From NCBI RefSeq assembly GCF_000590885.1, contig NZ_JFHN01000058.1, positions 1-64,000 on the forward strand: a stretch of DNA of 64,000 bases, read 5' to 3'. This document shows, one piece after another, positions 1-64,000 of this stretch (its first letter is position 1; every line of letters begins with the position of its first letter). The position numbers were made by a program, and so were the translations under genes. The notes under the pieces were generated by a model. The model did no database searches and was not told the origin of the DNA. It saw only the letters and a program-made list of their open reading frames with translations. Source of the DNA: Erwinia mallotivora. Lineage in GTDB: Bacteria > Pseudomonadota > Gammaproteobacteria > Enterobacterales > Enterobacteriaceae.

Positions 1-498
1 CGGCTGCTGCCACAACAGCAGAATCAGCATTGCGCCCGCTGCCACCGACAGGCACGCAGGGGAGAATAATTCGCCAGCGGCAGCGGTTTCAGCACCGGTG
101 AAAACCGGGATCTGTTGCAGGACCAGCTGTAAGCCGATTGCCACCATCATCCCCTGGATCACTGAATCAGGGATCAGCCCAATCCAGCGACCCGCACGTA
201 ACAGGCCAAAGGCTGCCTGTAGCAATCCCGCGATCGCTATCGCCAGCAGAACCAGCGAATACGATCCCAGCGTCGCCACCGCACCCGTAACGATGGTCAC
301 CAGCCCCGCCGCCGGTCCACTGACGGCAAAGCGCGACGGACTGAAAAGCGTGACAACCACGCCCCCAATCACCCCGCTGAGCAGTCCGGCAAAAGCAGGC
401 AAATCGCAGGCCTGAGCGATGCCAAGGCTGAGCGGCAGCGCAACCAGAAAAACCACCACGCCCGCGAGAAAATCCTTTCGTAATACGGTGAGATTCAT
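1..498 (-). CDS. SulP-family inorganic anion transporter (partial, N-terminal part)
   Basis: The minus strand reads open from an ATG at 498 to the window edge, giving the first 166 residues. They begin MNLTVLRKDFLAGVVVFLVA and include the SulP-type stretches LPLSLGIAQA and FAVSGPAAGL, followed by several hydrophobic helices. SulP proteins move sulfate, bicarbonate or other anions across the inner membrane. The start overlaps the carbonic anhydrase stop by four bases (ATGA), so the two genes are probably translationally coupled. Pairing with carbonic anhydrase favours bicarbonate as the substrate, but that is inference. The C-terminal half and any STAS domain lie outside the window. Confidence 0.85.
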   Translation of the reverse strand, partial: MNLTVLRKDFLAGVVVFLVALPLSLGIAQACDLPAFAGLLSGVIGGVVVTLFSPSRFAVSGPAAGLVTIVTGAVATLGSYSLVLLAIAIAGLLQAAFGLLRAGRWIGLIPDSVIQGMMVAIGLQLVLQQIPVFTGAETAAAGELFSPACLSVAAGAMLILLLWQQP

Positions 499-1094
499 CC
501 TTCTGCTCCCTGATGCTGATGAACGAGTTGTTTCAGATGGCCGCTGCGTAAATCGTAAACACAACCATAAATATCCAGTGCCTTTCCCTGTCTTGCCGCC
601 TGTCTGACAGGGCGACAATTCAGCAGATTTGTCAGCTGAATACGCACATGGGCTTCGATAAGCCGATCCGAATCGCATTCAACGTCGGCAGGTTGACGGA
701 GGGAATCCCTGAGAATGGATAAACGGCGAGGTAAAGCGGAACAGGCGCTGTGGTTTTCGGGCGGTATTGCCAGTGCTGCCCTGACGCCACCACAGCCGTA
801 GTGCCCGCACAGGACAATTGTGGAGATATGTAAATCACCCAGCGCGTACTCAAGCACACTCATCAGGCTGTCATCTTCTGCCAGCACCATATTCGCAATG
901 TTACGATGAACAAAAAGTTCCCCCGGCTGTGCGCAGGTCAGCACCTCCGCCGGTACGCGGCTGTCAGAGCAGCCAATCCACAGGGCTACCGGCTGCTGTC
1001 CGCGAATGTGATTCAAAAAATAGTCTGCATTGCGTCTTTTCTGCTGTTTTGCCCAACTCCGGTTTCGTACCATTAAAGTATCAACGATTTTCAT
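495..1094 (-). CDS. Beta-class carbonic anhydrase
   Basis: This 199-residue protein interconverts CO2 and bicarbonate in the cytoplasm. The zinc site of the beta class is complete: C42 and D44 in GCSDSRVP, and H98 and C101 in CGHYGCGG, the same positions as in E. coli Can. A GAGGGA ribosome site lies just upstream of the ATG. The gene overlaps the downstream SulP transporter, suggesting an operon in which bicarbonate uptake and CO2 hydration are linked. It resembles Can/CynT but sits away from their usual neighbours, so no symbol is given. Confidence 0.93.
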   Translation of the reverse strand: MKIVDTLMVRNRSWAKQQKRRNADYFLNHIRGQQPVALWIGCSDSRVPAEVLTCAQPGELFVHRNIANMVLAEDDSLMSVLEYALGDLHISTIVLCGHYGCGGVRAALAIPPENHSACSALPRRLSILRDSLRQPADVECDSDRLIEAHVRIQLTNLLNCRPVRQAARQGKALDIYGCVYDLRSGHLKQLVHQHQGAEG

Positions 1095-1389
1095 GCCATC
1101 CCTCTGCTGATAAAACCCGGCAGTGCCGTGCTTTCGTACTGCCTGTCTCTGATGCCCCTGAACACGCGAGGTTATTCAGCCATCGATGCCAGTGCGGGCC
1201 CGGTGGATAATCTATCCGTTAAATCTTAAGGAATTCTTAATAAAGGGAAGGGTGTGATTTCACTGTTATTGACTGGCGGTGAAATAAGAGACGGCAGGAT
1301 TTCAAATATGATGAATTTTACTGTTTAAAACAGCCTGATATTTCAGTTCTTTCAAAACAGTTTTAGCGGGTGATTTGCTCACCAACAGG

Positions 1390-1423
1390 ATTAATTATTC
1401 ATGTTACTTAGTGAATAATTAAT
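1390..1423. repeat. Perfect 12-bp inverted repeat, 10-nt loop
   Basis: The arms ATTAATTATTCA (1390-1401) and TGAATAATTAAT (1412-1423) are exact reverse complements. There is no adjacent gene end that needs a terminator here, so this may be a regulator site or an RNA hairpin in a leader. Function unknown. Confidence 0.6.
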
Positions 1424-1440
1424 TCTTACAGAGGTTTTTA

Positions 1441-1470
1441 TTAAAAATAATTAACTAATATTATTTTTAA
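1441..1470. repeat. Perfect 11-bp AT-only inverted repeat, 8-nt loop
   Basis: The arms TTAAAAATAAT (1441-1451) and ATTATTTTTAA (1460-1470) are exact reverse complements. It lies 17 bp after the previous inverted repeat. It could be a cruciform-prone or H-NS/IHF-type binding stretch. Function unknown. Confidence 0.5.
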
Positions 1471-1559
1471 GCATTATTTCCCGCGGGTGCTGAGCGGCAA
1501 AATAACATTAAAAATTATCGGGGAAACAGCGCTGTTTTTTCAGGAACAGGCTGAAAAAC

Positions 1560-1573
1560 TTGACTTGCATCAA
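1560..1573. promoter_or_regulatory. FNR box upstream of ndh
   Basis: TTGACTTGCATCAA matches the FNR consensus TTGAT-N4-ATCAA at 9 of 10 positions. FNR represses ndh anaerobically in E. coli. The centre lies about 140 bp before the TTG start and about 40 bp before a TATTCT -10 candidate at 1604-1609, consistent with a role on the ndh promoter. Confidence 0.6.
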
Positions 1574-1705
1574 TTTTAACAGGACTCATCTGGTGCCTCA
1601 TGCTATTCTGCCGTCAGACAACAAATTAACACGCCAACCCTATGTTAATTAAGGATATTAGCTTAACTTTTAATTAACGATTGGTTCACATTTTGAGGGG
1701 GTCGT

Positions 1706-3010
1706 TTGACTACAGCCATGAAGAAGATTGTTATTATTGGTGGAGGTGCCGGTGGACTTGAACTGGCTACACAGCTGGGACATAAACTGGGGCGGAAAAA
1801 AAAGGCAGAAATCATTCTGGTTGACCGTAACCACAGCCACTTATGGAAGCCACTGCTGCACGAAGTTGCCACCGGCTCACTGGATGAGGGGATTGACGCG
1901 TTAAGCTATCTGGCACATGCCCGTAACCACCACTTTACCTTTCAGCTTGGCACGCTGACGGATATCGATCGTGAAAATAAAAAGCTGCAACTGGCTGAAA
2001 TTCGTGATGCCCAGGGGGAATTACTGGTTCCCGCTCGTGAGCTGGGCTACGACACGCTGGTGATGGCACTCGGCAGCACCTCAAACGACTTTGGCACGCC
2101 AGGCGTAAAAGACCACTGCATCTTCCTTGATAACCCTCACCAGGCGCGACGTTTCCACAATGAAATGCTCAACCTGTTCCTGAAGTTCTCTTCCAGTGCC
2201 GGTATGCAGGAAAAAGTAAATATCGCCATTGTTGGCGGGGGCGCGACGGGCGTGGAGCTTTCGGCTGAACTGCATAATGCGGTGAAACAGCTGCACAGCT
2301 ATGGCTATAAAGGGCTGGATAACCAGGCGCTCAACGTCACGCTGGTGGAAGCCGGTGAGCGTATCCTGCCCGCATTGCCGCCGCGCATCTCTGCTGAGGC
2401 TCATCAGGAGCTGACAAAACTGGGCGTACGCGTACTGACCCAGACGATGGTGACCAGCGCCGACGGAAATGGCCTGAACACCAAATCCGGCGAATTTATT
2501 GACGCTGACCTGATGGTATGGGCTGCCGGGATCAAAGCCCCTGATTTTATGAAAGAGATAGGTGGACTGGAAACCAACCGCATCAACCAGCTGGTGGTGG
2601 AGCCGACGCTGCAAACCACCCGTGATGCGGATATTTATGCCATTGGCGACTGCGCCTCCTGTGCGCTGCCTTCCGGCGGGTTTGTGCCGCCCCGTGCTCA
2701 GTCTGCGCACCAGATGGCGAGTCTGGTGCTGAATAATATTCTGGCCGAGATCAAAGGACACAAACAGAAACCCTACGTCTATAAAGACCATGGTTCGCTG
2801 GTGTCACTCTCCCGGTTCAGTACCGTTGGCAGTCTGATGGGTAACCTGATGCGCGGCTCAATGATGGTGGAAGGGCGTATTGCCCGCATGGTGTATATAT
2901 CGCTGTACCGTATGCACCAGGTTGCTCTGCACGGTTATTTTAAAACCGGGCTGATGATGCTGGTGGGTAGCATTAACCGGGTGATCCGTCCCCGTCTGAA
3001 ACTACACTGA
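1706..3010 (+). CDS. ndh: NADH dehydrogenase II (NDH-2)
   Basis: This 434-residue protein has exactly the length of E. coli Ndh and aligns by eye along the whole chain. It is the single-subunit, non-proton-pumping respiratory NADH:ubiquinone oxidoreductase on the inner face of the cytoplasmic membrane. The FAD-binding motif [10 protein letters not shown] is at the N-terminus and the NADH motif [13 protein letters not shown] near residue 172. The C-terminal amphipathic part ends [12 protein letters not shown]. The start is TTG at 1706, as I recall for E. coli, with GAGGGGG just upstream. An FNR-like box upstream suggests repression without oxygen. A hairpin follows at 3053-3083. Confidence 0.97.
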
Positions 3011-3052
3011 ATCGATTAAGTTTCAGCAAAGCCAGCAAAATCACCGCTACAG

Positions 3053-3083
3053 GGGCTTATGTTGTCGCTGGCAACATAAGCCC
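3053..3083 (+). terminator. Hairpin after ndh
   Basis: GGGCTTATGTTG (3053-3064) pairs perfectly with CAACATAAGCCC (3072-3083) across a 7-nt loop. There is no U-run after it, so termination could be Rho-dependent or the hairpin may protect the 3' end. Confidence 0.55.
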
Positions 3084-3306
3084 TGCCTGCCAGCCATATC
3101 CGACGCAGCTGCTAAGAAGACTCTTAAAAACAGCCTGTTATCCCCGGTAATATTCATTTCTTCCTGTTTTCTTATTGTCACATTTGAGCCTGCTGCGCAA
3201 AATTTATCTCAACCAGATACGGCGCTTCACGCACGCCGGGTAACCGTCTCAGCAAAGTCATCTGGCCGGGACGCTGATGCGTGGTAACATTTTCGGAGGA
3301 CATCCT

Positions 3307-3846
3307 GTGAATAAATCAATGTTGGCAGGTGTGGGTATTGGTGTTGCGGCAGCACTCGGTGTGGCTGGCGTGGCAAGTATGAATGTGTTTGACCGCAGCC
3401 CGCAATATGCGCAGGTGCTGTCAGCCACCCCGATAAAAGAAATCTCAAAAAATCCCCGTCAGGACTGCCGGAATGTCACGCTGACGCACCGTCGTCCGGT
3501 GCAGGATGAAAACCGCATCGCTGGTTCTGTGCTTGGTGCAGTGGCCGGTGGCGTGCTGGGTCATCAGTTCGGCGGCGGCCGAGGTCGTAGCGTGGCAACG
3601 GTGGCCGGTGCGCTGGCAGGTGGCTACGGTGGCAACCAGGTGCAGGGCGCTTTGCAGGAGCGTGATACCTATACCACCACCGAACAGCGCTGCAAAACGG
3701 TCTATGACAAGCAGGAAAAAATGATGGGTTACGACGTGACCTACAAGATTGGTAATCAGCAGGGGAAAATCCGCATGGATAATGACCCGGGAACCCGCAT
3801 TCCGCTGGACAGCAACGGACAGCTGGTGCTGAATAACCAGGCATAA
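3307..3846 (+). CDS. ycfJ: YcfJ-like glycine-zipper membrane protein
   Basis: I start this at GTG 3307, which gives 179 residues beginning MNKSMLAGVGIGVAAALGVA. CGGAGGA at 3294-3300 is well placed; the upstream in-frame ATG at 3277 lies before this ribosome site. The N-terminus is a signal or membrane anchor, and residues about 72-115 form a Gly-rich glycine-zipper (2TM) segment (GSVLGAVAGGVLGHQFGGG). The end, DSNGQLVLNN, matches E. coli YcfJ closely. Family members are cell-envelope proteins of unclear function. Transcription ends at the bidirectional terminator at 3865-3890. Confidence 0.9.
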   Translation: MNKSMLAGVGIGVAAALGVAGVASMNVFDRSPQYAQVLSATPIKEISKNPRQDCRNVTLTHRRPVQDENRIAGSVLGAVAGGVLGHQFGGGRGRSVATVAGALAGGYGGNQVQGALQERDTYTTTEQRCKTVYDKQEKMMGYDVTYKIGNQQGKIRMDNDPGTRIPLDSNGQLVLNNQA

Positions 3847-3864
3847 TCCCTGCTCTGAGGGTAA

Positions 3865-3890
3865 AAAAAAGCGGCCGAGGCCGCTTTTTT
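3865..3890. terminator. Bidirectional Rho-independent terminator between ycfJ and mfd
   Basis: AAAAAAGCGGCC-GA-GGCCGCTTTTTT is a perfect palindrome with U-runs on both strands. It serves the convergent ycfJ (+) and mfd (-). Confidence 0.9.
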
Positions 3891-3918
3891 CGTTGATGTA
3901 TTCAGCCAGTTAATCCGC

Positions 3919-6900
3919 TCAGGCGGCGTTTGCCAGTAGCCGGTCCATGAATTCCCTTATCCACTGCATACGTGTTTTACGCTCGCTGAGATCGCGAATA
4001 AACTTCAGCCGGGTTGGGCCATCTAACCGCCACTGTTGCGGTTCTTTCTGCAACAGCGAAATCAACCAGCCAGGGTCGACTTTGTTTTTCGCGGCAAATT
4101 CAATAAAGCCGCCTTTTTCACTGGCTTCTACCCGACGAATACCAATTTTTTGCGCGATCAGACGCACGGCGGCGATATCCAACAGATTTCGCGCCGCATC
4201 AGGCAACTGACCAAAACGATCAATCAGCTCTACTTTCAGATCTTCCAGCTCGCTGTCATCTGTCGCGCTGGCAATGCGCTTGTAGAATGACAGACGGGTA
4301 TTCACATCCGGAATAAAGTCATCCGGTAGCAAAGAAGGCATCCGCAACTCAATCTCCGTCTGGTTGCTGGTCAGATCTTCCAGCGATGGCTCGCGCCCTT
4401 CTTTCAGCGCATCCACCGCATTTTCGAGCAGCTCCATATATAAAGAGAAACCAATCGACTCCATCTGACCGCTCTGATCTTCTCCCAGCAACTCACCGGC
4501 ACCACGTATTTCCAGATCGTGCGTGGCCAGCGCAAACCCGGCACCCAGGTCTTCCAGTGAGGCGATGGCTTCCAGACGCTTGTGGGCATCGGTGGTCATC
4601 GCTTTGGGATGTGGCGTCAGCAGCCAGGCGTAGGCCTGATGATGTGAGCGGCCTACGCGACCGCGAAGCTGGTGCAGCTGCGCCAGACCAAAATGGTCGG
4701 CACGTTCGATGATAATGGTATTGGCGGTGGGGATATCGATACCGGTTTCAATGATGGTGGTACAGACCAGCACGTTGAAACGCTGATGATGGAAATCGTT
4801 CATCACCCGCTCCAGCTCACGCTCACGCATCTGACCGTGGCCGATAGCAATGCGTGCTTCAGGCACCAGTTCCGCCAGGCGGCTGGCGGCCTTCTCAATA
4901 TTTTCCACATCGTTATACAGGTAGTACACTTGGCCGCCACGCAGCACCTCACGCAGAATCGCCTCGCGTACCACCAGGTTGTCAAATTCACGCACGAAGG
5001 TTTTTACCGCCAGACGACGGGCCGGTGGGGTGGCGATAATCGACAGGTCGCGCATACCGCTCATCGCCATGTTCAGCGTGCGGGGGATTGGCGTGGCGGT
5101 TAAGGTCAGGATATCGACGTCGGCGCGCATCGCTTTGATTCGTTCTTTGTGGCGGACGCCGAAGCGGTGCTCCTCATCAACGATCAGCAGCCCCAGGTCG
5201 CGCCATTTAATCTCACTCTGTAACAGCTTGTGCGTACCGATAAGAATATCGACTTTACCTTCCTGCGCATCCTTCAGCACCTGCGTCTGTTCTTTGCTGG
5301 TGCGGAAGCGGGAGAGCATCTCGATACGCACCGGCCAGTTAGCAAAACGGTCACGGAAGTTGTCGTAATGCTGCTGAGCCAGCAGGGTGGTGGGCACCAG
5401 CACGGCAACCTGCTTGTGGTTCTCAACGGCCAGAAAAGCGGCGCGCATGGCCACTTCCGTTTTACCAAAGCCGACATCGCCGCATACCAGTCGATCCATG
5501 GCCAGCGGTTTACACATATCGCTGAGCACCGCATTGATCGCCTGAGCCTGATCCGGGGTGGTTTCAAACGGGAAGCTTTGACAGAACTGCTGATACTGTT
5601 CACGGTCGTGTTTAAAGGCAAAACCTGTTTTTGCTGCCCGTTGTGCATAGATGTCCAGCAGCTCGGCCGCCACATCCCTGACTTTTTCAGCGGCTTTTTG
5701 CCGGGCACGACTCCAGGCATCGCTGCCCAGTTTATGCAGGGGCGCATTCTCATCTGCACCACCGGCATAGCGACTGATCAGATGCAAAGAAGAAACCGGC
5801 ACGTACAGTTTTGCATCGCCTGCATAGGCCAGCATCAGATATTCTGCGGTGATGCCGCCGGTTTCAAGGGTGGTAAGACCAATATAACGGCCCACGCCAT
5901 GTTCCAGATGTACCACCGGCTGACCGGGATGCAGCTCTGCCAGATTGCGGATCAACACGTCCGGATTGATGGTCCGGCGGCTGTCCTGACGGCGACGGCT
6001 GACCCGCTCACCCAGTAAATCACTCTCGCAAATCAATGCGCGGTGACGCAGGCCATCAATAAAACCATGCTCACTGGCACCGATCATCAGATACTGCGCA
6101 GGCTGTTGCGTCTGGTGCAGCGCCTGAATGGTTTTGGGCGCAATTTTGATACGGGCCAGCAGTTCCTGAAGTGCCTCACGGCGGCCTTCGCTTTCCATGG
6201 AAAACACCACCGGGCCGGAAAAGGTTTCCAGGAAGTGGCGAAGCGGGTCCAGCGGGGCTTTGGCCTGCGCCTGCACCGCCAGGTCGGGCAGGGGCTGGTA
6301 GCCCAGATTGGTACTGCCTGCTTTATCCGCCAGCAGGTCGTTTCTCAGCCCGATGCGCGGCCACTTTTTCAGCTCACTGAACAGTTGATCGGTGCGCAGC
6401 CATAACGATTCGGGCGGCAGCAGCGGACGCATGGGATCAACGCGACGGCTTTCGAAACGTGACGTCACGTCCTGCCAGAAGCGGTCGGCACTGCTTTCGA
6501 TGTCGCCGCAGCTCAGCAGCAGGGTGTTGGCAGGCAGATAGCTGAACAGTGGCAGCAGTGGCTGGTCAAAAAACAGCGGCTGCCAGTATTCGATACCGGC
6601 GGGGAGGGTGCCTTTACTGACCTGTTGATAAATGTGTTCTGGCTCACGGCGCACGTCGAAGTGTTCCCGCCACTGGCTGCGAAACAGTTCGATGGCCGCT
6701 TTATCGGTGGGAAATTCATGCGCCGGAAGCAAATTTATCGCTGCGACTTCTTCCAGCGTACGCTGGCTGTCAACATCAAACAGACGCAGGCTGTCTATTT
6801 CTTCATCAAAAAAATCAATGCGGTAAGGCTGCTCGCTGCCCATCGGGAAGATATCCAGCAGCGCACCGCGTGTGGCGTATTCGCCGTGTTCCATCACCTG

Positions 6901-7362
6901 GTCGACATGACGGTAGCCAGCCTGTTCAAGCTGGGCACGCAGTGTATCGCGGGAAAGATGCTGGCCCTTGTTCATCACCAGCGCATGACCATGCAGAAAA
7001 CGGTGTGGACAGACGCGTTGCATCAGCGTGTTCACCGGCAGAATCAGCACGCCACGCTCCAGCGAGGGGAGATGATAAAGCGTGGATAAACGTGACGAGA
7101 TAATTTCCTGATGAGGCGAAAAACTGTCAAAGGGCAGTGTTTCCCAGTCCGCCAGGCTGAGCACCGGCGCATCGGTAAATTGTTTAATCTCGTCCTGTAA
7201 GCGCAGGGCATTTTGCATATCTGCGGCGATTAACAGCACCGGTCCCTGATGACGGGTAATGATTTCTGCGGATTCTACCGCGCAGGCGGCACCGGTCAGT
7301 TGCCCCAGCTGGCGCAGGTCGCCTGCTTTGGTGGGCAGGGTATATCGGGATTGTTCAGGCAT
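3919..7362 (-). CDS. mfd: Transcription-repair coupling factor Mfd
   Basis: This 1147-residue protein is essentially the length of E. coli Mfd. It is a DNA translocase that removes RNA polymerase stalled at lesions and recruits UvrA. Residues 1 to about 350 form the UvrB-homologous UvrA-binding part, about 480-550 the RNAP-interaction domain (HLEHGVGRYIGL), then the RecG-like motor with Walker A GDVGFGKT near 629 and DEEH near 728. The TRCF C-terminal domain follows (MPSLLPDDFIPDVNTRLSFY). No truncation is seen. It is convergent with ycfJ and shares its terminator. Confidence 0.98.
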   Translation of the reverse strand: MPEQSRYTLPTKAGDLRQLGQLTGAACAVESAEIITRHQGPVLLIAADMQNALRLQDEIKQFTDAPVLSLADWETLPFDSFSPHQEIISSRLSTLYHLPSLERGVLILPVNTLMQRVCPHRFLHGHALVMNKGQHLSRDTLRAQLEQAGYRHVDQVMEHGEYATRGALLDIFPMGSEQPYRIDFFDEEIDSLRLFDVDSQRTLEEVAAINLLPAHEFPTDKAAIELFRSQWREHFDVRREPEHIYQQVSKGTLPAGIEYWQPLFFDQPLLPLFSYLPANTLLLSCGDIESSADRFWQDVTSRFESRRVDPMRPLLPPESLWLRTDQLFSELKKWPRIGLRNDLLADKAGSTNLGYQPLPDLAVQAQAKAPLDPLRHFLETFSGPVVFSMESEGRREALQELLARIKIAPKTIQALHQTQQPAQYLMIGASEHGFIDGLRHRALICESDLLGERVSRRRQDSRRTINPDVLIRNLAELHPGQPVVHLEHGVGRYIGLTTLETGGITAEYLMLAYAGDAKLYVPVSSLHLISRYAGGADENAPLHKLGSDAWSRARQKAAEKVRDVAAELLDIYAQRAAKTGFAFKHDREQYQQFCQSFPFETTPDQAQAINAVLSDMCKPLAMDRLVCGDVGFGKTEVAMRAAFLAVENHKQVAVLVPTTLLAQQHYDNFRDRFANWPVRIEMLSRFRTSKEQTQVLKDAQEGKVDILIGTHKLLQSEIKWRDLGLLIVDEEHRFGVRHKERIKAMRADVDILTLTATPIPRTLNMAMSGMRDLSIIATPPARRLAVKTFVREFDNLVVREAILREVLRGGQVYYLYNDVENIEKAASRLAELVPEARIAIGHGQMRERELERVMNDFHHQRFNVLVCTTIIETGIDIPTANTIIIERADHFGLAQLHQLRGRVGRSHHQAYAWLLTPHPKAMTTDAHKRLEAIASLEDLGAGFALATHDLEIRGAGELLGEDQSGQMESIGFSLYMELLENAVDALKEGREPSLEDLTSNQTEIELRMPSLLPDDFIPDVNTRLSFYKRIASATDDSELEDLKVELIDRFGQLPDAARNLLDIAAVRLIAQKIGIRRVEASEKGGFIEFAAKNKVDPGWLISLLQKEPQQWRLDGPTRLKFIRDLSERKTRMQWIREFMDRLLANAA

Positions 7363-7438
7363 AATCAGTCAGGCGGTCTCTTCACTTTAAGGAGAGCAGG
7401 AAACCTCAGGTTCCCGTTCGGCTAACCGGAGTATACCT

Positions 7439-7648
7439 CTATTTTGGCGATTGTTGCGTGTAGTGCATTCTGGGGCGGTCAATGTTTGCCCATCTCAGCT
7501 CTTTTTCTCCGTGATAGCTGTGATTTCCGTCATCCCACCTCACGTAATAGCCGGTCGGCGCGTGGTCCTGAGCGAAAACGTTAGTCACCATCCCTTTGAT
7601 ATCGCCCGTTTTATGTTTCACGATGCTGCCTTCAGAATATCTGGTCAT
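7439..7648 (-). CDS. Small basic protein, possibly KOW/Tudor-like fold
   Basis: This 69-residue protein has a good ribosome site (GGGAG, about 9 nt before the ATG). It begins MTRYSEGSIVKHKTGDIKGM and contains a YYVRWDDGNHSYHGEKELRW segment. The pattern of a short beta-strand start (GSIVKHK), a glycine turn and a VRWDDG strand resembles small beta-barrel (KOW/Tudor/SH3-like) proteins, but I do not recognise the family securely. It sits alone upstream of mfd on the same strand, before the lolC promoter region. Function unknown. Confidence 0.6.
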   Translation of the reverse strand: MTRYSEGSIVKHKTGDIKGMVTNVFAQDHAPTGYYVRWDDGNHSYHGEKELRWANIDRPRMHYTQQSPK

Positions 7649-7949
7649 GTTAACGACTCCCGGATTCGGCCCCGGTCTGGGCGGTTATGGGGACGGGGAA
7701 CAGCGCAGGGTGCTGACCCTTTGCCCGGCGCGGGTGATGCCGGTCAAAGAGAGTGTATGCCGGGACGGCGGAAACAATGGCGCAAATAGCGGGCGTTTTT
7801 TAAACGATATTGCGCTATTTATCGCCATGACGCCTTTAGTGACAAAACAATCGTGCAGACTCAGTGGCCTGGAGGTTCCATAACGCCGGACTGTCCTTTA
7901 TCATCTTCGATCACTTTTTTACTTTATCCATCGCCAGAAGACGGATTAC
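7649..7949. other. Intergenic region upstream of lolC
   Basis: This stretch of about 300 bp has no coding sequence I can support. It holds an 8-bp inverted repeat (AAATAGCG at 7784-7791 and CGCTATTT at 7813-7820). The lolCDE promoter should be here, but I cannot fix its -35 and -10. Confidence 0.4.
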
Positions 7950-9149
7950 ATGTATCAACCTGTCGCGTTATTTATCGGTCTGCGTTATATGCGTGGACGA
8001 GCATCAGACCGTTTCGGACGGTTTGTTTCCTGGCTTTCAGCCATTGGCATTACGCTGGGGGTGCTGGCCCTGGTCACCGTGCTGTCGGTGATGAATGGTT
8101 TTGAGCATGAACTGGAAAAAAGTACGCTCAATCTGATGCCTCAGGCGCTGGTGACCAGCGAAAAAGGCTCTCTCGATCCGCAACAGATCCCGGCCAGTTC
8201 ACTGCAACTGCATGGCGTAAGCCGCATCACTGCGCTGACCACGGCGGATGTGGTGCTGCAAAGCGCCCATGGCGTCGGCGTCGGGGTGATGCTGGGGATC
8301 ACGCCTGATGAGCCTGACCCACTGACGCCGTATCTGAACAACGTGACTCAGGATGCGCTAACCTCAGGCCAGTACAACGTGATTCTGGGAGAACAGCTGG
8401 CGCAGCAGCTTGGCGTCAAACGGGGTGATGAGCTTCGTCTGATGGTGCCTTCCGCCAGCCAGTTCACGCCGATGGGGCGTCTGCCGAGTCAGCGTCTGTT
8501 TACCGTGGCAGGCACCTTTGCCGCCAACAGCGAAGTCGATGGCTATCAGATGCTGGTTAATCAGCAGGACGCTTCTCGTCTGATGCGCTATCCGGCGGGT
8601 AGCATTACCGGCTGGCGTTTATGGCTGGACAAGCCGCTACAGGTTGATGCGCTGAGCCAGCAGACCCTGCCGCAGGGGCTGGTGTGGAAAGACTGGCGTG
8701 AGCGCAAAGGCGAGCTGTTTCAGGCGGTAAGGATGGAAAAAAATATGATGGGGCTGCTGCTCAGCCTGATTGTTGCCGTTGCCGCCTTCAACATCATCAC
8801 GTCGCTGGGTTTGTTGATCATGGAAAAACAGGGCGAAGTGGCTATCCTGCAAACGCAGGGACTGACGCGACGCCAGATTGTGCTGGTCTTTATGGTGCAG
8901 GGGGCGACGGCAGGGATAGTGGGTTCGATACTTGGCGCATTGCTGGGCGTCCTGTTGGCCAGCCAGTTGAATAATCTGATGCCGCTCATCGGCACGCTGC
9001 TTGATGGCGCGGCGCTACCGGTCGAGATTTCTCTGCCGCAGGTGGCGACCATAGTGGTCAGCGCGATGGTGCTGTCGTTGCTCTCCACCCTCTATCCTTC
9101 CTGGCGCGCCGCCGCCGTTCAACCCGCTGAGGCTTTACGTTATGAGTAA
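7950..9149 (+). CDS. lolC: Lipoprotein-releasing ABC transporter permease LolC
   Basis: This 399-residue inner-membrane protein matches E. coli LolC in length and sequence (N-terminus [17 protein letters not shown]). LolC forms the LolCDE complex with LolD and LolE, which extracts mature lipoproteins from the inner membrane and hands them to LolA. One N-terminal transmembrane helix (about 25-50) is followed by a large periplasmic domain holding the LolA-binding hook, then three helices in the last 140 residues. It overlaps lolD by 8 bp in a tightly packed operon. Confidence 0.97.
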
Positions 9150-9846
9150 TACAATCCTGTTGCAGTGTGACCAGCTGTGCAAAGGCTACCAGGAAGGCAG
9201 CGTACAGACTGATGTTCTGCGCAACGTCACTTTCAGCGTGGCACCCGGTGAGATGATGGCCATTGTTGGCAGTTCCGGCTCGGGTAAAAGTACCCTGATG
9301 CATCTGCTGGGCGGGCTGGATACGCCGACATCCGGCGAGGTGATTTTCAATGGTCAGTCGCTCAGCCGCCTTTCCGGTGCCGCCAGAGCCGGATTACGTA
9401 ATCGGGAGCTGGGCTTTATTTATCAGTTTCATCATCTGCTGCCTGATTTCAGCGCGCTGGAAAACGTCGCCATGCCGCTACTGATTGGCAAAGTCGCGAA
9501 GGATGAGGCGCAGGCCAAAGCCACGGAGATGCTCAGGGCCGTCGGGCTGGAAAAACGCGCGCACCATCGTCCCTCTGAGCTGTCCGGTGGCGAGCGGCAG
9601 CGCGTGGCGATTGCGAGGGCGCTGGTGAATAATCCACGTCTGGTGCTGGCCGATGAGCCGACCGGCAATCTTGACGCCCGCAATGCCGATGCCATCTTCG
9701 ATCTGCTCGGCGAGCTGAATGTGCGGCAGGGCACGGCCTTCCTGGTGGTTACCCACGATTTGCACCTGGCAAAACGTCTTAACCGTCAGATGGAAATGCG
9801 TGATGGTCAGTTGAGCGACACCTTAACCCTGGCGGGGCTGGCGTGA
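9142..9846 (+). CDS. lolD: Lipoprotein-releasing ABC transporter ATPase LolD
   Basis: This 234-residue ATP-binding subunit powers LolCDE lipoprotein release. Walker A is GSSGSGKST (residues 43-51), the signature LSGGERQR near 148, and Walker B VLADEP is followed by TGNLD. The LolD-type motif [18 protein letters not shown] is present. The gene overlaps lolC at its start and lolE at its stop, so the three are translationally coupled. Confidence 0.97.
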
Positions 9847-11090
9847 TGACCGGCTCTCTCTCTCTTCTGCTTGGCCTGCGCTTCAGCCGCGGGCGTCGTC
9901 GTGGCGGCATGGTTTCGCTGATTTCGGTCATTTCTACCGCCGGCATTGCGCTGGGCGTGGCGGTGCTGATTATTGGTCTCAGTGCGATGAACGGCTTTGA
10001 ACGTGAGCTGAACAACCGCATCCTGGCGGTGGTGCCTCACGGTGAAATCGAGCCGGTGAAACAGCCTTTTACCGGCTGGCAGACATTGTTGCCGCAGGTA
10101 GCGCAGGTTAAGGGGATTGCTGCGGCCGCACCCTATATCAACTTCACCGGGCTTATTGAGAGCGGGGTGAAGTTGCAGGCGGTCCAGGTAAAAGGCGTCG
10201 ATCCGCAACAGGAAACGCGACTCAGCGCGCTGCCGGCTTACGTGCAGAATAATGCCTGGCAGAGTTTCAGCGCGGGTAAGCAACAAATCATTCTGGGTCA
10301 GGGGCTGGCAAAAAGTCTCAATCTGAAACAGGGCGACTGGCTGACTATCCTGATCCCCAACAGCAGCCAGGGACAAAAACTGTTGCAGCCAAAGCGTGTG
10401 CGTCTCCAGGTGAGCGGTATTCTGGCCCTCAGCGGCATGTTGGATCACAGCCTGGCGCTGGTGCCCCTGGCCGATGCGCAGCAATACCTGAATATGGGTG
10501 ACAACGTCACCGGTATTGCGTTGAAAATGAACGATCCCTTTGCCGCGCAAAAACTGGTGCGCGATGCCGGTGAAGTCACCCATGCTTACGTCTATATCCG
10601 CAGCTGGATTGGCACCTATGGCTATATGTACCGTGACATCCAGATGATCCGCGCCATTATGTATCTGGCAATGGTGCTGGTGATTGGCGTGGCCTGTTTT
10701 AATATCGTCTCGACGTTAGTGATGGCGGTGAAGGACAAGAGCAGCGACATTGCGGTGCTGCGTACCCTCGGCGCGAAGGATGGTTTGATCCGCGCAATCT
10801 TTGTCTGGTACGGGCTGATGGCAGGGCTGCTGGGCAGCGTCAGCGGCGTGGTGGTTGGGGTGCTGGCCGCTTACAACCTGACGCCACTGATTCGGGGTAT
10901 TGAATCCCTGACCGGCTATCATTTTCTGTCCGGTGATATTTACTTTATTGACTTTTTACCGTCAGAAGTCCACTGGCTGGATGTCACCATTGTGCTGTTG
11001 ACCTCACTGGTGCTCAGCCTGATTGCCAGCTGGTATCCGGCGAGAAGAGCCAGTCGAATCGACCCCGCCCGCGTACTCAGCGGTCACTAA
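9846..11090 (+). CDS. lolE: Lipoprotein-releasing ABC transporter permease LolE
   Basis: This 414-residue protein pairs with LolC in the LolCDE complex; LolE is the subunit that receives outer-membrane lipoproteins. The start is chosen at ATG 9846, which overlaps the last base of the lolD stop and gives the E. coli length. An in-frame GTG at 9843 would add one residue. The architecture is one N-terminal helix, a periplasmic domain, then three C-terminal helices ending [19 protein letters not shown]. It is the last gene of the operon. The nagK gene, which I recall between lolE and cobB in E. coli, is absent. Confidence 0.96.
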
Positions 11091-11126
11091 AGGCCGCATT
11101 CCGGCACGTTAAGGAGCAGATAAGTT

Positions 11127-11963
11127 ATGATGCGTACCCCCCGACGCCGTCTGAGACTGGCACGTTACAAAAAAAACCGACGTCAGGTGCATCAGCGCTT
11201 TCGTCAGCGCATTTTCGAACGCGATCGTAATATTGAGATTGCCCGTAATCCTCTGCCACGCGTGGTGGTGCTGACCGGTGCGGGTATCTCCGCCGAGTCA
11301 GGTATTCGTACCTTCCGCGCTGCGGATGGCCTGTGGGAAGATCACAAAGTGGAAGAGGTGGCGACGCCGGAAGGGTTTGCTCAGGACCCGCAAAAGGTTC
11401 AGGCCTTTTACAATGCGCGTCGACGCCATTTGCAGCAGCCTGAGATTGCGCCTAATGCCGCGCATCTGGCTCTGGCAGAGCTGGAAGCGGCGCTCGGTGA
11501 CCACTTTTTGCTGGTGACGCAAAATATCGACAATCTGCATGAGCGGGCGGGCAGCCGTAATATCATCCATATGCACGGTGAACTGCTGAAGCTGCGCTGT
11601 GTTATCAGCGGTCAGGTGGTGAACTGGCAGGACGATGTCAATCCCGATGAGCGCTGCCACTGTTGCCAGTTTCCATCGGTGCTGCGGCCGCATATCGTCT
11701 GGTTTGGCGAGATGCCGCTTCAGATGGATGAGATCTACACCGCGCTGGCGGAGGCCGACTACTTTGTTGCCATTGGCACTTCAGGCCACGTTTATCCGGC
11801 GGCAGGATTTGTTCATGAGGCGAAGTTGCAGGGGGCGCATACGCTGGAACTGAATCTGCAACCCAGCCAGGTGGGCAGTGAGTTTGATGAGAAAGAGTAC
11901 GGGCCGGCCAGTGAGGTGGTGCCGAAATTTGTGCAAAACCTGCTGCGAAAAGCTGGCCGCTGA
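11127..11963 (+). CDS. cobB: NAD-dependent protein deacylase (sirtuin) CobB
   Basis: This 278-residue sirtuin removes acetyl and succinyl groups from lysines using NAD+. It shows [14 protein letters not shown] (NAD binding), [12 protein letters not shown], the catalytic histidine in HMHGEL, and a four-cysteine zinc site (RC...SG, then CHCC). The basic N-terminus of about 40 residues matches the long E. coli CobB form. The ATG at 11127 has AAGGAG upstream. A hairpin (11956-11962 with 11974-11980) overlaps the stop codon. Confidence 0.95.
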
Positions 11964-12041
11964 ACGCCGAAGACAGCGGCTGAGGGCTGAAAAGTGACAA
12001 AAGCTGTTGCTGTTCGCGACGATGTTGTCCCTTATCTGCGT

Positions 12042-12086
12042 CAGCCCGTCAGCCCGTCAGCCCGTCAGCCCGTCAGCCGGGCTGAC
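12042..12086. repeat. 8-bp tandem repeat (CAGCCCGT) ending in a hairpin
   Basis: Four exact copies of CAGCCCGT occupy 12042-12073 and a fifth, partial copy follows. The array merges into the inverted repeat GTCAGCC-G-GGCTGAC (12072-12086), which spans the sitD stop codon. It lies between the convergent cobB and sitD ends, so copy-number change would not shift a reading frame unless it reached the sitD stop. Confidence 0.75.
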
Positions 12087-12915
12087 AGCGATGGCGACGT
12101 CTGTCTCTTATGCTGACCAGCGTGAACACCACGATAAAAACCAGTGAGAAAAGCACCACAATGGTTGGTGCTGGCGCGCTGTCGATAAAAAAAGACAGGT
12201 AAACGCCGCTGAAGGTCACCGTCACCGCCAGCAGCACGGCAACCAGCATCATGCTGACAAAACGTCGGGTCAGCAGCAGCGCAATAGCACCGGGAGCGAT
12301 AAGCAGCGACAGGGTCAGAATTATTCCCACGGCTTTCAGCGCCGCGACAATGGTCAGCGAGGTCATACACAGTAGCCCGTAATGCAGCAGCGGGGCATTG
12401 AGGCCGCTGGCGCTGGCCTGGATGGGATCAAAAGCATGCAGCAGAAAATCGCGCCATTTCGCCACCAGAATCAGGCTAATCAGCAGGGCAATAAGCCCGG
12501 TCTGCATTAAATCGCTGAAGTTAATCCCCAGCATATCCCCGAACAGAATATGATCGAGATGAATCTCAGCCTTAACCGCCACCGACATGATTAACCCGAT
12601 GGCAAACATGGCGGAGAAGACAATTCCCATCAGGGCATCCTGTTTTATTCTGGTGTGCTCCTTAAGAAAACCCGTTGCCAGCGCACAAAACAGCCCGGCG
12701 AAAAAGGCCCCCACGGCAAACGGTAAGCCCACAAGCCAGGCCAGCACCACGCCAGGAAACACCGCGTGGCTCATGGCATCACCCAGTAACGCCCAGCCTT
12801 TCAGCACCAGCAGGCAGGAGATGAGTGCCGAGGGAACGGCCAGCAACACCGCAATCAGCAGGGCGTTGTGCATAAAATCAAACTGAAAGGGTTGCAGCAA
12901 AAATGTGAGGCTCAT
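12073..12915 (-). CDS. sitD: Manganese/iron ABC transporter permease SitD
   Basis: This 280-residue integral membrane protein of the ABC-3 family has about eight hydrophobic helices. It is the second permease of the SitABCD system for Mn(II)/Fe(II). Family-typical stretches include LKGWALLGDAMSHAVFPGV near residue 40 and AVGIILTLSLLIAPGA near 205. Its start overlaps the end of sitC by four bases, and its stop lies in an 8-bp tandem repeat. Fourth gene of the operon. Confidence 0.92.
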   Translation of the reverse strand: MSLTFLLQPFQFDFMHNALLIAVLLAVPSALISCLLVLKGWALLGDAMSHAVFPGVVLAWLVGLPFAVGAFFAGLFCALATGFLKEHTRIKQDALMGIVFSAMFAIGLIMSVAVKAEIHLDHILFGDMLGINFSDLMQTGLIALLISLILVAKWRDFLLHAFDPIQASASGLNAPLLHYGLLCMTSLTIVAALKAVGIILTLSLLIAPGAIALLLTRRFVSMMLVAVLLAVTVTFSGVYLSFFIDSAPAPTIVVLFSLVFIVVFTLVSIRDRRRHRCQPG

Positions 12916-13775
12916 GGCATCTGCCCCTCACGCTGTGATAGCGCGCGTCTGTGCCGGTTCAGCCAGCCATATTTGGGCGAAAACAAAAACGCCAGCAGAA
13001 AGATAATCGCCTGTGCCACCACGATAATCCCACCCGTCGCACCATCAAGAAAATAACTGATCCAGGCACCAAAAAAGCTGGTGACTGCACCGATGATCAC
13101 CGCCAGCATCAGCATTCGGGGGAAGCGGTCGGTCAGTAAATATGCCGTTGCCCCTGGCGCTACTACCATGCAAATCACCAGAAAAGCCCCGACGGTTTGC
13201 AACGCGGCGACCGTGGTCACCGATAATAAAACAAAGAACAACGCTTTCAGACGCAGCGGATTCAGACCCACGCTACGGGCATGGTTCTCATCAAAGAAGG
13301 TCACCATCAAATCTTTCCATTTCAGCAGCAGAATGGTCAGGCAGACCACGCCACTCAGGGCCAGTTGCAGGATATCAGCGGGTGTCACCGCCAGGATGTT
13401 GCCTGACACGATGGTCTGGATATTCACCGAGGTTGGATTAAGCGACATCATAAACAGCCCGAAACCAAAGAAGGAGGAGAAGATAAGGCCGATGATCACG
13501 TCTTCGCGCAGTCGGGTGCGCTGATGGAGAAACAGCATGGCCGCCGCAGCCAGCCCGCCGGAAAAAAAAGCCCCCAGCGAGAAGGGCAATCCCAGCATCC
13601 AGGCCCCGGCGACGCCCGGTACGACAGCATGGGACAGCGCATCGCCAATCAGCGACCAGCCTTTCAGGATCAGAAAGCAGGAGAGAAAAGCGCATACGCC
13701 GCCCACCAGCGCAGATACCCACATGGCGTTGAGCATGTATTGATAGCTAAACGGTTCCAGTAATGTGCTTATCAC
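12912..13775 (-). CDS. sitC: Manganese/iron ABC transporter permease SitC
   Basis: This 287-residue ABC-3 permease is paralogous to SitD, with ILKGWSLIGDALSHAVVPGV near residue 37 and GAFLVICMVVAPGATAYLL near 200. It forms the inner-membrane channel with SitD. Four-base overlaps join it to sitB upstream and sitD downstream, so the operon is translationally coupled throughout. Confidence 0.92.
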   Translation of the reverse strand: MISTLLEPFSYQYMLNAMWVSALVGGVCAFLSCFLILKGWSLIGDALSHAVVPGVAGAWMLGLPFSLGAFFSGGLAAAAMLFLHQRTRLREDVIIGLIFSSFFGFGLFMMSLNPTSVNIQTIVSGNILAVTPADILQLALSGVVCLTILLLKWKDLMVTFFDENHARSVGLNPLRLKALFFVLLSVTTVAALQTVGAFLVICMVVAPGATAYLLTDRFPRMLMLAVIIGAVTSFFGAWISYFLDGATGGIIVVAQAIIFLLAFLFSPKYGWLNRHRRALSQREGQMP

Positions 13776-14590
13776 CGGTGCTCCTTCTGCGGCAGTGTGC
13801 CATCTTCAGTTGCCGTAAGCGCCGACATCACTGGATGCAGAATGCCATCGAAAGTTTTGCTGAGATTCGCTGCGGTAAAGGTTTCGGCGGTCGGGCCACA
13901 GGCCAGCACCGTGCCTTTAATCAGTACGCTGTAGTCGCAAAAACGCTCCACGGCAGCAAGGTTATGTGTTGAAACCAGCAGGGTGCATCCCTCATCCCGC
14001 ATCTGTTGCAGTAATGAGACAAGTTGCTGTTCACTGTTGATATCAATGCCGGTAAACGGCTCATCAAGCAGCACAATTTTTCCACCCTGAGCGATAGCAC
14101 GGGCGAGAAAGATGCGTTTTTTTTGCCCACCCGATAGCTCGCCAATCTGCCGGTGACGAAAATCTCCCATTCCCACCCGATCCAGCGCGGCCGTTACCGC
14201 ATCCCGGTCCGCTTTACGGGGTATGCGTAACCTGCCCATGTGGCCATAACGCCCCATCATCACCACATCTTCAGCCAGTACCGGAAAATGCCAGTCAACA
14301 TCCTCCGACTGAGGAACATAAGCCACCAGATTCTGCTGCAATGCCTGGCGGGTCGCCATGCCAGCCAGGCTGACGTTGCCACTGGCCAGCGGAACAAAGC
14401 CCATCAGCGCTTTAAACAGCGTTGATTTTCCGGAGCCATTGATCCCCACCAGGGCGGCGAGCGTCCCCTGGGGAACGCAAAAACTGGCATCTCTGAGCGC
14501 GGTATGGCCATTGCGCCAGGTAACGGTCAGATTTGAGGCCTCAATGCCGGCCGGATGCAGCGCAGTGCTGTCAGAGGGAGAGTGACTCAT
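13772..14590 (-). CDS. sitB: Manganese/iron ABC transporter ATPase SitB
   Basis: This 272-residue cytoplasmic ATPase has Walker A GINGSGKST (about 49-57), signature LSGGQKKR and Walker B VLLDEPFTGID. The YVPQSEDVDWHFPV stretch is characteristic of the metal-type ABC family. It energises the SitC/SitD channel. It overlaps both neighbours by four bases. Confidence 0.93.
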   Translation of the reverse strand: MSHSPSDSTALHPAGIEASNLTVTWRNGHTALRDASFCVPQGTLAALVGINGSGKSTLFKALMGFVPLASGNVSLAGMATRQALQQNLVAYVPQSEDVDWHFPVLAEDVVMMGRYGHMGRLRIPRKADRDAVTAALDRVGMGDFRHRQIGELSGGQKKRIFLARAIAQGGKIVLLDEPFTGIDINSEQQLVSLLQQMRDEGCTLLVSTHNLAAVERFCDYSVLIKGTVLACGPTAETFTAANLSKTFDGILHPVMSALTATEDGTLPQKEHR

Positions 14591-15504
14591 CGTTTCAGCC
14601 CGTCAGTAATGCCTGTCACCACCGTTTTCGTGGTGACACGCAGCAGATCAAGATAGGTGGGAACCGGACCATCAGCGGTGCTGAGTGAATCCACATAGAG
14701 TACGCCGCCGTAGTGTGCGCCTGTCTCCCTGGCAACCTGGCGAGCAGGTTTGTCAGAGACGGTGCTTTCGCTGAAGATCGCCGGAATGGCGTTTTTGTTG
14801 ACGGCATCAATCACCTGGCGAACCTGCTGCGGGGTGCCCTGCTGATCGGCATTAATTGGCCACAGGTAAAGCTCTTTCAGCCCGAGATCGCGTGCAAGGT
14901 AGGAAAAAGCACCTTCACTGCTCACCAGCCAGCGTTTGTCTGCCGGTATGCTGTCAATCTCTTCGCGCAGGGGGTGCAGGGTGGCGGCAATTTTTTGCTG
15001 ATAAATTTCTGCATTCTTACGATAAATCGCGGCGTTTGACGGGTCGTACTTCACCAGCGCATCGCGAATGTTATTAACATAAATACGCGCATTGTCGGGT
15101 GACATCCAGGCGTGAGGATTGGGCTTGCCGTTGTAAGGCCCGGCTGTTATCCCCAGCGGTATAATCCCTGTAGAAACCTCGACTTCCGGCACGCCGGATA
15201 AGTGTTGATAAAACTTTCTGAACCACAGTTCCAGATTCAGGCCATTTGACAGGATTAGCTGTGCGCCCTGTGCACGGCGGATATCCCCCGGCGTCGGCTG
15301 ATACTCATGAATTTCCGCTCCTGCTCGGGTAATCGACTCGACCACCGCCGCGTCACCGGCCACGTTCCTCGCCATATCAGCAATGATGGTAAAGGTGGTG
15401 ACCACCTTAAATTTTTCCTGCGCCTGCGCGGTGGGAGCCGCAAGCAGCAGAACGACAATGAGTGCGCCAGAAAAGCCTGACGCCAGAACCCGCCATTTTT
15501 TCAT
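14587..15504 (-). CDS. sitA: Manganese/iron-binding periplasmic protein SitA
   Basis: This 305-residue cluster A-I solute-binding protein has a signal peptide ending near PTAQAQ (about 28). The four expected metal ligands are present: H66, H131 (NPHAWM), E197 (SEGAFSYL) and D272 (YVDSLS). It captures Mn(II)/Fe(II) in the periplasm and delivers it to SitBCD. The ribosome site GGAGAAGG precedes the ATG. It is first in the operon, behind a promoter with an MntR-type palindrome and a Fur-like sequence, as is usual for sit operons. Confidence 0.94.
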   Translation of the reverse strand: MKKWRVLASGFSGALIVVLLLAAPTAQAQEKFKVVTTFTIIADMARNVAGDAAVVESITRAGAEIHEYQPTPGDIRRAQGAQLILSNGLNLELWFRKFYQHLSGVPEVEVSTGIIPLGITAGPYNGKPNPHAWMSPDNARIYVNNIRDALVKYDPSNAAIYRKNAEIYQQKIAATLHPLREEIDSIPADKRWLVSSEGAFSYLARDLGLKELYLWPINADQQGTPQQVRQVIDAVNKNAIPAIFSESTVSDKPARQVARETGAHYGGVLYVDSLSTADGPVPTYLDLLRVTTKTVVTGITDGLKR

Positions 15505-15545
15505 TCACCTTCTCCTGAAATTACGTCACATAGACAATGCTATAA

Positions 15546-15586
15546 AATATAGCACTTGCTATAACTTGTTAGCAATAATTCTCATT
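15546..15586 (-). promoter_or_regulatory. sitA promoter with MntR box and Fur-like site
   Basis: On the minus strand, TTGCTA (15570-15575) and TATATT (15546-15551) are 18 bp apart. TATAGC-ACTT-GCTATA (15548-15563) is a perfect inverted repeat resembling the MntR box reported for Salmonella sitA, and it overlaps the -10. AATGAGAATTATT (15574-15586, minus strand) resembles half of a Fur box and overlaps the -35. Repression by both Mn and Fe is inferred. Confidence 0.7.
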
Positions 15587-15626
15587 TATGTGACAGAGAT
15601 ACCTTTGCTGATAGACGAGGAGAGGT

Positions 15627-15659
15627 GCAACCCGTTGGTGCAATGACGGGACGGGTTGC
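15627..15659. terminator. Hairpin downstream of the BenE-family gene
   Basis: GCAACCCGT (15627-15635) pairs perfectly with ACGGGTTGC (15651-15659). It follows the BenE-family stop on the minus strand... note that transcription there runs toward lower coordinates, so the hairpin precedes rather than follows that gene's stop and instead lies between the sitA promoter and the BenE stop at 15674; it could end neither gene cleanly. No U-run is present, and a role is uncertain. Confidence 0.25.
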
Positions 15660-15673
15660 CTGAAAAGCGGTTT

Positions 15674-16858
15674 TTATGCGCTGGCGCGTTGCCCGAATGA
15701 CAGGATCAGATGGGCGATAACGCCCCCCACCAGGCCCCAGAATGCGGCACCCACACCTAGCAGCGTCAGGCCTGAGGCGGTTATCAGAAAGGTAATCACG
15801 GCGGCTTCACGCTGTTTTTCCTCTGACAAAGCCCGTTGCAGACTGGATGCGATGGTGCCCAGCAGCGCCAGACCGGCAATGGTGTGGATTAAGGCCGCCG
15901 GAAGGGCACTGAACAATTGTCCAATCACCCCGCCAAATAATCCGGCCAGCAGATAGAAAAAACCGGCGCAGACGGCTCCCCAGTAACGGCGATGAGGGTC
16001 GGGATGGACGTCGGGCCCCATACAGATAGCGGCAGTAATGGCGGCGATGCAGACAGAAAATCCACCGAAGGGCGCGAGCAGCAGGGAGGCGAGGCCGGTC
16101 CAGCTCATCAGCGGGGAAACAGGGATCTGCCAGCCTGCGGCTTTTAATGTGGCGATGCCGGGCGCATTTTGTGAAGCCATGGTCACCACAAAAAACGGGA
16201 TGCCGATGCCCAGCAGGGTGGACAGCGTAAAGTGGGGCGCGACAAATTGCGGCAGGACAAAAGAGAACGGCTGCTGCGCAACAGAAAACGTCCCCTGAGC
16301 GCAGGCAGCCGCCAGACCCGCCAGCAGGGTCAGCACAATAGCGTAGCGGGGAAGATAACGCCGTGCGACAAGGTAGCTCAGGCACATCGTCCCCGTCAGA
16401 GTGAAATCAATGCGGAATGAGCCAAAAGCATCAATGCCAAAACGCAGTAAGATACCGGCCAGCATGGCAGATGAGATTGCCAGCGGAATATGGTCCATCA
16501 GACGGGCAAACAGTCCCGTTACTCCACACAGGAAAATCAGACCAGAGGCAAACATAAAGACGCCGATGGCTTCTGGCAGCGGAGTGCCGGGCAGGCTGGT
16601 GACCAGCAGCGCGGCACCTGGCGTCGACCATGCGGTGAGGATAGGGGTGCGATACCAGAGCGACAGACCAATCGACGTTACGCCCATCGCCAGCCCCAGC
16701 ATGGTCAGCCAACCGCCGGTCTGCATGGCAGAGGCACCGGCTGCGCTTGCCGCCTGGAATATAATCGCCGCTGAGCTGGTGTAGCCAACCAGCACGGCAA
16801 CAAAGCCAGCCACTACGGCAGGAAATGTCAGATGAGAGAGGGAGAGAGGTGGACGCAT
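15674..16858 (-). CDS. BenE-family (YdcO-like) transporter
   Basis: This 394-residue inner-membrane protein has about eleven hydrophobic segments. It matches the benzoate/H+ symporter family and E. coli YdcO in stretches such as LTAWSTPGAALLVTSLPG, MASQNAPGIATLKAAG and FGGFSVCIAAITAAICMGPD. The substrate is not predictable from sequence; aromatic acids are one possibility. I start at ATG 16858, with GGAG 8-11 bases before it. Ten more in-frame codons upstream would run through the palindromic operator and are unlikely to be coding. It is divergent from an XRE-cupin gene, its probable regulator. Confidence 0.85.
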   Translation of the reverse strand: MRPPLSLSHLTFPAVVAGFVAVLVGYTSSAAIIFQAASAAGASAMQTGGWLTMLGLAMGVTSIGLSLWYRTPILTAWSTPGAALLVTSLPGTPLPEAIGVFMFASGLIFLCGVTGLFARLMDHIPLAISSAMLAGILLRFGIDAFGSFRIDFTLTGTMCLSYLVARRYLPRYAIVLTLLAGLAAACAQGTFSVAQQPFSFVLPQFVAPHFTLSTLLGIGIPFFVVTMASQNAPGIATLKAAGWQIPVSPLMSWTGLASLLLAPFGGFSVCIAAITAAICMGPDVHPDPHRRYWGAVCAGFFYLLAGLFGGVIGQLFSALPAALIHTIAGLALLGTIASSLQRALSEEKQREAAVITFLITASGLTLLGVGAAFWGLVGGVIAHLILSFGQRASA

Positions 16859-16870
16859 AAAAATCTCCGT

Positions 16871-16917
16871 TTGTACGTTATAACGCACAAGCTAGCACTG
16901 TGCGTTATAACGTACAA
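16871..16917. promoter_or_regulatory. Long palindromic operator between the BenE-family and XRE-cupin genes
   Basis: A perfect 19-bp inverted repeat (16871-16889 with 16899-16917) surrounds a 9-bp spacer. Each arm carries its own smaller palindrome, GTTATAAC, within ACGTTATAACG. The structure therefore looks like two dimer sites about 27 bp apart, centre to centre, placed over both divergent promoters. The natural binder is the adjacent XRE-cupin protein (inference). Confidence 0.8.
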
Positions 16918-16950
16918 GTGCTAAAATGACGCTCCTGACCAGGAGGTGGT

Positions 16951-17511
16951 ATGAGCGATCCCTTTCTTCAACCCGGCGTGACCCTGAAGTCTTTGCGAGC
17001 GTCGCGAGGATGGAGTCTGACCCTGGCCGCCGGGAAAACCGGCGTGAGTAAAGCCATGCTGGGCCAGATTGAACGGGGTGAATCCAGCCCGACCGTGGCA
17101 ACGCTGTGGAAAATTGCCACCGGTTTTAATGTTCCCTTTTCGCTATTTATCCTGCCAGCAGAGGCCCCATCCGCTGTCCCGGTGCTGCCTGATGGCCTGA
17201 CACAGGATAACGACGTGATGAAAGTTACCCCGCTGTTCCCTTACGATCCGCTATTGCGCTTCGATATGCTGGCGGTTGAACTGGTTGCTGGCGGCATCAG
17301 TGAGTCTTCGGCTCATGACAGCGGCGTCATTGAGCATGTGGTGGTTAATGAGGGGGAATTGCAGCTGGAGGTTGATGGAATCTGGCATACCCTTAAAAAA
17401 GATGAGGGTTTGCGTTTTCAGGCAGATTGCACACACAGCTACTATAACCCTGGTGAACAGACGGTAAAATTTCACAGCCTTATCCATTACCCGCAGCGCC
17501 AGGTTGGGTGA
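16951..17511 (+). CDS. XRE-family regulator with C-terminal cupin (YdcN-like)
   Basis: This 186-residue protein has an N-terminal helix-turn-helix of the XRE type (about 10-65: LKSLRASRGWSLTLAAGKTG, then SKAMLGQIERGESSPTVATL). Its C-terminal cupin domain (about 85-180) ends in the barrel stretch HSYYNPGEQTVKFHSLIHYP. Cupin-XRE proteins usually sense a small molecule and control one adjacent transporter or enzyme. AGGAGGTGG precedes the ATG. It is divergent from the BenE-family transporter, the same pairing as ydcN-ydcO in E. coli. Confidence 0.85.
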   Translation: MSDPFLQPGVTLKSLRASRGWSLTLAAGKTGVSKAMLGQIERGESSPTVATLWKIATGFNVPFSLFILPAEAPSAVPVLPDGLTQDNDVMKVTPLFPYDPLLRFDMLAVELVAGGISESSAHDSGVIEHVVVNEGELQLEVDGIWHTLKKDEGLRFQADCTHSYYNPGEQTVKFHSLIHYPQRQVG

Positions 17512-17512
17512 C

Positions 17513-17532
17513 CCGGTGCTTTCACTCACCGG
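17513..17532 (+). terminator. Short hairpin after the XRE-cupin gene
   Basis: CCGGTG (17513-17518) pairs with CACCGG (17527-17532) immediately after the stop codon. There is no U-run, so this is a weak candidate. Confidence 0.35.
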
Positions 17533-17604
17533 TGACCTGACCTGACGCAATATTCAGCAGCCAGAATGACTGATAATGAGGTCTGCCATTCAGAGGGAAG
17601 AAAG

Positions 17605-18837
17605 ATGAATAATTTACTCGACCGCTTTCTGGAATATGTTTCTTATGATACGCAATCAAAAAGTCATGTCCGCCAGATCCCCAGCACAGAAGGGCAACTG
17701 CGGCTGGCAAAAGTCCTGCAAAACGAGCTTGAAACGCTGGGTTTAAGTGATATTACGCTGAGCAAACACGGCATTGTGATGGCCACACTGCCTGCGAATG
17801 TGGACTGGTCGGTGCCGACGATTGGTTTCATCTCCCATATGGACACCTCGCCCGATTTCACGGCCAAAAATGTCAATCCGCAGATTGTGGAAAACTATCG
17901 GGGCGGCGATATTGCGCTGGGTATTGGTGATGAGATCCTCTCACCGGTCATGTTTCCGGTGCTGCACAGCCTGACTGGTCATACGCTGATTACCACCGAC
18001 GGTAAAACCCTGTTAGGTGCCGACAATAAAGCGGGGATTGCCGAAATCGTTACCGCAATTTCCAGACTGAAAAGTGAAAATATTCCACACGGTAACATCC
18101 GTATTGCCTTTACGCCCGATGAGGAGACAGGGAGAGGCACCCGCTGTTTCGATGTGGCGGCGTTTGGCGCAGAGTGGGGCTACACGGTGGATGGCGGTGG
18201 CATCGGCGAATTCGAATATGAGAACTTCAATGCCGCCTCAGTCACGATCAGGATCACCGGCAATAATGTGCATCCGGGGACGGCCAAAGGGGTAATGGTT
18301 AATGCCCTCGATCTGGCGATGCGTTTTCACGCGGCGATGCCGGAAAATGAGGTGCCGGAACAGACCGCCGGGTATGAGGGATTTTATCATCTGCATGGTA
18401 TCAAGGGCTGCGTCGACAAGGCCGAACTGCACTACATCATTCGCGATTTTGACAGCCAGCGCTTTGCCGAACGCAAAAAACTGATGAGAGAAGTTGCCAC
18501 CCGCCTGGGGGAAAGGCTGCCGGCCTGCGCAGCAATCGACGTGGAAATTGAGGATCAGTATCTTAATATGCGCGAAAAAGTTGAGGCGCATCCCCACATT
18601 ATTGAGCTTGCGCTTCAGGCGATGCGTGACTGCGATATCGAGCCGGAAGTCAAACCCATTCGTGGCGGCACCGATGGGGCGGCCCTCTCGTTTAAGGGCC
18701 TGCCATGTCCTAACCTGTTTACAGGTGGGTACAATTACCACGGCAGACATGAGTTTGCTTCACTGGATAATATGGAAAAGGCGGTGGCGGTGATTATGCG
18801 GATTGCGGCATTGACGGCCGCAAGGGCAAAGCCATAA
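17605..18837 (+). CDS. pepT: Peptidase T (tripeptidase)
   Basis: This 410-residue M20-family zinc aminotripeptidase removes the N-terminal residue of tripeptides in the cytoplasm. Motifs include ISHMDTS (metal His), LLGADNKAG (D-x-K, bridging Asp retained), PDEETGRG (catalytic Glu pair), TVDGGGIGE and [11 protein letters not shown] (last metal His). The start is ATG 17605, with GAGGGAAG 5 bases before it. An upstream in-frame ATG at 17566 would add 13 unconserved residues. The length matches E. coli PepT (408). It stands alone, without potABCD next to it. Confidence 0.95.
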
Positions 18838-18898
18838 ACCTGTGTCTTTTCACGTCCTGACAGATATCGTACTTCAGCCTGTCATTTCAGCATGATGT

Positions 18899-18916
18899 CG
18901 CGCCCTCCGTGGCGCG
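18899..18916. terminator. Hairpin between pepT and roxA
   Basis: CGCGCC (18899-18904) pairs with GGCGCG (18911-18916) around a 6-nt loop, between convergent genes. There is no U-run on either strand. Confidence 0.4.
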
Positions 18917-18968
18917 GCAGAGTCTGCTTGTTGCAGGCAACATAGCAGAACGTCCGTCATCCTGGCTG

Positions 18969-20096
18969 TTACTCTTCTTCGCTGAAGTACCAGTAGCCGC
19001 TGTTCACCAGCGCGGACAGCTGAGCAAGGAATGCCGGATCGTCCAGCACCGCCCCCAGTTCTTCCGCACCCAGCGAATGCTGATTAGCCAGCAGCGTCAG
19101 GGCATCACGGTGTGGCGAGGCGATCTGTTCACCATTGATAAACACCGTATGTCCAATGGAGAGCACCCGCAGGCCACCCAGACGTTTCAGGCGATCCCCT
19201 TGTTGCAGGGCATCATAAATCTCATCAGGCTGGTAAGGCGGCTCCGGCGGGGCAATATCCAGTTCATGACGGGACTGGGAGATAAATTCGCCAAACCACT
19301 GACTGAAATCTTCCGGCTGGTTAACTAAATCGAGGATCATCTTCCGCATGCTCTCCAGCTCCTGCGGCAGGATCTCTGCGCTATGTTCACGCGCCGCCAC
19401 ATCCGGATCGCTGAAGCGATAGCTGCCCAGCTCGCGGGAAAGCACATAATCAGCAAAGCCACTGAGCAGTTCACGGCCGTTGGGAGCACGGAAGCCGACG
19501 GAATAACTGAGGGCATTTTCCAGTGAATAGCCTTCATGAGGGAATCCTGGCGGGATGTAGAGAATATCGCCAGGCTCGACTTCTTCATCGATAATCGCCT
19601 CGAAGGGTTCTACCTGAAGCAGATCAGGGTGAGGGCAGTGCTGTTTCATTGCCACCTTCTCACCGACACGCCAGCGGCGGCGGCCGGTGCCCTGGATGAT
19701 AAACACGTCGTACTGATCGAGGTGGGGGCCGACCCCGCCACCGGGCACGGAGAAAGAGATCATCAGGTCGTCTGTGCGCCAGTCTGGCAGAAAGCGAAAT
19801 GGACGCATCAGCGCGGCAGAGGGTTCGTGCCAGTGATCAACCGCCTGAACCAACAGTGACCAGTTGTTTTCGCCCAGATGGTCGAAGCTGGTGAACGGGC
19901 CGTGGCTGACCTGCCATTTGCCCTCTTGATGGCTAACCAGGCGACTGTCAACTTCGTTTTCCATCGCCAGACCGGCCAGCTCGTCCGGGGAAATGGGGTC
20001 AACAAAGTTTTTAAAACCGCGCTTGAGCAGCACCGGTCTTTTCTGCCAGTAACGTTGCACAAAATCGGGCCAGTTGAGGTCGAGATGATAATTCAT
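18969..20096 (-). CDS. roxA: Ribosomal protein uL16 arginine 3-hydroxylase RoxA (YcfD)
   Basis: This 375-residue 2-oxoglutarate/Fe(II) oxygenase of the JmjC type hydroxylates an arginine of ribosomal protein L16. The iron-binding triad is intact: H125 and D127 in GPHLDQYD, and H187 in GFPHEGY. The C-terminal winged-helix part and the end NSGYWYFSEEE match E. coli YcfD (373 aa). It lies downstream of phoPQ on the same strand, 94 bp after phoQ. Confidence 0.96.
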   Translation of the reverse strand: MNYHLDLNWPDFVQRYWQKRPVLLKRGFKNFVDPISPDELAGLAMENEVDSRLVSHQEGKWQVSHGPFTSFDHLGENNWSLLVQAVDHWHEPSAALMRPFRFLPDWRTDDLMISFSVPGGGVGPHLDQYDVFIIQGTGRRRWRVGEKVAMKQHCPHPDLLQVEPFEAIIDEEVEPGDILYIPPGFPHEGYSLENALSYSVGFRAPNGRELLSGFADYVLSRELGSYRFSDPDVAAREHSAEILPQELESMRKMILDLVNQPEDFSQWFGEFISQSRHELDIAPPEPPYQPDEIYDALQQGDRLKRLGGLRVLSIGHTVFINGEQIASPHRDALTLLANQHSLGAEELGAVLDDPAFLAQLSALVNSGYWYFSEEE

Positions 20097-20190
20097 TGAG
20101 CATTCCTGAGCTGCTGATTTTTATCGATTATAACAACGTTGAAAAAAACCGTACTCACCCTTTTTACCGGCGGGCTGGCAGTATGCCGAT

Positions 20191-21651
20191 TTATTCGTCG
20201 CCGTGCTGCACTTCCTGACGCTTGAAAATCACTTCCATCCTTGCGCCACCCAGTTCGCTGGTGCTGGCGATAATGTCGCCTGTGTATTGCTCCAGAATGT
20301 CTCTGGCGACGGCCAGCCCCAGCCCCTGGCCAGGCCGCAGCGTGTCGGCACGCTGTCCGCGGATAAAGATCAGGTCGCGTTTGCTTTCCGGAATACCCGG
20401 TCCGTCATCATCCACAATCAGATGCAGTTCGTTGTCGGTCTGGCGGGCGGTGATTTCAACAAATTCCAGGCAGTATTTACAGGCGTTATCCAGCACGTTG
20501 CCCATCACTTCCATAAAGTCGTTTTGCTCGCCGATAAAGGTCAGTTCCGGCGAGATATCCAGCGTCAGCGAGACGCCTTTACGCTGATAGACTTTATTCA
20601 GCGCTGAGCACAGGCTGTCCAGCAGGCCCGGCACGGAATGTAATTCACGTTTGAGAACGTTGTGGTCAGCCTGCATGCTGGCACGATGCAGATAGTAGCC
20701 GATTTGCTGTGAAATGCGGCTGATCTGCTCCAGCATTATCGGTTCGGCCTGCTCAATCGACAGATTGCGTCCGCCGCGAAGTGAGCGCAGCGTGGTCTGC
20801 AATACGGCTAGCGGCGTTTTAAGGCTGTGTGTCAAATCGCTTAAGGTAGTGCGATAGCGGGTGTAGCGCTGCCGTTCATTGTCCAGCAGTAAGTTAAGGT
20901 TGCGCACCAGACTTTTGAGTTCCTGTGGCGGCTGGGGTTCGAGCGTCTCGCGGGTGCCGTTTTCCAACTCCCGCACCTGACTGGCAAGCTTTCCAATCGG
21001 GCGAAGGCTCCAGTGTGCCGCCAGCCACAGCAGCGGGATCACCAGCAGCAGGTTGACCAGTAACACATAGCTGAACCATGACCACACCACGTCAGAATGT
21101 TGTAATTCCTGAGGAATAGAATCAACCACCACAATCGTCAGCGCGGGAAGAGTGGGGGTGGCATCATAGCGGTTTACCGCCACCGAGTGGGTAAAGGTAT
21201 CGTTATTGTCATCATCGTAGGCGGTCATTTTGTTCTGCGCCTCCGGGTCGTTCCCCAGCGCCTGACGACTGGTGCTGTTGTCGGTATTAATCTCATAAAA
21301 ACCGGAGCGCTTCAGCCAGTCATGGTTGATCTTTCCGCGGATCTCTGGCACATCGCGTAACTGCCACAGCAGTTTGCCTTTTTCGTTGTAGATAAATACT
21401 AACGTCGGGAAGTTAAGGGAAATCGATCCTGGCTGAACGATGCTCAATTTGTCGTCCTGCCACTGTGCCAGGGTAAAAAACAGGTTGCTTTCGCCTCGCA
21501 TCACCCGATAGGTATTTTTGTCGAAGCTCACCACGTAGCCGACCACGGCAACCATGCCATAGGAGAGCGAGAGAATAAGAACCACTACTGCCGTGGCGAG
21601 TAAAAAACGGGCCCGGAGAGAAAAGGGTGTTTTAAGGGTGAATGTTGGCAT
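20191..21651 (-). CDS. phoQ: Sensor histidine kinase PhoQ
   Basis: This 486-residue protein has the same length as E. coli PhoQ. It senses low Mg2+, cationic peptides and acid in the periplasm and phosphorylates PhoP. Order: TM1 (about 15-40), PAS-like periplasmic sensor with an acidic patch (DDDNND near 150), TM2 (about 195-215), HAMP, phosphoacceptor H275 in LTHSLKTPL, and the ATPase domain with DNACKY and DDGPGIP. I start at ATG 21651, four bases after the phoP stop. An in-frame start 11 codons upstream would overlap phoP and is not conserved. Confidence 0.97.
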
Positions 21652-21655
21652 CTGA

Positions 21656-22324
21656 TCAGATATCAAACCTGTAACCCTGACCACGTACGGTGGTGATCAC
21701 CTCCTGCGGGTACAGCGCCTGGATTTTTTTACGTAAGCGTCCCATCAGCACGTCGATGGTATGGCTTTCACGCAGTTCGGCATCGGGATAGAGCTGAAGC
21801 ATCAGCGAGTCTTTGCTGACCACTTTTCCGGCATTACGAATCAATGTTTCGATGATGGTGTATTCAAAGGCGGTCAGTTTGATTTGTTGCTCATCAATGG
21901 TCAGTTCACGACGGGAGAGATCGACCTGAAAAGGCGTCAGGGTGATAATCTGCGAAGCCAGACCGCTGTTGCGTCGCATCAGTGCCTGCATCCGTGCCAC
22001 CACCTCTTCGATATGAAAGGGTTTGGTGACATAGTCATCTGCGCCAGCCTCCAGCGCTTCAACTTTTGCCTGCCAGCCTTCGCGCGCGGTCAGAACCAGA
22101 ATCGGTTGTTTTACCTCCTGGGTTCGCCAGCGACGGATCAGCGACATACCGTCTTCATCGGGCAAACCCAAATCGACCAGCGTAATATCGGGCGTATGCT
22201 CATTAAGAAAATAATCTGCCTCTTTGGCATCTTCCGCTGCGTCAACCTGATGACCCATTTCACGCAGTTGCACGGAGAGATGATGACGTAGCAGAGGGTT
22301 ATCTTCCACAATCAGTACACGCAT
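21656..22324 (-). CDS. phoP: Response regulator PhoP
   Basis: This 222-residue OmpR-family regulator has a receiver domain with phosphoacceptor D51 ([12 protein letters not shown]) and a C-terminal winged helix ending [10 protein letters not shown]. It controls Mg2+ uptake, envelope remodelling and antimicrobial peptide resistance with PhoQ. It is first in the phoPQ operon and sits behind a PhoP box with correct spacing to a -10, so autoregulation is expected. Confidence 0.98.
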
Positions 22325-22383
22325 AATATTATCCTTTATCTGTGATTCGGGGGGGCCACGGGCCTTATGATAATCTTAAGGAA

Positions 22384-22418
22384 AGTATAGGCGAAAGCGG
22401 ATAAACAGCAGGTTAACA
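22384..22418 (-). promoter_or_regulatory. PhoP box and -10 of the phoPQ operon
   Basis: On the minus strand, TGTTAA-CCTGC-TGTTTA (22402-22418) matches the PhoP direct-repeat consensus (T)GTTTA-N5-(T)GTTTA with the usual 11-bp period. TATACT (22384-22389) follows 12 bp later, the spacing of PhoP-activated promoters. Confidence 0.75.
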
Positions 22419-22450
22419 CAGGCTGACTAACGCCAGCCCGTGCAGGCAGG

Positions 22451-24486
<2,036 letters not shown>

Positions 24487-24546
24487 GGTAACTCCTGTAT
24501 ACGCCTGTGTGCAGAGATAAATGCGCGATGAACTGCCGGTACAGGA

Positions 24547-25650
24547 TCAGAGCAGCGGCAGCCGCTGTTCAATAATACCGCCCCCCAGGCAGACCTCACC
24601 CAGATAGAAAACGGCGGACTGGCCCGGAGTGACCGCAGCGACCGGCTCATCAAAACGAACGTCCAGACGATCTTCGCCCAGTGGGACGAGGGTGCAGGGA
24701 ATATCGCTCTGACGATAGCGGGTTTTCACCGAGCAACGCAGTTCAGCGGTCAGAGGAGCACGATCCACCCAGTGCAGTTGTTGTGCAATCAAGCCGGATG
24801 ACATCAGGCGCGGATGGTCATGCCCCTGCGCCACTACCAGCCGGTTGTTTGCCACGTCTTTGTCCACCACATACCAGGGATCTTCACTTCCCTCACGGGT
24901 ACCACCGATACCGAGGCCCTTACGTTGGCCCAGCGTGTGATACATCAGCCCCTGATGTTCACCAACAACATCGCCGTCGACGCTGACGATGATGCCAGGC
25001 TGGGCGGGCAGATAGCGCCCGAGGAAATCGCGAAATTTACGCTCACCAATAAAACAGATACCGGTGGAGTCTTTTTTCTTTGCGGTGACCAGTTCCAGCT
25101 GCTCCGCAAGACGACGAACTTCTGGTTTTGCCAGTTCGCCCACCGGAAACAGGCTGCGGGCAATCTGCTGATGACCGAGAGTGTAAAGGAAATAGCTTTG
25201 ATCTTTATTGTCATCCAGGCCGCGTAACAGACGACTTTTGCCGTCGATATCCTGACGACGAACATAGTGGCCGGTAGCAATAAAGTCGGCGTTCAGATCC
25301 TCGGCGGCAAATTCCAGAAAGGCTTTGAATTTGATCTCTTTATTGCACAGGATATCGGGATTAGGGGTGCGGCCCGCTTTGTATTCTGCCAGGAAATGTT
25401 CAAACACGTTATCCCAGTATTCTGCCGCAAAATTGACCGTGTGCAGCTCGATTCCCAGCTTGTCGCAGACGGCCTGCGCATCGGCCAGATCTTCCGCCGC
25501 CGTACAGTATTCCTCACCGTCATCCTCTTCCCAGTTTTTCATAAACAGGCCTTCCACCTGATAGCCCTGCTGTTGCAGTAACCAGGCGGAAACGGAAGAG
25601 TCGACGCCGCCGGACATGCCGACGATCACTTTTTTCTGACTTGATGACAT
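24547..25650 (-). CDS. mnmA: tRNA-specific 2-thiouridylase MnmA
   Basis: This 367-residue enzyme puts the 2-thio group on U34 of tRNA-Lys, -Glu and -Gln, using ATP and sulfur relayed by TusE. The PP-loop GMSGGVDSS is near residue 11. The two catalytic cysteines are in [12 protein letters not shown] and [13 protein letters not shown] start at ATG 25650 ([20 protein letters not shown]); the open frame extends 26 codons upstream into nudJ without conservation. Operon order nudJ-mnmA-hflD-purB is as in E. coli. Confidence 0.97.
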
Positions 25651-25702
25651 GAGAAACACCTGACTTTGAATGGCTGGCCGCCCTTTAAAATTGCGGCGTA
25701 GT

Positions 25703-26179
25703 CTACCATGCGTCTGGCGCGGGCGCATCCTCGCTAAAAGGCCACTGAAAAGCGCTCAGCACCTCCAGAGGATAGCGCTGACCCTGCTGGTAAATCCGCA
25801 GGCTTTCCGCCACCAGCGGCGAACGGAGTTTTCTGGCACTGAAGATCTCATCCGCTGGCAGCCACCAGCAGCGGTCAATATCACGGTCCTGCGGCCAGGT
25901 TGGCAGCATTTTTGGTAAATCCAGCGCGAACAGAAAACGCAGAAACGGCGTGTTATCCGGCGCGATCCATTGATGAAGACGTAAAAAAGCCTGAGGTACG
26001 GCTTCAAGACCCGTTTCTTCATAAAGCTCACGTGCAGCGGCCTGCAACAGGGTTTCGTTGGCTTCCAGATGACCGGCAGGCTGGTTCCAGGTGGCGCGGC
26101 CACGAACCATCTCCTCCACCACCAGAAAATGCCCCTCAGCCTGTACCACGGTTGCTACGGTGACGTGCGGTTTAAACAT
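25703..26179 (-). CDS. nudJ: Nudix phosphatase NudJ
   Basis: This 158-residue Nudix hydrolase has the full box starting G36-H-L-E-A-N-E and containing REL-YEETG. In E. coli NudJ hydrolyses nucleoside tri- and diphosphates and hydroxymethylpyrimidine pyrophosphate. I start at ATG 26179 ([20 protein letters not shown]), with GGAGTCAGAGAC in front; 21 codons further upstream are open but overlap rluE. It precedes mnmA in the same orientation. Confidence 0.94.
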
Positions 26180-26208
26180 GTCTCTGACTCCTTGTTGCCA
26201 GTAATGGC

Positions 26209-26841
26209 TTAACGGGGAAATTCGGCGGTAATATCTCGCCACTCTCCCGGCGATAAATCCTGCAACATGACGTTGCCTACCGCAAAGCGGATAAGGCGCA
26301 GGGTAGGAAAACCGATATGAGCGGTCATCCGCCTGACCTGACGATTGCGGCCTTCACAGAGCGTGATTTTCAGCCAGCTGACCGGAATCGCTTTGCGCTC
26401 GCGTATAGGAGGATTGCGCGGCCACAGCCAGTGTGGCTGGTCTACCCGTTCGACATCAGCAGGAAGGGTAGGGCCATCTTTAAGAATAACGCCCTGACGC
26501 AATGGCTGGATGTCTTCTTCTGAGGGCTCGCCTTCCACCTGAACGTAATAGATTTTACCCGTCTTTTTGCCGGGCTGAGTCAGGGTAGCCTGCAAGGCCC
26601 CGTCATTAGTCAGCACCATCAACCCTTCGCTGTCACGGTCAAGGCGTCCGGCAGCATAAACGCCCGGCAGCGGAATAAAATTCTTTAGCGTGCGTCGTCC
26701 GGCTTCATCGCTGAACTGGGGCAGCACGTCAAAAGGTTTGTTAAAAGCAATAACCCGACGTGGCCCGCTTTTCGCAGCCTGAGGGGAAGCTGATGAGCTG
26801 AATCGTTTAACGCGGTGATTCTTAAGGGAAGATTTAAGCAT
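26209..26841 (-). CDS. rluE: 23S rRNA pseudouridine 2457 synthase RluE
   Basis: This 210-residue protein of the RsuA/RluB/E/F family isomerises U2457 of 23S rRNA. The catalytic Asp is in GRLDRDSEG. The start at ATG 26841 ([11 protein letters not shown]) gives a length near that of E. coli RluE. The open frame runs 36 codons upstream into the icd promoter region, and no strong ribosome site distinguishes the starts, so the start is less certain than the identity. It is divergent from icd. Confidence 0.93.
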
Positions 26842-26973
26842 GTTATTTGCACTTGTTAACAATAAGCGCATTATAACGCAAACCGGTGATGATTGGCGCG
26901 GGCTGAATATTGCAGTAGTATTGTCCCGCATCTTACAAATCATTAACAAATAAAGCGCTCGAAGGAGAGGTTA

Positions 26974-28224
26974 ATGGAAAGCAAAGTAGTTGTTCCGGCG
27001 GAAGGTCAGAAAATCACCCTGGAAAAGGGCAAGCTCAACGTACCCAACAACCCGATCATTCCATTTATTGAAGGTGACGGGATTGGTGTGGACGTTTCTC
27101 CAGTGATGATTAAAGTCGTCGATGCCGCTGTGAAGAAAGCTTATAACGGTGAGCGTAAAATTTCCTGGATGGAAATTTACACCGGTGAGAAATCGGTAGA
27201 GCTTTACGGCCAGGACGTCTGGCTGCCACAAGAAACCCTCGATCTGATTAAAGAATATCGCGTGGCCATTAAAGGCCCGCTGACCACGCCGGTTGGTGGC
27301 GGTATTCGTTCGCTGAACGTGGCGCTGCGTCAGCAGCTTGATCTCTATATTTGTCTGCGCCCGGTTCGTTACTACACTGGCACACCAAGCCCGGTAAAAC
27401 GTCCGGAAGAGACCGACATGGTTATCTTCCGTGAAAACTCTGAAGATATTTATGCGGGTATTGAATGGAAAGCTGGTTCTGCTGAGGCAGACAAGGTAAT
27501 CAAATTCCTGCGTGATGAAATGGGTGTGAAGAAAATTCGCTTCCCTGAGCAGTGTGGTATTGGCGTCAAGCCTTGCTCTGAGGCGGGTACTAAGCGTCTG
27601 GTCCGCGCGGCGATTGAATACGCGATTACCAACGATCGTGACTCCGTCACCCTGGTCCACAAAGGCAACATTATGAAGTTCACCGAAGGCGCTTTCAAAG
27701 ACTGGGGTTACCAGCTGGCGAAAGAAGAGTTTGGTGGTGAGCTGATTGATGGCGGCCCCTGGATGAAGATTAAGAATCCAAACAACGGCAAAGAGATTGT
27801 CATCAAAGATGTTATCGCTGATGCATTCCTGCAACAGATCCTGCTGCGTCCTGCCGAGTATGATGTGATTGCCTGTATGAACCTGAACGGTGACTACATT
27901 TCTGATGCGCTGGCAGCACAGGTTGGCGGTATCGGTATTGCGCCTGGCGCAAATATTGGTGACGAGTGTGCGCTGTTCGAAGCAACGCACGGTACAGCAC
28001 CAAAATATGCAGGCCAGGACAAGGTGAATCCGGGTTCGGTCATTCTTTCTGCTGAGATGATGCTGCGTCACATGGAGTGGTTCGAAGCCGCTGACCTGAT
28101 TGTTAAAGGCATGGAAGGCGCGATTGCCGCGAAGACCGTGACTTATGACTTCGAACGTCTGATGGACGGTGCTAAGCTGCTGAAATCTTCAGAGTTTGGC
28201 GAAGCGATGATCAAGCATATGTAA
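26974..28224 (+). CDS. icd: Isocitrate dehydrogenase (NADP+)
   Basis: This 416-residue TCA-cycle enzyme has the E. coli length and converts isocitrate to 2-oxoglutarate. S113 in [12 protein letters not shown] is the residue phosphorylated by AceK in E. coli. The signature [17 protein letters not shown] and the [17 protein letters not shown] part are intact. GGAGAGG precedes the ATG. The 3' end is the integration site of e14/P21-type phages in E. coli, and a phage-like island begins just downstream here, though I find no duplicated icd end. Confidence 0.98.
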
Positions 28225-28241
28225 GCGGATTTGAGTTATAC

Positions 28242-28281
28242 AAAGCCAACATAATTGTTCAGATTGTGTTGGCTTTATTTT
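28242..28281 (+). terminator. Rho-independent terminator of icd
   Basis: AAAGCCAACA (28242-28251) pairs perfectly with TGTTGGCTTT (28267-28276), followed by ATTTTT. Confidence 0.85.
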
Positions 28282-28600
28282 TGTGGTTTTCCAGGGGGTA
28301 AATAAATCAGCCGTAGTTCAGCGCCACCAGGTGAGTTATCAGGACAGCATTCCTGCTGCCATTTCACCCGTTTATAAAGGGTGCGATGAAATATTTGTAC
28401 GGATATTAAGTATAAAGATGATCAATTTTCTGCATCAACAGATAATATATTGCAGGAAATAAGGGCCCGGGTATTGCGCATCGGGTTTTGACTGTCTGTA
28501 TCACGTTCTAACTTCACCCGGCAGAACTGATTTTTATTTTACAATCAGAGTTTTTTATTGAAAGACAGAGTGTTACGTTACAGATTCATTCTCCAGGTAG
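28282..28600. other. Intergenic region after icd
   Basis: I see no gene or repeat of the icd 3' end here. Base composition falls toward AT-rich from about 28.5 kb, marking the start of the accessory island. Confidence 0.5.
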
Positions 28601-29629
28601 TTAAAAAATTCTTCTTAATTTTTTAAACGTTCCTCTGGTTAAAGGATGTTTAGTAAATTTATAGGCTGCCTTAAGTACGATAAGTGGCAGTACCGGCAGA
28701 AGTTTACATATAATGGAAAGTTTGATTTTGTATGTTACAGGGGAATATTTGTTTTTCCACACAATTTCTTTGTATTCATTGAATATCGCGTTAACTTCTT
28801 TTCTGTCTTCACGATTACTTTTTGATATCTTGATAATGTCATGCATAAATGATGGACCGAACCGTGGGATCATTAAGTCGCGAAAATAAAACCTGCCCCG
28901 CACGTAATCATCTTCAAAAGTTGAACACAGCTTCTTAAAATACCTGAATCTGCTTCTGCTCATTTTTATTGAATATGAGGTGCTGTTATAGTTTATGCAC
29001 CAGACGTAAACCGGGGTATCAACAAAATAATTGCTGTAGCCTGACCTGAAAAAGCGCATGAACAGGTCGTCATCTTCATAACCGGTAAACTGCTCATCAA
29101 ATCCACCAATGTCCATAAAGGCTTTTTTACTGACTAATGTAGCCGAAGGCAGAACAAACATGTCATTGCCAATCAGATTGAAGATATCAGACTTAGGGTG
29201 GCTGGAGTGACGTTTTACCATGGAGGTAAAGAGTATGTTCCCATCGCCATCAGCTTCCATGCAATCGCCATAGGCATAACCGAAGCGGGAGTCATCAGTG
29301 GGCATGGCATTAACTAAAATTTCAATATGCTTATCAATATAGAAATCATCCTGATCAAGGAAACAGATAAAATCTGAAGTTGAAGAGCGGACACCTGAAT
29401 TTCTGGCTGAACCCTGGCCACCATTTTCTTTGTCTATAATAGTGAAGTTATACGTTTGCTGAAGGGCATAAAGGGCATCTCTTTCTTCCTCTTTAGAACC
29501 ATCGTTAACTACAATTATTTCCTTTGCCGGAAAAGATTGGTTCACAGCACTCACAATTGCCCTTTCGATCCACCGGGAGCCATTATAGTAAGCAATGACA
29601 ACGGCTACCGTAACTTCTTTATTGTTCAT
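28601..29629 (-). CDS. Family 2 glycosyltransferase
   Basis: This 342-residue protein has a GT-A fold N-terminus: VAVVIAYYNGSRWIERAIVS, VVNDGS, then ENGGQGSARNSGV and the metal-binding DQDD at residues 92-95. GYEDDDLFMRFFRSGY near 182 is the acceptor-site region. About 100 C-terminal residues are basic and may contact the membrane, but no clear transmembrane helix is seen. It probably transfers a sugar from a nucleotide donor to a surface polysaccharide; donor and acceptor are unknown. The gene is markedly more AT-rich than the backbone and stands alone after icd, suggesting horizontal acquisition. The ribosome site is weak. Confidence 0.85.
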   Translation of the reverse strand: MNNKEVTVAVVIAYYNGSRWIERAIVSAVNQSFPAKEIIVVNDGSKEEERDALYALQQTYNFTIIDKENGGQGSARNSGVRSSTSDFICFLDQDDFYIDKHIEILVNAMPTDDSRFGYAYGDCMEADGDGNILFTSMVKRHSSHPKSDIFNLIGNDMFVLPSATLVSKKAFMDIGGFDEQFTGYEDDDLFMRFFRSGYSNYFVDTPVYVWCINYNSTSYSIKMSRSRFRYFKKLCSTFEDDYVRGRFYFRDLMIPRFGPSFMHDIIKISKSNREDRKEVNAIFNEYKEIVWKNKYSPVTYKIKLSIICKLLPVLPLIVLKAAYKFTKHPLTRGTFKKLRRIF

Positions 29630-30371
29630 TTTTAAGCTGACCTTACTCTTATTGATACAGGGGATTCCATGTCTGTCAATTTATAAATCGTTATTGATAA
29701 TATAAAACATTTCATATTTTTTGTTTTCAATGAATGCTAAACAGATTTAGTATAATTAATAAATATCCTAAAGGCTATATTGATTTATTTTTGGCCTTTA
29801 AAGAAAATAAAACCACTGATTATTAATAAAGTATAAAAATGGCTTTTTCTTTTTATCAAATAAGTCTCAGCTGTAAATATTTTTTATCTGAATATTGGTA
29901 TGAATGAATAGATGTTATGGTGAGATGTCAGATAGAGCCCAGTAAGTGAAAAACGAGTAAAGATGCAATTGCGATTTTAACAAGCGCGCCCTGGGGAGTG
30001 ACAGTGGGAGGAGGAATCTGCCAGCAGGGAATGAGAATAAAGTCGTCTTAACCTGCTCTGGAGATACCTCACTTCTGAGGCATCAAAAACAATGAAAAAC
30101 GTAGCAGAACCTTTGCCCGGACGTCTCTGATTGAGACAGCGGCTTTAAGTATGACTATATGGGTAAACAGCACCATACATTACCACTGATAATAATCTTC
30201 TTGCCCTGTACCGGACAGCCGAGATTTCAGTGAGCAATCCGGGCCTGTACGACCCGGTTATCCACATGCATAATTCTTAATCATGTTGGCATTTCCATCA
30301 GTCGCGGGCATTAAGCGGATTCATGTTATATGCCGGGAAGTTGCAGGCTTGCAGGGCGGGTATCAGCCTGA
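29630..30371. other. AT-rich non-coding stretch of the island
   Basis: I find no supportable gene in these 740 bases. There are only short hairpins, such as CCTCA/TGAGG near 30067-30080. It may contain gene remnants that are too decayed to recognise. Confidence 0.45.
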
Positions 30372-30518
30372 TCAAAGCCCCCGATGTTGCAGAATGAACA
30401 ATGCAACGCGGTAGATAAAATTCTCTATTTCGATTAACAGTGGGACTGAAGTCACCGCCATGACAAAGATGCCAGCCAGAAATATAAAAATTAATGAGTA
30501 GACTATCTTTCGACGCAT
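30372..30518 (-). CDS. Small predicted membrane protein (48 aa)
   Basis: On the minus strand an ATG at 30518, preceded by AGAGGGACG, opens a 48-codon frame starting MRRKIVYSLIFIFLAGIFVM. Residues about 5-29 form one hydrophobic helix after a basic N-terminus, and a second hydrophobic stretch covers about 35-44. I do not recognise a family. It lies just downstream of the S24 repressor on the same strand, with 170 bp between. Confidence 0.5.
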   Translation of the reverse strand: MRRKIVYSLIFIFLAGIFVMAVTSVPLLIEIENFIYRVALFILQHRGL

Positions 30519-30687
30519 TAACGTCCCTCTTAAGTTAGCATATCAGGACCGGGCTTTAATGGTGTCACAAGTTTAAACATCGACCGTGACAGCAAAAAAA
30601 TTAAATTGCTGCCGGTCACGATATTAAAATTTCCCGCAAAGTTGCATTCTGCCATCAGGTGTCTGGCTGTAAAATGTCACTTTTCCA

Positions 30688-31377
30688 TTAGCCGTGGCGG
30701 CGAAACTGTTGGGACTGGCTGAGCATTACTCTGCCAGCGACGTGTAGCATGGTCAGCTCATCCCCGGAGATAGACCACTCCTTGTAACGGGGATTATCTG
30801 AGATGACCAGCAGTTCCGATTTCACTTTTTGCAGTCTTTTTACAAACATATCGCCGTTGAAATCGAAAACATAAATACCATCGCCGTCGAAAAACGACAC
30901 GCTGACGTCAACAAAAATCAAATCTCCTGGCTCGATAGTGCCTTCCATGCTGTCGCCGCGAACGTTAATTAATTTAACGCTGCCTTCAGGTTTATTGCCA
31001 AAGATAAGGCTGGCTTCTTTACGCACGTATTCAATGGAGCGGATGACCTGAACCATTTCACGGGCTTGAGAACCCTGGCCTGCGCTGGCTGAAACATCAA
31101 GAAAGTCAACTCGATACACATCATCTCTCCCCATTCCGGTTGATGAATCAGTACTGTATAAATAGCCAGTACTGTTAAGCTCTCCTGATGAGAATAGCTC
31201 AGAAATGGGGACGGCGAGAGCGTCAGCAATTTTTTGCAACAGGTTATCGCTGTAACCCTGTCGGCCACGTTCAAGTCGGGAAAGGTTACCGACATCACTC
31301 TCTACCAGTAATGCAAGATCATGCAAGGTCAGGTGCTTCGCTTTACGAAGCTCCCTGATACGTTCTCCAGGTTTCAT
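30688..31377 (-). CDS. LexA-like phage repressor (XRE HTH plus S24 peptidase)
   Basis: This 229-residue protein has an N-terminal HTH (about 5-60: ERIRELRKAKHLTLHDLALL, then GNLSRLERGRQGYS). A linker carries the Ala-Gly bond A99-G100 (SASAGQG), as in self-cleaving repressors. The S24 domain has catalytic S143 (GDSMEG) and K180 (MFVKRLQ). Such repressors cleave themselves when RecA is activated by DNA damage. It is divergent from an endolysin-holin-tailspike set, with palindromic operators between, and is the obvious switch for that cassette. Confidence 0.92.
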   Translation of the reverse strand: MKPGERIRELRKAKHLTLHDLALLVESDVGNLSRLERGRQGYSDNLLQKIADALAVPISELFSSGELNSTGYLYSTDSSTGMGRDDVYRVDFLDVSASAGQGSQAREMVQVIRSIEYVRKEASLIFGNKPEGSVKLINVRGDSMEGTIEPGDLIFVDVSVSFFDGDGIYVFDFNGDMFVKRLQKVKSELLVISDNPRYKEWSISGDELTMLHVAGRVMLSQSQQFRRHG

Positions 31378-31397
31378 CGGATTAATTCACCTTTTTT

Positions 31398-31460
31398 ATG
31401 CGCAATACGCAAAGTAACTTGCAGGAATGCAATTCGGTTACTAATATGCGTAATACGCAT
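31398..31460 (+). promoter_or_regulatory. Operators and rightward promoter of the lysis cassette
   Basis: O1 (31398-31412, ATGCGCAATACGCAA) and O2 (31446-31460, ATGCGTA-A-TACGCAT, a perfect palindrome) share a 15-bp pattern, with centres 48 bp apart. A sigma-70 promoter toward the endolysin has TTGCAG (31419-31424), 17 bp, then TAATAT (31442-31447). Its -10 overlaps O2, so repressor there should block it. O1 lies 21-35 bp upstream of the repressor ATG and probably autoregulates it. Confidence 0.8.
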
Positions 31461-31463
31461 TAA

Positions 31464-31619
31464 ATGTTACTCCTGTTCCTGTCCCCTGGTGTTGTGCTGG
31501 TGTTCAGGCCTCTCAGCACAATGGGACAGCTGTCTGAGTATACGCATTTTTTGCTGTTACGTGCTGTTGATTCTCATCACATGACCGCCCTGGGCTGCCA
31601 TGTTCCTGGCATCAGGTAG
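31464..31619 (+). CDS. Possible 51-aa leader ORF, low support
   Basis: An ATG immediately after operator O2 opens 51 codons (MLLLFLSPGVVLVFRPLSTM...) to a TAG. There is no ribosome site, and the start lies only about 10 bases after the expected transcription start. It occupies the place where a cro-like gene would be in a phage, but shows no HTH. It may simply be untranslated leader. Confidence 0.2.
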   Translation: MLLLFLSPGVVLVFRPLSTMGQLSEYTHFLLLRAVDSHHMTALGCHVPGIR

Positions 31620-31661
31620 CTTCTGCTGATGCTTTAACCGTGGGTGAGTGGAGAAATAGCT

Positions 31662-32129
31662 ATGAGTCAGATCGTTGCATTATTGAAATATGAAGAAGGT
31701 TATCGCGATGTCCCTTTTATCGACACTCAGGGATATCCCACCGTGGGATGCGGCATCAAAATCGGCCCGAAAGGTGCGCCGCTGACCAGTTACATTTTCA
31801 GGGTCCCCATCGTAGTGGGGGAGCTGTGGATGCAGAATCTGGTCATGAGCAAAATTTATGACATGAAGCAGCAACCGCAGCTGGCTCAGGCGTTAAGCCA
31901 GTGTAATCAGCCCCGCACCGACATTCTCTACAGCATGGCATACCAGCTTGGGGTGACAGGTCTTTGCGCATTTCGTCAAATGCTGGCAGCGGTGACGAAG
32001 GGGGACTTTTCATCGGCGGCAGACAATATGCTTAACAGCCTGTGGGCAAAGCAGACGCCAGCCAGAGCAGCACGCCATGCTGCGGTAATGCGTGACGGAA
32101 ACTGGGACAGCTACCGGGGGTTATTATGA
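31662..32129 (+). CDS. Phage-type endolysin (GH24 lysozyme)
   Basis: This 155-residue lysozyme of the T4 class cleaves the MurNAc-GlcNAc bond of peptidoglycan. The catalytic E-8aa-D-5aa-T pattern is intact as E12, D21 and T27. GGAG lies 8-11 bases before ATG 31662, which I prefer to the GTG at 31644. There is no signal peptide or SAR anchor at the N-terminus, so release to the periplasm would need a holin, and a holin-like frame follows. The stop overlaps the next ATG (ATGA). Confidence 0.88.
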   Translation: MSQIVALLKYEEGYRDVPFIDTQGYPTVGCGIKIGPKGAPLTSYIFRVPIVVGELWMQNLVMSKIYDMKQQPQLAQALSQCNQPRTDILYSMAYQLGVTGLCAFRQMLAAVTKGDFSSAADNMLNSLWAKQTPARAARHAAVMRDGNWDSYRGLL

Positions 32130-32227
32130 AATTTGCCCTCTATCTCTGCTCGATCCTGCTGGCGATTGTGCTACTGATGCTGATCAGCCGCCACAGTCGA
32201 ATTGAATTTGTGCATCACGCAAATTAA
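32126..32227 (+). CDS. 33-aa single-helix membrane protein of the lysis cassette
   Basis: The ATG at 32126 overlaps the endolysin stop. The protein MKFALYLCSILLAIVLLMLI... has one hydrophobic helix (about 3-20) and a short, basic, His-rich tail. Size and position suit a lysis accessory such as an inner-membrane spanin remnant. Its TAA is in frame with the following holin-like frame, so the two may once have been one protein or a readthrough pair. Too short for family assignment. Confidence 0.45.
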   Translation: MKFALYLCSILLAIVLLMLISRHSRIEFVHHAN

Positions 32228-32470
32228 CTGTTCAGAACCTGGTCCGTCTGGCTGGCTTCGCTGGGATCGGCGCTCAGTGCCTGGGTGCAGTCATTTCCCG
32301 ATGCAGCGATGCGGGCATGGCAGCAACTGCCCCCGGAAGTGAAGTCGATAATTCCGCAAAATTACCTCGGCATGATTGGCGCATTTATGGTCGCAATGGC
32401 CGTGATAGCACAGTTTGTCCGACAAAACTCGCTGGCGGAACAGCGACAAAAGCTCGATCAAAATACCTGA
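32228..32470 (+). CDS. Holin-like protein, start codon unclear
   Basis: Between stops at 32225 and 32470 the frame encodes about 80 residues: FRTWSVWLASLGSALSAWV, then FPDAAMRAWQQLPPEVKSII and a second helix LGMIGAFMVAMAVIAQFV with a charged tail (RQNSLAEQRQKLDQ). Two helices flanking a short loop, with a basic C-terminus next to an endolysin, are typical of small phage holins. The first standard start is GTG 32285, which would delete helix 1; a full protein would need CTG at 32228 or readthrough. It may therefore be decayed or use an unusual start. Confidence 0.6.
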   Translation: MFRTWSVWLASLGSALSAWVQSFPDAAMRAWQQLPPEVKSIIPQNYLGMIGAFMVAMAVIAQFVRQNSLAEQRQKLDQNT

Positions 32471-32653
32471 ACAGATCCTTTGCCCGATCGTCGGCCGCGC
32501 TGAAAAAACGGGTCTTTCCCGTGTGGAAAACCTGATGAAAACGGGGGGCCGGGATCCTGTCAACATGTTTTACCTTCACCACGTCACGCTGACGCGTTGT
32601 GATAACCGCCCGTCCGGGCAACTGCTTCACCTGCTATTCATCCGGAGGTTGTT

Positions 32654-34405
32654 ATGATTGAAGTAAATTGCTTTGCCGATCTGAGAACCACAGCACCAGC
32701 TAAAGCGGGGGATATCGCCGCCCTCAAACGTTATTACGATAAAGATTCCAGCTTTCATGGCGGAGGCGATTTCGTTGGTTTTACCGGCACCACCACCTTA
32801 AGTGATGATGGAGGTACGCTGGCGAAGGGCAGTAGCTTTTACTGGAAGCGAATCGTCAATGATACAGAGGAGGTTAATCTTTATCACTTTGGCGCCAGAG
32901 GCGATGGTGTCACCGATGATGCTGATGCCTTTAAACGGATGCTGAGCTGGTCACAGAGCTATGACAGTAACGTTAAAAATATCGGCGTGCGTTTTCCGGC
33001 AGGAAAATTCCTCATTTCACCGATAGACCTCAGCGCCAGTGAAATTCCCTGTTTTGCGATTTATGGCGATGACTGTCCTTATGGTGTGTCGCCCCGTACC
33101 ACCATTATTTCTGATAAGTCAGCGAATACGGTGTTTAAAGTCAACGCCCGGCGCAGCATGATCCGGGGGATTGCCTGGAACGGGCAGGCCACGGCAGATA
33201 CCACCAGTAATACAGGCGCAATTACCGCCGGTATGTTGTCCAACGTTCAGCCTTTTTTTGAAAACATCACCACGGAAGGCGAGTTTGTCAGAATATGTTG
33301 TTTTCGGGCGCAATATAACGGCGGTACGGTAATTAAATTACTGGACACGCTGGATACGCATTTCGACCAGATCTACACCCAGAACACCTATGCGCGGGTG
33401 ATTGATGTTAGCTGGTCCAACTCGCCAAATGGTGTCTGGGACCACTGCACGGCAATAGAGTTGTCAAATGCCAACTTCCAGTACGGTTATGGTGATGCCA
33501 CGCTGATGATGCCGCGCCTCACCCAGGGCGTTATCCGTAATGTCTGGATAGAGCACACCCGCTTTCCTGGCGACCTGAGTAATGGGCAGTGGGTGGTTGA
33601 CGCACTCAGCGTCGAGGATTGTGATAATGCCCTGTGTATGAATGACAGCCGCGCATTGATCCGTCAGCTCAATCTTCAGTCCGGATCTTCAGTGACGAAT
33701 GACTCCACTACCGGGTGCTGGCTCTCAGCTTATGAACGAGGCTGGCGGCGTGATGAGAATTTCGGCACGGTGATGACGGGATCGTTGAAAGCAGGCTGGT
33801 ACAGCGGTTTCAAAATGAGTAACACCTCCGCAGTCGATAAATGGTATCGCCTGGGTAAATTTACCTTTCCCAAAGCCAACCAGCAGTGGACGGTGGAGAT
33901 GATCAGCAAGTTGTCGACGGCTGCGCCATCCGGCATCGCCGCCAACCCGTTACAGGCGGTATCTTCCGGCGTAACCTGGCTTAACCTGCAACGGTGCGCC
34001 AGCAGTGTCGCCGCAGATATGTTTCACCGTGGCCTGACAGCGATTCTTGATGTGAAATACAAACCGAGTTATTCGGATATCGTTGAGGTGTGGGTCAAAC
34101 TGAAAGCCGGAAGCGGGGACACGATGTTTAACCTGAGGTCAACCGGACCAACTCGCTTTGAGTCGGGAAACTGCTCTTTGTTTACCCCGGATCTGACCGA
34201 AGTGACGGATGAAACCACCGTGGGAACGGTGAGTCCGAACGCCCGGTTAAGTTTTCATAATGGTCTTGCCGGGATGGGAGCCAATGAAAAGGGTGTGGTG
34301 ACGCTGGCAACCTCAGAGGCTACGCCGCCTGCGGGTAGCGCTCCTTCGGGGTATATCACTCTTAACGTTAACGGTTCCGATCGCAAATTCCCTTATTACA
34401 ATTGA
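32654..34405 (+). CDS. Orphan phage tailspike / polysaccharide depolymerase
   Basis: This 583-residue protein starts MIEVNCFADLRTTAPAKAGD, and GGAGG precedes its ATG. Its N-terminal 75 residues match the pattern seen before the catalytic part of many capsule-degrading tailspikes (ADLRTT..., GGGDF, DDGGT, WKR). NLYHFGARGDGVTDDADAF at about 75-93 is the start of a Pectate_lyase_3 type right-handed beta-helix. The C-terminus ends in a fibre-like strand (SGYITLNVNGSDRKFPYYN). There is no signal peptide. Such proteins trim host capsule or EPS. No tail, capsid or chaperone genes accompany it; it follows the endolysin/holin and ends at a strong terminator. Confidence 0.85.
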   Translation: MIEVNCFADLRTTAPAKAGDIAALKRYYDKDSSFHGGGDFVGFTGTTTLSDDGGTLAKGSSFYWKRIVNDTEEVNLYHFGARGDGVTDDADAFKRMLSWSQSYDSNVKNIGVRFPAGKFLISPIDLSASEIPCFAIYGDDCPYGVSPRTTIISDKSANTVFKVNARRSMIRGIAWNGQATADTTSNTGAITAGMLSNVQPFFENITTEGEFVRICCFRAQYNGGTVIKLLDTLDTHFDQIYTQNTYARVIDVSWSNSPNGVWDHCTAIELSNANFQYGYGDATLMMPRLTQGVIRNVWIEHTRFPGDLSNGQWVVDALSVEDCDNALCMNDSRALIRQLNLQSGSSVTNDSTTGCWLSAYERGWRRDENFGTVMTGSLKAGWYSGFKMSNTSAVDKWYRLGKFTFPKANQQWTVEMISKLSTAAPSGIAANPLQAVSSGVTWLNLQRCASSVAADMFHRGLTAILDVKYKPSYSDIVEVWVKLKAGSGDTMFNLRSTGPTRFESGNCSLFTPDLTEVTDETTVGTVSPNARLSFHNGLAGMGANEKGVVTLATSEATPPAGSAPSGYITLNVNGSDRKFPYYN

Positions 34406-34424
34406 TTAATATTGTGCATCTTAT

Positions 34425-34448
34425 ACCGCCCCTCGAGGGCGGTTTTTT
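34425..34448 (+). terminator. Rho-independent terminator of the tailspike cassette
   Basis: ACCGCCC (34425-34431) pairs with GGGCGGT (34437-34443), followed by TTTTT. Confidence 0.9.
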
Positions 34449-34759
34449 CTGGCGTGATGCGAATAAAATTCCAACGATTACTGACGGAAATAGTCACGCA
34501 GATTTATTCTGTTACAGGAAAATCAGTGATTTTTTAACGAATTAAGTACAGCTGCACAGGGTAAAAAGGTAAGGTAACGCCTTGTCTTATAGTATTAATC
34601 TGTACTGCGCGAAAATCTGGCTGATTATGTTGTATAAGTGGCGGTTATTGAGTCAAACAGGATTAAAACATCAAACTTTAATGACCAGTGGCGATCGGGG
34701 TTGAGATGCCGGTCGGTTGGTCCGTAGAATAGGTCCATAACACAAATCAGGAGAATTCC
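34449..34759. other. Non-coding stretch before the 68-aa gene
   Basis: I see no coding sequence. The promoter of the small gene at 34760 is presumably here. Confidence 0.4.
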
Positions 34760-34966
34760 GTGTCAGAAGTCGTGCCAGCACATCAACAGCCCGGTCGTCT
34801 GGAAGAAGCAAAAAATATTGCTTTAGGGTGGCGCATCATCGGTCAGATAACCCCACATAGCCTGGAAGAGGCGATTCAACTGTTGCGAGACAGTTCTGCC
34901 CACGCAACCACAGTTTATGAACTGCTGTCAGCTGAGATCAGCGAAAAGTCACACCGACAGGGTTAA
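34760..34966 (+). CDS. Hypothetical 68-aa protein
   Basis: GTG start at 34760 preceded by CAGGAGAATTCC. The sequence MSEVVPAHQQPGRLEEAKNI... looks helical and soluble (EEAKNIALGWRIIG, then LEEAIQLLRDSSAHATTVYEL). No family recognised. It sits between the tailspike terminator and an SOS-type gene within the accessory island. Confidence 0.5.
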   Translation: MSEVVPAHQQPGRLEEAKNIALGWRIIGQITPHSLEEAIQLLRDSSAHATTVYELLSAEISEKSHRQG

Positions 34967-35309
34967 GGACTGAAACGCGTTGGCTTTCTTTTGCACAGCA
35001 TCTGTTAATCGTTGGGCATAACCTTTAGCGCAAAACCGGCGCAGTGTTTTCAGGAAGCGAGCGGTTCAGACAGCGTTGCAATTATTAAGCTGACCAGCAG
35101 AAGGCTTGAGTGAAGATTGCGCAAAACCATCGGGCAACAACAATATACCCATATAGTTTGTGATGATTTCCGTGGAAAAAAATGCCCGCACAGATATATC
35201 ACGGGCCAACACCAGGGAAAATAGTTCGATAAGCCTGGCATGTTGGTGCTGAAATGCAATGTACAGGGTGCATTTTCTGAAAAAGCAGCTGTAAAAAGAA
35301 AAATACAGT
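34967..35309. other. Non-coding stretch between the 68-aa gene and the DinI-like gene
   Basis: Only open frames of biased, low-likelihood composition (many Cys, Trp and Phe) cross this region. I see no RNA gene or repeat. Confidence 0.4.
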
Positions 35310-35555
35310 TCAGAACGGTTCTGCCACCAGCCACTGGTCAGCTTCTTCAAACATCTCTTCAATCAGACGTAGCATTACCGACTTGTCACTTTTACTGGCA
35401 TCGGTTTTAACACTGTTTGCCTGCATCGGTTTTACTTTCACCTCGGCATCCGGAAACACCCGCCTGATGCGTTTCTCCAGTTCATTGTGGATCATCTGCT
35501 CTGCGCCCGGTAAACCGGCAACGTTGCGTTTATCGTAAATCAGCTCAACAAACAT
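35310..35555 (-). CDS. DinI/MsgA-like SOS protein
   Basis: This 81-residue protein starts MFVELIYDKRNVAGLPGAEQ and ends FEEADQWLVAEPF, the DinI-family layout (beta strand, helix with ELEKRIRRVFPDAEV, strand, helix). It is closest in my memory to Salmonella MsgA and phage DinI-like proteins. DinI modulates RecA filaments and so tunes self-cleavage of LexA, UmuD and phage repressors. A good LexA box lies 20 bp upstream, so it should be DNA-damage inducible. Its closeness to the S24-repressor cassette may be functional. Confidence 0.85.
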   Translation of the reverse strand: MFVELIYDKRNVAGLPGAEQMIHNELEKRIRRVFPDAEVKVKPMQANSVKTDASKSDKSVMLRLIEEMFEEADQWLVAEPF

Positions 35556-35574
35556 ATCTTAGTCCTGTAGAAAA

Positions 35575-35594
35575 TACTGGATGAAAATACAGTT
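35575..35594 (-). promoter_or_regulatory. LexA (SOS) box upstream of the DinI-like gene
   Basis: TACTGGATGAAAATACAGTT contains CTG-N10-CAG with TA flanks, the LexA box pattern, 20 bp before the start codon. Confidence 0.75.
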
Positions 35595-35665
35595 ATTTAT
35601 AATGATCTTCAATCATTTTTTGTTGAGCTACACTGCATAGTGAACTGATAACTAAGAGAAGCTTT

Positions 35666-35890
35666 ATGAAACGCAAATTGATTATTTTATTGGTAACAGC
35701 ATCAGGCGCTTTACTGGCGGGTTGTTCCGATAACCATATGATGCATATGAAAGACGGCAGCAGTGTTGTCGTTCAGGGGAAACCACATAAGGATAAAGCG
35801 GCCGGCATGGTGATTTATACCGATGAAAATGGCAAACAGCAGGCGGTCAGTCAGGGCGACATTAAAGAGATGACTGACCTGGAAAACTGA
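35666..35890 (+). CDS. YgdI/YgdR-family lipoprotein
   Basis: This 74-residue protein has a signal peptide with lipobox LLAGC (Cys at about 19) and then a small DUF903-type beta domain (MKDGSSVVVQGKPHKDKAAG, then GMVIYTDENGKQQAVSQGDI). Family members are small envelope lipoproteins without a settled function. GAGAAGC precedes the ATG. It starts the pair of small envelope genes before ldcA. Confidence 0.85.
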   Translation: MKRKLIILLVTASGALLAGCSDNHMMHMKDGSSVVVQGKPHKDKAAGMVIYTDENGKQQAVSQGDIKEMTDLEN

Positions 35891-35994
35891 CATTCCAGGT
35901 GAAGTCTGATTGTATCAACCGGGTGACAGGGGGCAGGATCTGTCCGAAATGGATTATTAATCTTATCAAAGAGAAAGCCTGGAGAGACCTGTCC

Positions 35995-36402
35995 ATGTTG
36001 CCCACCGTCGTTGCCGGAGCCCTGCTGGCCGGTATTGCTTTTTCCGCCTGCGGATCATCAGCCACACCCCCTGTCATTAATACTGAGTATCAGATTACCT
36101 GTCCCGGCCGTCCCGGCATGACCATTACCAACGCCCAGTTTGGTCTCACCACTATGATGTGGGCCGGAGACAATTTTCAGATTGCAGAGGGTAATCAACA
36201 ATCGCAAACCAGTGACGGGATGAAAGTGGCGATCACACTGTTTCGTAATGGCGATCAGATGATGGTGAATGAGTCGAATCAACAAACCTGGTTTTCATAC
36301 AGCGGCGGTCAGAAACTGGTGCGGTGTAACCGCAGTGCCGGACATGAAAACAGTACGGTCACGCTGCCACATACCGATGCCTCGGGCAGGGTGACCTCGT
36401 AA
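35995..36402 (+). CDS. Putative lipoprotein, possibly MliC-like
   Basis: I start at ATG 35995 (MLPTVVAGALLAGIAFSACG), with GGAGAGA before it, giving 135 residues. The open frame extends upstream to 35899 but that part is not signal-like. The segment FSAC could be a lipobox, although Phe at -3 is unusual. The mature part is beta-rich with two cysteines (YQITCPG and KLVRCNR) bracketing about 80 residues, a layout like the MliC lysozyme-inhibitor domain. This resemblance is weak and is inference; otherwise hypothetical. Confidence 0.5.
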   Translation: MLPTVVAGALLAGIAFSACGSSATPPVINTEYQITCPGRPGMTITNAQFGLTTMMWAGDNFQIAEGNQQSQTSDGMKVAITLFRNGDQMMVNESNQQTWFSYSGGQKLVRCNRSAGHENSTVTLPHTDASGRVTS

Positions 36403-36452
36403 GGCAACCATCGTCATAGCGCACCGGTTGTCGGGCAAACGGCGTCGAAATC

Positions 36453-37376
36453 TTATTGCAGCGTTGGATGCCCGGTCAACGTCAGGGTGCTGATGCCCTC
36501 TCTGACCTGCAAATGTCCCTGTGCGCCAAGTGGTAGGGTGACGGTGCGCCAGTGATGGCCAAATTCCAGGTCGGTAATCACCGGCAGACCGGTTATCTGC
36601 TGGATCAATGACCAGACACTGGCAAAATCGTAACCGTCGTCATAATCAGTCAGCGTGCTGCCGGTAAAACTTCCGGTGATAATGGCCTGCTGCCGTGCCA
36701 GGATCCCGCTTTGAGCCAGCTGTAACAGCATTCGTTCAACGCGAAACGGATGTTCATTGACGTCTTCAATTACCAGAATTCCGCCATTAATTTCGGGCAG
36801 CCAGGGCGTACCTGACAGCGAAGACAGCATTGCCAGATTTCCGCCCCAGACCGTCCCGGTACAATTGAGCGTCTGCTGTGATGTCGTGGGCCAGGACAGG
36901 ACTAACTCTGGCATGCTCATCGCCCGCCAGAAGTGCTCCATAGTGAAATCAGACAAACTTTCCGCACCAAAATTACCGGCCAACATTGGCCCACTGAAGG
37001 TAATGGCCTGGTGTTGGAGCAAGGCCATTTGCAGTACGGTGAAGTCGCTGTGACCGCAAATCGCCATCGGGTGTTTTGCCAGACGGGCGGCGAGGGCGGC
37101 CGCGTTGAAATTCGGTAGCAGACGGGTTGCGCCATAGCCTCCGCGTACAGCCAGCACAATATCCGGCTGACAGTCAGGATCAATCAACTGATGCATATCC
37201 GCCAGCCGTTGGCGATCGCTGCCGGCAAAGCGTTGTTCCCGGCGGCCTGTCACCCCGGTGTTGACCACGTGATGGCCCTGAGCCCTGAGCCTTTGCACGG
37301 CAAGAGAGGCAGCCTGCTGATTCTGGCAATAACCAGAAGGTGCAATCAGATGAAAAGTGCGGGGAATGACGGACAT
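36453..37376 (-). CDS. ldcA: Murein tetrapeptide L,D-carboxypeptidase LdcA
   Basis: This 307-residue S66-family serine peptidase removes the terminal D-Ala from murein tetrapeptides in the cytoplasm during peptidoglycan recycling. The nucleophile is S110 (CGHSDFT), and GGILVIEDVNEHPFRVERML and GHHWRTVTLPLG carry the Glu and His. I start at ATG 37376 (MSVIPRTFHLIAPSGYC); 17 in-frame codons upstream are not conserved. It is divergent from emtA, as in E. coli. Confidence 0.95.
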   Translation of the reverse strand: MSVIPRTFHLIAPSGYCQNQQAASLAVQRLRAQGHHVVNTGVTGRREQRFAGSDRQRLADMHQLIDPDCQPDIVLAVRGGYGATRLLPNFNAAALAARLAKHPMAICGHSDFTVLQMALLQHQAITFSGPMLAGNFGAESLSDFTMEHFWRAMSMPELVLSWPTTSQQTLNCTGTVWGGNLAMLSSLSGTPWLPEINGGILVIEDVNEHPFRVERMLLQLAQSGILARQQAIITGSFTGSTLTDYDDGYDFASVWSLIQQITGLPVITDLEFGHHWRTVTLPLGAQGHLQVREGISTLTLTGHPTLQ

Positions 37377-37658
37377 AATGGATGTTTTTACCTTTTTTTT
37401 CCGCGCGGGATGACGGTTTTTTAACAATTTTGATGACGTAGTGGCAAAAAGCGAGCGCTTTTTTTATCATTTGCCTGATTTTTATCCAGTGGCGATAGAT
37501 TGTCTTATCATTCTGGCAAACCGAACAGGGTGATAATGACGAAAAGTCGAAATGAAGTCATCTGCATCACCCTTAAAATTAAGAGTGGAGGTAATTTTCT
37601 TCAGTCAAACAGTCGTTAAGATGAAGTGCGAGGCAAAATCTCAGAGGAAGAATATAGC

Positions 37659-38294
37659 GTGAGAAGCGTGAAGAGCGTTGCGGTGGTGGCAGTTCTGATA
37701 CTGGCGGGATGTGCCAGTGAGCCACATAAGCAGATAATTACTCAACAACAGCAGACACCCTTAACCAAAGCGCCACCCGAAAAAGTTGCCCAGGCCTGGT
37801 CATTATTTACCGGTGACGCAGCCCACAACTATGGTGTTGACCAGAAACTGATTGACGCCATCATTTCGGTGGAATCGGGCGGCAATCCAACGGTAGTCAG
37901 TAAGTCGAATGCCATTGGATTGATGCAGATTAAAGCCGCCACGGCAGGACGCGAAGTCTACCGGGCGCAGGGGCGGCGTGGTCAGCCGAGCAGTTCTGAA
38001 CTTCGCGATCCGGTTAAAAATATCGATATAGGTACGGCATATCTGAAAATCTTGCAGGATCGTTCTCTTGCCGGTATCCGCAATCAGGAAACCCTGCGTT
38101 ATGCCACCATTGTCTCCTACGCCAACGGTGCCGGCGCTTTGCTGAGAACCTTCTCCTCTGACCGGGATCGCGCCATCGCGATGATCAACGCGATGAGCCC
38201 TGAGGAGTTTTACCGACATGTACAAAATAAGCACCCGGCGGCCCAGGCCCCACGCTATCTGTGGAAAGTGACCACCGCGTACCGCACTATCTGA
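37659..38294 (+). CDS. emtA: Membrane-bound endo-type lytic transglycosylase EmtA
   Basis: This 211-residue outer-membrane lipoprotein cleaves glycan strands of peptidoglycan to anhydro-muropeptides. I start at GTG 37659 (MRSVKSVAVVAVLILAGC), with AGAGGAAG upstream. The lipobox Cys is C18. The SLT domain has catalytic E72 (SVESGGNP), then AIGLMQIKAAT and VSYANGAGALLR. The end APRYLWKVTTAYR matches E. coli EmtA. Confidence 0.94.
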   Translation: MRSVKSVAVVAVLILAGCASEPHKQIITQQQQTPLTKAPPEKVAQAWSLFTGDAAHNYGVDQKLIDAIISVESGGNPTVVSKSNAIGLMQIKAATAGREVYRAQGRRGQPSSSELRDPVKNIDIGTAYLKILQDRSLAGIRNQETLRYATIVSYANGAGALLRTFSSDRDRAIAMINAMSPEEFYRHVQNKHPAAQAPRYLWKVTTAYRTI

Positions 38295-38303
38295 AGGTTG
38301 CCA

Positions 38304-38324
38304 GCGGCAGGGTGAATCTGCCGC
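38304..38324 (+). terminator. Hairpin after emtA
   Basis: GCGGCAG (38304-38310) pairs with CTGCCGC (38318-38324) 10 bp after the stop. There is no clear U-run. Confidence 0.45.
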
Positions 38325-38402
38325 CAGCCCTGAATGAATTTCTCCAGCACAGACCCGGGCTGCTGTTATATTCCGCTATCAGGGACAGACAGCGACTGTG
38401 AC

Positions 38403-39140
38403 TTACAAAAAACGGGTCGCTTTATCACGTGCCAGCCGCTCGAGAAGGAAAATCACCTGTTGCAAATCACGCTCCTGCGCGACGTTCAGGTGAATAAAGC
38501 GAAAACTGAGTCGCGGCGTGACCACGGTTTCATTTTTAGCGCTCACCACACTGTGTTTGCCGGTATGGATAAGTTGCGCATCCACTTCAAAGCGGCCATA
38601 TTCTCCCAGCTCCACGCGTAACTTTCTGAACTCCTGCCCCTCTTTCAGCTCCGGCGGCAGGGGGGTATCACCCAGTGCGGCAATGCCGCCAAGTGAGAGA
38701 TCCTGGAGACGCATTCTTCCTTCGCCCGAGCCATCCGGCCACTGCACGTAACAATAAAAAATGGGATCGAGGGGCGCGTTAACGCGGAAAAATTCCCGGC
38801 GCTGAATCAACCACAGCTTGTCTGGCAGGGAGGAGAAAAAAGCGGGCAGTCCGTCATGATTGCCTGCCTCAGGCGTGCTGAGCGAAAACTCCACCCTGGC
38901 ACCCTGTGTCTCCGCCCACAGTTGCAGGCAGTCTGCTTCCTGCACCAGCTGGTTATCGTAATCGTTACTGCCATAATCAATCACCACCCGCTCGCGATCG
39001 GCTGACAGCAGCTTTGAGATAAATTGCCCCCTGTCATGCGCAACCAGAACTGGCGTCTGATTTTTAAGCAGGCTTTTCAGCACGGCCAGTACGGCCAGCG
39101 GACCGTGTTTCAGATACTGATCTTTGTCTTCCTCTTTCAC
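38403..39140 (-). CDS. ycgR: Flagellar brake protein YcgR (c-di-GMP effector)
   Basis: This 245-residue protein binds c-di-GMP and slows the flagellar motor. The N-terminal YcgR domain is followed by a PilZ domain with R115-x-x-x-R119 and D147-x-S149-x-x-G152. The length matches E. coli YcgR (244). A near-consensus sigma-28 promoter lies about 50 bp upstream, placing it in the motility regulon. Confidence 0.96.
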   Translation of the reverse strand: MKEEDKDQYLKHGPLAVLAVLKSLLKNQTPVLVAHDRGQFISKLLSADRERVVIDYGSNDYDNQLVQEADCLQLWAETQGARVEFSLSTPEAGNHDGLPAFFSSLPDKLWLIQRREFFRVNAPLDPIFYCYVQWPDGSGEGRMRLQDLSLGGIAALGDTPLPPELKEGQEFRKLRVELGEYGRFEVDAQLIHTGKHSVVSAKNETVVTPRLSFRFIHLNVAQERDLQQVIFLLERLARDKATRFL

Positions 39141-39191
39141 ATTCCACTCCGGATGAATGTCAAAACACGCTGTCTGCGGGGATATGTCAGA

Positions 39192-39218
39192 TTATCGGCA
39201 CAGCAAAAGCAGCCTTTA
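39192..39218 (-). promoter_or_regulatory. Sigma-28 (FliA) promoter of ycgR
   Basis: On the minus strand TAAAGGCT (39211-39218), 11 bp, GCCGATAA (39192-39199). The -10 is identical to the FliA consensus GCCGATAA and the -35 matches TAAAGTTT at 6 of 8. Confidence 0.85.
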
Positions 39219-39269
39219 GCACGCTTTGAAAAAAGTTTGGATTTAAATCACAGAGTTAGAATCCTCGCA

Positions 39270-39275
39270 TATACT
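39270..39275 (+). promoter_or_regulatory. Candidate sigma-S-type -10 of the GlsB/YmgE-like gene
   Basis: TATACT followed by TAA, 36 bp before the start codon, resembles the sigma-S-preferred -10 (CTATACTTAA). This fits the general-stress role of the family, but it is only a motif match. Confidence 0.4.
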
Positions 39276-39311
39276 TAAGACGTGTTAACAATCAAAGCAA
39301 AGGAGTAGTAA

Positions 39312-39560
39312 ATGGGTATTTTGTCATGGATCATCTTCGGTTTGATTGCCGGGATTATCGCTAAGTGGATCATGCCGGGGCGCGATGGCGGTGGTTTCAT
39401 TATCACGGTCGTGCTGGGTATTGTCGGTGCGGTGGTTGGCGGCTGGATCAGTACTTTCTTTGGCTTTGGCCGGGTAGACGGCTTTAACTTCGGAAGCTTT
39501 GTGGTCGCGGTAATTGGTGCCATCGTCGTGTTGTGGATTTATCGCAAAGTACGAAGCTGA
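39312..39560 (+). CDS. GlsB/YeaQ/YmgE-family small membrane protein
   Basis: This 82-residue inner-membrane protein has three hydrophobic helices rich in glycine (ILSWIIFGLIAGIIAKWIMP, then GGGFIITVVLGIVGAVVGGW and FVVAVIGAIVVLWIYRKV). The family is associated with general stress response, without a known biochemical activity. AAAGGAG lies 7 bases before the ATG. In position it corresponds to ymgE next to ycgR in E. coli. Confidence 0.88.
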   Translation: MGILSWIIFGLIAGIIAKWIMPGRDGGGFIITVVLGIVGAVVGGWISTFFGFGRVDGFNFGSFVVAVIGAIVVLWIYRKVRS

Positions 39561-40084
39561 TGCGCCACATGTTAAAACAAGCAGCATCTCTTTGATACTG
39601 CTACTGGGGGAGGTATGAATTTGGATCCGTGCGATACTCATGCCTCCCTCGCTCAGAGAAAACCTGCCATAATAATTTTTTAATATCGCTGCCTTCCCAC
39701 TTCTCATAATTTAACTTTATTTAAAAGGCGTAATGCCTGTTAAATAATGGTGCTTTTATATTATTTCAGTCATTATATTCTCTGTTTTTAAATGGATTAT
39801 AAATGCGGCCAGATTAATCTTTAAAGAATGACTTTGATGTTAATTTTGTGAGCGTGATTTAATGCGTTATTTTCATTTTCACCCTAACCTGTAGTGATAT
39901 GTTATTGGGGTTTTTGTTTTGATGGAAGGTAATTGTTAAATTATTAAGATGAGCCGGTTTGTGTTTTATATATTATAATCGTTTTGCTGCTGTTTACATT
40001 GCATCTTTTTTGTCCTGAAATTATTTTGTAGACTGCTCTCCGTTGTGTGGAAAATATTTAATCAATATTAATATGGATGCAAAT
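39561..40084. other. AT-rich region upstream of the fimbrial operon
   Basis: No coding sequence is seen. A small imperfect hairpin (39580-39602) may end the YmgE-type gene. TATAAT near 39970 is the most obvious -10 for the fimbrial genes. I looked for flanking inverted repeats of a fimS-like switch and saw none. Confidence 0.45.
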
Positions 40085-40654
40085 ATGCTTAACAAGAAGA
40101 TATTAAGTCCCCTTATTCTGCTTGCCGGAACAGGGTTTAGTTGTTTATCAAGTGCTAATGATGACGGTACTATTCATTTTACTGGTACTATTTCAGCAGC
40201 AGCCTGTTCGGTTGATTCAGTGGCCGGAACTTCGGGGCATTACGGTACCGTTGATTTTGGTGTGGTAAGTAGCAAAACGCTTTCTGCTGTAAATAATGCG
40301 ACCAGCCCGGTTCCCTTCGCTATTGCGTTAACAGACTGTGCCGTTTCATCAGCACCGACCATTACATTTAATGGGGAATCTGTTGCGGCCACGGGGGGGA
40401 ATCTTTTTGCTACTCCAGTTGCCGGAGTGGGTATTCGTATTGAAGATGCTGCGGCACCTACGACAATTTATCGTCCGGGCATAGCTGCCGCAAACTCAGG
40501 CCTCAATGCCCTTAACGTGGCGGAAGGCAGCGATCCTATCCCTTCCGCTACGGCGGCTTTCAGAGCTTATCTGGTCAGAGCCAGTGGAACGGCTCCGGTC
40601 ACCGGTTCCATTGATAGTGATGTGACATTCACGATTAATTACACTGAATCCTGA
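40085..40654 (+). CDS. Fimbrial major subunit (pilin)
   Basis: This 189-residue protein starts at ATG 40085 (MLNKKILSPLILLAGTGFSC) with a signal peptide ending near SSA; ATG 40073 is an alternative. The mature part has the type 1 pilin layout: a donor strand start (DDGTIHFTGTISAAACSVDS), the Cys pair (ACSV ... TDCAV), and a C-terminal beta strand DVTFTINYTES with the penultimate aromatic expected for chaperone recognition. First gene of a chaperone-usher operon. Confidence 0.88.
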   Translation: MLNKKILSPLILLAGTGFSCLSSANDDGTIHFTGTISAAACSVDSVAGTSGHYGTVDFGVVSSKTLSAVNNATSPVPFAIALTDCAVSSAPTITFNGESVAATGGNLFATPVAGVGIRIEDAAAPTTIYRPGIAAANSGLNALNVAEGSDPIPSATAAFRAYLVRASGTAPVTGSIDSDVTFTINYTES

Positions 40655-40703
40655 TCCAATGCCTCATGGCCCGGTCATGGGGCAGTTAACTGGTGATCAA
40701 ATT

Positions 40704-41402
40704 ATGAAATTTTTCAACCCTGAACCAGCGATTTGCACAGCACTGTTACTGAGTTCATTTTGTTGCCATGCTTCCGGACTGACGCTGGGAGCAACGCGTC
40801 TTATCTACTCAGAGGGTGCCAAAGAAGCCACCGTTCCATTATCAAATGGCTCAGAAAAAGTTCCTTATCTGATTCAGTCCTGGGTATCCGATCTGGATGG
40901 AAAGTCAGAAAATATTCCCTTTATCACCACCCCTCCTGTTTTTAAACTTTTGCAAAATAAAGTCACCGCCGTGCGCGTGGTTAATGTGTCCGACGTGGCC
41001 CAGCCGTTACCTCAAGACAAAGAAAGTGTCTGGTTGCTTAATGTGCGTGCCATACCTGCCGTCGAGAAACAGGCTAATCCTGCCCGCATGACAGTCTCGA
41101 CGCAAAATATCATTAAGCTGATCTATCGTCCAAAAGGACTGACCGCAAAGGCTGCCGGAAATGCGTGGAGTCAACAGCAAGTTTCCAAAGGATCCGGTTT
41201 TATTACCGTTACTAATCCCACACCCTATGTGGTGACGCTGACCAGAATGAATATTAATGGTGAAAACATCGATAAGCCGGGTCTGGTAATGCCATTTGCG
41301 ACAAAAAGAATTGAAACGTCTGTAAAAAATCCGAGCGCGATCAGTTTCAGTATCATTGATGATTATGGTGGTATCAGCCCGAAAAAAAATATTAACCTCT
41401 GA
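40704..41402 (+). CDS. Periplasmic fimbrial chaperone
   Basis: This 232-residue PapD-like chaperone starts at ATG 40704 (MKFFNPEPAICTALLLSSFC) with a signal peptide to about residue 23. It has two Ig-like domains. The subunit-binding strand and Arg/Lys pair are in LGATRLIY and IIKLIYRPKGL, and the family signature is DKESVWLLNVRAIP. It delivers pilin subunits to the usher by donor-strand complementation. It lies 49 bp after the pilin gene. Confidence 0.92.
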   Translation: MKFFNPEPAICTALLLSSFCCHASGLTLGATRLIYSEGAKEATVPLSNGSEKVPYLIQSWVSDLDGKSENIPFITTPPVFKLLQNKVTAVRVVNVSDVAQPLPQDKESVWLLNVRAIPAVEKQANPARMTVSTQNIIKLIYRPKGLTAKAAGNAWSQQQVSKGSGFITVTNPTPYVVTLTRMNINGENIDKPGLVMPFATKRIETSVKNPSAISFSIIDDYGGISPKKNINL

Positions 41403-41415
41403 CGGGTAAATAACC

Positions 41416-43956
41416 TTGTTTAACGTAAAGAGATTGCATAAATGGCAGTCGGTGTATTACATCGCCATACCGGCTTGCATTTTTATATTGAATTACTCGC
41501 AACCTGCCAGGGCCGAGTTATATTTTAATACGCAATCACTCAGACTTGATAAACAACAACGTGCAGAGATAGATCTGTCAAGACTGGCAAAAGTGGATGT
41601 CCAGTTAGCCGGAGAATATAATGTTGACGTGATGGTAAACGAAAAAAATGTTGGCCGGCAAAAGCTCAATTTTTTTGCCTGTGAGAATCACCTTTGTGTC
41701 GTAATTAACCCCATGTTGCTGAAACAGTGGGGGGTAAAAATGGCAGGCATTCCGGCACTGTCCGCTTTTTCGGAAGACACGCCGATTAAAAATATTCATG
41801 ATTACATCCCGGATTTTAGCGAATCGTTCGATTTTGAACAGCAACGCTTAACCATTACCGTACCGCAGGCACTGATGAACAACAGCTATCGGGGCTATAT
41901 TCCGTCATCACGGTGGGAAAATGGTTTGCCGATGCTGTTTTCGTCCTTGAGTTTGACTGGCTCGGAAACCAAATATCGTCAGGCAGGGACTGGACCCACC
42001 AGTACGCAATATCTGAATCTGCGTAATGGCATCAACCTTGGTGCCTGGCGCGTGCGTAATTACGGCTATCTGGCGCGAAGTAATATCACCGGGACATCCT
42101 GGAACAGCATGCAAACCTGGATCGAGCGTGACATACCCGGGCTGCAATCGCGCCTGACAGCGGGCGAGGTCACCACCCCCGGGCTGGTTTTCGATAGTCT
42201 GAATTTTCGCGGAATTTCTTTGGCCTCTCAGGATGAAATGCGACCCGACAGTATGCGGGGATATGCACCTGAGATCAGAGGTATCGCGCTGACCAATGCA
42301 AGGGTTGAAGTGCGGCAGAATGGTAATCTGCTTTATCAAACCTGGGTCTCTCCTGGCAGCTTTGTGATCAACGATTTGTACGCCACCTCAAGCTCTGGCG
42401 ACCTGCAAATACAGGTCCATGAACAGGATGGTACCACCAGAGAATACACTCAGGCATTCGCTTCCCCGCCGGTTTCGCTGCGTAAAGGCGTCACGCGATT
42501 TTCCACCACCCTGGGAGAATATGGCTTCAAATCAGCGTATCTTGCCGCCAGAAGACAGCCTTTCTGGCAGGGTGAAATTCTGCATGGCGTGCTTAGCGAC
42601 ACCTCCATCTATGGCGGGACTATCCTGGCCGGGCAGTATCACAGTGGGATGCTGGGCGTGGGGCAGGGCTTCGGCCAGATGGGGGGTGTTTCACTGGATG
42701 TCACCCATGCTGTGACCCGCTTTGCTGACCATCACCAGACACAAGGACAATCATTGCGTCTGCGCTACAGTAAAAATTTTGATACTACCGGCACCGATCT
42801 CACCGTTGCCGGCTACCGGTATTCCACCAGTGGATATTACAGTTTTGATGAGGCCAGCCGGAATTATTTTTCTCAGAGCGTCAGCAATAACCCTGTCAAA
42901 AACAGAGTCCAGGTATCCATGAGCCAGACTATCGGGCATCTGGGGTCGCTCTCTTTATCCGCTTACCAGCAGCAGTACCGGGGAAACCATAAACCCCTTT
43001 CACGCTCTGTCACCGGAAACTGGAGCAAATCTTTCAACGGGATTTCGGTTGGCTTAAGCCAGAGTCAGAACCGTTCATGGCACAGCAACCGGATGGACAA
43101 TATTACCTCGCTCAGTGTCAGCCTGCCGGTGGGTAAATGGCTGGGTGCAACCAATACGACATTGCGTCAGCAAAATCGCATGACCCGCTCGACAAATGGC
43201 CTGAGCAGCATGACAACGATGCTCAGCGGCACCACGTTGGAAAAAAACAATCTGGCCTACTCACTGGCGCAAAGCCGCTCACGCCAGGCAGGGAGCCGGA
43301 CCAGCGACAGTTCGGCATTATCGTTGAGCTGGCAGGGCGATCGGGCCACGCTGAACACGGGCTACAGCAACTTCTACGGTCAGAGTGAGCGGTTGACATG
43401 GGGGGCAAGTGGTTCGCTGGTGGTGCATCCCTATGGTGTGACCCTTGCACAGCAACTGCCTGAAGGGAGTGGCTATGCGTTGATCCGTGCGCCGGGGGCG
43501 GAGAACGTTCGGGTACGCAACCGGTCTGGCGTGGCAACTGACCGTCGTGGCTATGCCATCGTGCCTTCCCTGACACCTTATAAAGAGAATGAGATTAGCC
43601 TTGATACCGCCTCGTTAGCCGATAATGTTGATTTAATTACGCCTTCCCGCAGTGCTATCCCGGTGCGGGAAGCGCTGATCCTTTCTGATTATGAGACGCT
43701 GGTGGGCTATCGTGTCTTCCTGACATTAAAACAGCATGGTCGCCCGTTGCCGTTCGGCACGCTGGTTCGCGCCGGTGAGAGTTCTGGCATCACCGATGAA
43801 AAAGGTCAGGTATTCATCTCTGGCATGGCCGATAAAACCACGCTGGAAGCGGTGTTAACTGGCGGGAAATCCTGCCACGCCACATTTGACAGCAACAATC
43901 CTGAAATCAAAAAATCCAGTGGTCTGTTACTGGCCACGCTGGAGTGTCAGTCATGA
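41416..43956 (+). CDS. Outer-membrane fimbrial usher
   Basis: This 846-residue protein forms the FimD/PapC-type pore that assembles and secretes the fimbria. It has a signal peptide (end near QPARA, about 33), the N-terminal chaperone-binding domain (ELYFNTQSL), a 24-strand barrel with plug (DSLNFRGISLASQDEMRPDS, YAPEIRG) and C-terminal domains ending in Cys-bracketed strands. The start is TTG 41416; no ATG gives a complete signal peptide. The stop overlaps the adhesin start. Confidence 0.92.
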   Translation: MFNVKRLHKWQSVYYIAIPACIFILNYSQPARAELYFNTQSLRLDKQQRAEIDLSRLAKVDVQLAGEYNVDVMVNEKNVGRQKLNFFACENHLCVVINPMLLKQWGVKMAGIPALSAFSEDTPIKNIHDYIPDFSESFDFEQQRLTITVPQALMNNSYRGYIPSSRWENGLPMLFSSLSLTGSETKYRQAGTGPTSTQYLNLRNGINLGAWRVRNYGYLARSNITGTSWNSMQTWIERDIPGLQSRLTAGEVTTPGLVFDSLNFRGISLASQDEMRPDSMRGYAPEIRGIALTNARVEVRQNGNLLYQTWVSPGSFVINDLYATSSSGDLQIQVHEQDGTTREYTQAFASPPVSLRKGVTRFSTTLGEYGFKSAYLAARRQPFWQGEILHGVLSDTSIYGGTILAGQYHSGMLGVGQGFGQMGGVSLDVTHAVTRFADHHQTQGQSLRLRYSKNFDTTGTDLTVAGYRYSTSGYYSFDEASRNYFSQSVSNNPVKNRVQVSMSQTIGHLGSLSLSAYQQQYRGNHKPLSRSVTGNWSKSFNGISVGLSQSQNRSWHSNRMDNITSLSVSLPVGKWLGATNTTLRQQNRMTRSTNGLSSMTTMLSGTTLEKNNLAYSLAQSRSRQAGSRTSDSSALSLSWQGDRATLNTGYSNFYGQSERLTWGASGSLVVHPYGVTLAQQLPEGSGYALIRAPGAENVRVRNRSGVATDRRGYAIVPSLTPYKENEISLDTASLADNVDLITPSRSAIPVREALILSDYETLVGYRVFLTLKQHGRPLPFGTLVRAGESSGITDEKGQVFISGMADKTTLEAVLTGGKSCHATFDSNNPEIKKSSGLLLATLECQS

Positions 43957-44969
43957 ATAAAATTTCAACATCTGTCTTTTACGGGCTGTTACTGTTTTTG
44001 ATGCACTGCCTGCCGGTTTCCGCTGCGGGCCACTGTACCTCGGCGGTTGATACACACATCGTAGAGCTTGGAACCGCCTTCGTCCCAACCCAGAGCACCC
44101 CGGGTACGGTGGTTAGCATGACGCAAAAGGATATTCAGGTAACTTGTGCTTCCAGCGTAGCTACCTATCTGCAACCGGGTGACTCCGGCGCCGTGTGGGG
44201 CTCAACGGGTGAGACATTCACCACCCCGGAAGGAAAAACCTGCCCGATTCTGGATAAGGGATTTGCGTTGGAAGGGGTCGGCCTGGGTCTTGTCTGGGTG
44301 CAGAGAAATTCCGGGACCGGTGAATGGAGCTGTCTTTCCAGTGCGCTCATGGGCGGAGGAAAAGTCAGAAGGGGGCTGGTAAGAAATGGTGTCACAACAT
44401 TGACAGAAAGATTTTATGTGGTCAGAACCTCACTGCCTCTGGTCTATGGCAATACGGGGGCAATAACACAATCAATAGATATTGACGAAGCGAATGAGGC
44501 CCGGCAGCCAATTGGCAGGCTGTACAGCATTCAGATCGCAGGCGATGTAATCATTGAAAATGGGGGATGCACCATTGACGCCAGTCCGGTCATTTCAATG
44601 GGAACCGTTGCAACGAAAAGTTTTCGCGGTATCGGCAGCACCAGTTCGGATGTGCCCTTCAACATCAGTCTCAGGGAATGCTACGGAACAGGAAAGCAGG
44701 TTGACATCTCTTTTCATCCCGTATCAGGATTTGCCGATGCGGCCAGGTCGGTGATTGCGCTTGATGAAGGCAGCAGCACCGCAAGCGGGGTCGGTATCCA
44801 GCTGTTGTTCAATGGAGAGCATATTCACCCGGATGGACAATCGCATTATTATCCCCTGCAACAGGGGGTTACCTGGTTGCCCTTTATCGCCCGTTACTAC
44901 CAGACAGGAACAACGGTCAGACCGGGTACGGTAGAATCATCGGTGATTTTTTATATTTATTATCAGTAA
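43953..44969 (+). CDS. Fimbrial tip adhesin
   Basis: This 338-residue protein starts at ATG 43953, overlapping the usher stop (ATGA). It has a signal peptide ending SAA near 25, an unfamiliar N-terminal domain (about 26-200), and a C-terminal pilin domain (about 205-338, GGCTIDASPVISMGTV and a final strand SSVIFYIYYQ). Two-domain layout and last position mark it as the tip adhesin. The receptor is not predictable. Confidence 0.82.
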   Translation: MNKISTSVFYGLLLFLMHCLPVSAAGHCTSAVDTHIVELGTAFVPTQSTPGTVVSMTQKDIQVTCASSVATYLQPGDSGAVWGSTGETFTTPEGKTCPILDKGFALEGVGLGLVWVQRNSGTGEWSCLSSALMGGGKVRRGLVRNGVTTLTERFYVVRTSLPLVYGNTGAITQSIDIDEANEARQPIGRLYSIQIAGDVIIENGGCTIDASPVISMGTVATKSFRGIGSTSSDVPFNISLRECYGTGKQVDISFHPVSGFADAARSVIALDEGSSTASGVGIQLLFNGEHIHPDGQSHYYPLQQGVTWLPFIARYYQTGTTVRPGTVESSVIFYIYYQ

Positions 44970-45012
44970 ATTTTCTCTGTAAGGAGAAATTGCCCCCGTA
45001 GTGAATAAAAAA

Positions 45013-45037
45013 ACGCCCGCGTTCAGTCTGCGGGCGT
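45013..45037. terminator. Terminator between the fimbrial operon and the TonB receptor gene
   Basis: ACGCCCGC (45013-45020) pairs perfectly with GCGGGCGT (45030-45037). An A-run upstream gives a U-run on the minus strand, so it can serve both converging units. Confidence 0.75.
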
Positions 45038-45065
45038 AATGTTTTATGCGGCTACAAAGGCTGAA

Positions 45066-47183
45066 TCAGAAATCGTAACCCACTGTGGCAATAATCGTGC
45101 GCTCTGCGCCCCAGTAACAGTAGCCGGTGCCATAACAGGCGGAGACATAATCACGATCGGTCAGATTATTGGCATTCACCTGCACAAAGGCACCTTTCAG
45201 GCTGCTGTTCCATGCGCCCAGGTCGGCACGTACCGAGGCGTCGAACAGGGTGGCAGAAGGCAGTCGGGTGGTGTTTTCATTATCGGCCCACTGTTTACCG
45301 ATATAACGCACCCCGGCACCGACGCTGATACCATAATCAAACTGATATTTTGCCCAGGCTGAAGCCATTGAATTTGGCGTGACATAAGGTGTGTGACCGT
45401 CATTACCGTCGACAGAATCTTTGTAACGCACGTGGTTAAGCGTGAAGTTTGCCAGGGTGCTCAGCCGTGGCGTCAGCTGGTTATGCGCCTCCAGCTCAAT
45501 GCCCTGCGAATGCACTTTACCCGCCGGTTCGTAGTAGGAACCGACAATCACCCGGTTACCCACATCTTTCTGCGTCAGGTCATACAGCGCCACTGAATAG
45601 AGATCGGAGGTGCCCACCGGCTGATATTTCACCCCTGTCTCATACTGCTCTGAGGTGGTGGGTTTCAGCAGATTGCCATCCGCGCCGGAGAGAGATTGCG
45701 GCGTAATGGCCTGGCTGTAGCTGACATAAGGCGAAATGCCGTTATCAAAGGCATACAGCAGCGCGGCGCGCCCACTGACATGATCATCCTGACGACGGTA
45801 TTTACTGTCGAAATCATAATAATCGGTCTCTGAAACAATACGGTCATAACGGCCCGATACATCCAGATGCCACTTCTGCCAGCGCATCTCATCCTGGAGA
45901 TAAACCCCGGTCTGGGAATAACGACGTTGTGAATCGGTGAAGGTGTAGCTGCTGCGCGTTCCCACGGCTTCGCCGGTCAGGGCGTTGAGCTGAGTCGCAT
46001 AGCCGCTGGCATCACTCAGATCGTTTTTGTACTGATGATATTCAGCCCCCAGCACCACTTTATGTTGCAGTTCACCGGTGGCGAAATCGGCTTCCAGCTG
46101 ATTATCCAGCGCGAAGGCATCCAGCGACGAACGCGAACCGGAATAGTAGCGATTCAGCAGGTCGGAATTATTGCTGTCCCAGCCAATCTGATAAACCTGA
46201 TCGAGATCGACATTGGAGTGCGAATAGCTCGCCGTGGAGCGGAAGGCCCAGGTGTCATTAAAGCGATGGGCAAACTGGTAACTGTAAATCTGCTCGCGAC
46301 GTTTAAACTGATCCAGCGAACTGTCTCCGTCATAAAAACCGGTGCTTAATTTACGGCCGTTATGTTCAGTAATGCTGCCGTCACCGGGTACGGCGCTGTG
46401 GTAACCGCCGGACGGATCTTTTTGCAGGTAGGCACGTAACAGCAGCGAGGTATCCTCATCCGGTTGCCACAACAGTGAAGGCGAGATGGCATATTTTTCT
46501 TCACGAGTGTGATCGTATTGCGTATTGCTGTTACGTGTAATCCCGGTCAGACGAAACGCCCATTGATCGTTAATCGCGTTGGTATAATCAAAGGCCGCAC
46601 TGTTAGTGCTGTTGGTGCCGGTGGACGCGCGGAAGTGGCCTTCCGGAGTAAACTGGGGCCGTTTGGAGCTTTCCATCACCAGTCCGCCTGGCACGGTCTG
46701 ACCGTAGAGAGCCGAGGACGGGCCTTTAATCACGTCGATGCGCTCCAGAAACCACGGATCCACCTGCAACACGTTGTAACTGCCCGGATCGCTCATCAGC
46801 CGTAAGCCGTCGAGGAAAATATTGTCCACATCACCGCCGTGGAAGCCACGCAGCGAAACGGTGTCGTAACGGCTGGCGGCACCGGCAAAATTGGTGAATG
46901 CGCCAGCGGTGTAATTGAGCGCCTGATTGACGTCCAGCGCCCCCTGATCTTCCATCTGCTGGCGGGTCACGACCGAGACGGACTGGGCGGTGGTCACCAG
47001 GGGCCGGTCGGTTTTCATCGCGCCGGTGCTGGTTTTGGCAGTATAACCGGTGGTCGGTGTGGTGGCTGTTTCAGCAGGTTGCGCGGTCACCACCAGCGTA
47101 TCAGCAGCAAAAGAAACAGCAGGCGCAGTCAGCGCGACAGAGCAGAGCAGGGCAGAACGCTTCAGAATAAAAGGCATTCTCAT
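45066..47183 (-). CDS. TonB-dependent siderophore receptor (hydroxamate type likely)
   Basis: This 705-residue outer-membrane protein has a signal peptide (end VSFA, about 26), a TonB box region (DTLVVTA), a plug (about 55-170: TTAQSVSVVTRQQMEDQGAL, GPSSALYGQTVPGGLV) and a 22-strand barrel ending in NLTDRDYVSACYGTGYCYWG and a terminal Phe. This C-terminal Cys pair and plug style resemble the FhuA/FoxA ferrichrome-ferrioxamine group. The exact siderophore is inferred. A Fur box lies about 100 bp upstream. No siderophore synthesis genes are adjacent. Confidence 0.88.
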   Translation of the reverse strand: MRMPFILKRSALLCSVALTAPAVSFAADTLVVTAQPAETATTPTTGYTAKTSTGAMKTDRPLVTTAQSVSVVTRQQMEDQGALDVNQALNYTAGAFTNFAGAASRYDTVSLRGFHGGDVDNIFLDGLRLMSDPGSYNVLQVDPWFLERIDVIKGPSSALYGQTVPGGLVMESSKRPQFTPEGHFRASTGTNSTNSAAFDYTNAINDQWAFRLTGITRNSNTQYDHTREEKYAISPSLLWQPDEDTSLLLRAYLQKDPSGGYHSAVPGDGSITEHNGRKLSTGFYDGDSSLDQFKRREQIYSYQFAHRFNDTWAFRSTASYSHSNVDLDQVYQIGWDSNNSDLLNRYYSGSRSSLDAFALDNQLEADFATGELQHKVVLGAEYHQYKNDLSDASGYATQLNALTGEAVGTRSSYTFTDSQRRYSQTGVYLQDEMRWQKWHLDVSGRYDRIVSETDYYDFDSKYRRQDDHVSGRAALLYAFDNGISPYVSYSQAITPQSLSGADGNLLKPTTSEQYETGVKYQPVGTSDLYSVALYDLTQKDVGNRVIVGSYYEPAGKVHSQGIELEAHNQLTPRLSTLANFTLNHVRYKDSVDGNDGHTPYVTPNSMASAWAKYQFDYGISVGAGVRYIGKQWADNENTTRLPSATLFDASVRADLGAWNSSLKGAFVQVNANNLTDRDYVSACYGTGYCYWGAERTIIATVGYDF

Positions 47184-47282
47184 TGTCAGTTACCTTACAA
47201 AATGTGCGGCCAGGTGTAATCCGCCTGCGGCAAAGAACAGTGAAAGGCGCGCAGTAACGGTAATGTAAAGATTTATAATAAT

Positions 47283-47301
47283 CTAAATGAGAATTATTAT
47301 C
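47283..47301 (-). promoter_or_regulatory. Fur box upstream of the TonB-dependent receptor gene
   Basis: CTAAATGAGAATTATTATC matches the 19-bp Fur consensus GATAATGATAATCATTATC at 14 positions. Confidence 0.75.
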
Positions 47302-47367
47302 TATTCGTAAACGGGATTCAAGTAATGATTTTGAATATCAATTACCTGCAAATGATGGGGGTTTAAC

Positions 47368-47389
47368 TGGCGGCACCGCAGTGCCGCCA
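47368..47389 (-). terminator. Hairpin after treA
   Basis: TGGCGGCAC (47368-47376) pairs perfectly with GTGCCGCCA (47381-47389) around a 4-nt loop, 5 bp after the treA stop. There is no U-run. Confidence 0.6.
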
Positions 47390-47393
47390 CAGG

Positions 47394-49064
47394 TTACTGT
47401 TTTTTGGTAATATCACTGACATTATTACACACGACATTTTTCGGGCAGTAGAGATCCATCAGTTTCAGCGTTACGCCATTGGTCCAGCCGAAGCCATCCT
47501 GCAACGGATACTCTCCGCCACCCCCTCCGCCGCCAGGCACTTTCCCGTCCACCACATATTTTTCCACCAGCTTGTGCTGCTTATCGTAAGTGCTCTGTAC
47601 ATTGTTTAAAAAGCGCATCCCGACCTCTTTAGCCAGGGCCTGTCTGCCGTAGTTGTTCAGCCCCTCCACGGCGGCCCACTGAAGGGGTGCCCAGCCGTTA
47701 GGCGCATCCCACTGCTGACCATTGTTAACGGTGGTGGTCACCAGACCGCCTTCTTTGACCAGCTGTTTTTCCACGGCATCGGCGGTTTTTGCCGCCTGTT
47801 GTGGCGTTGCGACCTTCAGCCAGAGAGGAAACAGCGTGGCCGCAGTCAGCGGTGAGCGGATGCGATCCTCGCGCCAGTTGTAATCGGCGTACCACCCCTG
47901 GTGGCTGTCCCACATATAGCGGTTGACAGCCTGTTGCCGCCGTTCTGCCTGCTGGCTGAAGCGTCGGCTGGCGGATTGGTTTCCGGCCAGCTGACTGGCA
48001 TGAGCCAGCGTCTGTTCAAGGTGAAATAACAGTGAATTAAGATCGGCAGGAAGAATGCGGGTGGTCTGGATGCTGGCAAGGTCATGCGGATTGACAAACC
48101 AGCGTGAGCTGAAATCCCAGCCAGAGGCGGCCCCGGCGCGCAGATCCCGATACAGTTCTGCCTTGTTACGATCCCCCGCTTTCTGCGCGGTGGCGATATC
48201 CTCCATCCAGGATTCGGTTCGCGGCACGTCCCGGTCATCCCAGTAGCGGTTAAGCAGGCTGCCATCTTTTAGTTTCACCACGCGCTGAAAGGCGTTTCCG
48301 GGTTGCAGGCGATCGGCCCCGGCCATCCAGTAGTCATATTCTTTTTGCAGTTCCGGCAGGTATTTGCGGTAAGCCTCGTCCCCCTGATGCTGCGCCAGAA
48401 GATCGACCATCATACTGAAAAATGGCGGCTGAGAGCGGCTGAGATAATAGCTGCGATTACCGTTAGGGATATGACCATATCTGTCCAGCAGGTAAGCGAA
48501 GTTATTCACCATATCCTGCACGCGATCCCAGTGATTGCTTTCAGCCAGACCGAGCATGGTAAAATAACTGTCCCAGTAATAGACCTCGCGGAAGCGGCCA
48601 CCCGGCACGACATACGGAGAGGGCAGCGACAGCAGTGAATCCCAGGAGTTAGCCTGATGGGCTGTGCGGGTCAGTACCGGCCAGAGCCCGTCAATATGTT
48701 GTCGCAGACTTTGTCCTGCGGGCGGCACATATTTCCCACCCTCCTCAGGCAAAATAAAGTTGGCGGCCACAAAGCGCTTCAAATCGAAATTTCGCTGGTT
48801 TTTCTGCATTTGCCAGTCAGCAAGGATGGATGAAGGATCACTTTTAGCAACGGCATCGGCAAACGTTTTCTGGTCAGGGAAGATTCTGGCGGCCTGCACC
48901 GCCTCAAACAACGGCCCAAAACGACTGTCAGGCGGCTGTGGTGCATTGCTCAACATACGCTGCGAATTGTCAGCGGCACTGGCACAGGCTGGCTGAACCA
49001 GAGCTGCGATCATTAAAGGCAGCAACAGCGTGGTTTTCCACTGACGTTTTTCGACTCTCAGCAT
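47394..49064 (-). CDS. treA: Periplasmic trehalase
   Basis: This 556-residue GH37 enzyme hydrolyses trehalose to two glucoses in the periplasm, allowing growth on trehalose at high osmolarity. The signal peptide ends near CASA (about 30). Both family signatures are present: [15 protein letters not shown] near 154 and [13 protein letters not shown] near 457. The catalytic Asp is in [10 protein letters not shown], and the glycine-rich loop before [14 protein letters not shown] carries the catalytic Glu region. GGAG precedes the ATG. Confidence 0.96.
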
Positions 49065-49592
49065 TGGTTATTCTCCATGTCCGGATCCGGCGACCCATAA
49101 GCTATTGACCGTAAAACAACTTTAGACGGTTTTCTGTCGGGTGTGCACAGAACTCCAGGAAGTGTGAAGCCACCGGAATTTTTCTTAAGCGGTGCAGTTT
49201 CCCGTCAGGCTGAAAAGTCAGTTCGTGTCCTGAGTTATTCGCCTTTACCTTTACCCTTCAGGATTGATACGCAAACCGGGCATTAAAGCGCACGTATTAT
49301 TCAGAATGAGCAAGGCATTATTGCTATTTAAAACGGCAGGAAAATAATGACTGATGATGGCAACAGAAAGAAATTTGGATGCTCTTTTTATTACGAATAT
49401 TTTTTTGGCAACATAAGAATTTTTTTTGTGATTTTTACTCTTAATATCTGTAATAAATTTTTTTGCTGCATCAAAAGCGCGGGAATAAAGAAAGTAATTA
49501 AAAAAATTAATAATGCCTGAGTTTTTTGCAGGCAGGAGATAGTATCAATAACAGAAATACAATGGACTCAGCACGCTTAAGGGACTTGATTC
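49065..49592. other. Intergenic region between treA and the VasL-like gene
   Basis: These 528 bases are AT-rich in the right half and show no gene. A short hairpin (TGCCTG 49514-49519 with CAGGCA 49529-49534) lies 60 bp before the VasL-like gene. The treA and VasL-like promoters are divergent here. Confidence 0.45.
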
Positions 49593-50777
49593 ATGAGTAC
49601 ACCAACACAGAATATCCTGCATACCGGGGGCGATCCTCGTGCCCTGCCTGAATTTATCGAACTTCGCCATGAAACAGCTAAAACCAGCCATAACTCACGC
49701 AAAGAAATCGACTGGCAGCGCGTAGAGGAACTCTCAATCGCGCTGTTTCGACGTAACGGCATGGATCTGCAAAGTGTTGCCTGGTACACCATGGCCAGGG
49801 CATGGCGAACCGGGCTGGCAGGACTGTGTGAAGGGCTGGAGATCGTCACGGCGATGATGAAGCATCAGTGGTCCACGTTATGGCCGCACCCTTTGCCGGC
49901 GCGGCTGGCGATCATCACCTGGCTCAGCGCGGGGATTCAACAGGTGATCCGCGCTCTGAGCCCCGGGCAGGAGGATCTCCCTTTATTGCACAGACTGGAA
50001 ACCCAACTGGATGAGAACGTCGATACGCTGGAGAAACTGGCGCAAAAACATCTGTCGCAACTTGACTGGCTGAAAGTGCAGGTCAGTGAGGTCATCGGGC
50101 AAATCGCGCCCGTGGGCCATGAGCTACAACAGACTGAGCGCAGCGCTCCGCAGCCGGAAAGCGATGAGGCAGATCCGGATTATGTCCCGCCACATCGTTA
50201 TGCGGACGGTCACACGCCGCTGATTTACGTGCCACGGGATTTAACCTCTTCAACTGCACTGAACGTCTCCTTCAGCTTCTGGGAACGCAGCCGTGGATTT
50301 TTTGCCGGAATGATGGTGATGCTTATCCTCGGCTCGATGGCCATCTGGGGATACCAGCTGATGCAGCCCATTCCCGGCAGGGCACAGCGCATGGCAATAC
50401 TGGCGCAGCAAATCACACCGCAGCAGGTCAGGCGCAATGAAAGCTGGCAGCAGACGGTTTCGGCGATGGCACTGCCGGGTGCGCAGATGCAGCTGTGGCA
50501 AACGGCACAGTTTCGGCTGCAACGCCTGGGAGAAGATCTGGATGCGATGGACACGACGGAGCCAGGGTGGCCCGGGCTGCCGGAAGTGAAGGCGAGGGTG
50601 GTGACTATTCAGCAGCCCTTGCAGGAGCTGATGCCCGTGGAAGAGCTGCTGCGCAGGCTGGAAAAAAACAAAACCTCACCGGTGTTGCGCGGCAAAATTG
50701 AACACCGGTTGAAACAGCTCCTCGCCCGTTATGCCCTTATCCTCAGTCAGGACCCGAAGCATGACGAACTGTACTGA
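49593..50777 (+). CDS. VasL/ImpA-domain type VI secretion protein (orphan)
   Basis: This 394-residue protein has an ImpA N-terminal domain (about 8-150: GGDPRALPEFIELRHE, WQRVEELSIALFRRNGMDLQ, TMARAWRTGLAGLCEG, WSTLWPHP), one transmembrane helix (about 230-252), and a helical C-terminal domain of the VasL type (SQDPKHDELY at the end). VasL-like proteins belong to the TssA relatives that act with the type VI secretion baseplate or sheath. No other type VI gene is in the window; flanking genes are treA and a DASS transporter. It may serve a cluster elsewhere or be a remnant. AAGGGA precedes the ATG. Confidence 0.8.
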   Translation: MSTPTQNILHTGGDPRALPEFIELRHETAKTSHNSRKEIDWQRVEELSIALFRRNGMDLQSVAWYTMARAWRTGLAGLCEGLEIVTAMMKHQWSTLWPHPLPARLAIITWLSAGIQQVIRALSPGQEDLPLLHRLETQLDENVDTLEKLAQKHLSQLDWLKVQVSEVIGQIAPVGHELQQTERSAPQPESDEADPDYVPPHRYADGHTPLIYVPRDLTSSTALNVSFSFWERSRGFFAGMMVMLILGSMAIWGYQLMQPIPGRAQRMAILAQQITPQQVRRNESWQQTVSAMALPGAQMQLWQTAQFRLQRLGEDLDAMDTTEPGWPGLPEVKARVVTIQQPLQELMPVEELLRRLEKNKTSPVLRGKIEHRLKQLLARYALILSQDPKHDELY

Positions 50778-50819
50778 GTCCGGCATCCCCGCAGGCTGCG
50801 GGGATGCGCCCGGCCAGCA

Positions 50820-52313
50820 TCAGAACATCATCACCATCCACGGATAGGCGATCAACATCATACTGCCAAGAAAAATCGCGCCAAAAATGGTCCCCAGCCG
50901 CCAGTAATCTTTGGTGGGAAGATAGCCGCTACCATAATAGATAGGACTGGGGCCGGTGCCGTAAGGGGTAATAATTCCCATAACCCCGAGGGAGGTGACC
51001 ATCATCAGACAGAACACCGGCATATTGATACCCGGAATGGATGCGGCGATGGTCAGCGTGGCGGGCAACAGGGCGGTGGTGTGCGCGGTGGTGCTGGCAA
51101 ACAGGTAGTGCAACAGGAAAAAGGCCACCAGCAGTACCACGGCGGAAATCTGGGGATCGTAACCCTGTAACAGCTGACTACCCTGTTTCCCCAGCCAGGC
51201 AATGAAGCCAACCCGCGCAAGGCCATCAGCCAGTGCCACCAGGGTGGCAAACCAGGCAAAGGTATTCCATGCGGGTTTATTACTGGTGATATCGTTCCAG
51301 TTCAGCACGCCGGTCCACAGCATCAGCACCACGATCAGCAGCGCCGCCATCGCCGGTTCAATAACGCTGGCGGCAAAAATCCACATCAACAGCGCCGAGC
51401 AGACAAACAGCAGCAACAGCATCTCATTGCGCGACAGTTTGCCCAGTTTTTCCAGTTCGCTGCTGGCCCAGCGCGGCACTTCATCATTTACTTTTACCTC
51501 TGGCGGATAGAACCAGTAAGCCAGCAACGGCATGGTAAAAATCAGCAGCACCCCCAGCGGCAGAAAGGCAAGAAACCAGGTCCCCCAGGAAATATCGAAG
51601 CCGGTAATGCTTTTTACCAGCGCCAGCGCCAGCAGATTGGGCGCAAGCGCCGATAAAAACATCGAACTGGTGATACAGGCGGCGGTAATCGCCACCCACA
51701 TCAGATAGGAGCCAATTTTACGTGCGCTGGGATCGTTGGGTTTCGAACCGTATAACGGCGGCAGATTGGCGATAATCGGATAAATGGTGCCGCCGCTGCG
51801 CGCGGTGTTAGATGGCGTGAAAGGGGCCAGCAGCAAATCAGCAAAGGTAATGGCATAGCCCAGCGTCAGGCTGCGGCGGCCAAGATATTTAACCAGAATC
51901 AGCGCCAGCCGCCGTCCAAAGCGGGTTTTGTCATAACCGGCCGCGAACATAAATGCGCCAAAAATCAGCCATACCGTTGAGTTACCAAACCCGCTGACCG
52001 CCCATTTAAAGGCCTCCGCAGGCATGCGGAAATGCGGATCCGCCACCTCGGCCGGGGTGAACAGCAGCCACTGACTAAACAGGGCGATCACCACCACCCC
52101 GGTCAGACCGATTACCGCGCCTGGCAGCGGTTCAAAAATCAGACCAATAATGACCCCGACAAACACTGCAAAAAAGTGCCAGGCATAAGGTTGCAATCCT
52201 GCCGGAACGGGGATGAGTAACAGCAGCAGGGTCACTACCACAGGAAGTAACAGCATGAACAGCTGCTTTTTTTGCCCGGCACTGGCGGGGGTAACGCTGT
52301 TGGTTTCACTCAT
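50820..52313 (-). CDS. DASS-family anion:Na+ symporter (YbhI/CitT-like)
   Basis: This inner-membrane protein of about 497 residues has roughly 12 helices and both family substrate motifs: TPSNTARSGG (about 165) and FASTTAHTTALLP (about 420). Family members carry di- and tricarboxylates such as citrate, tartrate, succinate and 2-oxoglutarate. I start at ATG 52313 (MSETNSVTPASAGQ...), but the frame is open to 52403 and ribosome sites are poor, so the start is uncertain. It is divergent from a fumarate reductase, which suggests fumarate or a related C4 acid as substrate (inference). Confidence 0.87.
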   Translation of the reverse strand: MSETNSVTPASAGQKKQLFMLLLPVVVTLLLLLIPVPAGLQPYAWHFFAVFVGVIIGLIFEPLPGAVIGLTGVVVIALFSQWLLFTPAEVADPHFRMPAEAFKWAVSGFGNSTVWLIFGAFMFAAGYDKTRFGRRLALILVKYLGRRSLTLGYAITFADLLLAPFTPSNTARSGGTIYPIIANLPPLYGSKPNDPSARKIGSYLMWVAITAACITSSMFLSALAPNLLALALVKSITGFDISWGTWFLAFLPLGVLLIFTMPLLAYWFYPPEVKVNDEVPRWASSELEKLGKLSRNEMLLLLFVCSALLMWIFAASVIEPAMAALLIVVLMLWTGVLNWNDITSNKPAWNTFAWFATLVALADGLARVGFIAWLGKQGSQLLQGYDPQISAVVLLVAFFLLHYLFASTTAHTTALLPATLTIAASIPGINMPVFCLMMVTSLGVMGIITPYGTGPSPIYYGSGYLPTKDYWRLGTIFGAIFLGSMMLIAYPWMVMMF

Positions 52314-52910
52314 AGCAGACAGAGATTCCATCGTTGTGACAAGGTAATGTGGCGGCTCAGAACCTGTTAAAACAGGCACCCGCTCGCACGGGTCAGAGAA
52401 CATGTTTTTATTAATAAAATAAATGGTAGCAAAACAGATTAACTGACCTGGTTTTTTACCGGAAATATGCGTTTATGCTGCGAAGGAAATTAATTTTTAA
52501 CATTTTGTTCAGGGCCAGAACATGCCGTTCTCTGGCCGATAATGCATAAAGCTGAATCAGATAAATAGTTAACATAAGCAATTGCTGTTCGCAACAAAGT
52601 ACATTCCGGATGCAGTATGTTAAATTCAGTAAGTACCAGATAATAGCTTTATTTGACTGATTTTAAACATTTTAATTTGTGGTAATTGTGGGTTGATTTT
52701 TGGAAATCAATAGTTAACAATTTACCAATGTCTTTCAGATATTGTTAATCATTTGCCATTTCCGGGCAATGAAAATGATATTGCTGACCTGTTTTCTCTC
52801 TCTGCAAAGCGATGACGGATAAATTCAAACGATGCCGGAATGTTAATTCAGGCCATGCTAAGCCGTCTGGCAGAGAATTCAGCACATCTTAATTTTGGAG
52901 CTGCCCTGAT
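52314..52910. other. Divergent control region of DASS transporter and NADH:fumarate reductase
   Basis: These 600 bases are AT-rich and carry no gene. TTGATTT-TTGG-AAATCAA (52693-52710) is a perfect palindrome that could bind a regulator. Half-sites recall FNR, but the 8-bp gap between TTGAT and ATCAA does not fit FNR. Confidence 0.5.
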
Positions 52911-55688
52911 ATGAATACGCTGACCTCGGTTCTTAACCCTCTCACGTTGCCTGGTGGGGCGGTGCTGAAAAATCGTCTGCTGATGGCTCCGATGACCACC
53001 TGTACCGGCTTTCATGATGGCTCGGTCACCAGCGATCTGGTGGAATATTATCGTGCCCGCGCCGGCAGCATTGGCACGGTGATTGTGGAATGCGGCTTTA
53101 TCGATGCCAAAGGCCCGGCATTTCCCGGTGCCATCGGCATCGACAGTGACAACAAAATCGCCGGACTTAGCCGAATTGCGGATGCCATTAAATCCCAGGG
53201 GTCGACGGCAATTTTGCAGATTTACCACGGCGGCCGAATGGTGGAGCCAGAACTGATTGGCGGCAGAACCCCGGTGGCACCCAGCGCCATTGCTGCACCG
53301 CGTGAGGGAGCCACCACACCGCAGGCGCTGACCGGCGAGGAAGTGGACGTGATGATCACCAAATTTGGTGATGCGGTTAACCGGGCGATCAAAGCCGGGT
53401 TTGATGGTGTGGAAATCCACGGCGCTAACACCTATCTGATCCAGCAGTTTTTTTCACCCAACTCCAATCAGCGTGAAGACAAATGGGGCGGCAGCCGTGA
53501 AAAACGCGCCGCCTTTCCGCTGGCCGTGCTGGACATTACCCAGAAAATGGTGAAACGCTTCGGACATGAAGGTTTTATTATCGGCTACCGCTTTTCTCCG
53601 GAAGAGCTGGAAGTGCCCGGCATCCGTTTTGACGATACCCTCTATCTGCTGGAGAAACTCGCCGCCCAGGGGCTGGACTATGTGCATTTCTCCGTGGGGC
53701 AACTGCTACGCCCCTCTATCGTCGACAGAGACGACCCGACGCCGCTGATTAGCAAATTCATCGCCATGCGCTCGCCGCAGCTGGCGAAAATCCCGGTGAT
53801 TGGCGTGGGCGGTGTGGTCAACAAATCCGATGCGGAAAAGGCGCTGGAGCACGGTTTTGACCTGGTGGCGGTCGGCAAGGCGTGCATTGCGTATCCGGAC
53901 TGGGCTGATCGCATCATCAACAACGACGGCCAACTTGAGCTGTTTATCGACAGCAATCAGCGCGAAGCCCTGAAAATACCGGAGCCGCTGTGGCGCTTCT
54001 CGCTGGTGGACGCGATGATCCGTGATACCAGCGTCAGCGGCAGAAAATATAAGGCGGGGGTCTGGCAGGAAAAAGTGGAATCTGAGGCGCTGAAGCTGAA
54101 GATCAATGTCACGCTGGATACCGACCGCATCACCGATATCAGTCTGGTGCCGGACGACAGCCTTGACGTGGATTTCACCACCACCTTCGAAAGCCTGCGT
54201 TCACGCATTCTGGTGGCAAACAGCCCACACGTTGATGCCATCACCGGGGCCACCACCCAGAGTGAGGCGCTGAAAAAAGCCGTTTCGCGGGCGATGACCA
54301 CCTCCAGCAAAGAGCAGGTTATTGAGGAGGGCGGCAATCCGCAGGCACCTCAGAACGTTGACGTGGTGATCATCGGCAGTGGCGGTGCAGGGCTGGCGGC
54401 GGCGATTCAGGCCCATGACGATGGCGCACGGGTGATGATTATCGAAAAAATGCCGACCATCGGCGGCAACACCATCAAGGCATCGGTGGGGATGAATGCG
54501 GCAGAAACCCGCTTCCAGCAGTTGAAAGGGGTGCGCGACAGCAAAGCGCTGTTTTATGAAGAAACCCTGAAAGGCGGCAAATTCAAAAACAATCCCCTGC
54601 TGTTGCAGGAGTTTGTTGACCTCGGCCCGGAAGCCCTTGAGTGGCTGGCGGCGAAGGGCATCGCGTTGAACGATCTCACCATCACCGGCGGTATGAGCAT
54701 TGAGCGAACCCACCGTCCGGCGGACCATTCCGCGGTGGGCGGTTTTCTGATCAGTGGTCTGGTGAAAAACATTAATAAACGCGAAATCGAGGTACTGCTG
54801 GAAACCTCGGTGGACGAAATTCTGATTGAAAACGGCGCGGTGAGCGGCGTCCGGGTGGTGGATGAATATAACGACAGTCGGGTGCTCAACGCGAAAAACG
54901 TCATTGTCGCTACCGGCGGCTTCAGTGCCAACCGTGAGATGGTGGTGAAGTACCGGCCGGAACTGGAAGGCTTTGTCACCACCAACCACAAAGGCGCTAC
55001 CGGCAGTGGTATCGCCATGCTGCAAAAGATCGGGGCGGATACGGTGGATATGGCTGAAATTCAGATCCACCCGACGGTGGAGCAGACCACCTCTTATCTG
55101 ATTTCTGAGGCCATCCGGGGCGGCGGCGCGATACTGATTAGCCAGGCAGGCCAGCGCTTTTACAATGAGATGGAGACCCGCGACAAAGTCTCGGCGGCGA
55201 TTATCGCCCTGCCGGAGAAAAATGCCTGGGTTATTTTTGACGATGAGGTGCGGCGTAACAACAAAGCGGCTGATGAATATATCGCCAAAGGCTTTGTGGT
55301 CAGCGCGCCGTCGCCGCAGGAGCTGGCGGTGAAACTGAATATGGATTTTCATGCGCTGCTGGCCACGCTTGAACGTTACAACCTGTTTGTTGAAAAACAG
55401 GATGATGAGGATTTTGGCCGTAAAACGGCGATGCGTCATCCGCTGAAACAGGCACCGTTCTACGCGATTCGTATTGCGCCGGGCGTCCATCACACCATGG
55501 GCGGTGTGACCATCAACACCGATACGGCGGTGCTGGATGCGCAAAAGCAGGTGATCCCTGGCGCCTGGGCGGCGGGGGAAGTGGTGGGGGGCATTCACGG
55601 TGCCAACCGTATCGGCGGCAACGCCGTGGCGGATATCATTATCTTTGGCATTCTCGCCGGACGACATGCCGCTGCCTTCTGCCGTTAA
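52911..55688 (+). CDS. Soluble three-domain NADH:fumarate reductase
   Basis: This 925-residue protein joins three flavin domains. Residues 1 to about 345 are an Old-Yellow-Enzyme barrel (LLMAPMTT; IHGANTYLIQQFFSPNSNQR near 168) that should take electrons from NADH. About 360-450 is an FMN_bind domain with the ApbE flavinylation motif ITGATTQSEAL near 444. About 480-925 is a fumarate-reductase flavoprotein (VVIIGSGGAGLAAAIQAH, THRPADHSAVGG, GVHHTMGGV). This matches the soluble NADH:fumarate oxidoreductase described from Klebsiella. A different 2-enoate acceptor (urocanate, acrylate type) is possible. There is no signal peptide, so it is cytoplasmic. No apbE gene is adjacent. Confidence 0.9.
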   Translation: MNTLTSVLNPLTLPGGAVLKNRLLMAPMTTCTGFHDGSVTSDLVEYYRARAGSIGTVIVECGFIDAKGPAFPGAIGIDSDNKIAGLSRIADAIKSQGSTAILQIYHGGRMVEPELIGGRTPVAPSAIAAPREGATTPQALTGEEVDVMITKFGDAVNRAIKAGFDGVEIHGANTYLIQQFFSPNSNQREDKWGGSREKRAAFPLAVLDITQKMVKRFGHEGFIIGYRFSPEELEVPGIRFDDTLYLLEKLAAQGLDYVHFSVGQLLRPSIVDRDDPTPLISKFIAMRSPQLAKIPVIGVGGVVNKSDAEKALEHGFDLVAVGKACIAYPDWADRIINNDGQLELFIDSNQREALKIPEPLWRFSLVDAMIRDTSVSGRKYKAGVWQEKVESEALKLKINVTLDTDRITDISLVPDDSLDVDFTTTFESLRSRILVANSPHVDAITGATTQSEALKKAVSRAMTTSSKEQVIEEGGNPQAPQNVDVVIIGSGGAGLAAAIQAHDDGARVMIIEKMPTIGGNTIKASVGMNAAETRFQQLKGVRDSKALFYEETLKGGKFKNNPLLLQEFVDLGPEALEWLAAKGIALNDLTITGGMSIERTHRPADHSAVGGFLISGLVKNINKREIEVLLETSVDEILIENGAVSGVRVVDEYNDSRVLNAKNVIVATGGFSANREMVVKYRPELEGFVTTNHKGATGSGIAMLQKIGADTVDMAEIQIHPTVEQTTSYLISEAIRGGGAILISQAGQRFYNEMETRDKVSAAIIALPEKNAWVIFDDEVRRNNKAADEYIAKGFVVSAPSPQELAVKLNMDFHALLATLERYNLFVEKQDDEDFGRKTAMRHPLKQAPFYAIRIAPGVHHTMGGVTINTDTAVLDAQKQVIPGAWAAGEVVGGIHGANRIGGNAVADIIIFGILAGRHAAAFCR

Positions 55689-55698
55689 TGCCTGCCTG

Positions 55699-55716
55699 CC
55701 CACGCTGCGGCGTGGG
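55699..55716 (+). terminator. Hairpin after the NADH:fumarate reductase
   Basis: CCCACGC (55699-55705) pairs with GCGTGGG (55710-55716), 10 bp after the stop. There is no U-run. Confidence 0.5.
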
Positions 55717-55771
55717 TGGGCACTCAACGCGTCATCATCTCATCTGATCACAAAAATATTTTTCTCCCCCC

Positions 55772-55797
55772 GCAACTTTTCCCCTTCCCACAGCGAA
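55772..55797 (+). promoter_or_regulatory. Candidate ECF sigma promoter of the peroxiredoxin operon
   Basis: GCAACT (55772-55777), exactly 16 bp, then CGAA (55794-55797). This is close to GTAACC-N16-CGAA, which I recall for Caulobacter SigF, a sigma factor paired with NrsF. It lies 41 bp before the peroxiredoxin ATG. Autoregulation by the sigma factor encoded downstream is inferred. Confidence 0.45.
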
Positions 55798-55838
55798 CTG
55801 TCTGTCAGCACCTTCACTGATACCTACCGGAGCAAAAG

Positions 55839-56402
55839 ATGAAAAAAACGATTGGCAGACTGGCCCTGGCCGCCACCCTTGGCGCATCGGCACTGGCTTT
55901 TAACGCCGGGGCGGCACTGCCCGTTGGCGCGAAAGCCCCTGATTTCGAGTTGCAGGGTGCGCTGGCGGGCAAAGCCATCACTTTCTCGCTGCAACAGGCG
56001 TTACAAAAAGGGCCGGTGGTGCTCTATTTCTTCCCGGCCGCCTTCAGCAAGGGCTGCACCCTGGAGGCGCATGACTTTGCTGAGGCCACGGACAGCTTCA
56101 GCAAACTGGGCGCAACCGTGGTCGGGGTGACCGCAGGAAATACTGACCAGGTGAGTGATTTCTCGAAGCTGGAATGCCGCGATAAGTTCGCCGTTGCCGC
56201 CGATCCAGGGGCGAAAGTGGCCGCGCAGTACCAGACCACCATGCAGATGAAAGGCAAAACCCTCTCTGAGCGGACTTCATTTGTGATTGCCCCCGACCAC
56301 AGCATCCTGCTGAGCTATACCGACCGTAACCCTGACAGCCATATCCAGAAAGCCATGGAGACGGTCAAAGCCTGGGACAAATCACATCCGTCAGCCCTCT
56401 AA
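55839..56402 (+). CDS. Exported peroxiredoxin (AhpC/TSA, BCP-like)
   Basis: This 187-residue protein has a signal peptide (MKKTIGRLALAATLGASALA, cleavage near GAA, about 26), so it should act in the periplasm. The thioredoxin-fold motif FFPAAFSKGCTLEAHDF has the peroxidatic Cys near 73, and a second Cys in KLECRDKF near 113 could resolve it. It would reduce peroxides using electrons from a periplasmic dithiol partner, for which the DsbD-like protein encoded 20 bp downstream is the obvious source. Confidence 0.88.
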   Translation: MKKTIGRLALAATLGASALAFNAGAALPVGAKAPDFELQGALAGKAITFSLQQALQKGPVVLYFFPAAFSKGCTLEAHDFAEATDSFSKLGATVVGVTAGNTDQVSDFSKLECRDKFAVAADPGAKVAAQYQTTMQMKGKTLSERTSFVIAPDHSILLSYTDRNPDSHIQKAMETVKAWDKSHPSAL

Positions 56403-56422
56403 TTTCCCTCGCGAGGTCAGTC

Positions 56423-57637
56423 ATGTTGACAGCCATTTTTGCCGCCTTTCTGGGCGGCATCATCCTTAACCTGATGCCCTGTGTCTTTCCGATCGTCTCC
56501 CTGAAGGCATTTGGCTTACTGCGTCATCAGGGGCAACAGGCTGAGGCACGCCGCGAGGGACTGGGTTTTTTGCTGGGCGTGCTGCTGGCGATGATGGTGC
56601 TGGCCGCCATACTGTTGGCGGCCAGAGCCGGAGGTGCCGCCGTCGGCTGGGGGTTTCAACTTCAGTCACCGCTGGTGATTGCCATTCTGGCGCTGGTGAT
56701 GCTGGCCGCAGCACTTAATCTGCTGGGGGTGTTTGAGGTCGGGATGTCGCTCCAGCGTGTCGGTGAAATCAACGGCGGCGGTGGCGCTTTCAGCCGTTCA
56801 GCCCTGACCGGCGCGCTGGCCATTGTGATAGCCACGCCGTGCTCTGCGCCCTTTATGGCCGGGGCCATCGGTTACGCCCTGCTGCAACCCCCGGCGGTGG
56901 CGCTGACGGTATTCTTTTTCCTCGCGCTGGGGTTTGCCGCGCCCTTTACCCTGCTGTCGCTGTTTCCGCTACTGGCAAAGGTTCTGCCGCGTCCGGGCGC
57001 ATGGATGGCGGTGCTGAAGCGTGCACTGGCTTTCCCGATGCTTGGTGCCTGGGCCTGGCTGGTGTGGGTGCTGGCTCAACAGGCGGGCACCGCCGCGCTT
57101 GGCGTGCTGCTGGCCGGTTCGGTGGTGACAGGCTTTGCGGCCTGGCTGTACGGGATCGCCCAGCAGCGGCGCATCAACGGTAAAGGCTATCGCCTCACCG
57201 GCGTGGTCGCCGCCGCCCTGATCGTCGCGGTGCTGGTGCCGCTGCCGAAGGTGATGCATGTCGCCCCATCGGCACCCGAGCTGGCTAAGCTGCAATGGAC
57301 GCCGCAGGCGGTGCAACAGCAGCGCGGGCACGGCAGGGCGATTTTTGTCGATTTCACCGCCTCATGGTGTATCACCTGTCAGGTCAATGAGCGTACCTCC
57401 CTCTCGACGCCGGCGGTAAAGCAGGCGCTGGCTGAAACCGGTGCCTGGTATATGGTGGCGGACTCCACTAAATTTAATCCTGATGTTGATGATGCGCTCA
57501 GTCAGTTCGGGCAGGGGGGACTGCCGCTGTATGTGGTTTATCCCGCCAATGGCGGCCCACCTGAGGTGCTGCCGCAGGTATTGACGCCGGACATTGTGGT
57601 GAAGGCGCTGAACCGCGCGGCGGGCAGGAAAATCTGA
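56423..57637 (+). CDS. DsbD-like thiol:disulfide reductase lacking the alpha domain
   Basis: This 404-residue protein starts directly with the membrane domain (FLGGIILNLMPCVFPIVSLK), with its two redox Cys in LMPCVFP (about 20) and ATPCSAPF (about 138), eight helices in all. It continues to a C-terminal thioredoxin-like domain with CITC near 316-319. The periplasmic alpha domain of DsbD is absent. It should carry electrons from cytoplasmic thioredoxin to a periplasmic client, here most simply the adjacent peroxiredoxin. ScsB or classic DsbD are alternatives by family but differ in layout. Confidence 0.87.
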   Translation: MLTAIFAAFLGGIILNLMPCVFPIVSLKAFGLLRHQGQQAEARREGLGFLLGVLLAMMVLAAILLAARAGGAAVGWGFQLQSPLVIAILALVMLAAALNLLGVFEVGMSLQRVGEINGGGGAFSRSALTGALAIVIATPCSAPFMAGAIGYALLQPPAVALTVFFFLALGFAAPFTLLSLFPLLAKVLPRPGAWMAVLKRALAFPMLGAWAWLVWVLAQQAGTAALGVLLAGSVVTGFAAWLYGIAQQRRINGKGYRLTGVVAAALIVAVLVPLPKVMHVAPSAPELAKLQWTPQAVQQQRGHGRAIFVDFTASWCITCQVNERTSLSTPAVKQALAETGAWYMVADSTKFNPDVDDALSQFGQGGLPLYVVYPANGGPPEVLPQVLTPDIVVKALNRAAGRKI

Positions 57638-57684
57638 TTTCTCCTGCCTCAGCAAAAAATGAGGTGGCGATAACAGGATGCAAT

Positions 57685-58245
57685 ATGGATAAGTGCGATG
57701 CGGTGACGCGGGAGAGGTGGCCGGAACTGATGGTCCGTGCTCAGGCTGGTGACGGGCAGGCATACAACCGGCTGCTGACCGCGCTGGTGCCGGTCATTCG
57801 CACCCTGGCGGCAAAAAAAATTGCTGACCAGACGCTGCTGGAGGATGTGATTCAGGATGTGTTACTCAGCATCCACCGGGTGCGGCACACCTGGGACCCG
57901 GACTATCCTTTTCTGCCCTGGCTGATGGCGATTGTCTCTGCCCGTGCCACCGATGCATTGCGGCGACGCGGCCGCCGCCAGCACTGGGAGGTGGAAGAGG
58001 CTGCCGTGCCGGAAGGTGAGCAGCCCGTCACGCCTGTCGGAGGGGATACGTCTGCGGAGCTGGCAGGTTTTCTGCTACAGCTGCCGGCCCGTCAGCGGGA
58101 AATGGTCGAACAGGTGCATTTACGTGAAATGAGCCTGGCAGAGGCCGCCGCGCACAGCAATCTCAGCGTCTCTGCCGTTAAGTCACTGCTGCATCGCGCA
58201 TTAAAAAATCTACGACGGTTCGGAGCCGGTGATGAAAGATCATAA
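57685..58245 (+). CDS. ECF-type RNA polymerase sigma factor
   Basis: This 186-residue sigma-70 family protein has region 2 (about 10-80: MVRAQAGDGQAYNRLLTALV, VIQDVLLSIHRVRHTWDP, FLPWLMAIVSARATDALRRR) and region 4 (about 120-175: QLPARQREMVEQVHLREMSL, HSNLSVSAVKSLLHRALKNL). AGGA lies before ATG 57685; an in-frame start at 57664 is less likely. It overlaps the anti-sigma gene, the usual arrangement. The operon implies control of periplasmic peroxide or thiol defence. Confidence 0.92.
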   Translation: MDKCDAVTRERWPELMVRAQAGDGQAYNRLLTALVPVIRTLAAKKIADQTLLEDVIQDVLLSIHRVRHTWDPDYPFLPWLMAIVSARATDALRRRGRRQHWEVEEAAVPEGEQPVTPVGGDTSAELAGFLLQLPARQREMVEQVHLREMSLAEAAAHSNLSVSAVKSLLHRALKNLRRFGAGDERS

Positions 58246-58870
58246 TCTGTTAATTGCGCAACTGAGCCGGTCAGTGCCCCCCGTCAGACGCGCCCCCGGT
58301 ATCAACCAGCGGCTGGCAGGCTGGCTGGCGATTGCCTTACCGGTGGGGACCGGCACCGGCCTGTTGCTTAACCGGGCGCTGACCGACTGGACAGCAACGG
58401 GGGCAGGCTGGACCGCCTTGCAATCACTGCTCTCCTTTCTGCTGGGGATACTGGCTATCCGCGCGGCCTTTGGCCTGAGCATCGCCGGTCGCCGGGTAAC
58501 AGGCTGGAGGCTGTTTCTGCCGCTGACCACGCTGTGGCTGGTCAGCTCCCTGCTGCAAATGCCTGCCAGTCCCTTGCCGGTCAACCTTGCTGAGGGCACC
58601 GGCTGCTATCTGTTCCTGCTGGGGGTCGCTACCCCGATGAGCCTGGTGATGATTGCCAGCCTGCGCCGTACACCGCTGCTCTGTCCGCTGCGCAGTCTGG
58701 CGATGGCGGGATTTGGCGTGGCATGGATAGCCGTCACCCTGCTGGCATTCTGTCACCCGATTCACTTCCATCTGCACGATCTGCTGATGCATCTGGCGGC
58801 CTGTGTGACCATCGTGCTGCTGACCATGGCGCTGGGAAAGCGCTTCGTCGCGCTGAACGTCGGGCGTTAA
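58232..58870 (+). CDS. NrsF-family (DUF1109) anti-sigma factor
   Basis: This 212-residue membrane protein has a short cytoplasmic N-terminus and six hydrophobic helices (GWLAIALPVGTGTGLLL; LQSLLSFLLGILAIRAAFG; FLPLTTLWLVSSLLQMP; CYLFLLGVATPMSLVMIASL; MAGFGVAWIAVTLLAFCHPI; LMHLAACVTIVLLTMALG). This is the NrsF layout known as anti-sigma of Caulobacter SigF. I prefer ATG 58232 to GTG 58229, with CGGAG 7 bases before. Two conserved cysteines (CYLF, FCHP) could sense oxidants or metals (inference). Confidence 0.85.
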   Translation: MKDHNLLIAQLSRSVPPVRRAPGINQRLAGWLAIALPVGTGTGLLLNRALTDWTATGAGWTALQSLLSFLLGILAIRAAFGLSIAGRRVTGWRLFLPLTTLWLVSSLLQMPASPLPVNLAEGTGCYLFLLGVATPMSLVMIASLRRTPLLCPLRSLAMAGFGVAWIAVTLLAFCHPIHFHLHDLLMHLAACVTIVLLTMALGKRFVALNVGR

Positions 58871-58936
58871 AATTAACGGCTGTGACATCAACGCGGATGC
58901 TTCTTATCGTTTTCTTTACCTGACGATAACTGACCC

Positions 58937-58982
58937 CTGTCATAAAGTGCGGCTAGACTGATAATGAGAATGAACGTTCATT
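58937..58982 (+). promoter_or_regulatory. Efflux operon promoter with TetR-type palindrome
   Basis: CTGTCA (58937-58942), 17 bp, GATAAT (58960-58965) is a candidate sigma-70 promoter. AATGAACGTTCATT (58969-58982) is a perfect 14-bp palindrome at about the transcription start, with the style of a TetR-family operator. No regulator gene is adjacent in the window. Confidence 0.55.
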
Positions 58983-58998
58983 AAAGGAATGCCGACAG

Positions 58999-60153
58999 AT
59001 GGTTTTCAATAAAATTGCACTGGTAGGGCTGACGCTGCTGATGGTGGGCTGCGATCAGAAGGCTGACAACAATGCCACTGAAAGGGTGACAGAAGTCGGG
59101 GTGGTGACCCTGAAATCTGCGCCGGTGGAGCTGTTCAGTAACCTTAATGGTCGGGTAACCGGGACGATGGTGTCTGACGTCCGGCCGCAGGTGGATGGCA
59201 TTATCAAGCAGCGTCTGTTTACCGAAGGCAGCGAGGTAAAGCAGGGCCAGGTGCTGTATCAGATCGATCCGGCCAGCTATCAGGCCAGCTACGATCAGGC
59301 CGTGGCGCAGCTGAATAATGCCATTGCCGTGGTGAAGAGCAGCAAATTAAAAGCCCAGCGTTACAAGGCGCTGCTGAGTGAAGAGGGGGTATCCCGCCAG
59401 GATGCGGATGATGCTGAGGCGACCTGGCAGCAGAATCTGGCCTCCGTTGCCCAGTACCGCGCTGCGGTGGAAAGCGCCCGCATCAATCTGGACTGGACAA
59501 AAATCAAAGCGCCGATCTCAGGTCGCATCGGCATCTCATCCGTTACTCCCGGTGCACTGGTCAGCTCCGGCCAGTCCGATGCGCTGGCGACCATCCGTGC
59601 CCTCGACCCGATTTATGTCGATCTCACCCAGTCCAGCAGCCAGCTGTTAAAACTGAAAAAACAGCAGGCCGGACGACCGGACAGCGACAGCGTGCCGGTC
59701 ACCGTCACGCTGGACGATGGCACCCGCTATCCGCAAACCGGCAAACTGGAGCTGACGGAAGTGGCCGTTGATGAATCCACCGGCATGGTTACCCTGCGGG
59801 CCATTTTCCCCAATCCGGATCGCGACCTGTTACCGGGCATGTACGTGCGGGCGGCGGTCAGCAATGGCGTGAAACAGGATGCGATCCTCGCGCCTCAGCA
59901 GGGCATCAGCCGTGATGCCAAAGGCAACGCCACCGCGTTGGTGGTGGACAAAGAGAATAAAGTGGTGAGCCGCGAAGTGGTGACCAGCCAGGTGCTTGGC
60001 AACCAGTGGCTGGTCAGCAGCGGGCTGGCGGCGGGCGACCGGCTGATTACCGAAGGAACCGGTAAAGTCCAGGCGGGGATGACGGTGAAAGCCACTGAAG
60101 TCAGCGACAGTAAAACCGCTGCCGACGCTCAGCCAGCCAGCGGAGGCCAGTAA
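58999..60153 (+). CDS. RND efflux periplasmic adaptor (AcrA-like)
   Basis: This 384-residue membrane-fusion protein has a lipoprotein signal (LLMVGC, Cys near 18). The order is barrel-sandwich/lipoyl ([20 protein letters not shown]), an alpha-hairpin (about 95-165) and then the second lipoyl half ([17 protein letters not shown]), followed by beta-barrel and membrane-proximal domains. It links the RND pump to the outer-membrane channel. First gene of a three-gene operon, only 2 bp before the pump gene. Confidence 0.93.
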
Positions 60154-60155
60154 GC

Positions 60156-63100
60156 ATGTTTGCACAGTTTTTTATCCGGCGGCCGGTGTTCGCCTGGGTT
60201 ATCGCTATCGTGATCATGATGGCGGGTATTCTCAGCATCAACAGCCTGCCGGTGGCGCAGTACCCCGACGTGGCACCGCCACAGGTGAGCATCCAGGCCA
60301 CCTACACCGGTGCGTCAGCGGAAACGCTGGAAAGCAGCGTCACCCAGGTGATTGAGCAGCAGCTCACCGGGCTGAATGGCCTGCTCTATTTCTCCTCATC
60401 CAGCACCGCCTCTACCGGCCAGGTGAAAATCACCGTGACCTTCGAACAGGGAACCGATCCCGACATCGCCCAGGTGCAGGTGCAGAACAAAGTCCAGCAG
60501 GCGGAAAGTCGCCTGCCTGAAGCGGTGACCTCACAGGGTGTGACGGTGGAGAAAGCGCAGAGCGACTTCCTGCTGATTATGTCGCTGTATGACAAAACCA
60601 ACAAAAGCAGCTCTTCTGACGTTGCCGATTACCTGGTCAGTAATATGCAGGATACGCTGGCGCGCCTGCCTGGCGTGGGTGGCGTACAGGTGTTTGGCGC
60701 GGAATATGCCATGCGTATCTGGCTGGATCCGGTCAAACTGGCCGCCTTTTCGCTGATGCCTTCTGATGTGGAAACGGCGCTGGAAAACCAGAATACCCAG
60801 GTCTCTTCCGGCCAGCTTGGCGCTTTGCCGTCGGGGAAAGAGCAACAGCTGGTTGCCACGGTGCAGTCCCGCTCGCGCTTACAGACGCCGGAGCAGTTTC
60901 GCAACATCATCCTGAAAAGCAAAACCGACGGTTCGGCGGTGCGGCTCAGTGACGTCGCCAGGGTTGAAATGGGCGACGATGACTACAGCTCCAGCGTGCT
61001 GGCTAATGGTCATCCCGCCTCGGGTATTGCCATCCAGCTGTCGCCGGGGGCCAATGCCCTCTCTACCGCAGAGAACGTCAAAAAGGCGGTGGAGGAGTTT
61101 AAAAGCAGTATGCCTGCCGGTTACAGCGTGGCTTATCCGCTCGACAGCACCGACTTTGTGAAAATCTCCATTGAAGAGGTGGTGAAAACGCTGGTCGAGG
61201 CGATCCTGCTGGTGATCGTGGTGATGTTTGTCTTTTTGCAAAACATTCGCACCACGCTGATCCCGGCCATCGCCGTGCCGGTGGTGCTGCTCGGCACCTT
61301 TGGCGTGCTGGCGGCATTCGGGTACTCCATTAACACCCTGACCATGTTTGGGATGGTGCTGGCGATAGGGTTGCTGGTGGATGATGCCATCGTGGTGGTG
61401 GAAAACGTCGAGCGGGTAATGCGTGAGGAGAACCTGCCGCCGCGCCAGGCAACGGAAAAATCGATGCGGGAAATCACCGGGGCGCTGGTCGGCATCGCGC
61501 TGGTGCTGTCGGCGGTGTTTTTGCCGATGGTGTTTTTCAGTGGCTCGACCGGCGTGATTTACCGGCAGTTTTCTATCACCATCGTCTCTTCCATGCTGCT
61601 GTCGGTGGTGGTGGCGCTGACGCTGACACCGGCACTCTGTGCCACCATGCTGAAACCCCACCGGCCGCAGAAAAAAGAAAAAGGGTTTTTCCCGTGGTTT
61701 AACCGCAGCTACGAGCGCGTGCAGACGCGTTATCAACACGGCGTTGCACGGGTAATCCACAGCCCGCTGCGTTATTTCCTGCTCTACGCGCTGATCCTTG
61801 TCGGCTGTGCGCTGCTCTATCTGCGCCTGCCCACCGGTTTTCTGCCCACCGAAGACCAGGGCTACATTATGGTGCAGTACCAGCTTGCCCCTGGCGCGAC
61901 GGAAAACCGCACCAGCGAAGTACGCAAAGCGGTACAGGACTATTTTCAGACCAGTGAAAAAGAGAATGTTGAAGTCAGTATGCTGGTCAATGGCTTCAGC
62001 TTTGCCGGTAGCGGACAGAATGCCGGGGTGGGATTTATCGCGCTGAAAAACTGGGATCAACGCAAGGGTGAAGAGAACAGCGCGGCGGGCATTGCGGCCC
62101 GCGCGATGCAACATCTCTCAGCCATCCGCGACGCACAAATTATCGTCATGACGCCGCCTGCGGTTTCCGGTCTTGGACAGTCTGATGGCTTCACCATGGA
62201 GTTGCAGGCGCGGGCCGGAACCGACCGCAGCCAGCTGATGAAGCTGCGTGATCAGCTGATCGCCGCAGCGGCCAGCGATCCCACCCTCACCAGCGTACGT
62301 GCCAACTCTCTGCCGGATTTGCCACAGTTGCAGGTCAATATCGACGATGAAAAGGCGCAATCGCTGGGCCTGTCGATTGCCGATATCAACAGCACCTTAA
62401 GCGCGGCCATTGGCGGCTCTTATGTTAATGATTTCACCGACCGGGGCCGGGTGAAAAAAGTCTATATGCAGGGCGATGCCGACTTCCGCAGTAAACCGGA
62501 AGATATCAACGGCTGGTTTGTGCGCGGCAGCGACAGCAGCGGCAACGACACCATGGTGCCTTTCTCCTCGTTTTCTTCCTCGCAGTGGGCCTACGGCGCT
62601 GACGCCCTGTCACGCTATAACGGTCTGTCATCCTATGAAATCCAGGGAACGGCGGCATCCGGCAGCAGCTCGGGTGATGCCATGACCGCGATGGAAAAAC
62701 TGGCGGCGAAACTGCCGGCAGGCAGCACCTATGCCTGGACCGGGCTGTCGTATCAGGAACGGCTGGCCGGGAGTCAGGCCATGTCGCTGTATGCCATCTC
62801 GCTGATTGTGGTGTTCCTCTGTCTGGCGGCGCTGTATGAAAGCTGGTCGGTGCCATTCTCGGTGATGATGGTGGTGCCGCTGGGCATTATAGGCGCGCTG
62901 CTGGCCACCGAGCTGCGCGGGCTGGAAAACGACGTCTATTTCCAGGTGGCGATGCTGACCATCATCGGGCTGTCGGCCAAAAACGCCATTCTGATTGTGG
63001 AGTTTGCCGAAGAGAATTACCGCAAAGGGCAGAGCCTGCTGGAGGCGGCGATCCACGCGGCGGCGATGCGTCTGCGTCCGATTATTATGACCTCGCTGGC

Positions 63101-63311
63101 CTTTATTGCGGGTGTGCTGCCGCTGGCGGTGTCAACCGGCGCGGGTGCTAACAGCCGTATTGCCATCGGCACAGGGATTATTGGCGGAACCCTCTCCGCC
63201 ACGCTGCTGGCAATTTTCTTTGTCCCGCTGTTTTTTGTGCTGGTGAGACGGGTATTCCCGGCGAAGCCGCAGTATGACGAGCAACTGCCCGTTGAAGAGA
63301 AAGGAGAATAA
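60156..63311 (+). CDS. RND multidrug efflux transporter (HAE1, AcrB-like)
   Basis: This 1051-residue inner-membrane pump has the AcrB length and layout: twelve helices with two large periplasmic loops. The proton-relay pair is in [14 protein letters not shown] near 404-417, and the partner Lys in [14 protein letters not shown] near 945. It exports amphiphilic drugs, dyes or detergents using proton motive force. It resembles SdeY/MexY and AcrB; the precise orthologue cannot be set by eye. Confidence 0.95.
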
Positions 63312-63312
63312 G

Positions 63313-64000
63313 ATGTCAGCAAAATTAATGGCGTTATGCCTGCCGTGGTTGCTGGCTGGTTGTATCTCGCTGGACCCCCACTACCAGCGGCCGACCGTCC
63401 CGCTGCAACAACCCAAAGGCGAGGCGTATGGCGCGCAGAGTCAGGCGACGATGGGCAACTACCGGGAAACCGCGGTGGAGAGCTATATCCTCGATGCCAG
63501 GCTGCGTCAGGTGGTGGGCCTGGCGCTGGATAACAGCCGTGACCTGCGTGAAGCCGTGGCCAGCGTGAAAGCGGCGAGGGCGCAGTATGGCGAGGAGCGT
63601 TCGGCGCTGTTCCCGACCATCAATGCCGAACTGAGCGGCAGCCGCTCGCGGTCGCTGACCGGAGAGGGTAACCAGACCGCGCTCAGTTCCAGTTACACCG
63701 CGCAGGGCGCAACCAGCTCATTTGAGCTGGACTTGTTTGGTAAGAATCAGAGCCTGAGCCGTGAACAGTATGAAACCTGGCTCAGTACGCTGGAGGGAGC
63801 GCGCAGCACCCGTCTTACCGTGCTGTACAACACCGTTAACTACTGGCTGACGCTGGCGGCGGACCAGAGCAATCTGACCATTGCCCGGGACACCGCAGAG
63901 AGCGCCCGCCGCTCGCTGGAGATTACTCGTGCCCAGCTGCGTCACGGCACGGTATCGATGGTGGATGTCTCCTCCGCGGAAACCACCTTACAGTCGGCGC
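63313..64000 (+). CDS. Outer-membrane efflux lipoprotein (OprM/NodT family, partial)
   Basis: ATG 63313 follows the pump stop by one base, with AAGGAG upstream. The frame stays open to the window edge, giving about 229 residues. It starts MSAKLMALCLPWLLAGC (lipobox LLAGC, Cys 17), then SLDPHYQRPTVPL, and continues with helical OMF repeats (LRQVVGLALDNSRDLREAVA; FELDLFGKNQSL; ARDTAESARRSLEITRAQL). It is the outer-membrane channel of the tripartite pump. The C-terminal half is outside the window. Confidence 0.9.
   Translation, partial: MSAKLMALCLPWLLAGCISLDPHYQRPTVPLQQPKGEAYGAQSQATMGNYRETAVESYILDARLRQVVGLALDNSRDLREAVASVKAARAQYGEERSALFPTINAELSGSRSRSLTGEGNQTALSSSYTAQGATSSFELDLFGKNQSLSREQYETWLSTLEGARSTRLTVLYNTVNYWLTLAADQSNLTIARDTAESARRSLEITRAQLRHGTVSMVDVSSAETTLQSA

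Follow-up and report, generated by a model that had tools for sequence, protein, structure and literature searches.

Results

An island of repressor, lysis and tailspike genes between icd and dinI

The window, a 64-kb stretch of Erwinia mallotivora DNA, carries between icd and dinI (site A below) a compact set of phage-type genes. On the minus strand, positions 30688..31377 encode a CI-like S24 repressor of 229 aa with a helix-turn-helix (HTH), assigned by Pfam, PHROG and alignment (Peptidase_S24, E 1e-20, and HTH_3 in the Pfam scan). The residues named for self-cleavage in the original prediction, A99-G100, S143 and K180, are all present in the alignment, and the protein resembles the repressor of phage ENT47670 (70% DNA identity). 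On the plus strand lies a GH24 endolysin of 155 aa and of the soluble type (31662..32129; Phage_lysozyme E 1.4e-5 in Pfam, PHROG endolysin 1.6e-14). Its ATG at 31662, with GGAG upstream, is preferable to the GTG at 31644, and with this start E12, D21 and T27 fall exactly where they had been placed; among intact homologues, 66/66 retain the E, 66/66 the D and 65/66 the T.

The holin gene (32126..32470, plus strand), recognized by PHROG and by comparison with site-A relatives, had been read as a holin-like frame. Its 32285-32470 portion indeed matches PHROG 1356 'holin' (E 2.2e-10), but the gene is interrupted in frame by a TAA at 32225-32227, which leaves 33 and 80 codons. In five further site-A genomes, whose cassettes are intact, the holin is a single 114-119-aa frame overlapping the stop of the endolysin.

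The fourth gene (32654..34405, plus strand) has a good Shine-Dalgarno sequence and encodes a stand-alone tailspike-like predicted exopolysaccharide (EPS) depolymerase of 583 aa (PHROG 4250, PDB 6tgf), hereafter the spike. It matches PHROG 4250 'EPS depolymerase' with E 3e-173, starts with MIEVN and, as anticipated, has no export signal visible at its N-terminus (judged by eye). An intrinsic terminator 3' of the spike (34425..34443, plus strand; 7 pairs, 6 of them G-C, followed by TTTTTT) corresponds to the single terminator proposed earlier, and a terminator scan found no plus-strand terminator-like site between the endolysin and spike starts. The claim that capsid, tail, integrase and replication genes are missing held for the scanned icd-dinI ORFs (seven against Pfam, six against PHROGs), which include no capsid, tail-tube, integrase or replication gene; functional lambdoid prophage genes (integrase, replication, terminase, head, tail) were likewise absent among the scanned site-A ORFs of the window. 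No tRNA lies within the 64 kb, no RNA element of Rfam was matched in 26000-39000, and att repeats of the icd 3'-end gave chance-level matches only in the window.

Upstream of the endolysin, a perfect palindrome, ATGCGTAATACGCAT (31446..31460), is the predicted repressor operator. Conserved at site A, it is the same or near-same in 7/7 site-A intergenic regions (identical in two), overlaps a -10-like TAATAT (31442-31447) and has a single match in the window, with 0.22 expected at ≤1 mismatch. A second, imperfect operator-like palindrome, TGCGCAATACGCA (31399..31411), lies upstream of the repressor start, and each of the other 6 site-A regions has a related sequence in the corresponding position. 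Facing the endolysin is a weak promoter-like pair, TTGCAG-17-TAATAT (31419..31447, plus strand), read from the sequence with 7/12 consensus positions by eye and kept in the site-A intergenic alignment; a sigma-70 scan did not report an endolysin promoter. No LexA-type box (CTGT-N8-ACAG) was found in the window.

The spike lacks both a virion anchor and a secretion signal

All spikes aligned from residue 1 (77/77) have their own ATG there, accompanied by a Shine-Dalgarno-like 4-mer. Residue 2 of the window spike aligns to position 150 of PHROG 4250, indicating that the virion-binding N-terminal domain is missing, and residue 4 aligns to residue 170 of WceF. No aligned copy codes a virion-binding domain before its start, which disfavours the spike as a spare virion part. 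Free full-length spikes occur in 50/61 genomes of a second genus and in 23/36 genomes of Erwinia; the spike contig search comprised the best 80 of 130 matches, the first 61 being taken as the free-spike class.

The closest relative of the spike is an EPS glycosidase shown by experiment. WceF and AmsF, of the stewartan and amylovoran operons, are homologous beta-helix enzymes with ~34-39% identity to the spike; according to the available text on WceF, the enzyme cleaves stewartan, and mutations in this Tat-exported protein raise stewartan size (PMC7949094). Unlike the spike, WceF is encoded in an EPS cluster and is extended at its N-terminus by a Tat signal and about 140 additional residues. 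An AmsF-like ORF of the same genome as the window (C50) carries a Tat-like MKRRELITGFSS near its start and has glycosyltransferase-like neighbours, whereas the island spike has neither a Tat start nor an extra N-terminal region and sits beside lysis genes at icd/dinI. The Tat-type signals of these relatives and the glycosidase nature of the closest one support the earlier notion of a depolymerase cargo without a signal peptide, the activity itself being predicted from homology. The structure model of the spike is moderate (mean pLDDT 73, pTM 0.55), so its Foldseek superposition on WceF (TM 0.48) carries less weight than the sequence match.

The stand-alone EPS depolymerases of Erwinia phages phiEaP8 and pEa_SNUABM_7 share the start of the spike and align over its full length (47-50% identity). 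They differ in having no annotated lysis gene within 7.8 and 5.8 kb around the depolymerase, respectively, and fall outside the spike clades of sites A, B and D. Phage phiEa1h presumably carries a lysozyme-holin-depolymerase cluster.

The block recurs at four chromosomal sites

The block of repressor, lysis genes and stand-alone tailspike recurs between host genes at four Erwiniaceae chromosomal sites: A (icd/dinI, this window), B (fli-cheV/lol), C (era) and D (proA/tRNA-Thr). We counted 81 distinct loci, three of them at none of the four sites and near-duplicates (L028/L029, L027/L070) included. The core of repressor, endolysin, holin and spike is intact, by which we mean a tblastn piece without a stop over 80% or more of a reference, in 35/40 loci at D, 16/22 at B, 2/3 at C and 5/13 at A, with spike intactness biased upward because loci were found through the spike. 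At site D, 34/40 loci also keep an N-like antiterminator and both spanins; taken singly, both Rz and Rz1 are intact in 38/40 loci at D and in 17/22 at B. Spanin references had no match in 13/13 A loci (window included) or 3/3 C loci, and no antiterminator was matched in the 13 A loci except one partial Q-like match (L057). At B and D, little room is left for prophage genes between the cassette and conserved host genes; as no tail gene is present among the scanned island ORFs either, a tailocin was rejected.

Site A is eroding, and the window copy visibly so: stops, frameshifts or losses affect 8/13 loci, the window holin included, and L025, L042 and L043 are broken copies. The interrupted holin would probably weaken or abolish release from the window copy; this interruption, together with the absence of spanin matches at site A, makes release by this copy doubtful. 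It is likely losing function while its spike stays under selection. In other genomes the spike persists without the cassette lysis genes. At site B, E. piriflorinigrans (L123/L040) and three further genomes that group with it retain Q and an intact spike but have no lysis genes, and E. rhapontici, E. aphidicola and E. typographi have a site-A spike without the cassette repressor, endolysin and holin, one or two other holin-family genes still lying upstream of it in the first two species. Such retention indicates that the spike is of use even where its own lysis cassette is missing.

The cassette is under purifying selection and diverges with its hosts

A comparison of the cassette across Erwinia and Pantoea had been proposed as a check; the block does recur, and no gene tested at A, B or D reaches a dN/dS of 1. 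For endolysin, holin and spike the ratios at these sites are 0.05-0.18, against 0.02-0.14 for flanking host genes. At site D, values are 0.044 for the repressor, 0.18 for N, 0.115 for the endolysin, 0.18 for the holin, 0.18 for Rz and 0.086 for the spike (proA 0.087, proB 0.038), and Rz1 evolves fast (0.39-0.48). Between the window and E. psidii they are 0.050 (repressor), 0.063 (endolysin), 0.138 (holin) and 0.049 (spike). The site-A ratios are rough, with cassette-gene dS >1, as are those at site B, with 2-4 usable pairs for endolysin, Q, holin and spike; pairs with dS outside 0.05-1.0 were dropped at B and D, and those with dS ≥3 from the all-pair medians at A. These ratios disfavour neutral decay of the whole block at B and D, a reading that we partly accept for A.

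Cassette protein distances at B and D track host-gene distances (r 0.69-0.91; 0/999 permutations as high; proB control 0.76), and this congruence disfavours recent independent phage insertions at these sites. In the spike tree, a quick search with SH-aLRT support only, A, B and D spikes form separate supported clades with two exceptions; duplicates, matches <450 residues, broken spikes (L042, L043, L124, L125, L128), viral rows L172-L186 and 16/22 AmsF-like rows were left out.

Self-cleavage residues differ among sites

An SOS-type trigger had been put forward for this locus. At site A, where the self-cleavage residues are kept, DNA damage is the predicted trigger on that basis. The claim does not extend to all sites: the catalytic lysine is absent from the site-B repressor in 27/27 rows (some genomes counted twice), and at site D, where alignment shows a variable cleavage site, Lys is found in 40/40 repressors and Ser in 37/40, leaving three without serine. 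Site-C repressors have the Ser-Lys dyad in 5/5 rows. Judged from these residues, SOS control would fit at both A and C; for D the case is uncertain, and for B it is unlikely, the missing lysine there having led us to reject it as a general rule. We also dropped the idea that site B was rewired off SOS after domestication, since the same residues occupy the corresponding positions in the repressor of contig L167, which is prophage-like; the site-B type was therefore probably inherited from a phage.

Discussion

The island is best viewed as the site-A copy of an apparently prophage-derived, likely domesticated module that would lyse some cells and so release a predicted depolymerase, a reading that we hold to be probable, with considerable room for doubt. 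Intact copies, low dN/dS and B/D cassette distances that follow host genes argue for a domesticated module rather than random debris. On sequence grounds, the case is made by the repeated architecture, purifying selection at A, B and D, host-like divergence at the latter two, and the absence of a signal peptide or virion anchor; lytic release of an EPS depolymerase is the interpretation that suits these features best. The repressor would hold the operators before the endolysin shut, with DNA damage predicted to free the lysis genes from it at site A; at the three other sites, the gate to the lysis genes would be an antiterminator (Q or N). Once the repressor is released, holin, endolysin and, where present, spanins would open the cell, and the folded spike could escape and trim the EPS of surrounding kin. 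Of the original idea of DNA damage-induced lysis releasing a depolymerase, the cassette recurrence, the selection and the signal-less cargo thus speak in favour, while SOS control is not general and the holin of the window is interrupted.

Several other explanations were weighed. Ordinary decaying prophage remnants, retaining the lambdoid order of spike beside lysis genes with the rest deleted and these not yet, would have a natural ancestor: contig L168 reads as a prophage with the order Q-holin-lysozyme-Rz-spike-HNH-terminase-tail, and on L167 a repressor and lyz-Rz-spike lie close to tail-like genes. The decay of 8/13 site-A loci also speaks for this explanation. Frequent frameshifts, or intact prophage around these genes in relatives, had been named in advance as evidence against a release system; the outcome is mixed, in that the broken site-A copies L025, L042 and L043 and the contig L168 point that way. 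Most B and D copies, however, are intact (34/40 D and 16/22 B loci complete), their divergence is host-like, dN/dS is 0.04-0.18 except for Rz1, and separate sites lost the rest yet kept the same kind of set. Remnants are thus disfavoured for B and D, and we consider this explanation unlikely overall. The module could instead be a defence or immunity device, in which the repressor confers immunity to related phages and abortive lysis additionally removes EPS receptors from kin. The strong conservation of the site-D repressor, which ranks with the best-kept parts, and the likeness of the window repressor to that of ENT47670 would suit such a role, but immunity does not require the antiterminator, spanins or spike, and we regard this as the least probable of the alternatives, a long way from favoured.

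A somewhat stronger competitor, still unlikely in our estimate, holds that the spike alone was domesticated, trimming EPS after any cell death, and that the lysis genes serve another end, such as a generic, programmed lysis that supplies biofilm with eDNA and vesicles. Genomes that keep the spike without cassette lysis genes agree with it, as does explosive cell lysis in Pseudomonas aeruginosa, in which a biofilm subpopulation lyses and frees cytosolic content as in the proposed module, although the available text on that process mentions no dedicated depolymerase cargo (PMC4834629). Against it, endolysin, holin and spike in the window share one strand uninterrupted by a terminator-like site, and lysis genes and spike occur together in most loci at B, C and D, the latter being a weak argument because loci were found through the spike.

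Release of the spike by lysis would resemble type 10 secretion. In Serratia ChiWXYZ and Yersinia entomophaga YenLC, as described in the available text, holin, peptidoglycan hydrolase and spanins lie outside phage, near regulators and host genes, and cargo is released by lysing some cells (PMC10847048). Holin and hydrolase genes outside an intact phage are also found here, the window holin being interrupted, as is a cargo without an N-terminal export signal (by eye). The Erwiniaceae module differs in keeping a phage-type repressor, plus an antiterminator at B, C and D, in carrying a tailspike-like enzyme as cargo in the same gene row, and in occupying four unrelated chromosomal sites, with spanins unseen at A. 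The type 10 secretion hydrolases are, as far as is known, peptidases, whereas this module has a GH24 phage-type lysozyme.

In a broader reading, to which we give an even chance, Erwiniaceae repeatedly tamed lambdoid prophages into a 'slime-cutter' form of secretion by suicide, in which a few cells would remodel or dissolve the EPS matrix for their kin. The tamed set would comprise the phage repressor, a Q/N timer, holin-endolysin-spanins and a signal-less depolymerase, kept over genus-scale time at several sites; site B, on a repressor type that cannot self-cleave, would have to answer to something other than SOS. If true, these findings would add a new release route, in which a second, signal-less class of the matrix-degrading enzyme is coupled to lysis genes, and would bring polysaccharide remodelling within the reach of lysis-based (type 10) secretion. 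They would also illustrate clearly how a prophage can be domesticated while its repressor and antiterminator logic stays under selection.

Results

A free, stand-alone tailspike-like protein of the class found in the window (the spike) is present in 24 of 36 genus genomes (the window's own and 35 others), full-length in 23, and occurs full-length in 50 of 61 genomes of a second genus, probably Pantoea. Neighbourhood comparison placed the copies at four chromosomal sites, whose host gene names are our reading of the ORFs. Site A lies between icd and dinI (the window, E. psidii, E. rhapontici, E. aphidicola, E. typographi, Erwinia sp. ErVv1 and further genomes); site B has fliF/fliE/cheV on one side and a GGDEF gene on the other, often accompanied by lolCDE; site C adjoins lepA-rnc-era-recO-pdxJ; and site D is flanked by proA and a tRNA-Thr gene (detected in 6/7 D loci scanned), mostly in Pantoea, with further copies in Mixta, E. 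phyllosphaerae and a small number of records bearing other names. The usual copy comprises a CI-like repressor, endolysin, holin and spike. An antiterminator accompanies these at sites B and C (Q type, PF06530) and at site D (N-like, PHROG 271), and sites B and D further carry a pair of small Rz-like spanin genes, termed Rz and Rz1. Site A showed no spanins and no antiterminator apart from one partial Q-like match (E. typographi, L057). Several site-A relatives carry two more phage-holin family genes (PF16931, PF05449) upstream of the repressor or spike (locus L024, 6433–7087; equivalents in L025, L026, L028–L030 and L043), for which the window and E. psidii (L023) gave no match. Directly after the site-B spike, a conserved 88-aa protein (L044, 10784–11050, and equivalents; dN/dS 0.117) has no Pfam or PHROG match.

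The window island, bordered by icd (26974–28224) and dinI (35310–35555), carries the S24-type repressor (30688–31377, minus strand), a GH24 endolysin starting at ATG (31662–32129), a holin gene (32126–32470) and the 583-aa spike (32654–34405), followed by a terminator (34425–34443). Alignment bore out the repressor residues named in the original prediction; the holin gene it proposed is also there, but the frame needs correcting, as an in-frame TAA (32225–32227) splits it, whereas five site-A relatives have a single frame of 114–119 aa. Two holins of the same family annotated in phages have a similar length (113 aa, KY271400; 119 aa, NC_071008), and NC_071008 encodes endolysin, holin and two Rz-like spanins consecutively. 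Downstream of the spike, a 68-aa ORF (34760–34966) is conserved at site A (dN/dS about 0.1) and matched nothing in Pfam or PHROGs. A GT2 glycosyltransferase gene (28601–29629), located between icd and the island, has 24–33% identity to glycosyltransferases near the AmsF-like gene; the other loci compared at the icd site gave no match to it.

The closest solved structure to the spike is Pantoea stewartii WceF (6tgf, E 3.5e-99; spike residues 4–582 on WceF 170–732), which also ranked top by Foldseek and, according to PMC7949094, hydrolyses stewartan and carries a Tat signal. The AmsF-like protein of the window's own genome (contig C50) likewise has a Tat-like start, whereas the island spike has no export signal of the Tat kind and no virion-binding domain; all spike copies aligned from residue 1 (77/77) have their own ATG starts. 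Since this enzyme class acts on extracellular polymer, and lysis genes adjoin a spike lacking an export signal, the protein would most simply be set free by lysis, onto a substrate that we infer. A third tailspike-like paralogue in the same genome (G000:C37:55204–56772; 33% identity, 595-codon frame) has no obvious signal.

A lysis-linked spike is present in temperate phages. Contig L168, from a metagenome, can be read as a lambdoid prophage with the order Q, holin, endolysin, Rz, spike, HNH gene, small terminase and tail genes, and on contig L167 tail-like genes lie close to a repressor, endolysin, Rz and spike; the names on both were read from ORFs, with only repressor, Q, holin and spike resting on matches. 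The chromosomal sites appear to have retained the repressor and the lysis-spike corner of such a phage. A stand-alone spike relative (47–50% identity), branching outside A, B and D, is encoded by some Erwinia phages. In E. typographi (L057), 65 bp of the icd 3′ end recur downstream of icd (78% identity), suggesting an old phage attachment site beside that island.

The predicted SOS switch fits some sites only, judging by the residues that the repressor needs for self-cleavage. All site-A repressors examined retain Ser and Lys (two ErVv1-type repressors have E-G in place of A-G), as do 5/5 site-C rows, making DNA damage a fair prediction as trigger at A and C. At D (Ser 37/40, Lys 40/40, cleavage dipeptide variable) such a trigger is uncertain, and at B, where Tyr replaces Lys in 27/27 rows, as in the L167 repressor, it is unlikely. 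The catalytic Ser is Ala in three site-D loci, L086, L090 and L125 (P. stewartii, P. allii and P. ananatis), with the L086 endolysin and the L125 spike each broken or partial. A palindromic predicted operator, ATGCGTAATACGCAT (31446–31460), can be recognised in 7/7 site-A regions. It shares bases with a −10-like TAATAT lying 17 bp from TTGCAG, a pair not listed by the promoter scan. Five site-A repressor–endolysin leaders (L024, L025, L026, L028, L029) contain a boxA-like GCTCTTT followed by TACAGGTGCC, forming the palindrome TACAGGTGCCTGTA in three of them; neither the window nor E. psidii shows this element, which resembles an N-utilisation site, though site A has no N gene.

Recent insertion and neutral decay were each weighed against maintenance. 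Among 81 distinct cassette loci, located via the spike, repressor, endolysin, holin and spike, taken as the core, are all intact in 35/40 at D, 16/22 at B, 2/3 at C and 5/13 at A; when the antiterminator and the two spanins are required as well, the counts are 34/40 at D and 16/22 at B. dN/dS was computed for sites A, B and D. Medians at D were 0.044 (repressor), 0.18 (N), 0.115 (endolysin), 0.18 (holin), 0.18 (Rz), 0.48 (Rz1) and 0.086 (spike), beside 0.087 and 0.038 for host proA and proB. Those at B were 0.073 (repressor, 28 pairs), 0.078 (Q, 3), 0.092 (endolysin, 2), 0.18 (holin, 4), 0.39 (Rz1, 4) and 0.113 (spike, 4), beside 0.099 for GGDEF (14). At A, window versus E. psidii gave 0.050 (repressor), 0.063 (endolysin), 0.138 (holin) and 0.049 (spike), with dS >1 for these cassette genes, and 0.016 (icd), 0.040 (dinI), 0.046 (emtA) and 0.137 (ldcA) for the host. 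Cassette and host protein distances correlated at D (r 0.74–0.86; host control proB 0.76) and B (0.69–0.91), with 0/999 permutations as high. The spike tree resolved separate clades for A, B and D (SH-aLRT 100, 99 and 100), with B and D as sisters (98), and IMG/VR contigs within these clades have the same cassettes; the exceptions are an E. typographi icd-site spike (L111) that clusters with class C, and L053, located elsewhere but placed inside the D clade. Together, these findings speak strongly against a recent insertion, and against neutral decay, at B and D.

Several observations count against the proposed module: the window holin is interrupted, many genomes show erosion at site A, Rz1 evolves fast, the loci were located via the spike, and the spike occurs without the cassette's lysis genes in four site-B genomes and several site-A ones. 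Site-B loci L040 (the same contig as L123, E. piriflorinigrans), L041, L047 and L049 retain intact Q and spike, with no repressor, endolysin, holin or spanins.

Discussion

No paper describing the cassette was found among titles and abstract openings in open-access PubMed Central; the comparison with type 10 secretion is drawn from PMC10847048. Judged from sequence, the module is best called a putative domesticated prophage lysis-and-depolymerase unit, which would add a new variant to lysis-based (type 10-like) release. The window copy is a partly eroded member of this module family, and it is in the family, not in that copy, that the interest lies.
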